Assembly (NCBI GenBank): GCA_019236695.1
Contig: JAFAIN010000125.1
Coordinates: 1-33,332, forward strand
Direction: 5' to 3'
Length of the DNA stretch: 33,332 nt
Origin: Acidobacteriota bacterium
GTDB lineage: Bacteria > Acidobacteriota > Terriglobia > Terriglobales > Acidobacteriaceae
The notes below the pieces were generated by a model. It was given only the letters and a program-made list of their open reading frames with translations. It was not told the DNA's origin and ran no database searches. This document shows, in pieces, positions 1-33,332 of the stretch. The position numbers were made by a program, and so were the translations under genes. Positions within the stretch are counted from its first letter, which is position 1. Each line of letters opens with the position of its first letter.

Positions 1-2
1 GG

Positions 3-482
3 CTGATGCGCAACCACGGCAGCCCGCGCCGCTATGAGTATGCAATCCTCGGAACCAACAGCCGCCTTGACTCCATCCAGGCCGCTATCCTCGACGTCAA
101 GTTGAGGCATCTCGATGCCTGGACGGAAGGGCGGCGCCGCAATGCGAAGCGCTACGACGAACTGATTAGTGCACTTACGCCCGGCCGCGTCCTCACCCCG
201 TTCGCCCCGGATGGCCGGTTCCATATCTTCAACCAGTACACCCTTCGCGTGGAGGGCCGCCACCAACTGCGAGCGCATCTCGCCTCCCGGGGTATACCCT
301 CCGAAATCTATTACCCTTATCCCCTCCACCTGCAGCCCGCTTTCGCCGGCTATGGTTACGGCCCTGGCTCACTGCCTGCCACCGAAAAAATCTGTTCTGA
401 GGTGGTGTCGCTGCCCATCTATCCTGAGCTGCCCGACGATCATCTGCAGGCCGTAGTCGCGGCAATCGCCGAATTCTGCTGA
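3..482 (+). CDS. DegT/DnrJ/EryC1/StrS-family aminotransferase, C-terminal part (5' truncated by window)
   Basis: This is the C-terminal part of a PLP-dependent sugar aminotransferase of the kind that makes amino sugars for surface polysaccharide or lipopolysaccharide. The reading frame is open from the window edge, so the true start and the PLP-binding lysine lie upstream. The segment beginning GTNSRLDSIQAAIL matches the family's conserved G-x-N-x-R...QAA helix. It is followed by the usual linker, the NQYTLRV strand and a tail with YYPYPLHLQPAF and LPIYPEL. The last is the typical 'sLPiyPeL' ending of this family. About 158 residues are visible, and they align with the last 40 percent of a protein of about 370 residues. 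Family membership is secure; the exact sugar substrate cannot be told from this part. Confidence 0.9.
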   Translation: MMRNHGSPRRYEYAILGTNSRLDSIQAAILDVKLRHLDAWTEGRRRNAKRYDELISALTPGRVLTPFAPDGRFHIFNQYTLRVEGRHQLRAHLASRGIPSEIYYPYPLHLQPAFAGYGYGPGSLPATEKICSEVVSLPIYPELPDDHLQAVVAAIAEFC

Positions 483-522
483 TGAGGGGTTAGCGGTGCG
501 ACAAGCAATAATGATGCGGGTC

Positions 523-540
523 CGGCCGCCCCCCCGGCCG
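523..540. other. Short G/C hairpin downstream of the aminotransferase
   Basis: CGGCCG (523-528) and CGGCCG (535-540) flank a loop of six C. It sits 40 bases after the aminotransferase stop and could help end that transcript. There is no clear T-tract, only CTGCTGTTTG after it, so a terminator role is a guess. Confidence 0.35.
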
Positions 541-552
541 CTGCTGTTTGTG

Positions 553-573
553 GCTGAGAGCTGAGAGCTGAAA
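553..573. repeat. Heptanucleotide tandem repeat (3 units)
   Basis: Three adjacent 7-base units read GCTGAGA, GCTGAGA, GCTGAAA. The array lies in the short gap before the 3' end of the next, oppositely oriented gene. Similar 7-base arrays occur at 7620-7647, 12660-12673 and 32111-32145. Confidence 0.7.
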
Positions 574-578
574 GCCCC

Positions 579-1160
579 TCAGTTCTTCCACCTCTCGACC
601 ATCTCCCACCACATCATGCGCTGCCATTCCAGCAGCGTAGTCTTCGCCCATTCGCGATGCCGCCACCATTCCGCGCCAAACTGATGCGAATCCGTAGCTG
701 CGGCGCTTCGCCACTCGTATTGCGGCATCACACGCCGCGCCACCGATAGCGCCCGGCGCGTGTGGTACGCCGAGGTCACCAGCAGCACCGATCGTGGCTT
801 CCCGGCCGCCACGCAGCGCCGCGCCGATTCCAGTTCCTGCAAGGTGGAATCCCCGTAGGTCGCGCAAATCTGAACCTTCTGTGACTCGGCTCCGGCCGTT
901 TCTCTTACGAACGCTGCCGCATACTCCGGCAGCGGGTGCCCGAATTCCACCGTATCGCCTCGAACGTCATAGATCATGCTGCCCGCCATTCCGGAGCGAA
1001 GCAGAGTCAGCGCCCGCCAGTAACGATGGTCCTGGGTATCGCCGGCGAGCACAAGGATCGCGTCGCTATGCGCCGCTGAATCCACCGCCAGAAAACGTGC
1101 TGCGTTCACGGCGAACCACACCGCCAGAACGGCAATCAGCAGAATGGCGAGTTTCTTCAT
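579..1160 (-). CDS. YdcF/DUF218-family membrane-anchored protein (second of a tandem pair)
   Basis: This is a 193-residue protein of the DUF218/YdcF family, also seen in SanA and ElyC. The family is known for roles linked to the cell envelope, but its biochemistry is unclear. Residues 1-25 form one hydrophobic helix (signal anchor), so the rest is probably periplasmic. The family hallmarks are AILVLAGD near residue 35, a middle GDSTLQELESARR region, and LLVTSAYHTRRALSVARR, in which the 'TS.YH..RA' signature is plain. It lies 26 bases downstream of a related gene in the same direction and is probably co-transcribed with it. The ATG at 1160 has only a weak ribosome site. Function is not assigned beyond the family. 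Confidence 0.85.
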   Translation of the reverse strand: MKKLAILLIAVLAVWFAVNAARFLAVDSAAHSDAILVLAGDTQDHRYWRALTLLRSGMAGSMIYDVRGDTVEFGHPLPEYAAAFVRETAGAESQKVQICATYGDSTLQELESARRCVAAGKPRSVLLVTSAYHTRRALSVARRVMPQYEWRSAAATDSHQFGAEWWRHREWAKTTLLEWQRMMWWEMVERWKN

Positions 1161-1186
1161 CTTTCGCGCGGAATTTCCGCAAGGCG

Positions 1187-1825
1187 CTACATCCAGCCCC
1201 GCGCGTAGTAATACACGATCTTCGCGAGCTCCGATACCTCTTCGATTGCAGCCGCGGGCCGGCCCCGCATCGTCGCCGCTGACTTCATGCCGTCGGGCAG
1301 GGCCCGCGCCACTACCGGAATTCCTGCCTTGCGAAACACCCGCGCGGCCCGAAAAACGTGGTAGTCGCTGGTCAGCAGCACCTTGGTTCCTGCGGTTGAG
1401 TTCAGCAGGTCGCGGCTGAAAAGCGCATTCTCCCGAGTGCTGGTGGAACGTGTCTCCGTCGCAATTGCGGAATCCGGCACGCCGTGCGACGCCAGAAAAT
1501 CACGCATGCCCTCCGCCACCGCCGGTGTCCCCCCGCCCAGCAGCACGATCTTCCGGTACGGCCCCGCATGCAGATAGTTCCATAGCGCGTACTCCGCGCG
1601 CACGTAGGAGGTGTAACCCAGTACTCCATCCGGCTGCGTGCCCGGCCCGCCCGGCACAACCAGCACGTCACCGCGCTCGGAATCGCGGAATCCGCCATCG
1701 GCCAGGCTGTGCGCAATCCATCCGGTCACCGGGGTCACCAACACCACCAGCGAAAGCGCCCCGAAAATGGCGAAAGCGCGAGTGCCACATCTCGCCAGCC
1801 TGCGCGGCAGAGAGTTCCTGGCCAT
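1187..1825 (-). CDS. YdcF/DUF218-family membrane-anchored protein (first of a tandem pair)
   Basis: This is a DUF218/YdcF-family protein of about 212 residues. The ATG at 1825 (MARNSLPRRL) is preferred because it is directly followed by a basic stretch and a transmembrane helix (AFAIFGALSLVVLVTPVTGW). An upstream in-frame start at 1903 would add 26 residues with no family support. Hallmarks are DVLVVPGG, a KIVLLGGGT strand, the STSTRENALFSRDLL region (the family's 's.nT.EN' motif) and LLTSDYHVFRAARVFRK. It is paralogous to the downstream gene at 579-1160 but keeps the canonical 'T.EN' motif better. Both are probably single-pass proteins facing the periplasm. Confidence 0.85.
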   Translation of the reverse strand: MARNSLPRRLARCGTRAFAIFGALSLVVLVTPVTGWIAHSLADGGFRDSERGDVLVVPGGPGTQPDGVLGYTSYVRAEYALWNYLHAGPYRKIVLLGGGTPAVAEGMRDFLASHGVPDSAIATETRSTSTRENALFSRDLLNSTAGTKVLLTSDYHVFRAARVFRKAGIPVVARALPDGMKSAATMRGRPAAAIEEVSELAKIVYYYARGWM

Positions 1826-1919
1826 CAAAACGATAAAGCCATTGTAAGCTGTGCGCCAACCGCAGGGTCTCGTGGCCGAGGGCGTCATAAGCTGCGGGCA
1901 CACGAAAGCGGCGGGCCGC

Positions 1920-1957
1920 CAGACAAAAAGCCGCCCGCCAATTGGCGGGCGGCTGAT
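1920..1957 (-). terminator. Rho-independent terminator of the EXORDIUM-like gene
   Basis: A perfect 10-bp inverted repeat, GCCGCCCGCC (1930-1939) and GGCGGGCGGC (1944-1953), has an AATT loop. On the minus strand it is followed by CTTTTTG (1924-1930). It lies 18 bases past the stop of the minus-strand gene ending at 1971. Confidence 0.92.
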
Positions 1958-1970
1958 TACGAATTGGAAC

Positions 1971-2948
1971 TTAATAGCTCATAGAGCAATAACCGCCGCT
2001 GGCATTTACCCAGTTCCGCTGGATCAGCCACTCGGTCTTGGAAGCGCCGGTGAAGTTGTAATAGGAGCCGTTGGCCGCCGTGGATAACGTGCCGAACGTC
2101 CATGCGCATTTGTCGGCGTTTTCCTCGCCGCGGCTGTCATACCAGGCATTGAGCAGAGGATCGCTGATGGCTTCTTCCGATTCGTGCGCAATGATGCTGG
2201 CCATGCCATCCGCGCCGGGATTGCCGTTGGGGCTGGTGCTTTGCGCCGCGCACGCCGAGAGGCAACGGGCGGGGTTGCCGACGAAGGCAAACTTGATGTC
2301 GGGCCCGCTCGAGGTGTAGCCGTCAAGCGAGTGATCGTGCCAGCCGCAATACTGCGTGCAGAAGCCCGAAGTCTCGTTCACATCGCTCGAGGTCAGCACG
2401 AAGTAGATGCCATTGGTGTCGCAGCCGCCCAGCGAGGGGCAATGGCTGGCCACGACCTGGTAGATGTTCTGGTCACTCAGCGCCGTGCCGTACGTGTAAT
2501 TGTCGTTCTGCTGGCCCGAAAGGTTCATCAACCCGGCAACATGCTGGTTCGAGCCGTTGTAATAGCTGGTATTGATGTGTTCATACTTGCTGCCGCTCAG
2601 GTCGCTGATCAGCGTGGGCAGCAGGCTGGTGGCGGTGTTGCCGCTCCAATTGCCATACCAGATGAAATAGACATTCACGGTGCCAAGCATCACCGGCCCG
2701 CCATGATAGTTGATGCCATTGCCCGAGCCTCGCGAGCGTGACGCCTGGTTGCTGGGGCCGGCATTATCGTCGGCGATGTCCTGTGCCGGCGGCGCTTTGG
2801 GATCGTCAATGCCCTGGTGTTTGCCGTTAGGCCGCAAATCGTTCCCGTTTTTGCTGCGCACCACCTGCGCGGGCGCAAACGATGCGGCCAACATGAAAGC
2901 CGCTACGGTCGCGGCCACAAGGGATGCTCGTGTAGCATTTGTGGTCAT
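1971..2948 (-). CDS. Secreted EXORDIUM/phosphate-induced protein 1 (PHI-1)-like protein
   Basis: This is a 325-residue exported protein. Residues 1-28 are a Sec signal peptide (hydrophobic AATVAAFMLAASFAPAQ). A charged low-complexity stretch follows, and then a domain that closely follows plant EXORDIUM/PHI-1 proteins. The matches are YHGGPVMLGTVNVYFIWYGNW (residues 81-101), IYFVLTSSDV with paired cysteines in FCTQYCGWH, FAFVGNP.RCLSACA, then MASIIAHESEEAISDP.LNAWYD (249-271), and a C-terminal WLIQRNW...YC. In plants the family is an apoplastic protein tied to growth and brassinosteroid response; its bacterial role is unknown. The HExxE string (H255, E256, E259) could be a metal site, but that is inference. 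The many Cys fit an extracellular location. It has its own terminator and is monocistronic. Confidence 0.85.
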   Translation of the reverse strand: MTTNATRASLVAATVAAFMLAASFAPAQVVRSKNGNDLRPNGKHQGIDDPKAPPAQDIADDNAGPSNQASRSRGSGNGINYHGGPVMLGTVNVYFIWYGNWSGNTATSLLPTLISDLSGSKYEHINTSYYNGSNQHVAGLMNLSGQQNDNYTYGTALSDQNIYQVVASHCPSLGGCDTNGIYFVLTSSDVNETSGFCTQYCGWHDHSLDGYTSSGPDIKFAFVGNPARCLSACAAQSTSPNGNPGADGMASIIAHESEEAISDPLLNAWYDSRGEENADKCAWTFGTLSTAANGSYYNFTGASKTEWLIQRNWVNASGGYCSMSY

Positions 2949-3034
2949 TCCAACCTGCCTCGCAAAGGGATTACCGGGAACGGCCAGAGTTCCCCGGCCG
3001 TTAACCAGCTTACCGCTAAATCCCTGATTAAGGG

Positions 3035-4186
3035 ATGAATTTTTGCCTTAATTCCCGCTGGTTGTGCTCGGGGTCAACGACCAAAGTAACCAACTCTGCC
3101 TGGTTCAGGTATAACGGTGTCCTGAACTGCTTGATTGGACAGGATATCTTCGACGTGCTTGTGATCGGCGCCGGGCCAACCGGGCTGGCCTGCGCCATTG
3201 AGGCGCGCCGTGCCGGGTTCACTGCGGTCAACCTCGATAAAGGCTGCCTGGTGAATTCTCTCTGCCACTACCCCGTAAACATGACGTTTTTTACCACTCC
3301 TGAGCTGCTGGAAATTGGCGATATTCCGTTCACCACATCGAATCAAAAACCCTCGCGCCTCGAGGCGCTGGAGTACTACCGGAAGGTCGCCGCGCATTAC
3401 AGCCTCGACGTTCGCCAATACCAGGCTGTCGGGAGCATCGAGGGTTGCGACGGCGAATTTCGCGTTACCACCCGCGATCGTTACGATGGCGGTCACGAAT
3501 ATGCCGCCCGCAAGCTGGTGATCGCCACCGGTTTTTACGACCGCCCGAATCTTCTAAAAGTTCCTGGAGAGGATCTGCCAAAGGTCCTGCATTATTACAA
3601 CGAGCCGCACCCTTATTTCGACACCGACGTGATCGTCGTAGGGGGCAGGAACTCCGCAGCCATCGCAGCTCTGGAGTTGTGGCGGCACGGCGCCCGCGTC
3701 ACATTGGTGCATCGCGGGCCCGGCATTCACGAGCGCGTAAAGTACTGGATCCGGCCCGACATCCTGAACCGCATCAAGAATGGGGAAGTAAAGGCATATT
3801 TCAACAGCGCCATTCAGGCAATCACCCCGGCCGAAGTTCTGCTTCACACACCGCAGGGCGATGCCACTCTCAAGAACGACTTCGTGCTGGCCATGACCGG
3901 CTACCATCCCGATTTCGATTTTCTGCGCCGTGCAGGCATCGAACTGGGGCCGGAGTGCCGCCCCGCTTGCAACTCCGAAACCCTCGAGAGTAACGTTCCC
4001 GGTATCTACCTTGCCGGCGTGATCATTGCCGGCGTCCGGACCGGCGAAATTTTCATCGAGAATGGGCGCTTTCACGGTGCCCAGATTGCCGGCGACCTGA
4101 AGCGGAAACTGCGGCCGCACGTGGCCACCCTCCAGCCTGAACCGGCGCCACCCCCGCGTCCCGCCCACCTGCAATCAGCCGAGTAA
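3035..4186 (+). CDS. ypdA: YpdA-family FAD/NAD(P)-dependent oxidoreductase (bacillithiol disulfide reductase-like)
   Basis: This is a two-dinucleotide-fold flavoprotein of the YpdA (Bdr) family, whose studied members reduce bacillithiol disulfide with NADPH. It has an FAD motif GAGPTG (residues 45-50), EALEYYRKVAAHY, KLVIATGFYDRPNLL.VPGEDLPKV.HYYNEPHPYF, then a second nucleotide-binding motif GGRNSAAIAALEL and the C-terminal YLAGVI...IFIENGRFHGAQIA. This order and wording match the family along its full length. The ATG at 3035 gives about 35 extra N-terminal residues. TTG at 3131 (LIGQDIFDVLVIGAG) would fit the usual family start much better, and neither start has a good ribosome site. Staphylococcal YpdA has a catalytic-type Cys after GGGP, whereas here the residue is Thr. 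The exact substrate is therefore uncertain. Confidence 0.88.
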   Translation: MNFCLNSRWLCSGSTTKVTNSAWFRYNGVLNCLIGQDIFDVLVIGAGPTGLACAIEARRAGFTAVNLDKGCLVNSLCHYPVNMTFFTTPELLEIGDIPFTTSNQKPSRLEALEYYRKVAAHYSLDVRQYQAVGSIEGCDGEFRVTTRDRYDGGHEYAARKLVIATGFYDRPNLLKVPGEDLPKVLHYYNEPHPYFDTDVIVVGGRNSAAIAALELWRHGARVTLVHRGPGIHERVKYWIRPDILNRIKNGEVKAYFNSAIQAITPAEVLLHTPQGDATLKNDFVLAMTGYHPDFDFLRRAGIELGPECRPACNSETLESNVPGIYLAGVIIAGVRTGEIFIENGRFHGAQIAGDLKRKLRPHVATLQPEPAPPPRPAHLQSAE

Positions 4187-4275
4187 ACTGGAAGGGGATT
4201 GTCATCCGCGGCTTCGCGGTGAATATTCCGTTGCCACCAGCCTGTGCCAACTCAATTCCGCAATTTGGCAATGCT

Positions 4276-6705
4276 TTATTCCAGCCCCACTCGCTTCATC
4301 AGTGCCTTGAATCGCTCGTCCCCGCGCAGTGGCCGCAGCTTGGGATCGACTGCCAGGTACGGCAGCCAGGCGGAACGCTCCTGATACGCCCCGTCGAGCA
4401 GGTCGAAGGCCCGGTCCCGCTCGCCAAACGCAAGCTGAATCAGCGCCAGTTGGTAAGCCGAAATGTAAAGCGAGCCGGCTGCGCGCTCCAGTTCGTCGTA
4501 CATGGGGCTGGCCTGCAGATAATTCTTCGTGACCGCAAGCGCGTACGCCAGGGCCGCACGAAACAGCGGATTATCAGGCGCGAGCTGCAGGCCCTTGCGG
4601 AATTGCGCAATCGCCGCTTCGCTGCGGCCCGATTCCAGGTACGCCTCGCCCAGGATGAGGTGCGCCGGCAGGAAATTCGGATCCAGCTGCAACGTCTTTT
4701 GCTCGCCGTTGATCGCGCCCGCCATGTCGCCTGCCAGGTACATGGCCAGCGCCGCGCCCGAGTTGACCCCGGGAGAAAGCGGATCGAGCTGCTGCGCCCG
4801 CCTGGCCTCATCCTCCGCCTCCCTCACTCTCCCCGCCGACGCCAGATACTCTGCGTACCATTGGTGCGCCGTGGGATAGCTGGGGTTCAGTTGAATGGCG
4901 CGCCGGAATTCGCGCTCGCTGCCCGCCCAGTCGAAATCGTAGTGAAACAGAATGTATGCCAGCGAGGTGTGCGCCTCGGCCAGAGATCCATCCAGCGCCA
5001 CCGCCTTTCGCGCCGCCTCCTCCGATTTCGGCATCGCTTCCGTCGGAGGCAGTACGTAATACCCCAGGCTCAGCCAGGCATCTGCCAGCCCCGCATAGGG
5101 CAGCGCCTGGTTCGGATCCAGCGCAATGGCCTGCTCGAAATCGTCAACCGCCCGCCGCAGGCTTTCCGCCGTCCGGTCCGCCCACTCGTGGCGCCCGCGC
5201 ACGTATGCCTCATAGGCCGCGGGATTGATTCTGCTGCCCGCCGAGGCCCTGACCGGCCCCGCCGAAGCCAATTGAAGCTGGATCGCTGATGCGATCGCCT
5301 GCGCCAGTTCGCTTTGCAGCGTAAGGATGTCGCTGGCCTGGCGATCATATTGGTGCGTCCAAACCGACGTTTCGTCCCGCGTCTTTACCAGTTGCGCGTC
5401 CACGCGCACGTGCCCGCCGTTGCGCCTGACCGTGCCTTCCACCAGGTACGCCACGCCCAACTCACGCCCGATCTCCTTTGGCGTCTTCGTCGATTCGCGG
5501 AAGCGCATGCTCGAGCTCCGGGCAATCACTCCCAGGCGCTCCGGGTTCACGCTGCCCAATTGCGTAATCAGGTCGTCCGTCAGGCCCTCCGTAAAGTACT
5601 CCTGCCCCGCGCTCGACCCGCGCTCTTCGAGTGGCAGCACCGCCACCATGATCTTGGCCGCAGGCCGAAGCGCAAATCGGTAAATCACAAAGGTCACCAG
5701 CGCAATCACTGCAATCGCCAGCGCGCCCAGCAGCAGTGGCGATTTTTTCCCATGGCGCAGCCGTGAAATCGTCTGCTCCTGCTCCCGCAACCGCGATGGC
5801 AATGGCAGGGCCCGGCTCTCCATCGAAACCGGCAGGTCGCCGCCATGGATGGTCCGGCGCAGTGACTCCAGGTCGGCTCGTACGTCGGCGGCTGACTGGT
5901 AGCGCTTCACCGGGTCCTTCTCCAGCGCTTTTTCCACAATCCCTTCCACTTCCGGCGGGACGGAAGGCTCAATCGTGTGCAGCGCCACCGGATGCCGATT
6001 CATAATCGCTTCCAGCGTCAGTGCCCGGTTCTTCTTCAGGAATGGCTTCTGGCCGCTGGCCATCTCATACAGCACCACCCCCAGCGAGAACAGGTCTGCA
6101 CGCTGGTCGATCGGCTCGCCTCGCGCCTGTTCGGGCGAAACATAGGTTGCCGTTCCGGGAATCTCGCCGGCGATCGTAAGCGCGGTTTCGTGGCCGTAAG
6201 GCGCGGTTTCATCCAGATCGGCCATCAGCTTTGCCAGCCCGAAATCCACCAGGCGCACGCTGCCGTCGCGCTGGATAAAAATGTTGCCCGGCTTGATGTC
6301 GCGATGCACAATTCCGTGCCGGTGCGCAGCTTCCAGAGCGCCCGCCGTCTGAATGGCGACGTCCAGCAGTTCGCTCACCGGCAGCCGTCCCCGGCCGATT
6401 CGGTCCTTCAGCGTCTCGCCTTCCAGCAGCTCCATCGCGATGAAAGGCCGCCCGTCGGCTTCCTCGACTTCATAAATGGTGCACACGTTGGCATGGTTGA
6501 ATGCCGAGGCCGCGCGTGCTTCCCGCAGGAATCGCTTAACCGAATTGCTGTCGCTCGATAGGCTGTCGGAAAGGAACTTCAGGGCCACCCGCCGGTGCAG
6601 CCGTGTGTCTTCGGCTTCATATACCACCCCCATGCCCCCGCTCCCCAGTTCGCGCAGCACGCGATAGTGAGAGATGGTGCGGCCTATGACGTTCCCGCTT
6701 GACAT
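4276..6705 (-). CDS. Membrane Ser/Thr protein kinase with TolB-like and TPR domains
   Basis: This is an 809-residue one-pass membrane kinase. The N-terminal Hanks-type kinase domain (about 14-280) has the glycine loop GSGGMG (21-26), the catalytic lysine in VALKF (K43), HRDIKPGN (134-141), DFG (154-156) and GTATYVSPEQARG. One transmembrane helix lies at about 323-345. A TolB-like or adenylate-cyclase-associated module follows (about 350-495: VAVLPLEER...YFTEGLTDDLITQLG...YLVEGTVRR...VDAQLVKT), then a run of TPR repeats to the C-terminus (ALDPNQALPYAGLADAW, QLNPSYPTAHQWYAEYL and others). The ATG at 6705 has GAGG upstream at the right spacing and starts directly at the kinase domain. A longer frame to 6918 adds 71 unsupported residues. 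The kinase is probably intact, with the TPRs sensing or docking outside the membrane. Confidence 0.92.
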   Translation of the reverse strand: MSSGNVIGRTISHYRVLRELGSGGMGVVYEAEDTRLHRRVALKFLSDSLSSDSNSVKRFLREARAASAFNHANVCTIYEVEEADGRPFIAMELLEGETLKDRIGRGRLPVSELLDVAIQTAGALEAAHRHGIVHRDIKPGNIFIQRDGSVRLVDFGLAKLMADLDETAPYGHETALTIAGEIPGTATYVSPEQARGEPIDQRADLFSLGVVLYEMASGQKPFLKKNRALTLEAIMNRHPVALHTIEPSVPPEVEGIVEKALEKDPVKRYQSAADVRADLESLRRTIHGGDLPVSMESRALPLPSRLREQEQTISRLRHGKKSPLLLGALAIAVIALVTFVIYRFALRPAAKIMVAVLPLEERGSSAGQEYFTEGLTDDLITQLGSVNPERLGVIARSSSMRFRESTKTPKEIGRELGVAYLVEGTVRRNGGHVRVDAQLVKTRDETSVWTHQYDRQASDILTLQSELAQAIASAIQLQLASAGPVRASAGSRINPAAYEAYVRGRHEWADRTAESLRRAVDDFEQAIALDPNQALPYAGLADAWLSLGYYVLPPTEAMPKSEEAARKAVALDGSLAEAHTSLAYILFHYDFDWAGSEREFRRAIQLNPSYPTAHQWYAEYLASAGRVREAEDEARRAQQLDPLSPGVNSGAALAMYLAGDMAGAINGEQKTLQLDPNFLPAHLILGEAYLESGRSEAAIAQFRKGLQLAPDNPLFRAALAYALAVTKNYLQASPMYDELERAAGSLYISAYQLALIQLAFGERDRAFDLLDGAYQERSAWLPYLAVDPKLRPLRGDERFKALMKRVGLE

Positions 6706-7106
6706 GGGAAGCCTCGATCCGGACTGAAGCAGCGCTTTGCGGCTGCAGGCACAGCCGCTTCGGCGGATTATCGGCCGCACATCATAACCTGTCAATGCGT
6801 GGGCCCGGCCGCCCTCAGCTCCGGGGTCGTGGGAACAGACAGGGCCGAGCGAAGCGGCCCGACGGGCGTTCCTTGGGCGAGGCCCACCCAGATATGAGCT
6901 CTCCACCGTGAGAGTCATTGGGAGCCCGCGTGAGCGGGCGACGAGTTTGGGGACGCCTCCTCCCTGCGCTCAGGGTTGGTCGCCCTCCTCCGGGCTTCGC
7001 CTCGCCTGCCCAAAAGCCGGCACAGCATTGGGCGAACCACGTTTGGCGATTGGGCAAAACAATAGACCTGCCCGCAGGCAGGTCTTTCTCCCCCAATTCA
7101 AAGCTC
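6706..7106. other. Gene-free interval between kinase start and erpA-like gene
   Basis: I see no credible gene in these 401 bases. The interval should hold the promoter of the kinase gene. It also contains a small hairpin (GCCCGC 6924-6929, loop GTGA, GCGGGC 6934-6939) and the erpA terminator. ORFs across it have no recognisable protein features. Confidence 0.6.
7056..7085 (-). terminator. Rho-independent terminator of the erpA-like gene
   Basis: A perfect 9-bp stem is formed by AGACCTGCC (7064-7072) and GGCAGGTCT (7077-7085) around the loop CGCA. On the minus strand the stem is followed by ATTGTTTTG. It lies 22 bases after the stop of the minus-strand gene ending at 7107. Confidence 0.88.
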
Positions 7107-7481
7107 TTACACGCTGAACGACGAACCGCACCCGCACGTTGTCTTCACGTTGGGGTTCTCGAACTTGAAGCCGGCGCCTTCCAGCGTCTCCACGTAATCC
7201 ACGGTCGCGCCGTTCAGGTACATCACCGAGGTCGCATCCACGAACACCTTCAGGCCGTCGAAGTCGTACACTTTGTCCATCAGGCCGGCGCTGTTTTCGA
7301 ACGACATCGAATATTGGAAGCCGGAGCATCCGCCCCCCACCACGCCCACTCGCAGTCCGCTCGGAGCCGGATTCTGTTGCGCCATGATCTCCTTCACCTT
7401 ATTGACCGCCGTAGGCGTAAGGCTGATGGGCGGCGCCTTCTTGGCTGGCGCGATATTTGGATCGACTGTGGTGGTTGACAT
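7107..7481 (-). CDS. erpA: Iron-sulfur cluster insertion protein, HesB/IscA/ErpA family
   Basis: This 124-residue A-type carrier accepts Fe-S clusters from the assembly machinery and passes them to apoproteins in the cytoplasm. It has a short Ala/Pro-rich N-terminal tail, then ISLTPTAV.KVKEIM and the three invariant cysteines. They are C52 in GGGCSGFQY and C116 and C118 in TCGCGSSFSV, exactly as the family requires. Length is normal apart from about 15 extra N-terminal residues. The ATG at 7481 has GAGGAGA upstream and an extended -10 promoter (7508-7516). With its own promoter and terminator it is a one-gene transcript. No isc or suf genes are near. ErpA versus IscA cannot be separated with certainty by eye. 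Confidence 0.93.
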   Translation of the reverse strand: MSTTTVDPNIAPAKKAPPISLTPTAVNKVKEIMAQQNPAPSGLRVGVVGGGCSGFQYSMSFENSAGLMDKVYDFDGLKVFVDATSVMYLNGATVDYVETLEGAGFKFENPNVKTTCGCGSSFSV

Positions 7482-7507
7482 TTCTGGCTTCTCCTCGCGT
7501 TTTCAGG

Positions 7508-7516
7508 ATTATAGCA
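7508..7516 (-). promoter_or_regulatory. Extended -10 promoter for erpA-like gene
   Basis: The minus strand reads TGCTATAAT, a perfect -10 hexamer with the TGn extension, 26 bases upstream of the ATG at 7481. I see no good -35, as is usual for extended -10 promoters. Confidence 0.7.
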
Positions 7517-7619
7517 AACACCTTTGATCGCTTATTTGATGCCCGGCAACTCCCCAAGGTTCATGAAACATCGCCCATCGCCCTGATCCGGCCGTCCAAG
7601 GGCTGGCTGCATTATTGCT

Positions 7620-7647
7620 TTTTGCCTTCTGCCTTTTGCCTTTTACT
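7620..7647. repeat. Heptanucleotide tandem repeat (4 degenerate units)
   Basis: The units read TTTTGCC, TTCTGCC, TTTTGCC, TTTTACT. The array lies in the divergent gap between erpA and the small membrane-protein gene. The same unit occurs at 12660-12673. Confidence 0.7.
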
Positions 7648-7652
7648 TGGCC

Positions 7653-7658
7653 TATAAT
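7653..7658 (+). promoter_or_regulatory. Possible -10 box for the small membrane-protein gene
   Basis: A perfect TATAAT lies 99 bases before the ATG at 7758. No convincing -35 is seen; the upstream DNA is the heptamer repeat. Confidence 0.35.
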
Positions 7659-7757
7659 TCAATTCAAGGCCCCCATACCCAGGTCCGTCGGCTTCGGGAT
7701 TGGCCGGCGCACCCTCGTACGCGGGACTGGCTTGATCAATCTGTGCGGGAGGTGCAT

Positions 7758-8039
7758 ATGGCATTCCTCAACCAGCATCTTACGGCTTTGTTGATCGCCT
7801 GGGCCTGCTTGACCACCGTCCTGGTGCTGCTGCTCATCTATCGCAGCACGCTGAGCATCCATGAGGACGACCAGCTCTTCCTTGACGAATCCGAAGCCCA
7901 CATGCAGCGCGAGCAAATGGAAAACACCAGGCGCATGGAACGGCTCACGCCGTTCGTGCGTATTTTCGGCGCCGCTTCCGGCTTGCTCATCCTCTGCATC
8001 GCGGTCATCTGGGTCTACGCCGGCCTCGCCAACCAGTAG
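7758..8039 (+). CDS. Small two-helix membrane protein, unknown function
   Basis: This is a 93-residue protein with two predicted membrane helices, at about residues 8-28 (LLIAWACLTTVLVLLLIY) and 70-90 (ASGLLILCIAVIWVYAGL). They are separated by a very acidic and polar loop (EDDQLFLDESEAHMQREQMENTRRMERL). The ATG at 7758 is chosen because GGGAGGTG sits just upstream at good spacing. A longer frame from 7647 has no ribosome site and adds a charged stretch before the first helix. I do not recognise the family. The gene stands alone between erpA and tRNA-Leu. Confidence 0.75.
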   Translation: MAFLNQHLTALLIAWACLTTVLVLLLIYRSTLSIHEDDQLFLDESEAHMQREQMENTRRMERLTPFVRIFGAASGLLILCIAVIWVYAGLANQ

Positions 8040-8185
8040 TAGCAGGGCACGTGGGCGCGCCACTCATCGCAATTACGATGGGCGCGCCGCCCAGCGCGCA
8101 TTCGCCGTGCGTCCGGGCCGCAAGCCACGGGACAAAGAATATTCCGAGCCCATAAAGTCGGCGGAAGAAACCCGCGCCAGGAAGC

Positions 8186-8271
8186 TGGTGCCGGGAACAG
8201 GACTTGAACCTGCACGCCTTTTGGGCACTGGATCCTAAGTCCAGCGCGTCTGCCAATTCCGCCATCCCGGC
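8186..8271 (-). tRNA. tRNA-Leu, anticodon UAG (reads CUA)
   Basis: On the minus strand the 5' acceptor GCCGGGA pairs with TCCCGGC, followed by discriminator A and an encoded CCA. The anticodon stem CTGGA/TCCAG encloses the loop CTTAGGA, so the anticodon is UAG. The D-arm GGCGGAATTGGCAGACGC is typical of Leu. A long variable arm and the T-loop GGTTCAAGTCC are visible. Total length is 86 bases with CCA, normal for this class II tRNA. Confidence 0.97.
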
Positions 8272-8280
8272 GACTTATTG

Positions 8281-8286
8281 ATTATA
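8281..8286 (-). promoter_or_regulatory. -10 box of tRNA-Leu
   Basis: The minus strand reads TATAAT, nine bases before the tRNA 5' end. The expected -35 position reads CTGGAG or TGGAGA, which is weak. Confidence 0.55.
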
Positions 8287-8343
8287 CGAATGTTGCTGGG
8301 GCTCTCCAGGACCGTTCTTAATTCCCTGCGGAAGGAGTTTGGC

Positions 8344-8400
8344 CGGTTCGCTGGAAACCGCTTAAGCCTGAGAGTTCCTCTCCGGAAATTGTTAAATTTC
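8344..8400 (+). other. Hairpin-rich leader before the permease gene
   Basis: Three consecutive perfect stems lie in the 107 bases before the permease ATG. They are CGGTT/AACCG (8344-8360), GAGAG-TTC-CTCTC (8370-8382) and GAAATT-GTTA-AATTTC (8385-8400). I could not match them to a known riboswitch. They may be an RNA leader or chance. Confidence 0.4.
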
Positions 8401-8450
8401 TGTTAGGAAAATAGGCGAAAAGGCCTGCTCGCGGTTAGGTTATTCCTTTC

Positions 8451-10235
8451 ATGGCATACGGGACCGCGAGCGCACCAGTATCTCGGCTGTGGCAGGCGGT
8501 TCTTTCGCTGTCGGATGCGGAACGCAAGACCCGCCGAAAGCGTCCTGCCACGCTGGCGTACGACGTTGACGAAGTTCCTCCCGCGTCCCTGTCCATTGCC
8601 CTGGCCTTGCAGCACGTGCTCGCAATGTCGGTGGGATGGATTTACGTGATCATCGCGGTGGACGCGATGGGCGGGACCGGCGGCCAGGCGCAAAGCCTCC
8701 TTCGCGTCTCGATGATCGTTTCCGGCCTGACCACAATCCTGCAGGCCCGGGGAGGCCGCCTGGGTTCCGGGTACCTTAACCCCGCCTCCTGCAGCCTGAC
8801 TTACCTCGCTCCCACCATCCTGGCTGTCCGTGTTGGCGGCTTTCCGCTCGTCTTTGGAATGACGGCGATGAACGGAGCCTTCACTGCAGTGCTCTCGCGA
8901 TTTCTTCGCCGCCTGCGCATCCTTTTTCCACCCGATGTCACCGGCCTGATCGTCTCCATCGTGGGCATCCAGCTCGTCGCCATCGGATGCCCGAAACTGC
9001 TCGGGCGCTCTCCTTCGCACCCCGACGCGTACATGCCCGCCACATTTCTTGGCCTCATTACCCTGTTCGCAATGATCGCGCCCAGCGTCTGGAGCAAGGG
9101 CAGGCTGCGGTTATTTCCCATCCTCATCGGCCTGGCCGTCGGTCATGTTGTAGCGCTGTACATGGGCGTGCTCACCTGGTCTCAAATCCGCGCGCAGTGG
9201 GCGCAGCCGCTCTTCGGGCTGCCCCACCGCATCTCCGGAGGAATGGCTTTCCGCCCTTCGCTGTTGATCCCGTTTCTCGCAATCGGTGTTGCCGCCACCC
9301 TGAAGACCGTTGGCGACGTGACCCTGTGCCAGAAGATGAATGACGCCGAGTGGAGGCGGACCGACATGGAATCGGTGAGCGGCGGCGTGATGGCAAATTC
9401 CATCGGCACCATGACGTCGGGCCTGTTGGGTGGATTTGCCCAGAACAATGCGTCGGCATGCCTGGGCGTGGAATTGGCAACCGGCGTCACCAGCCGCGCG
9501 CTGGCCGTTCCCGCAGGTCTCATCGTAGGGTTGCTGGCCTTTGTCCCGGGTCTGGCCGGCACCTTCGCCCTGATGCCGCAGCCCGTCATGGGCGCTTTGC
9601 TCATCTACTCCACTTGCTTCCTCATGCTCGGCGGGCTGCAGGTAATGACCGCCCGCATGTTGGACGCGCGCCGCATCTTTGCCATCGGCATCGCGCTCGT
9701 GTTCGGAATCAGCGTTGAGGTGGCGCCCGAGCTTTATCGCAATGCCCCCGAGTTGATCCGGCCCATCTTTGCCTCTTCCACTGCGCTGGCCACCATCATC
9801 GCCGTAGCCCTCAGCCTGCTGTTTCGCATTGGCCTCAAGAAGGTTAGCCGGCTCGATCTGCAGTACGGCAAAGACAATCTCGGAGCCATCAGCCGCTTCA
9901 TGGAGGATCAGGGCTCCGCGTGGGGAATGCGCCATGACGTGGTGCAGCGCGGCATTGACGCGGTCTACGAATTCGTCACCAACGCCGGTGACTTGCAATT
10001 GCGATCTCCCGAGATAATTGTCCGAGCGCAGTTCGATGAGTTCCATCTCGACATCGAAATTCAATACGACGGCCCGACCATCGAACTCGCGGCAAGAATG
10101 CCGACCGTGGAAGAACTCGCGGCCGGCACAGGCGTGGCATTGTTATCGCAATACATGATCCGGGAATCAGCCGATGACGTTCGCATGAAGCGGGCTGGCG
10201 ACAGTTCAGTGTTGTGCCTGCATTTTGAACATTAA
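8451..10235 (+). CDS. NCS2-family nucleobase permease relative with C-terminal anti-sigma-like ATPase domain
   Basis: This 594-residue protein has two parts. Residues 45-460 are a 14-helix-type NCS2 (uracil/xanthine permease) transporter, with the QH motif (Q54, H55) in LALQHVLAM, the GSGYLNPASC loop, PPDVTGLIV and the QNN(A) signature (Q331-A334) followed by TGVTSR. The usual TM8 glutamate (E..GD) is a lysine here (TLKTVGD, K285). Residues 475-594 are cytoplasmic and resemble the RsbW/SpoIIAB-type histidine-kinase-like ATPase fold. They contain AVYEFVTNA (ExxxN, E507/N511, the N box), a strand ending in YDGP (D540, G541), a GTGVALL glycine turn (559-565), and an 'RESADDVRM...SSVLCLHFEH' ending. 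The transporter call is firm and the ATPase call is by pattern. No strong ribosome site is visible. The gene stands alone, flanked by tRNA-Leu. Confidence 0.9.
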   Translation: MAYGTASAPVSRLWQAVLSLSDAERKTRRKRPATLAYDVDEVPPASLSIALALQHVLAMSVGWIYVIIAVDAMGGTGGQAQSLLRVSMIVSGLTTILQARGGRLGSGYLNPASCSLTYLAPTILAVRVGGFPLVFGMTAMNGAFTAVLSRFLRRLRILFPPDVTGLIVSIVGIQLVAIGCPKLLGRSPSHPDAYMPATFLGLITLFAMIAPSVWSKGRLRLFPILIGLAVGHVVALYMGVLTWSQIRAQWAQPLFGLPHRISGGMAFRPSLLIPFLAIGVAATLKTVGDVTLCQKMNDAEWRRTDMESVSGGVMANSIGTMTSGLLGGFAQNNASACLGVELATGVTSRALAVPAGLIVGLLAFVPGLAGTFALMPQPVMGALLIYSTCFLMLGGLQVMTARMLDARRIFAIGIALVFGISVEVAPELYRNAPELIRPIFASSTALATIIAVALSLLFRIGLKKVSRLDLQYGKDNLGAISRFMEDQGSAWGMRHDVVQRGIDAVYEFVTNAGDLQLRSPEIIVRAQFDEFHLDIEIQYDGPTIELAARMPTVEELAAGTGVALLSQYMIRESADDVRMKRAGDSSVLCLHFEH

Positions 10236-10347
10236 AGCCCACGAGGACGGGCATGGCTACCGCCGCAAGCGCTGAATCGGCCCGCTAATCGCCTATCTTG
10301 TAAATTGTTCTTGCTGACATCACTCGCCGATGTGTCGAAGCCGAAAT

Positions 10348-10394
10348 GCTGGAAGTGCTCTGGCGCGCGGAACACGCGCTTAGCCAGAACCAGC
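10348..10394. other. Long nested hairpin between convergent genes
   Basis: Three nested perfect stems fold one element: GCTGG/CCAGC (10348-10352 with 10390-10394), CTGGC/GCCAG (10360-10364 with 10383-10387) and GCGCG/CGCGC (10365-10369 with 10375-10379, loop GAACA). It lies between the permease and the pseudopilin, which end towards each other. No T-tract follows on either strand. Confidence 0.55.
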
Positions 10395-10421
10395 AAGTAA
10401 TTGCGATTTCCCGCTGTGCGG

Positions 10422-11468
10422 TTACGTCAAAGGCGGTTGTTGCGGCTGGGTAGGCGTTGCCTGCCCCTGTCCGGTCGGAACCGGCACAGCCATGCCGGGC
10501 GCGCCTGTGGTTTGCGAGCCCACCGGCGGAGCCCCAACCCCCTGCGCCGGTCCGCGTGCGTCGAGGCGCGGGTCGTAAATGAAGGCCCATTCGTTGTAGT
10601 GGTTCTTCTCGTTGAACTCGCGAATCGATTGCTCGGTGCTCGTGCTCGCCACCCCAATGATGGCTCCGCCCCCTATCTGTTGCCCGGGCGCGCCAAAGCC
10701 GGTCGATACGTTGCCCGGCGTTGCAAGGCTGCTGGCCGGCGTCATCCCGCTCCCGTTGTTCGCCTGCTGGCTGGCGCTCTGCTGGTTCGTATTTCCGCCA
10801 GAGCTCTGATTTCCGGGGTCTTGCTGGCCGGTCGCCGTGCTGGCGGCCGTGAGCAACTCCGCTACCACAATGCCGCCCACGCCCGGTTTGATCTGGGTTG
10901 TGCCGCCGCTCAACTGCCCCATGCTCCCGGCCGACGCCTGGTTGGTCGAGCCGGATGTCGAACCCAACGTTGACCCGAAACCCGAACCCGAGCTCATGCT
11001 GCTTGAGAAGCCGCCCGCGGCTGGATTCGTTCCTGCGGTCCCCGCCGGCATGCCGGCCGGGGTAAACGGTGATTGTGCGCCCGGTATCCCCGGGCCTCCC
11101 GAGAGTTGCCAATTCGGAATTGTGGCTTCGCCCTGGTGAACCAGTTTCCAGTCGTCTTTCCCCGTAACCGGGTCAACGTATCGTTTTCGGAGAAAGCGCA
11201 CGCCGTTGGTTTCGACCAGTTGGTCCATGTTGCCGGGATAACGATGGAACTTCTTGTAGTAGCGCTTCACCGCTTCGGCATACTGCTTGCCGCGAAAAAT
11301 CAGTTCCGCCTCGCGCTGCCGCCTGATCCGGTTGGAGATGGTGGGCGCCGCCACCGCCGCCGCAATGCTCAACAGCGTCACCGCAATCAGCAGCACCAGC
11401 AGAAGATAGCCCGATTGCGCGCGCCGTCGCCTTGCCTTCGATTCTCGGTTCTTCGCTGGGTTGGTCAT
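10422..11468 (-). CDS. Type II secretion/type IV pilus pseudopilin-like protein with low-complexity tail
   Basis: This is a 348-residue protein with a prepilin-type N-terminus. A basic leader ends in QSG (G20), followed by YLLLVLLIAVTLLSIAAAVAAP, the hydrophobic helix processed by prepilin peptidase. The globular part (about 45-120) resembles GspG-like pseudopilins: R.REAELIFRGKQYAEAVKRYYKKFHRYPGNMDQLVET and RYVDPVTGKDDWKLV. The usual Glu at +5 of the mature protein is absent (Val). After residue 120 comes a long Gly/Ser/Gln/Asn/Pro-rich stretch of low complexity, then a short conserved patch ('SIREFNEKNHYNEWAFIYDPRLD'-like; only part quoted: IREFNEKNHYNEWAF) near 280, and a Pro/Gln-rich end. 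It starts five bases after the stop of the GspC/PilP-like gene, so the two are one transcript. It is probably an envelope protein; its exact machine is unknown. Confidence 0.82.
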   Translation of the reverse strand: MTNPAKNRESKARRRRAQSGYLLLVLLIAVTLLSIAAAVAAPTISNRIRRQREAELIFRGKQYAEAVKRYYKKFHRYPGNMDQLVETNGVRFLRKRYVDPVTGKDDWKLVHQGEATIPNWQLSGGPGIPGAQSPFTPAGMPAGTAGTNPAAGGFSSSMSSGSGFGSTLGSTSGSTNQASAGSMGQLSGGTTQIKPGVGGIVVAELLTAASTATGQQDPGNQSSGGNTNQQSASQQANNGSGMTPASSLATPGNVSTGFGAPGQQIGGGAIIGVASTSTEQSIREFNEKNHYNEWAFIYDPRLDARGPAQGVGAPPVGSQTTGAPGMAVPVPTGQGQATPTQPQQPPLT

Positions 11469-11473
11469 GCTGG

Positions 11474-12082
11474 CTACTGCGTCATCAGAATGCGCTGCGT
11501 GTTGTTGTTCAGCATGTCCTGAATCTCTACCGAATCGTTGTTGATCTTCAGGACCTTGTAGCGCCGGTCCACAATGTCGCCCTCCCGCGCAATGAACGTA
11601 TCATCGCCCTCCGCCAGGAAAACCTGCCTTGCCTGGCCGGGCCGGTTGGCGAAGCCGAAAAACTTTAAATTAATGGGCGGCGGCGGGGGCGGTCCCGTGT
11701 TGGCCGGCGCCGGTGGAGGCGGCGGGGCCGTCGTCCTCGGATCCGGAATCTTCTCGACTACTTTGATTGGCTCATCCTGAAAGATGTTTCGTCCGTTGCC
11801 GTTGTAGGCAATCTGCTCGCTCAGTTTCAGCAGGTCGAGCCGCAGGCCCGGTGCTCCCGTGGGCAGCGTGATGGTCGAGTTCTTCCGCTGGGACCGCGGG
11901 GTAACGGTCGTGCGCTGCGCCACCCCGGGCTCCTCCGGGGCTGAATTCGCCGCAACCGGGGCTGCCGGAGCCGCCGCCGCGCCCGAATCCGAGGTGAACT
12001 GATGAATTGCAAACCACGCCGCAAAGGCCGCCAGCCCCAAGGCAATCGCCGTCTGCTTCTTGTTTTCGGTTCCCAGCTTCAC
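11474..12082 (-). CDS. GspC/PilP-like inner-membrane protein
   Basis: This is a 202-residue protein with one N-terminal membrane helix (about 10-28, TAIALGLAAFAAWFAIHQF), an Ala/Pro-rich periplasmic stretch, and a region with YNGNGRNIFQ typical of GspC or PilP-like proteins. A poly-proline linker (PPPPPAPANTGPPPPPP) follows, then a small beta domain (about 140-202: LKFFGFANRPGQARQVFLAE, FIAREGDIVDRRYKVLKIN, SVEIQDMLNNNTQRILM). That last domain follows the GspC homology-region/PilP pattern, which in known systems links inner-membrane and outer-membrane parts of secretion or pilus machines. It sits directly upstream of the pseudopilin-like gene. The assignment rests on pattern and neighbours, not on a close match. 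Confidence 0.7.
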   Translation of the reverse strand: MKLGTENKKQTAIALGLAAFAAWFAIHQFTSDSGAAAAPAAPVAANSAPEEPGVAQRTTVTPRSQRKNSTITLPTGAPGLRLDLLKLSEQIAYNGNGRNIFQDEPIKVVEKIPDPRTTAPPPPPAPANTGPPPPPPINLKFFGFANRPGQARQVFLAEGDDTFIAREGDIVDRRYKVLKINNDSVEIQDMLNNNTQRILMTQ

Positions 12083-12177
12083 GGCGACACCATGTCCTCA
12101 TGACCTAAGACGCGAATGCACAGCTTTCGTTCCACGATTGGGACTGGCGTTATTCTAGCGCACCAACAGGCGAGACT

Positions 12178-12645
12178 TTATTGATGCAGGGCAAACGCTG
12201 GCCAAGCTTGAGGATTTGTGGTTGTGTCATCCCGACTCAAGGGAGGGAGCTGCACAGGTCCCAGCGAACCGCGCCTGCCGCCTTTACCGCCGGCATGGAA
12301 TTGCCCGCTCTCCGGCAAGGCCAGAATCTCAATCTGCCGCGCCCGCCACAGCCCGTCTCCGTTTTCCTCGGCCAGCACGCGAATCTCCGCGCCAGCCTTC
12401 AGGCTGTCGGTTGCCCGTTTTTGCCGTTTCTCAGGCGGGATGTATTCGGAATAAACCACACGGGCTTGGCCGACCTCCACCTTGCGGAGCAGTCCGTTAC
12501 GTCCCATGACTAGAATCGTGCCCGGAACTGCCTGTGCCGGATCCGGCGCTTCGATAATGCGGCCTCGAAATGTCGCTGGCGTAGCCGCAAAGGACGCACC
12601 CGCCACCATCACCAGCGTCAGCCTGGAAACAACTCCCACATCCAC
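12178..12645 (-). CDS. Small exported protein of unknown function
   Basis: This is a 155-residue protein with a likely signal peptide at residues 6-21 (VSRLTLVMVAGASFAA). The body has beta-rich text: FRGRIIEAPDPAQAVPGTILVMGRNGLLRKVEVGQARVVYSEYIP, then a basic stretch, then AGAEIRVLAEENGDGLWRARQIEIL, which looks like a small OB-type or SH3-type barrel. The tail is polar. The frame starts at a GTG at 12645 with no strong ribosome site, so the start is uncertain. It is in line with the GspC/PilP-like and pseudopilin-like genes downstream (gap 95 bases) and may belong to the same envelope unit. I do not recognise the family. Confidence 0.65.
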   Translation of the reverse strand: MDVGVVSRLTLVMVAGASFAATPATFRGRIIEAPDPAQAVPGTILVMGRNGLLRKVEVGQARVVYSEYIPPEKRQKRATDSLKAGAEIRVLAEENGDGLWRARQIEILALPESGQFHAGGKGGRRGSLGPVQLPPLSRDDTTTNPQAWPAFALHQ

Positions 12646-12659
12646 TCTGATGCTCGGCT

Positions 12660-12673
12660 TTTTACCTTTTGCC
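12660..12673. repeat. Heptanucleotide repeat (2 units)
   Basis: TTTTACC and TTTTGCC stand side by side, followed by CTTATTT. The unit is the same as in the array at 7620-7647. Confidence 0.5.
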
Positions 12674-12679
12674 CTTATT

Positions 12680-14047
<1,368 letters not shown>

Positions 14048-14343
14048 AGAGCTCCTCGGTTGAAAAAATAGAATGCACATCTTACCGCAACCGCTCAGGC
14101 CTAACCACGGAGCGTATCGCGCCGTGCGAAATGTAACCCGAGGAGAGGCCGTCAAGACACATAGGATGTAAACCGACTCCAGCAAAAGGAAGAGAGGGGG
14201 TTGGGTGAGTCACGAGGCGAAGTGGCAGTATTTTCGTGTGATGTATGGGCGTTATCGGGCGGCCAAAGGCGAAGTACGATCGCAACTGTTGGATGAGTTT
14301 TGTTTAACCACGCAGTACAACCCCGCTCTGGTTCAGGATGCCG

Positions 14344-14982
14344 TCAGGAAGGACGATATGTAATGCGCTGTTTCCATCGCGAGCGGAAGAACCACACCGC
14401 CGCTGCCACTACAGCGGTTACGATGGCCAGATCGAACCGGTGAAACCACGTTCGCAACCGCGGATCCGTATCCCAGCGTTCGCCCAGCTTCATGCCCACC
14501 CACGCCAGGCCAAGGCACCAGGGAAAGGAGCCGGCGAACGTATAGAAATGGAATCGGCCCTGCGGCATCCGCGCCACCCCGGCGGGAAGCGCAATGAAAG
14601 TTCGTACTACAGGCAACAGGCGAGCCACGAAAACCGTCGCGCCGCCATAGCGGGCGAAGAACCGCTCCGTATGTTCCAGTTCGCGGCGGCTGAGCAGGAG
14701 ATAAGAGCCGTATCGCTCCACCAGCGGTCTGCCGCCGTAATACCCCACTGCATATGCGGCCAGCGACCCAACATTGCAGCCCAGAGCCCCTACGGCAGCC
14801 ACTGCATAAAGATGGAACCGCCCGGTGTACACCAGGTAACCGGCGAAGGGCATGATGATTTCGGAAGGTAGCGGAATGCAGGCCGATTCGATCGCCATCA
14901 GCAGCACGACGCCGGGATATCCGGCAGCGCTGATCAATCCAGTGATCCAGGCCGCCAGCACGGCAATGGTTCGCGAGAGCAC
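14344..14982 (-). CDS. DedA-family membrane protein
   Basis: This is a 212-residue polytopic inner-membrane protein of the DedA/SNARE-associated family, which is implicated in undecaprenyl-phosphate or lipid flipping and envelope homeostasis. Hallmarks are MAIESACIPLPSEIIMPFAGYLV (residues 29-51), GCNVGSLAAYAVGYYGGRPLVERYG, RFFARYGGATVFVARLLPVVRTFIALPAGVARMP.GRF and F..GS.PWCLGLAWVGMKLG. About five to six hydrophobic helices are visible. The start is a GTG at 14982 without a good ribosome site; an internal ATG at residue 29 would cut into the first helix. It stands alone, upstream of ino1 in the same direction with a 296-base gap. Confidence 0.92.
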   Translation of the reverse strand: MLSRTIAVLAAWITGLISAAGYPGVVLLMAIESACIPLPSEIIMPFAGYLVYTGRFHLYAVAAVGALGCNVGSLAAYAVGYYGGRPLVERYGSYLLLSRRELEHTERFFARYGGATVFVARLLPVVRTFIALPAGVARMPQGRFHFYTFAGSFPWCLGLAWVGMKLGERWDTDPRLRTWFHRFDLAIVTAVVAAAVWFFRSRWKQRITYRPS

Positions 14983-15152
14983 GAATTAGTCTATACGGCA
15001 GGAGATGCCGGGATCGCTTACCTCGCCCGTACCGATAACCCAATAACGCATAACCTGACTGAAAGACCTGGAGCGCCACGAAAGCGATTTTGCGATTTTC
15101 TCATTGACAAAGCCTAACTTTATGCCGCAAAGTACTTTCATCTGGAGGGCTT

Positions 15153-15377
15153 ATGGTTTGGTTTCGTCGCTGGGGATGGATTTATCGCCCCGTTTCAGTC
15201 GCTGGCTGGCTGGCGACCGCGCTCACGCTCGCTTTCTGCGCGCAGGTGGCGGTCTTCGTCGACTCGCGCTCACACTCGGTCAGTGACACGTTCTATCGTG
15301 TCTTCCCTTACGCAATTCCCGCGCTGCTGCTGCTCGATTGGCTGGCTTCCCGGACCTCGCCGCGCGCCGAGACTTAA
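15153..15377 (+). CDS. Small two-helix membrane protein, unknown function
   Basis: This is a 74-residue protein. Residues 14-35 (PVSVAGWLATALTLAFCAQVAVF) and 48-66 (FPYAIPALLLLDWLA) are hydrophobic. The N-terminus is aromatic and basic (MVWFRRWGWIYRP). A good ribosome site (GGAGGG) lies four bases before the ATG, and this is the main reason to accept it as a gene. Its stop overlaps by four bases the stop end of the oppositely oriented gene at 15374-15607. I do not recognise the family. Confidence 0.7.
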   Translation: MVWFRRWGWIYRPVSVAGWLATALTLAFCAQVAVFVDSRSHSVSDTFYRVFPYAIPALLLLDWLASRTSPRAET

Positions 15378-15607
15378 AATTCGGCGCCGACTTCCTGGGT
15401 GAACGTGTAGCCGGGCAGGTTTGCGCCGCCGGCACTGCGCGTAATCCGCACGCGAACCGTTTTCGGGTTGAGGGCGGCGCCCAGTGGTGTGCGCCGCAGC
15501 ACGGCAATCTCGGAGAAGACCTCCGTATAAATCTTGGTCACCAGGAACACGTCACCTGTGGAATCGCTGCGCCACAGTTGTCCCTGGCGGAGTGAGCGCT
15601 CTGCCAT
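15374..15607 (-). CDS. Small conserved-looking protein, unknown function
   Basis: This is a 77-residue, beta-rich, basic protein: RQGQLWRSDSTGDVFLVTKIYTEVFSEIAVLRRTPLGAALNPKTVRVRI and a short polar tail. It has no signal peptide or membrane helix. The length, composition and lack of hydrophobic stretches fit a small soluble, perhaps nucleic-acid-related or barrel-like protein, but I recognise no family. It overlaps the convergent small gene by four bases at the 3' ends. Confidence 0.6.
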   Translation of the reverse strand: MAERSLRQGQLWRSDSTGDVFLVTKIYTEVFSEIAVLRRTPLGAALNPKTVRVRITRSAGGANLPGYTFTQEVGAEF

Positions 15608-15688
15608 GCAGCCAATCTAGCGCGCTCCATTTCGCCTGGGCAGGTTACGAAAGGCCATCCCGCGAGGGGCAGCACCCTCTGTGCAGCT

Positions 15689-15720
15689 GGCCGTTGGGGG
15701 CCGGGCTCGAGCCCCCGGCC
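15689..15720. other. G/C hairpin downstream of the class V aminotransferase
   Basis: GGGGGC (15696-15701) and GCCCCC (15711-15716) form a stem, extended after a three-base bulge by GGCC (15689-15692) with GGCC (15717-15720). It lies just past the 3' end of the minus-strand aminotransferase. No T-run follows, so the terminator role is uncertain. Confidence 0.45.
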
Positions 15721-15743
15721 GGGACGACTGGATTCGTGCGGCG

Positions 15744-17036
15744 CTACGCGCGAAGAGTCGGCACGGCCTTCTCGACTGCCTCGCAGAAGGTGTCGATTTC
15801 TTCCGTCGAGGTGTAAACGTTCGGGCTCACGCGGATTCCGGTGAACTGCGGCTTTCCTTTCATCGCGGGCCCAGTAATGGGTACTACCACGATGTTGTAC
15901 TTCTCCAGCAACGTGCTGGCCAGCTTTCCTGGATCCACTCCGTCAAATTGAATGGTGGCAAATGCCCCGGAAAGGTTCGGGTCGAGTCCTACCAGGAGCG
16001 TTGCTCCTTTCACCTGGGTCAGCCGTGCAGCCCACCTTTGTTTCAGGTATCGCATGCGAGCAAATTTTCGCTCCGCCCCCATCTGGTCATGGAACGCCAG
16101 CGCCTGCTGAATGCCATTGTGCATGGCGGCCGGATGGGTGCCGATCTCTTCGAATTTCCGAATGTTGTCATCCATGGCCGGGGGCGCCGCCATTAAAGCC
16201 CAGTGGCGGCGAACCCGGTCGCGCCGCACGTACAACATGCCAGTCCCAATCGGAGCGGACAGCCACTTGTGAAGGCTGGCGCCGTAGAAATCACAGTCGA
16301 GCCCCTGGCCCGGATCGGCGGAACTCGCGAACCGAAACGGCACGTGCGCAAACGCATGCGCGCCGTCCACAATGCTCGTAATCCCATGCCGGCGGGCAAG
16401 GGCACAGACCTCGGCCACCGGAAGAATCTGTCCAGTCATAAACACCACTTGCGAAACATGGATCACGCGCGTTCGCGGTGTAATGGCACGCTCGTAGAGC
16501 GCAACGATGTCGCCGGGGTCCCTCACCGGCACCTCGAAATCCACCTGGCGCAGCACAATGCCTTCCCGGCGTTCGCGCTGCTGCCAGGTGGTGATCATGC
16601 GGGGATAATCCTGGCTGGTGGTCACCACCTCATCGCCCGGTTTGAGGTCGAGCCCGAACTGCGCAATCTGCAATGACTCGCTGGCGTTGCGGGTAATCGC
16701 AATCGTCTCCGGATCAGCGCTCCAAAGGGCGGCAAGACGCTTGCGCGTGTCTTCGATTTTTGGTTCCAGTTCGCCCCACATGCGCTGCGCCGGCAGCAGG
16801 TTCGAATACCGGATGGCATCAATCTCCGCCTCGAGCACGAGCGAAGGAGAAGGCGCCACGCCGCCATTGTTCAGATTAATGAGTTTTGGATCGCGGAGAT
16901 ATGCGCGGCGGATTTCGCGCCAGAAGTCCTCATCGCTTGCCACCTGCTGCGCAGGCGTGCCCGCATGCGCTCGGTTCAGTGCGGCGAGAATGGCCAGCGC
17001 TTGCGAAGCCCACAGGAATTCCCGCCGGTTCGGCAT
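15744..17036 (-). CDS. Class V aminotransferase, isopenicillin-N-epimerase-like, with Tat-type signal
   Basis: This is a 430-residue PLP enzyme of aminotransferase class V, closest in pattern to isopenicillin N epimerase/CefD-like proteins, many of which act on cysteine or amino acids in unknown ways. It has INLNNGGVAPSP, ITRNASESLQIAQFGLDLKPGDEVVTT.QDYP, HVSQVVFMTGQILPV, DGAHAFAHVPF, and the PLP lysine in ASLHKWLSAPIGTGMLYVRR (about residue 256). The N-terminus MPNRREFLWASQALAILAALNRAHA has the twin-arginine pattern RRxFL plus a hydrophobic stretch and an A-x-A site, so it is probably exported folded with its cofactor. The ATG at 17036 has a near-perfect AGGAGGT five bases upstream. It is transcribed in the same direction as ppdK, 64 bases downstream. 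Confidence 0.88.
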   Translation of the reverse strand: MPNRREFLWASQALAILAALNRAHAGTPAQQVASDEDFWREIRRAYLRDPKLINLNNGGVAPSPSLVLEAEIDAIRYSNLLPAQRMWGELEPKIEDTRKRLAALWSADPETIAITRNASESLQIAQFGLDLKPGDEVVTTSQDYPRMITTWQQRERREGIVLRQVDFEVPVRDPGDIVALYERAITPRTRVIHVSQVVFMTGQILPVAEVCALARRHGITSIVDGAHAFAHVPFRFASSADPGQGLDCDFYGASLHKWLSAPIGTGMLYVRRDRVRRHWALMAAPPAMDDNIRKFEEIGTHPAAMHNGIQQALAFHDQMGAERKFARMRYLKQRWAARLTQVKGATLLVGLDPNLSGAFATIQFDGVDPGKLASTLLEKYNIVVVPITGPAMKGKPQFTGIRVSPNVYTSTEEIDTFCEAVEKAVPTLRA

Positions 17037-17099
17037 TCCGACCTCCTGCACAACGGCCAAATCTTACACCGGCGCGCATGGCGGGCAAAGCTCAATGGG

Positions 17100-19841
17100 C
17101 TATTTCGTGCGCCCGCCTTCGGTCTTCAGCTTGTCGGTTGCGGCTGCCTGCGCCGCCGCCAGCCTCGCGGTGAGCACGCGGAAAGGCGAGCACGACACAT
17201 AATTGAACCCCTGCTGGTAGCAGAACTCAACCGACGAAGGCTCGCCGCCGTGTTCGCCGCATATCCCGATTTTGATGTCGTGCCGCGTGGCGCGGCCCTT
17301 TTGCACGGCGATCTTCATGAGCTGGCCTACGCCGTCGCGGTCCAGAACCGCGAACGGATCCTGTTTGAAAATGCCTTCGCTCAGGTAGATCGGCAGGAAC
17401 TTGTTGATATCGTCGCGCGAGAAGCCGAACGTGGTTTGCGTGAGGTCGTTGGTGCCGAAACTGAAGAATTCGGCTTCCTTCGCGATCTCATCTGCCACCA
17501 GCGCCGCCCGGGGCAGTTCGATCATGGTGCCGACCAGGTATTCGACGCGCGACTCCTTCTCGGAGAACACTTCTTCCGCTGCGCGGCGCACGATTGCCGC
17601 CTGGTTGGCCATTTCCTTGAGAGACGAAGTCAGCGGGATCATGATCTCGGGAATCACTTTCACTCCCTCTGCCTTCACCTTGACCGCCGCTTCGAAGATG
17701 GCGCGTGCCTGCATCTCGGTGATTTCCGGATACGTGATCCCCAGTCGGCAGCCGCGATGCCCCAGCATGGGGTTGATTTCGTGAAGATCGTTCACGCGGC
17801 GCAGCAGTGCGCGGAGTTCACGCAGCTTGGGCGATTTCGGCTTGGTAGCCTCCAGCACCGCAATCTGCACCATCAGCTCTTCGCGGCTGGGCAGAAACTC
17901 GTGCAGTGGCGGATCGAGCGTCCGGATAGTTACCGGAAAGCCGTCCATGGCGCGGAATACGCCGACAAAATCCGACCGCTGGAACGGCAGCAGCTTCTTC
18001 AGGGCCGCGCGTCGCTCCTTTTCATCCCGGGCGAGAATCATGGCGCGCATATGCGCAATGCGGTCTTCGGCGAAGAACATGTGCTCGGTGCGGCACAGCC
18101 CAATGCCCTCCGCCCCGAAAGCGCGCGCCTGAATGGCGTCGCGCGGAATGTCGGCGTTGGCGCGGACCTGCATGGTGCGGAACGGTTCTGCCCAGGCCAT
18201 GAATTTCAGCAGCTCCGGATCGTCGGGCTTGGCCGCTACGGTGCCCAGCCGGCCCTTGATTACGCGGCCGGTTGTGCCATCGAGCGAAATCCAGTCGCCT
18301 TCATGGAACGTCTGGCCCTTCACCGACATTTCCTGCGCCTTCTCATCCACATGGATTTCGCCCGCGCCGGCCACGCAGCATTTGCCCATGCCGCGCGTCA
18401 CCACCGCGGCGTGGCTGGTCATTCCGCCGCGCGAGGTCAGAATTCCCACCGCCACCTCCATGCCGTGTATGTCCTCGGGCGTGGTTTCGGCACGAACCAG
18501 GATCACCGGGTTCTTGCCGCCGCCGGCGCGCTCCACTGCATCGTCGGCCGTAAACACGATCTGCCCGACAGCGGCGCCCGGAGAAGCCGGCAGCCCGGTG
18601 GTCAGGATCTCAATGTCGCCTTTCTCATCGAGCTTCGGAACCAGGAAGTCGTAAAGCTGATTGGGATCGACCCGGAAGATGGCGTCTTCTTTGGTGATCA
18701 GGCCTTCCTCAACCATGTGGATCGCCACTCGGACCGCGGCGCGCCCGGTGCGTTTCCCGTTCCGCGTCTGCAGCATGTACAGCTTGCCTTCCTGAATGGT
18801 GAATTCGAAATCCTGCATGTCGCGGTAGTGCTGCTCCAGCCGTGTCGTAATCTCACGCAACTGGCGGTAGGCCTCGGGATTCACGCGCTCCAGTTCGGAA
18901 ATATGCACCGGCGTGCGAATGCCGGCCACGACATCTTCACCCTGCGCGTTCATCAGGAATTCGCCGTAAAACTCGCGATCGCCAGTGGAAGGATTGCGGG
19001 TAAAGCCAACCCCCGTGCCGCTGGTCTCGCCCAGGTTGCCGAACACCATGGCCTGCACGTTCACGGCGGTTCCGAGCTCGTCGGAAATGTTGTTCATGCG
19101 CCGGTAATGCCGGGCGCGGTCGTTGTCCCAGGAGCGGAATACGGCGTTGCGCGCCTCCACCAGTTGCTCGCGAGGATCCTGCGGGAAATCGCGCCGGGTG
19201 TGCCGTTTCACAACCTTCTTGTAATCGGAAATGACCTCCTTCAGCGCTTTGGCGTCGAGATCGGTATCGAGCTTTGCCTTCTTCTTGTGCTTGATGCCTT
19301 CGAAAACTTCGTCGAAGGCGGCCTTCGGGATCTCGAGCACCACGTTGCCGAACATCTGGATCAGCCTGCGATAGCTGTCATAGGCAAACCGCGGGTTGTT
19401 GCTGCGTGCGGCAAGCGCTTGCACGCTTTGGTCGTTCAGGCCGAGATTCAGGATCGTATCCATCATGCCCGGCATGGAGAATTTCGCGCCCGAACGGACG
19501 CTGACCAGCAGCGGGTTCGATCCGGAGCCGAGCTTCTGCCCCTGCAGGTCTTCCAGGCGAGCGAGCGACTCGTTCATCTGGCGATCCACTTCCGGCGATA
19601 CCTTTTGCGCGCGCATCCACTCGCGGCAAGCCTCCGTCTGGATGGTGAACCCGGGGGGAACAGGCAGCCCGGCATTGGTCATCTCGGCGAGGCCTGCGCC
19701 CTTGCCGCCAAGCACGTCTTTCATCGTGCCATTGCCTTCGGCATGGCCTCCCCCGAAGAAATAGACGTACTTGGCCGCGCCGGCTCTGTGGCCATCACCG
19801 GAATGCGTGGACTCGACTTGCGGAAGGGTTTGGGTCGCCAT
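17100..19841 (-). CDS. ppdK: Pyruvate, phosphate dikinase
   Basis: This 913-residue enzyme interconverts pyruvate, ATP and phosphate with phosphoenolpyruvate, AMP and pyrophosphate. Domains in order are the N-terminal nucleotide-binding part (GGKGAGLAEMTNAGLPVPPGFTI, then FSMPGMMDTILNLGLND), the swivelling phosphohistidine domain with GGMTSHAAVVTRGMG (catalytic His near residue 475), and the C-terminal PEP/pyruvate barrel (GIGLCRTEHMFF, MLGHRGCRLGI, SFGTNDLTQTTFG, and GICGEHGGEP with the catalytic Cys near 860). All key motifs are present and the length is normal. The ATG at 19841 has AGGAGA six bases before it; the frame continues open to 20171 without support. A vapC-like gene lies just upstream. 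Confidence 0.97.
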   Translation of the reverse strand: MATQTLPQVESTHSGDGHRAGAAKYVYFFGGGHAEGNGTMKDVLGGKGAGLAEMTNAGLPVPPGFTIQTEACREWMRAQKVSPEVDRQMNESLARLEDLQGQKLGSGSNPLLVSVRSGAKFSMPGMMDTILNLGLNDQSVQALAARSNNPRFAYDSYRRLIQMFGNVVLEIPKAAFDEVFEGIKHKKKAKLDTDLDAKALKEVISDYKKVVKRHTRRDFPQDPREQLVEARNAVFRSWDNDRARHYRRMNNISDELGTAVNVQAMVFGNLGETSGTGVGFTRNPSTGDREFYGEFLMNAQGEDVVAGIRTPVHISELERVNPEAYRQLREITTRLEQHYRDMQDFEFTIQEGKLYMLQTRNGKRTGRAAVRVAIHMVEEGLITKEDAIFRVDPNQLYDFLVPKLDEKGDIEILTTGLPASPGAAVGQIVFTADDAVERAGGGKNPVILVRAETTPEDIHGMEVAVGILTSRGGMTSHAAVVTRGMGKCCVAGAGEIHVDEKAQEMSVKGQTFHEGDWISLDGTTGRVIKGRLGTVAAKPDDPELLKFMAWAEPFRTMQVRANADIPRDAIQARAFGAEGIGLCRTEHMFFAEDRIAHMRAMILARDEKERRAALKKLLPFQRSDFVGVFRAMDGFPVTIRTLDPPLHEFLPSREELMVQIAVLEATKPKSPKLRELRALLRRVNDLHEINPMLGHRGCRLGITYPEITEMQARAIFEAAVKVKAEGVKVIPEIMIPLTSSLKEMANQAAIVRRAAEEVFSEKESRVEYLVGTMIELPRAALVADEIAKEAEFFSFGTNDLTQTTFGFSRDDINKFLPIYLSEGIFKQDPFAVLDRDGVGQLMKIAVQKGRATRHDIKIGICGEHGGEPSSVEFCYQQGFNYVSCSPFRVLTARLAAAQAAATDKLKTEGGRTK

Positions 19842-19932
19842 GAAGCGTCTCCTGATGATGTCGTGAATCATCCAGTCTATCGCGGATGGGAGGGAAGTGT
19901 TGGTGAGCCGCGTCACGTGCCGCGCGCAAGGC

Positions 19933-20376
19933 TCACGCCGAATCGCGAATCGGGTCCAGCACATCAAGAAACGGAAACTGGTGAAAATCAGTGTCGCGCG
20001 TGCATATGCGCCGAATTCCGTGCTCCCGCATGAGGACGGCGGTATGGGCGTCATGAAAGCGGTTTCCCGACAGTTGCGGCAGCTCATGCACCACGTGAGC
20101 CGCAATTTCGGCATGCCGCTCGGTGGGAGTAAGGATGCCGAGGCCCGGTGAGCGCAGCAGCGACTCGACAAAACTCCAGGCGCCGGCCGCGGTCCAGGGC
20201 CGGCGCAGGACCTGGCGATGCGTGCTCACCCGAAGGAATTCATACAGGATCGGCCACGTCGTGTACCAGGCATCTACTCGTTGCCGCTGGCGTTCCAACC
20301 ATGCCCGGCATGCGGCATGGAACTCGGAATCCTGATTGGCAGCATAGATCAGCACACTGGCGTCAACCACCAACAC
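19933..20376 (-). CDS. vapC: VapC-like PIN-domain ribonuclease toxin
   Basis: This is a 147-residue PIN-domain protein, probably the toxin of a type II VapBC system that cuts RNA when free of antitoxin. The acidic residues of the active site can be seen: D5 in VVDASVLIY, E46 in ILYEFLRV, D109 in RFHDAHTAVLM, and D128 and D130 in CTRDTDF. The frame is intact with normal length. It starts at a GTG (20376) that would share one base with the stop of the antitoxin if the antitoxin frame were whole (TAGTG), a usual arrangement for translational coupling. Its stop lies 92 bases before ppdK. Confidence 0.9.
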   Translation of the reverse strand: MLVVDASVLIYAANQDSEFHAACRAWLERQRQRVDAWYTTWPILYEFLRVSTHRQVLRRPWTAAGAWSFVESLLRSPGLGILTPTERHAEIAAHVVHELPQLSGNRFHDAHTAVLMREHGIRRICTRDTDFHQFPFLDVLDPIRDSA

Positions 20377-20602
20377 TACTTGCTCTCCATGGCGTCATAG
20401 AGAGCATCGCGGTCCGCGACATCCACCAGCATCTGCCCCCCCGGAATCCTGGCAGCGGGGGAAGGGCGGCAGGCTTTTTCGATGACCGGAACATCATCCG
20501 CAGTGCGGCTTCGACCAACTCCGACATGGTGCGCCGCTGTCGCGCCGCCTCCCGCTTCAACTGGGCTGCAACCCCATCGTCGATCACGAACGTAGTCTTC
20601 AT
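20363..20602 (-). pseudogene. vapB: VapB-like ribbon-helix-helix antitoxin, frameshifted in a G tract
   Basis: The N-terminal 45 residues are a good ribbon-helix-helix antitoxin: MKTTFVIDDGV then LKREAARQRRTMSELVEAALRMM. After the AALPPLPGF hinge the frame enters a run of seven G (plus-strand C 20436-20442) and reads nonsense (RGGRCWWMSRTAML...). Adding one G restores the family ending, QMLVDVADRDALYDAMESK, with a TAG stop that overlaps the vapC GTG by one base. So the C-terminal part that should bind the toxin is out of frame in this sequence. It could be a real mutation or a sequencing error in the homopolymer. The frameshifted frame overlaps vapC by 14 bases. Confidence 0.85.
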
Positions 20603-20671
20603 ACGGAATACCACATCATAGATACGGTTATACGGTTCATGGCAACCGGCGCAACGAGTGGAATGGCTGCG

Positions 20672-21469
20672 TCAGTGCTCTGCCGTTTTTCGCCTCGCTT
20701 TGTTGCGCTCCCAGATGATGCGCAGCCCGTCGAGCGTCAGCAGATCGTCAATTTCCGTAATGTACTGCGAGCCGGGACCGATCAAGGCCGCCAGGCCGCC
20801 AGTAGCCACCACTTTGGCGGGGCGGCCCAGCTCCGCCAGCATGCGTTCCAGAATGCCATCCACCAGCCCAAGATATCCGTAATAAAGCCCGGACTGCAGG
20901 TGGCTGGTGGTGTTGGTTCCGATCACATGCGCGGGCGGCCGGATATCGACCCTCGGCAGCTTGGCAGTGCGCTGGACCAGTGCGTCGGCGGAGATCCCCA
21001 GGCCCGGAGCAATGGCGCCGCCGATGTACTCGGCCCGTTCTGTCACGACGTCGAACGTCGTGGCTGTGCCGAAATCCACGATGACAACGGGGCCGCCGTG
21101 CTTCTCGAAGGCGGCCACGGAATTCACCAGGCGGTCAGCGCCCAGTTCCCGCGGGGTTTCCTGCAGCACCGAAATGCCGGTCTTGATGCCGGGTTCAATA
21201 AACAGCGGCCGGGCATCGAAATATCGCTCGCACATGGCGCGCAATGTGGAATCCAGCGGCGGGACAACAGAAGAAACCACGATCCCATCGATGCTTCGGA
21301 CATCGAGCTTTGCCATGTCGAATAGGGAGCGGAAGAAAACGCCGTACTCATCCACCGTGCCGCTGCGGTTGGTGGAGAGGCGCCAGTGCACCACCGCCGC
21401 GCCTGCCGACTCCGCCGGATAAACCCCCATCACGGTGTTGGTGTTGCCAACGTCGAGCACAAGGAGCAT
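20672..21469 (-). CDS. coaX: Type III pantothenate kinase
   Basis: This 265-residue kinase phosphorylates pantothenate, the first committed step to coenzyme A. It belongs to the ASKHA fold class and needs a monovalent cation. Hallmarks are LDVGNTNTVMGVY (residues 5-17), DGIVVSSVVPPLD, TPRELGADRLVNSVAAFEKHG, VIVDFGTATTFDVV, YIGGAIAPGLGISADALVQRTAKLP and VVATGGLA. Length and all motifs are normal. The ATG at 21469 is used. It is the only gene in its immediate transcript that I can see. panB at 32447 is another gene of the same pathway. Confidence 0.97.
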   Translation of the reverse strand: MLLVLDVGNTNTVMGVYPAESAGAAVVHWRLSTNRSGTVDEYGVFFRSLFDMAKLDVRSIDGIVVSSVVPPLDSTLRAMCERYFDARPLFIEPGIKTGISVLQETPRELGADRLVNSVAAFEKHGGPVVIVDFGTATTFDVVTERAEYIGGAIAPGLGISADALVQRTAKLPRVDIRPPAHVIGTNTTSHLQSGLYYGYLGLVDGILERMLAELGRPAKVVATGGLAALIGPGSQYITEIDDLLTLDGLRIIWERNKARRKTAEH

Positions 21470-21725
21470 GAGCGTAAGTGGACCGCCGCTGCCGCAGGAT
21501 TGTCAACCAAATTGCGGCCCCGGGCACGCCTGGCAGCACGCCTTCACGGGCGCAAATATCTGACTGGGTTCACAGCGGCATACGGTTAATAGCCTTGAAA
21601 GCGCGAGGCAGGCAATGCTTATGCCAGCCCTGGCCCGTGAATTCTCGCCACGCCAGCCGAGCTGGTATCCCTCCCGCGCACGGAAATAATCAGCCGGCAG
21701 ACGCTGTTCTGCTGAGGCGCAATCG

Positions 21726-22046
21726 CTATTGCAATACCCCGGTCAATCGCGTCAAGTCCAGCAGGTCTCGGACCCGGGGATGCACATTCACCAATTTCAA
21801 CTCGCAGCCGTCCTTCTTTGCCGAGATATATGCGCGCAAAAGGGCGCCGAGTCCGGAACTGTCCACGAAACCAACACCGCTGAAATCGGCGAACACAAAT
21901 TTATGGCTCGGAGACAAATCCTTTACTTCCGAAGTGATGAAGTCGCCGGCCTCAGAAGTAAGGCGGCCTCGGCACATCAGGGTTGGTATTCCCTGCTCAG
22001 AAGTGCTGCGATCGATGGTGAACAGGCTCTGCGGCGTGGAAGACAT
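21726..22046 (-). CDS. STAS-domain anti-sigma factor antagonist (SpoIIAA/RsbV-like)
   Basis: This is a 106-residue single STAS domain. Such proteins bind anti-sigma kinases of the RsbW/SpoIIAB type when unphosphorylated, freeing a sigma factor or other partner. The phosphorylation motif is plain: FVDSSGLGALL, with S63 in the place of SpoIIAA Ser58. The strand before it (HKFVFADFSGVG) and the ending KLVNVHPRVRDLLDLTRLTGVL are typical. No gene for an anti-sigma kinase, phosphatase or sigma factor is next to it. It is divergent from pstS across a 204-base gap. The only RsbW-like domain in the window is the one fused to the permease at 8451-10235. Confidence 0.9.
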   Translation of the reverse strand: MSSTPQSLFTIDRSTSEQGIPTLMCRGRLTSEAGDFITSEVKDLSPSHKFVFADFSGVGFVDSSGLGALLRAYISAKKDGCELKLVNVHPRVRDLLDLTRLTGVLQ

Positions 22047-22182
22047 GAGATCACATCCCGATCAGACAGCAGGTTTGGGTGCTATTCGTAGGGCCACCGA
22101 TTCTTTCCGCTGCCGCGGTCCGAGTCAAGTGAAGATTGCGTGAATCTGCGCGTGCTGCCCCGCATGGGCTCTAAGCGAAAAA

Positions 22183-22225
22183 TTCACAGGGAATTCATTT
22201 TCCATTTACATCTGACATGTATCGT
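22183..22225 (+). promoter_or_regulatory. Pho-box-like direct repeats and -10 upstream of pstS
   Basis: Three hexamers repeat every 11 bases: TTCACA (22183), TTCATT (22194), TTTACA (22205). Nine bases after the last comes TATCGT (22220-22225), a fair -10. Eleven-base periodicity is the hallmark of PhoB/PhoP boxes, which replace the -35. The start codon of pstS is 26 bases further on. Confidence 0.55.
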
Positions 22226-22250
22226 GCGCAGGTGATTAAAGGAGAGCCTT

Positions 22251-23285
22251 ATGCGAATTCGCCCCGTCACCGCGATGATTGGAGTCCTCTGCGTAATCGG
22301 CCTGACTGGCTGCTCATCGAGTAACGGTTCGCCGGGCGACGGCGTGAAGCTACAGGGAGCGGGCGCCAGTTTTCCGGCGCCTCTGTATACAAAATGGTTC
22401 AAGAGCTTCAGCGGTAGCCGGCCGAACGTGCTGGTCGATTATCAATCGGTCGGCAGCGGGAGCGGAGTGAAGAGCGTGATTGACCGAACGGTGGATTTCG
22501 GCGCCAGCGATGCGGCAATGTCGCCTGAGGAGATGGCGCGTGTCCAAGGCGGAGTGCAGTTGATTCCCATGACCGCAGGGAGCATCGGGATCGCGTACAA
22601 CCTGCCTGACGTGAAGGAATTGAAACTCTCCCGGAAAGCGTACTCGGGAATCTTTCTAGGGAAGATCAAGAAGTGGAACGACCCCGAGATCGTGCAGTCC
22701 AATCCCGGCGTGAAGCTGCCCGACACCGCAGTGAACGTTGTCGTCCGGGCTGACTCGAGCGGCACCAGCTTCGTCTTCTCGAAGCACCTCAGCGCGATCA
22801 GCCCGGAGTTTGAAAAGACTATAGGAACGAACAAGATGCCAAACTGGCCCGTCGGAACGAAGAGCAAAGGCAATGAGGGCGTCACGGCAGCCATCATGAC
22901 GACGCCCGGTTCCGTGGGTTACATCGAATATGGCTACGCCAGGAGCCAGAACGTTCCGCTCGCGGCGCTCGAAAACAAGGCCGGAAAGTACATTTCTGCC
23001 AATACTGTTTCCGGCCAGGCGGCGCTGGCGTCGGCAGAGCTTCCCGAGAACCTGATCGTATGGAACGCCGATCCCGCTGCCCCAGACGCTTATCCTATCG
23101 TCACCTATACGTGGCAGATCTTCTACAAGAAATACGATGCGAAGAAACTGGCCGCCATCAAGGATTTGATTGCCTATCAACTCAATGATGGCCAGAAGGA
23201 TGCTGAGGCGCTCGGTTATATTCCGCTGCCGCCAAACGTCGTGGCGAAAGGAATGGCTGCGACCTCGGGGATCGTCTCGCAGTAG
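22251..23285 (+). CDS. pstS: Phosphate ABC transporter substrate-binding lipoprotein PstS
   Basis: This 344-residue lipoprotein captures inorganic phosphate outside the inner membrane and delivers it to PstCA. The signal peptide ends in the lipobox IGLTGC (Cys21), followed by a Ser/Asn/Gly linker. The binding domain has LQGAGASFPAPLYTKWF, YQSVGSGSGVKSVIDRTVDFGASDAAM, VVRADSSGTSFVFSKHL and GVTAAIMTTPGSVGYIEYGYA. These are the phosphate-binding loops of the family (ASFP, GSGSG, SGTS). The ATG follows AAAGGAGA at ideal spacing. First gene of pstSCAB, with a Pho-box-like repeat upstream, so it is probably induced by phosphate starvation. Confidence 0.97.
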   Translation: MRIRPVTAMIGVLCVIGLTGCSSSNGSPGDGVKLQGAGASFPAPLYTKWFKSFSGSRPNVLVDYQSVGSGSGVKSVIDRTVDFGASDAAMSPEEMARVQGGVQLIPMTAGSIGIAYNLPDVKELKLSRKAYSGIFLGKIKKWNDPEIVQSNPGVKLPDTAVNVVVRADSSGTSFVFSKHLSAISPEFEKTIGTNKMPNWPVGTKSKGNEGVTAAIMTTPGSVGYIEYGYARSQNVPLAALENKAGKYISANTVSGQAALASAELPENLIVWNADPAAPDAYPIVTYTWQIFYKKYDAKKLAAIKDLIAYQLNDGQKDAEALGYIPLPPNVVAKGMAATSGIVSQ

Positions 23286-23296
23286 GAGGAACGACT

Positions 23297-24361
23297 ATGT
23301 CATCAGCCGCTCCTGTTGCGGAATTCCCAACTTCCTCGCCGCTGTTCGACGCGCGAGCCGGCGAGGTGACTCAGGCGCCATCGCGGGGCCAACGGATTTT
23401 CGACGCAGTATTTCGCAAGACCTGCCACACGTTTGCATGGCTCACGATCCTGCTCGTGGGGTTCATCGTTGCTCGCATCACCGCCGCCGCCATTCCCGCG
23501 ATCCATACTCTCGGTTTGGGATTCGTGACGGGGCGAGTGTGGGATGCAAACGCAGGGACATACGGCATCCTGGCGCAGATTTGGGGAACGATTTACACCT
23601 CGGTGCTGGCGCTCATGCTGGGTTCGATTTTCGGAGTGGCGGCGGCGATCTTCTTGAGCGAGGGCTTTTTAAGCGCTGCTGTATTCGGAGCGTTGAAGAA
23701 ATTCAACCTGCACCTGAAGCCAGTCACGCTGAGGCTTCCGGACCAGCTTGAAAGGCTTCTAAAGGAGCTTATCGAGCTACTCGCCGCGATTCCCAGCGTT
23801 GTGTACGGCTTATGGGGTATTTTCGTGGTCATCCCGCTCATCCGGCCCTGGTGTAACTGGCTGCATGCGCAGATGGGCTGGGTCCCGTTCTTCTCAACCG
23901 ATCTCAGCGGGCCCGGGGTCTTGCCGGCTGTGCTCGTACTCGCGATTATGATCCTGCCCACCGTGACGGCCATCAGCCGTGACGCGTTGGTCTCAGTCCC
24001 CCCGAAGATCCGGATGGCTGCCTACGGGCTTGGAGCTACGCGATGGGAGTCGCTTTTCGCCGTGATTCTTCCGGCCGCGTCGCGCGGAATCTTTGGCGGA
24101 ATCGTGCTCGCATTCGGGCGTGCGCTGGGTGAAACCATGGCGCTGGCGATGCTCGTAGGCAACAGCAACCAAATCAAGCTATCGCTCTTTTCGCCGGCAA
24201 ACACACTGGCGGCGCTGCTGGCCAACAATTTTCCGGAAGCCGGGCCCAAAGAGGTCGGAATCCTGATGTATGCCGCTCTGGTGCTCCTGGCGATCACCCT
24301 GGTTGTGAACGTTGCAGGAGCATTCATTCTTCACCGTGCGGCGCTGATGCAGTCGGAGTAG
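23297..24361 (+). CDS. pstC: Phosphate ABC transporter permease PstC
   Basis: This 354-residue inner-membrane subunit forms the phosphate channel with PstA. After a 35-residue polar N-terminus it has about six helices and the coupling loop MAAYGLGATRWESLFAVILPAASRGIFGG (EAA-type motif), which contacts PstB. The FLSEGFLS segment and an insertion (AVFGALKKFNLHLKPVTLRLPDQLERLLKELIEL; only its place matters) lie before AIPSVVYGLWGIFVVIPL, a typical PstC region. The insertion is longer than in the E. coli protein. The ATG follows AGGAGG, 11 bases after the pstS stop. Co-transcribed with pstS and pstA. Confidence 0.95.
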   Translation: MSSAAPVAEFPTSSPLFDARAGEVTQAPSRGQRIFDAVFRKTCHTFAWLTILLVGFIVARITAAAIPAIHTLGLGFVTGRVWDANAGTYGILAQIWGTIYTSVLALMLGSIFGVAAAIFLSEGFLSAAVFGALKKFNLHLKPVTLRLPDQLERLLKELIELLAAIPSVVYGLWGIFVVIPLIRPWCNWLHAQMGWVPFFSTDLSGPGVLPAVLVLAIMILPTVTAISRDALVSVPPKIRMAAYGLGATRWESLFAVILPAASRGIFGGIVLAFGRALGETMALAMLVGNSNQIKLSLFSPANTLAALLANNFPEAGPKEVGILMYAALVLLAITLVVNVAGAFILHRAALMQSE

Positions 24362-24368
24362 GAGAGGC

Positions 24369-25298
24369 ATGGCTACCAACGTTGTCGAGCGGAACCTGGC
24401 TGGAGTAGAAGACCCATTTGCGGGTGTCGATTTCTCGCACCTCGAACGTTCGCTGCGGCGGCCTCGCACGCTTATAGATGCTCTCCTGAATCTCGCAACG
24501 GCCGCGCTCACGATGCTTGCCTTGGTTCCCCTGTTCAGCGTCGTGGTGATGTTGCTATGGCGGGGCGGGAAGAGGCTGAGTATTGCCGCGCTCACCTCGT
24601 TGCCTCCCGGTCCCCTTGAGGCCGGTGGGGGATTTGGAAACGCAATCGTAGGTACGACCGTGATGGTCGCCGTGGCCATCCTGTTCAGCGTTCCTTTTGG
24701 AATCCTGACGGCGGTCTACCTGGCGCAGTCGAACAACAAAGTCGCAGAGGTCGTGCGTTTTTGCGCCAAGCTCCTTACCGGCTTCCCCTCGATTCTGGCG
24801 GGCGTCTTTGCCTATGGCGCGGTGGTGCTGGCGACGGGGGGATTCTCGTCCCTGGCGGGTGCAGTGGCCCTCTCGGTTCTGATGCTTCCGACGGTCATTC
24901 TTACTTCCGAAGACGCGATCCGGATGGTCCCTTCTCGAATGAAAGAAGCGGCAATCGGAATGGGAGCAACCACTGCCCAGACCGTGTGGATGGTGCTTCT
25001 GCCGACTGCAATCCCGGGAATCCTGACCGGAGTGATGCTGGCCGTTGCGCGTGCCGCCGGAGAGACCGCGCCACTGATCTTTACTGCCTTATTCAGCAAC
25101 TACTGGCTCTGGCAGCACGGCCAGATGAAGCTGATGCAACCGACTGCTTCGCTGGCGGTGCTGATCTATAACTTCGCGGGAATGCCATTTAAAAACCAGG
25201 TGGAACTGGCATGGGCCGCCGCGCTCGTGCTGGTGCTAATGGTGCTCTGTGCCAATCTTGCGGGACAGGCCCTTTCCGCAAGACAAGTGCAACGATAA
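24369..25298 (+). CDS. pstA: Phosphate ABC transporter permease PstA
   Basis: This 309-residue partner of PstC has a polar N-terminus of about 40 residues and then about six helices. Seen are [72 protein letters not shown] (the GFPSI signature), the EAA loop [31 protein letters not shown], and [13 protein letters not shown]. It starts seven bases after the pstC stop with GGAGAGG before the ATG. The pstB start lies 13 bases after its stop. Operon membership is plain. Confidence 0.95.
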
Positions 25299-25311
25299 AC
25301 AGGAGAGTCCT

Positions 25312-26154
25312 ATGTCTACAGCCATGCCCCCTCTGCGGCCCGCCAATGGACATGCCGCAACCTTGCCGGCCGAGAAGCGTGATGACATCGTGGTGGATTG
25401 CCACATCCGGGAGCTTTATTACGGCAGTTTCAAGGCAGTTCGCGACACCGAGATTCCTATCAGGAAGAATTCGATTACGGCTTTCATCGGCCCATCTGGT
25501 TGCGGAAAGAGCACTGTGCTGCGCTGTTTGAACCGGATGAATGACCTGGTCCGCGGGTTCCGTTTTGAGGGGCACGTGCGCTATCGGGGGCGCGATATCT
25601 ATGCGCATGGAATCGACCCGGTGGCCGTGCGGCGATTCATCGGCATGGTGTTCCAGCAGCCGAATCCGTTTGCGACCAGCATCTTCAACAACGTCGCATT
25701 CGGGCTGCGGCTCAACGGCTTCAAAGGCGACAGAGCCGATAAGGTGGAAAAGGCTCTGCGCGCGGCCGCTCTCTGGGACGAGGTGAAGGACAAGCTGAAC
25801 AAGAGCGGCCTCTCACTCTCGGGCGGGCAGCAGCAGCGCCTGTGCATTGCGCGCGCGATTGCGACGGAACCGGAAGTCCTGCTGATGGACGAGCCGTGCT
25901 CGGCTCTCGACCCTATCGCAACGCGAAGGATTGAGGAATTGATGACCGAACTCAGCCAAAAGTTCACAATTGCGATTGTGACCCACAACCTGCAACAGGC
26001 GCAGCGCGTCGCCGATTACACGGGATTTCTCTACGTTGACACCACACAGGGCGGCCGCACCGGTTATCTTGTGGAATTCAATCACTCGAAGCACCTGTTC
26101 GAAGACCCGCAGCACCCCCACACCCAGCAATACATCCGAGGCGAGTTCAGCTAG
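25312..26154 (+). CDS. pstB: Phosphate ABC transporter ATPase PstB
   Basis: This 280-residue ATPase drives phosphate import. It has Walker [11 protein letters not shown]-loop [11 protein letters not shown] signature [16 protein letters not shown], Walker [15 protein letters not shown] and the H-loop VTHN. The family's typical ending (LVEFN.....[18 protein letters not shown]) is present. The ATG at 25312 has AGGAGAG upstream; a longer frame from 25249 overlaps pstA without support. About 30 polar residues precede the domain. It ends the pst operon: no phoU follows, which is unusual since phoU commonly lies next to pstB. Confidence 0.97.
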
Positions 26155-26251
26155 CGTTCACCAGGAGCTCTCGACTTGCGTATTACTGATCCTCGCATAA
26201 CAGGGTGACGCCCCAGCAATTATCATCCCGATCGCGCAAAGCGGGATAGGG

Positions 26252-26286
26252 ATCTGCATTTCCCCTTCAATCAGCAAAATGCAGAT
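26252..26286. other. 10-bp inverted repeat after pstB
   Basis: ATCTGCATTT (26252-26261) and AAATGCAGAT (26277-26286) form a perfect stem with a 15-base loop. It may help end the pst transcript or may be part of the dispersed repeat; no clear T-tract follows. Confidence 0.5.
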
Positions 26287-26317
26287 TTCTCGCGCAAAAC
26301 CAGCGCTCGAAATGACA
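26279..26317. repeat. Dispersed repeat element, copy 1
   Basis: It contains the 15-mer ATGCAGATTTCTCGC and, 11 bases later, GCTCGAAATGACA. The 15-mer and the core GCTCGAAATG recur at 32191-32218. Both copies are intergenic. Confidence 0.65.
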
Positions 26318-26484
26318 AGCACCGGGGGCGGAGCGCCAGGGATGGCGAGCTGCCATCGCAGTGTGGAAAACCGCGGGCCAGGCGCGGCGGAGTTTTATGG
26401 CAATTTCATTTCCCCGCAACCTCCGCGAAATATCGCGCTCCTACTCTCGTTCCGCGGCTCAACCGCAGAAATGAGAGGAGCGTA

Positions 26485-28053
26485 ATGATGTTGTCCAGCC
26501 TGAATTCAAGACCGGTATGGAAGCGCCTTGCGGCCCTGCTCGGCATCGCCGGGTTGCTGCTGCCCTCGCCTGTCTTCGCCAGCGATGAAAGCGAGCATGC
26601 AACCACTACACCCATCAAGCACCTGGTGGTCATCTTCCAGGAAAACGTTTCGTTCGACCATTACTTCGGAACTTATCCAGTTGCCGCGAACCAGGCCGGT
26701 GAGCCGCAATTCGAGGCGCGGCCGAATACCCCCGGCGTGAATGGCCTTTCGCCTGCTCTGCGGAACAACAATCCCAACGGGACCAACCCATTTCGCCTGG
26801 ATCGCAGCAAGGCGGCAACGTGCGATCAAGACCACAACTACAACGACGAGCAGTTTATGTTCCATGGCGGCCTGATGGACCGGTTCGTGCAACTTGGCAC
26901 CACGGGAACTGATGGCACACTGACCTGCAGCGCGACGGACATCATGGGCTACTTCGATGGCAACACGGTCACGGCGATGTGGAACTACGCCCAGAATTTC
27001 GCAATGAGCGACAACAGCTTTGGAACGACGTTCGGGCCTTCCACTCCCGGGGCGCTGAATCTTGTCTCCGGGCAAACGCATGGCGCAACTGCGCCCAAAG
27101 GCCTTACCGGAAGCAATGTGAGCAGCATTGCAGGTAACTCCATGGTCGGAGATTTGCGTCCCTATTACGATGACTGTTCTCCAGGAGGGGGCCAGCAGCC
27201 GAATCAGGCCGTAATGAGCGGCAAGAACATTGGCGACCTGCTGAATCAGAAAGGAATTACGTGGGGATGGTTTCAGGGCGGCTTCCGGCCGACGTCAGTG
27301 GCCGGCGGAAAGGCAGTTTGCGGCGCAACCCACACCGGCAGCGATGGACTGCCGAAAGGTGACTACATTCCGCACCACGAACCGTTTCAGTACTACGCCT
27401 CGACAACCAACCAGCATCATCTGCCGCCTTCCGCAGTGTCGATGATCGGCAAGACCGACCAGGCAAATCATCAATACGACCTCGCGGACTTCTGGTCGGC
27501 CGCGGATAATGGCAACCTGCCTGAGGTTTCGTTCCTCAAGGCTCGCGGTTTCGAAGATGGCCATGCCGGCTACTCTGACCCGTTGGCGGAGCAGAGATTC
27601 GTCGTCACCACCATCAATCGCCTGCAGCGCTCACGGGAGTGGCGGGAAACTGCCATCATCATCGCTTACGACGACTCTGACGGGTGGTACGACCACGTCA
27701 TGGGTCCGATTGTGATGCAATCAAGCACCAGCCAGGACGAACTGCTTGGTCCCGGCACGTGCGGCACGACGGCCAATGGAGCTTATTCGGGTCGCTGCGG
27801 CTACGGCCCTCGCCTTCCGCTGCTGGTGGTGTCACCCTGGGCCAAACAGAATTACGTGGCCCACAATGTAAGCGATCAATCCTCAATCCTGCGATTCATC
27901 GAAGACAACTGGGATCTCGGCCAGATTGGCGACCAGTCATCCGACGCAGTCGCAGGCACGATTTCGAATATGTTTGACTTTAAATCGCCGCGCAACCGGA
28001 AGCTAATGCTTGACCCTGCAACGGGGTTGCGCGTTGAGGACGATGACAACTAA
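26485..28053 (+). CDS. Secreted phosphoesterase (phospholipase C / acid phosphatase AcpA family)
   Basis: This 522-residue exported enzyme belongs to the phosphoesterase family that includes bacterial phospholipase C and AcpA. Residues 1-32 are a signal peptide (LLGIAGLLLPSPVFA). The catalytic-type start IKHLVVIFQENVSFDHYFGTYP, with N in the nucleophile region (QENVSFDHY), is followed by conserved AQNFAMSDNSFGTTFGPSTPGALNL, QGGF, FLKA and IIIAYDDSDGWYDHV, where the family has 'ySE.GG.yDHV'-like metal ligands. The last is close but not identical. It probably releases phosphate or polar heads from organic phosphate outside the cell. The ATG follows GAGGAG. It lies 330 bases after pstB in the same direction, which fits a phosphate-scavenging role. 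Confidence 0.9.
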   Translation: MMLSSLNSRPVWKRLAALLGIAGLLLPSPVFASDESEHATTTPIKHLVVIFQENVSFDHYFGTYPVAANQAGEPQFEARPNTPGVNGLSPALRNNNPNGTNPFRLDRSKAATCDQDHNYNDEQFMFHGGLMDRFVQLGTTGTDGTLTCSATDIMGYFDGNTVTAMWNYAQNFAMSDNSFGTTFGPSTPGALNLVSGQTHGATAPKGLTGSNVSSIAGNSMVGDLRPYYDDCSPGGGQQPNQAVMSGKNIGDLLNQKGITWGWFQGGFRPTSVAGGKAVCGATHTGSDGLPKGDYIPHHEPFQYYASTTNQHHLPPSAVSMIGKTDQANHQYDLADFWSAADNGNLPEVSFLKARGFEDGHAGYSDPLAEQRFVVTTINRLQRSREWRETAIIIAYDDSDGWYDHVMGPIVMQSSTSQDELLGPGTCGTTANGAYSGRCGYGPRLPLLVVSPWAKQNYVAHNVSDQSSILRFIEDNWDLGQIGDQSSDAVAGTISNMFDFKSPRNRKLMLDPATGLRVEDDDN

Positions 28054-28080
28054 CAGTTGCGTAAGAGCTTCTTTCAGAGC

Positions 28081-28133
28081 GCCCCACCTGTTTCGGTTTT
28101 CCAGCGAATCAGGTGGGGCCAGCCATTTGCTGG
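28081..28133. other. Strong double hairpin between convergent genes
   Basis: GCCCCACCTG (28081-28090) pairs perfectly with CAGGTGGGGC (28110-28119), and TTCG/CGAA extends the stem inward after one mismatch. A second stem, CCAGC/GCTGG (28119-28133), follows at once. It lies between the phosphoesterase and birA. There is no T-tract, so it may act as a two-way transcript end or RNA stabiliser. Confidence 0.55.
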
Positions 28134-28276
28134 TCCAACAGTCCAAGTGCCTCGAAAGGCCCGGCTTGAATCCGCCCGCAAAAGGCCCTTTTCCTCGCCG
28201 GTATATCGCCACTAAGGAATACGATCACTTCCCGGGCTTGGGCGGTCCCGTTCTCCTGTTACACCAACTCCGCCGG

Positions 28277-29083
28277 TTATGGTCTTGGCGCAATGGCTCG
28301 CACACCGCCGGAAAGGACCCGGCGCAATCCCGCACTGGTTCTAACCAGGAGGAATCCCTGCGGGTCCAGGCCTTCGGTTACGCCTTCATAGCCGCCCTGC
28401 TCGTCAACCCGCACATGCCGGCCGCGCGCATACGATGAGGCAGTTTCAAACTCGCGGCAAATGTCGGCTGCGCCGGCACCGGCCCGAAAAGCGAGATACC
28501 GCCGATCAAGGGAGAGAAGGATTTCAGCGAGCAGTTCCGCTCTGGGCCACACGCTTCCCGTTTCTCTGTAGAGAGACGTGGCTTCCCCACTGAGCGCGCC
28601 CGGGAAGCCGCCTTGATTCACATTGACCCCTATTCCCAGCACAACGTAGTGGCCGCCGCCGGCATCGGGCGCTGCTTCGGCCAGAACGCCGCAGACTTTG
28701 CGCTGGTTGAGCAGCACGTCGTTCGGCCAGCGCAGGTCGCATTGGGCGTGAGCAGCGCTTCGAATTCCGTCACGCACCGCCAGGCCGCCGACGAGCGTGA
28801 GCGACAGCAGTTCGGAGGCGCCCACCCGCGGCCGCAGCACCGCCGAGCAGTAAATCCCCTCCGAAGCCGGAGATTCCCACGTATGGCCGCCCCGGCCTCG
28901 GCCCGCCGTCTGCTGCTCTGCGATATAAAGCGAGCCTTCCGGCGCGCCTTCGGCAGCCGCCTGCATGGCCACCGTGTTGGTCGAGGGGAGGCTGGTGTAA
29001 TGCGTAATCTGCGCGAAGAAGATCGTGTTTGAGATGAGCGGCCGCAGGCAAGAGGGATCGAGAAGGGAAAGATCGGCGCTCAT
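28277..29083 (-). CDS. birA: Biotin--[acetyl-CoA-carboxylase] ligase (group I, no DNA-binding domain)
   Basis: This 268-residue ligase joins biotin to carrier proteins such as the acetyl-CoA carboxylase BCCP. It has HYTSLPSTNTVAMQAAAEGAPEG, the biotinyl-AMP loop QQTAGRGRGGHTWESP, LRWPNDVLLNQRKVCGVLAE, and VLGIGVNVNQ, with a C-terminal SH3-like part (GRHVRVDEQGGYEGVTEGLDPQG). No N-terminal helix-turn-helix is present, so it is not the repressor type. The ATG at 29083 is the best start; a longer frame to 29194 adds residues with no family match, and the ribosome site is weak. It is downstream of the zinc-ribbon gene by 25 bases. Confidence 0.93.
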   Translation of the reverse strand: MSADLSLLDPSCLRPLISNTIFFAQITHYTSLPSTNTVAMQAAAEGAPEGSLYIAEQQTAGRGRGGHTWESPASEGIYCSAVLRPRVGASELLSLTLVGGLAVRDGIRSAAHAQCDLRWPNDVLLNQRKVCGVLAEAAPDAGGGHYVVLGIGVNVNQGGFPGALSGEATSLYRETGSVWPRAELLAEILLSLDRRYLAFRAGAGAADICREFETASSYARGRHVRVDEQGGYEGVTEGLDPQGFLLVRTSAGLRRVLSGGVRAIAPRP

Positions 29084-29108
29084 GCGTAAATTTCGCAGGC
29101 GAAACGGG

Positions 29109-29543
29109 TCAGGACCGCAGCCGGATCGGAATATCGCAGCGCTCGCAATCCACCAGGTGATGGGGGTTCTGATGGCCGCAGGCGTCGCACACAATCACGC
29201 CGTCGCGCGCCTCCGGAAAGACTTGCCGGCGCGCCGCAGCGGGCGGCACTCGCGAGGCCCTCCATGAAGTTCTGTCCGGTATAGGGCTGTCGCTCAGCCG
29301 CGCTTCGGCCGCGCTGTGCGGATCCACTGGGGCCCGCTTCTCCGGCGGCGCGGAGCGCATGCGCTGGTCCGGCTCTGCCAGAAGCGCAGCGGCAAGCCGC
29401 AAGGCATCCAATTCCGATTTGACCCGCCGAAGCGCGATCTCTTTCTGTTGCAGCAGTCGCTCTACTTCTACCATTTCAACCAATGTAGGCCGGCGCCGCT
29501 GAAAACTCCATTGCAAATCTGGGTTCCCCAACTCGCCGCTCAA
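29109..29543 (-). CDS. Coiled-coil/zinc-ribbon small protein, unknown function
   Basis: This is a 144-residue frame. Residues 21-60 form a charged heptad-like helix (MVEVERLLQQKEIALRRVKSELDALRLAAALLAE), probably a coiled coil. A polar, Arg/Pro-rich middle follows, and then a C-terminal zinc ribbon: CDACGHQNPHHLVDCERC (two CxxC pairs). The first codon is TTG at 29543. The ATG at 29474 begins right at the helix and is a good alternative; neither has a clear ribosome site. It lies between the M1 peptidase and birA in one direction with gaps of 5 and 25 bases, so it is probably co-transcribed. I do not recognise its family. Confidence 0.7.
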   Translation of the reverse strand: MSGELGNPDLQWSFQRRRPTLVEMVEVERLLQQKEIALRRVKSELDALRLAAALLAEPDQRMRSAPPEKRAPVDPHSAAEARLSDSPIPDRTSWRASRVPPAAARRQVFPEARDGVIVCDACGHQNPHHLVDCERCDIPIRLRS

Positions 29544-29548
29544 TATAT

Positions 29549-32086
29549 TCAGGGCTGGCGCAGGATCGTCTGATACGGATCAATCAAAAGCTTGCGGGCT
29601 CCCGCAGGCGCGGTGAAGCGCACGCTGGTCTCGCTGCCGTCTGTGAACACGTGGCCCAGCAGAACCGGCTTGCCTCCGCTCACGGAGGCGTAGATTGGGA
29701 CTGAGCTTACAAAATCTTCCGGCGCGTCCTTCTGCAGCAGGCGGGCCGTGACAATTGCCTTTTCACCGCGCACGCTGAACTTAACGTCTTCCAGTTCAAA
29801 CCTCGGAATGGCGGTGCCGTTCACCCATGAAGCGAAAAACCATTCGAGCGACCGCCGGCCTTCGTAGTTCATGCCGGCCGGCAGCACGGCCTCAAAAGCC
29901 CGCTGCACGTCCTCGTTGCTCATGACGTTTTCCCGGTGCGCCTGCCCCAGCTGGCGCAGCGCCGAAAGGAACAGTTCGTCTCCCGAGGCGACCTTCTTGC
30001 CGGGCGTGGCGGGAGCATCGCGCAGCAGGTTGCGGAGCATGTGGATCAGCCAGGTGCCGCGGCCATAGACCACGGGATCGTAGCCGCTGGGGAACTTCGA
30101 GGAGGTGAGCCTCGGACCTAGAGTTACGGGTCCGGCCATGTAGATCGGCGTGCCGTCGGCGTTCTTCCCGAGCAGTCGCTCACGATAATGCTCCAGGACG
30201 GTGCGGACATCGGCCGGGCTGTTCTGCTCGAGGATCATGAGGGCGCAGTAATTGGCGAGAGCCTCGCTCAGCCACTGATCGCGGTAGGTTCGCCAGCCGA
30301 CGTTGTCGCCCCACCACTGGTGGGCAGTTTCATGCGGCACCATCAGCTTGCCGTAGAGCAGGCTGTTCCAATCGCTGATATGTTGGGCGGCACGCTCCTG
30401 CGGCGTGAGGAACGCGAAGCTCGAGAGAAAGATCAGCCCCGGCCAGCCCTGCCCGACCTGCCCGGGTACCTGCGTGAGCCAGAGCTCCGAATACGGATAA
30501 GGCCCAATGTGGGCTGAGAGCCAGTCCACAGCATGGGCCGCATCCTCGGCGACGTTTGAGGCATGCTTGGCAGGAATGGGTTCGGTGGGCACCGGGGGCA
30601 TGTCGGGCGGTCTGACGGCAACCGGGCGGCTGTTGTTGTCTTCGATTTGGGGAACTTCGGGAACCTGGGCGCGAAGGAAGTTGCGTTCGACCGAGCGCGA
30701 AGCATAGGCCGCCACCGCCACGCTGCCGGCCTTGGCCGCCACCCTGGTGTACTGGCCCAGGTTGAAACCGGCGGTCGGAATCGGCTGCCGCGCAATCCAG
30801 TGGGTTGCCTGCTGGCCGTCCTGCGTGGTCTCGGAGACCGAAGTTCCAGTCGCCACCAGCGTCCAGCCCGGGGGATAGCGGAATTCCATGTCGAAGGCGG
30901 CATAGCTCAAGCCGCGATTGGGGAACCAGGTGCCGCGCGCGCCCACGTACAGCAAACCGCCTCCGGCATCGGAAAGCACATCGCCCGAATAGCGGAACCG
31001 CAACTGCAAGCGCTGGTTTGGCAGCGTGGGCTGGGGCAGCACCACCGCCACAATGTCGTTTCCGCGGCGCTCTCGCTGGCTGCCATGCGCGGCCGGGTTC
31101 TGCAGGAACTCCAGCGGTTCCTCGCCTTCCGGCGTCACCTCGGTTACCGAACTGATCTGCAGGAAACGCGAGAGTTCGAAGATCATCAGGCGTGTGGGTT
31201 GCGGCGCGAATCGCAGCGTCAACAGCGTGTCTGCCTGCAGGTTGCTGGGCGGCGTGATCTGCGCCCTGATTTTGTAATCCGTAACGCGCAGCCAGTCGCC
31301 TTCCACGTCTTCCGGATCGATACCGGCGACTTCGTCGTCGCGCAAGCCTTCGCTCAACCCGCCGCCCGGCTGCGACGCCCTCACAGGATGCGCGGCTGCC
31401 GCCAGAGGCGCATAGGAAGTCCAAACGTCCAGGAATGCGCGCTCACGAGCCTGCGCAACCTGTGCCACCAGCACGGCCTCGGGCCGGCTCGGGTCGTAAT
31501 ACACCTCGTACGTGCCATGGGGTGTGCCGCCAATCCGCAGGTGCAGATACTCGCCTGCTGCATGCATTTGCGGCGTGAAGAAGTCAACCAGAAGGCGCAT
31601 GGCATCGGCGGCTGCCAGGTTCTGTGCGATGGGGGCGGCATGGCTGTAGAACTCGCGCCTGGAATCTTCATCGTCGAATGGCCGCAGCCCCGCTTTCAGT
31701 TCGCCGGGCACATCGCCATCGAAGCGCAGGTAAGCGGTGCTGAATTCATCGGCCAGAATCGCCGCGCCCGTAAACAGGCCGAGAGAGGCGCGCTCGACGG
31801 TGGAAGGCGGAGAAATCAGAATGTTGGCATCGCCTTCAAAGAAAGCGCCGGTTACTTTTCCCTGCACGTCGCGCGTGAACGCGATACTGCCGTCGTTGAA
31901 CGTCACCTGGATGGAGCGCCGGTCGAGCGACACATCGCGAATTCGATACACCTGTTGCGCATCGATTTGTACGGTTGCGAGCTGCTCGTAGATTTGCGCT
32001 GCGGATCCTGCCGGCGCAGGCGCCTGCGCATGCGCTGCAAGCGCGCTCGTGACTGCCAACGCGGCGGCGGCCAGACTTCTCAGCAT
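29549..32086 (-). CDS. Exported M1-family metallopeptidase
   Basis: This is an 845-residue zinc aminopeptidase-like protein. A signal peptide is seen at residues 1-21 (LAAAALAVTSALAAHAQA). A long N-terminal beta region with an acidic and hydrophobic mix follows. The catalytic site is HETAHQWWGD then WLSEALANY: two His and a Glu 18 residues later, the HExxH-(18)-E set of clan MA (about residues 583-606). The substrate-binding GxMEN exopeptidase motif expected just before is not seen; the place reads GQVGQGWPGLIFLS. So the enzyme may not be a plain aminopeptidase. The ATG at 32086 opens directly on the signal peptide; a frame to 32302 adds 72 residues translated from intergenic repeats. The downstream zinc-ribbon gene starts five bases after its stop. 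Confidence 0.9.
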   Translation of the reverse strand: MLRSLAAAALAVTSALAAHAQAPAPAGSAAQIYEQLATVQIDAQQVYRIRDVSLDRRSIQVTFNDGSIAFTRDVQGKVTGAFFEGDANILISPPSTVERASLGLFTGAAILADEFSTAYLRFDGDVPGELKAGLRPFDDEDSRREFYSHAAPIAQNLAAADAMRLLVDFFTPQMHAAGEYLHLRIGGTPHGTYEVYYDPSRPEAVLVAQVAQARERAFLDVWTSYAPLAAAAHPVRASQPGGGLSEGLRDDEVAGIDPEDVEGDWLRVTDYKIRAQITPPSNLQADTLLTLRFAPQPTRLMIFELSRFLQISSVTEVTPEGEEPLEFLQNPAAHGSQRERRGNDIVAVVLPQPTLPNQRLQLRFRYSGDVLSDAGGGLLYVGARGTWFPNRGLSYAAFDMEFRYPPGWTLVATGTSVSETTQDGQQATHWIARQPIPTAGFNLGQYTRVAAKAGSVAVAAYASRSVERNFLRAQVPEVPQIEDNNSRPVAVRPPDMPPVPTEPIPAKHASNVAEDAAHAVDWLSAHIGPYPYSELWLTQVPGQVGQGWPGLIFLSSFAFLTPQERAAQHISDWNSLLYGKLMVPHETAHQWWGDNVGWRTYRDQWLSEALANYCALMILEQNSPADVRTVLEHYRERLLGKNADGTPIYMAGPVTLGPRLTSSKFPSGYDPVVYGRGTWLIHMLRNLLRDAPATPGKKVASGDELFLSALRQLGQAHRENVMSNEDVQRAFEAVLPAGMNYEGRRSLEWFFASWVNGTAIPRFELEDVKFSVRGEKAIVTARLLQKDAPEDFVSSVPIYASVSGGKPVLLGHVFTDGSETSVRFTAPAGARKLLIDPYQTILRQP

Positions 32087-32110
32087 TGCCAATAGAATGC
32101 CACAACCCAG

Positions 32111-32145
32111 CGGTAAGCGGTAAGCTCGCAGCTCTAAGCTCGCAG
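32111..32145. repeat. Heptanucleotide tandem repeat (5 degenerate units)
   Basis: Five 7-base units in a row: CGGTAAG, CGGTAAG, CTCGCAG, CTCTAAG, CTCGCAG. In another register the last units read AGCTCGC and AGCTCTA, which share AGCT with the units at 553-573. Confidence 0.75.
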
Positions 32146-32160
32146 CCGGCAGCATTTCAC

Positions 32161-32184
32161 CGCGGAGGCGCGGAGGCGCGGAGA
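32161..32184. repeat. Octanucleotide tandem repeat (3 units)
   Basis: CGCGGAGG, CGCGGAGG, CGCGGAGA stand side by side, just after the heptamer array. Confidence 0.75.
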
Positions 32185-32190
32185 AGGCCG

Positions 32191-32218
32191 ATGCAGATTT
32201 CTCGCTTCGCTCGAAATG
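32191..32218. repeat. Dispersed repeat element, copy 2
   Basis: ATGCAGATTTCTCGC (32191-32205) and GCTCGAAATG (32209-32218) repeat the two blocks of the element at 26279-26317, here with only three bases between. Read on the minus strand it gives the spurious peptide CHFERSEKS. Confidence 0.65.
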
Positions 32219-32368
32219 GCACACGTTCTGAGGGGTTGTGACGAACCTACCCTCGTCAGCCCGTCTATCAGGACGAACTAGGTGAAGACCAGGGAATTCC
32301 ACAGGGAGGGCGGGGGGTATGGGAGATCAGGGCCGGTTTTGAGCTCCCGGTTTTTGGCCTTTTGCGAC

Positions 32369-32374
32369 TACAAT
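32369..32374 (+). promoter_or_regulatory. Possible -10 box for panB
   Basis: TACAAT lies 72 bases before the panB ATG, one base off consensus. No convincing -35 is seen at the right spacing. Confidence 0.35.
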
Positions 32375-32446
32375 CGCTGCGGCGGCATCTTATCCGCATA
32401 CAGGCGGTATCCAGCCTCTTACGGGCGGAACTGCACTGGAGAAACC

Positions 32447-33328
32447 ATGAACCCACTTACGGGCAATTCCTGCCCCAAGGTCACAATTCCTTCCATTCAG
32501 GAAAAGAAGCAGCGCCGCGAGGCGATTACCTGTCTCACGGCCTATGACTACGCCACCGCTCGCCTGGTGGACGAAGCGGGAATCGACATGGTGCTCGTCG
32601 GCGACTCGCTCGCCATGGTTGTGCTCGGCCATGACACCACGCTGCCGGTGACGATGGATGAAATGCTGCACCACACCCGGGCGGCACGCCGCGCGGTTCG
32701 GCGCGCGCTCCTGGTTGCGGATATGCCGTACGCCAGCTACCACGTCAGCATGGAGGAAGCCATACGCAATGCGGCCCGGTTCGTGAAGGAAGCCGGAGCT
32801 GAGGCGGTGAAGGTGGAAGGTGGGGAAAAACGCGCCGTGCTGGTGGAACGACTGCTCGAGGCCGAAATACCCGTCGTGGGCCACATCGGCCTGACGCCCC
32901 AGTCCGTTCATCGCTTCGGCGGCTTCAAGGTGCAGGGAAAGTCGCTGGCCGCAATCGAACAACTGATGCGCGACGCCGCTGCGTTGGAAGGCTCAGGCGC
33001 TTTTGCACTGGTGCTCGAGGGCATTCCGCGCGAAGTCGCCGCCATGGTCACGCGCCATGTGGGAATTCCGACGATCGGTATTGGAGCCGGACCCGACTGC
33101 GACGGTCAGGTGCTGGTGCTGCACGATCTGCTTGGGCTTGGGTTCCAGCCGCCGGCGAAGTTCGTCCGGCAGTATGCCAATCTTCGCGGCATCATCGGGG
33201 CGGCGGTGGCAAACTTCAGGGGCGACGTGGAAGCCCGTACATTTCCGGCTGAGAGCGAGAGCTATCATCTGCCCCCCGAGACAGTGCACGAATTGCAGGA
33301 TCTGGCTGCGCGCGGCAGCGTCCGATGA
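32447..33328 (+). CDS. panB: 3-methyl-2-oxobutanoate hydroxymethyltransferase
   Basis: This 293-residue enzyme adds a hydroxymethyl group from methylene-tetrahydrofolate to 2-oxoisovalerate, making ketopantoate for pantothenate and CoA. Hallmarks are ITCLTAYDYATARLVDEAGIDMVLVGDSLAMVVLGHDTTLPVTMDEML, LLVADMPYASY, EAVKVEGG, PVVGHIGLTPQSVHRFGGFKVQG, ALVLEGIP and IPTIGIGAGPDCDGQVLVLHDLLGL. The metal and substrate residues D and E lie in the GDSLAM, DMPY and KVEGG segments, and the length is normal. The ATG at 32447 has GGAG upstream; the longer frame from 32282 is not supported. It is complete, ending four bases before the window edge. panC and panD may follow outside. Confidence 0.97.
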   Translation: MNPLTGNSCPKVTIPSIQEKKQRREAITCLTAYDYATARLVDEAGIDMVLVGDSLAMVVLGHDTTLPVTMDEMLHHTRAARRAVRRALLVADMPYASYHVSMEEAIRNAARFVKEAGAEAVKVEGGEKRAVLVERLLEAEIPVVGHIGLTPQSVHRFGGFKVQGKSLAAIEQLMRDAAALEGSGAFALVLEGIPREVAAMVTRHVGIPTIGIGAGPDCDGQVLVLHDLLGLGFQPPAKFVRQYANLRGIIGAAVANFRGDVEARTFPAESESYHLPPETVHELQDLAARGSVR

Positions 33329-33332
33329 TTCT

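Follow-up and report, generated by a model that had tools for sequence, protein, structure and literature searches.

A pseudopilin without Glu5 and its GspC/PilP-like partner as the very probable displaced 3' end of a gspFE-pilMNO operon in a draft Acidobacteriota genome

The stretch of DNA analysed here (the window, 33,332 nucleotides, contig C155 of the assembly) carries two adjoining minus-strand genes that encode a pseudopilin and a GspC/PilP-like inner-membrane protein (Table 1). Both open reading frames are intact, and the pseudopilin gene begins 5 bases downstream of its partner, confirming the tight coupling described in an earlier note made from the sequence. Neither protein matched a Pfam family at E ≤ 1, a comparison of their profiles with each other showed no relation, and the surroundings of the pair yielded neither a sigma-70-like promoter nor a terminator. 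The window holds no gene for a secretion ATPase, a platform protein or a secretin. The absence of GspE, GspD, GspF and PilQ from it had been correctly noted, and all T2SSE and Secretin matches of this genome lie on contigs other than C155.

Table 1. Genes and features of the window around the pseudopilin gene
Feature	Position	Strand	Remark
IscA/HesB-like gene	7107-7481		
Small membrane protein	7647-8039		
tRNA-Leu	8186-8271		
Glu5-less pseudopilin, 348 aa	10422-11468	-	intact ORF
GspC/PilP-like inner-membrane protein, 202 aa	11474-12082	-	intact ORF
Break point	12083-12177	.	155-aa gene abuts PilP-like gene here; pilO ends just upstream in relatives
Small exported protein, 155 aa	12178-12645	-	weak DUF5666 match

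The identification of the pair as a pseudopilin and a GspC/PilP-like partner proved right. The pseudopilin has a basic leader of 20 residues ending in Gly20, after which the mature protein starts with YLLLVLLIAV and has Val at +5. Glu is absent from this position in all 47 members of one alignment of homologues (A7) and in all 18 of another (A4); the missing Glu, which the earlier note had pointed out, is therefore a family trait and not decay. An AlphaFold2 model gives a confident long alpha-1 helix (residues 9-74) and a confident small head, which is GspG-like, together with a disordered C-terminal tail. Between the first and second strands of the head lies a Gly/Ser/Ala/Thr/Gln-rich insertion of about 143 residues (121-263), after which the protein ends in a 44-residue tail. 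The long Gly/Ser/Gln/Asn-rich tail of the earlier note is for the most part this insertion in the head. The aligned stretch with this insertion varies from 53 to 229 residues among homologues. BLASTP matches the protein to a GspG-like pseudopilin encoded on contig C128 of the same genome (36% over 109 aa, E = 7e-17). Foldseek returned pilins, weakly (E = 0.41), and nothing else, and a PDB sequence search found mostly N-terminal pilin helices. GspK is the Glu5-less minor pseudopilin at the tip of the pseudopilus. The window protein resembles it in lacking Glu5, and the N-terminus of one homologue weakly matches the NCBIfam GspK model (E = 6e-4); it differs from GspK in its relationship to GspG-like pseudopilins and in the long low-complexity insertion, and a T2SSK domain match is absent from this genome.

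The AlphaFold2 model of the PilP-like protein, built from 55 sequences, has a single N-terminal helix (residues 8-31), a disordered proline-rich linker and a C-terminal six-strand barrel predicted with pLDDT values of 93-98 (residues 140-199). The best Foldseek match is GspC in the GspC-GspD complex (3oss_C; TM-score 0.78 by target length, rmsd 2.0, probability 1.00, E = 0.0094), and PilP structures come next in the list, nearly as good; the short alignment, of only about 65 residues, accounts for the modest E-values. The predicted fold agrees with the GspC/PilP-like barrel behind a proline-rich linker that had been proposed. A GspC HR domain is supported by the fold match and only weakly matched in sequence, and a PDB sequence search with the profile of the protein returned nothing relevant. 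Helix 8-31 is a transmembrane (TM) helix, and the protein has no Cys lipobox of the kind that marks the PilP lipoprotein of type IVa pili.

In relatives, the pair forms the 3' end of an operon with the order gspF-gspE-pilM-pilN-pilO-[GspC/PilP-like]-[pseudopilin]. The PilP-like protein was found in 58 of 61 sampled genomes and, in a profile search, in 186 of 200 genomes among the matches listed. All 20 relatives retrieved had at least part of the operon, and 79 of 80 loci from named organisms had at least the PilP-like and pseudopilin genes, the exception being locus L109. Loci with this order, in full or in part, come from Silvibacterium bohemicum, Acidicapsa dinghuensis, Terracidiphilus gabretensis and a complete Acidobacteriaceae genome, among others. 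A LolA gene and an ABC transporter set often precede the operon; an IscA/HesB gene and a gene for a small membrane protein often follow it, joined in G001, the other member of the genus, by tRNA-Leu. Pfam and NCBIfam models recognise T2SSF, T2SSE with MshEN, and PilN in the operon, and PilM and T2SSM (PilO) below threshold. The ATPase scores nearly equally as GspE and PilB, both below the cut-offs, and a GspE/GspF tree whose references came from E. coli K-12 only did not classify the system. The earlier note had regarded the pair as an orphan, perhaps an accessory pilus module or a small novel envelope complex, and had named homologues lying always inside a complete type II or type IV pilus cluster as what would speak against this. 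The neighbourhood survey found largely that, with the secretin at a separate locus in relatives too, and the orphan reading does not stand. We conclude that the two genes are the 3' end of this operon, displaced from the rest (probability about 0.9), and hence belong to machinery of a familiar type and not to a novel envelope complex.

The small exported protein upstream of the pair had been proposed as the third member of the unit. Homologues occur in 11 of 61 genomes, and in the four relatives compared (G001, G002, G005 and G012) the gene directly adjoins that for inositol-phosphate synthase, as it does in the window, on a contig other than that of the pilus operon. By its gene context, the 155-aa protein belongs with inositol-phosphate synthase and is not part of the machine, and its position beside the pair here is the result of the break. 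A free-standing envelope complex of pseudopilin, PilP-like protein and 155-aa protein would account for the adjacency and shared orientation of the three genes in the window, but the relatives place the pair in the gspFE-pilMNO operon and the 155-aa gene in the inositol-phosphate synthase locus; this neighbourhood refutes the idea, and we consider it extremely improbable.

The earlier note had seen no secretion machinery with the pair; a search of the rest of the genome located five partner genes on another contig. GspF, GspE, PilM, PilN and PilO are encoded intact and in order on contig C169 (locus L058, 8840-13977), with 66-94% identity to G001, and unrelated RsbW-like and STAS genes follow pilO. 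Two genes for near-identical PilA-like prepilins with Glu5 (L058, 2924-3421 and 4458-4934) precede this cluster's ABC transporter and LolA genes. One of the four secretins of the genome, on C128 (L068, 1641-4424), has N-terminal TPR, secretin and C-terminal cohesin domains and is followed by two GspG-like pseudopilins with Glu5, a locus kept together in all nine relatives checked. Judging from the GspG relationship of the window pseudopilin, this secretin and the Glu5-bearing pseudopilins probably belong to the same machine as the operon. To our knowledge, TPR and cohesin on a secretin are an unusual combination. A second secretin with N-terminal TPR and C-terminal cohesin (L066, 321-2867, on C299) is a paralogue of the C128 copy. 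A separate PilO-PilP-PilQ locus lies on C68, where PilP has a lipobox (identified by eye); PilB-like genes are found on C80, PilT-like genes on C12 and a single prepilin peptidase match on C285.

The operon is broken in this genome between pilO and the PilP-like gene, both of which are complete. The IscA gene, the small membrane protein gene and tRNA-Leu that flank the operon are still on C155, inverted and separated from the pair by a xanthine/uracil permease gene. In genome-wide profile searches, 128 of the 130 genomes that have both PilO and PilP among the matches listed carry them side by side; the other two are this genome and G015, in which pilO reaches the contig end. By the same kind of search, again among the matches listed, the PilP-like and pseudopilin genes are adjacent in 104 of 110 genomes. 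Inside long contigs, the pseudopilin gene has parted from the PilP-like gene in G138, G137, G086 and G080 and at locus L109, most of these being draft assemblies too; in G137 and G086 it remains beside the IscA gene, and the PilP-like gene ends another contig. Locus L109 itself, 18,285 bases of a Silvibacterium sp. metagenome-assembled genome (MAG), has a gene for a pseudopilin of this family at about 8962-9873, with no PilP-like gene or other operon gene within the stretch.

Breaks thus seem to recur at the 3' end of the operon. The break seen here might instead be an assembly artefact, with the operon contiguous in reality and a false join in C155 or C169, a possibility that bears on nothing but the break and is consistent with the pair being a displaced operon end. 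The genome is indeed a draft MAG (363 contigs, 87.8% complete), and among the matches listed no other genome shows the PilO-PilP break except the one with pilO at a contig end; yet the break falls between two complete genes, the flank with IscA and tRNA-Leu lies near the pair, though inverted, and pseudopilins are separated at the same 3' end in the five other cases. We give the artefact an appreciable but minority chance, and a true rearrangement is plausible given the breaks near the 3' end elsewhere.

The components belong to the type IV filament superfamily. With the type II secretion system (T2SS, GspC-M) the set shares GspE and GspF homologues, encoded with the GspC-like protein in one operon in relatives and on C169 here, a TM-anchored barrel like the GspC HR domain, a T2SSM-like protein and a Glu5-less pseudopilin; the secretin and Glu5-bearing, GspG-like major pseudopilin would be those of C128. 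It departs from the T2SS in that PilM and PilN are two genes in place of a single GspL, the GspC-like protein, at 202 residues, has no room for a PDZ domain, and the genes are dispersed over several loci. For the minor pseudopilins, Pfam profiles, which may miss divergent members, gave no GspI match in any of 41 genomes; for GspK they gave weak hits in 8 of the 41 and none in this genome. With type IVa pili (PilMNOPQ-PilB/C) it shares the order PilM-N-O-P, PilB and PilC homologues and the PilP-type fold. With no GspI match in the 41 genomes, no GspK match in this one, and PilM and PilN encoded apart, the set cannot be called a canonical T2SS; it is also distinct from the type IVa pilus of this genome. 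T2SS are described from a wider range of phyla by Denise et al. 2019 (PMC6668835); the word Acidobacteria was not encountered in that article, which does not count as evidence of absence.

Our estimate of about 0.9 refers to operon membership; that the machine secretes proteins is a separate claim, which we consider somewhat favoured. The operon could instead build a type IV pilus serving adhesion or motility. The separate PilM and PilN genes, as in type IVa pili, the PilA-like prepilins upstream of the C169 cluster and the near-equal GspE and PilB scores of the ATPase would all suit a pilus. However, a further set of PilO, lipoprotein PilP and PilQ is encoded on C68, with PilB-like and PilT-like genes elsewhere in the genome, and the window PilP-like protein is TM-anchored without a lipobox and has GspC as its best fold match. 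The operon itself showed no PilT-like gene. We hold a pilus to be rather unlikely.

If the machine is a secretion system, the operon would build the inner-membrane assembly platform of a T2SS-like apparatus of the class Terriglobia (Acidobacteriota). By analogy with GspC and PilP, the PilP-like protein would link platform and secretin, its TM helix tying it to PilM, PilN and PilO and its barrel docking on the secretin; PilP is known to interact with both PilQ and PilMNO, bridging them (PMC10191384). GspE and GspF would power and seat the filament, a short pseudopilus of Glu5-bearing GspG-like subunits. The window pseudopilin would start this filament or cap its tip, a role suggested by the finding that minor pilins form a tip complex with a capping subunit that lacks Glu5 (PMC10191384). 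The filament would move folded proteins through the secretin. More speculatively, this may be a dispersed T2SS-like machine specific to Acidobacteriota, with three pseudopilins of the GspG family, of which the one without Glu5 and with the long disordered head insertion replaced the GspI/J/K tip, and with a secretin ending in a cohesin domain; we regard this fuller version as doubtful.

An apparent orphan pseudopilin pair that is the displaced end of an operon is relevant to how secretion genes are annotated in draft assemblies. The T2SS-like set is widely conserved in Terriglobia and spread over several loci, and with both window proteins unmatched in Pfam it would be easily missed by models such as those of Abby et al.

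Two other genes of the window deserve mention. The xanthine/uracil permease (8451-10235, 594 aa) extends about 165 residues beyond the permease domain; this extension has no Pfam match and by eye resembles an ATPase/anti-sigma type domain. The protein encoded at 1971-2948 matches Phi_1 (E = 7e-29), phosphate-induced protein 1 of the EXORDIUM family, which is known mainly from plants.
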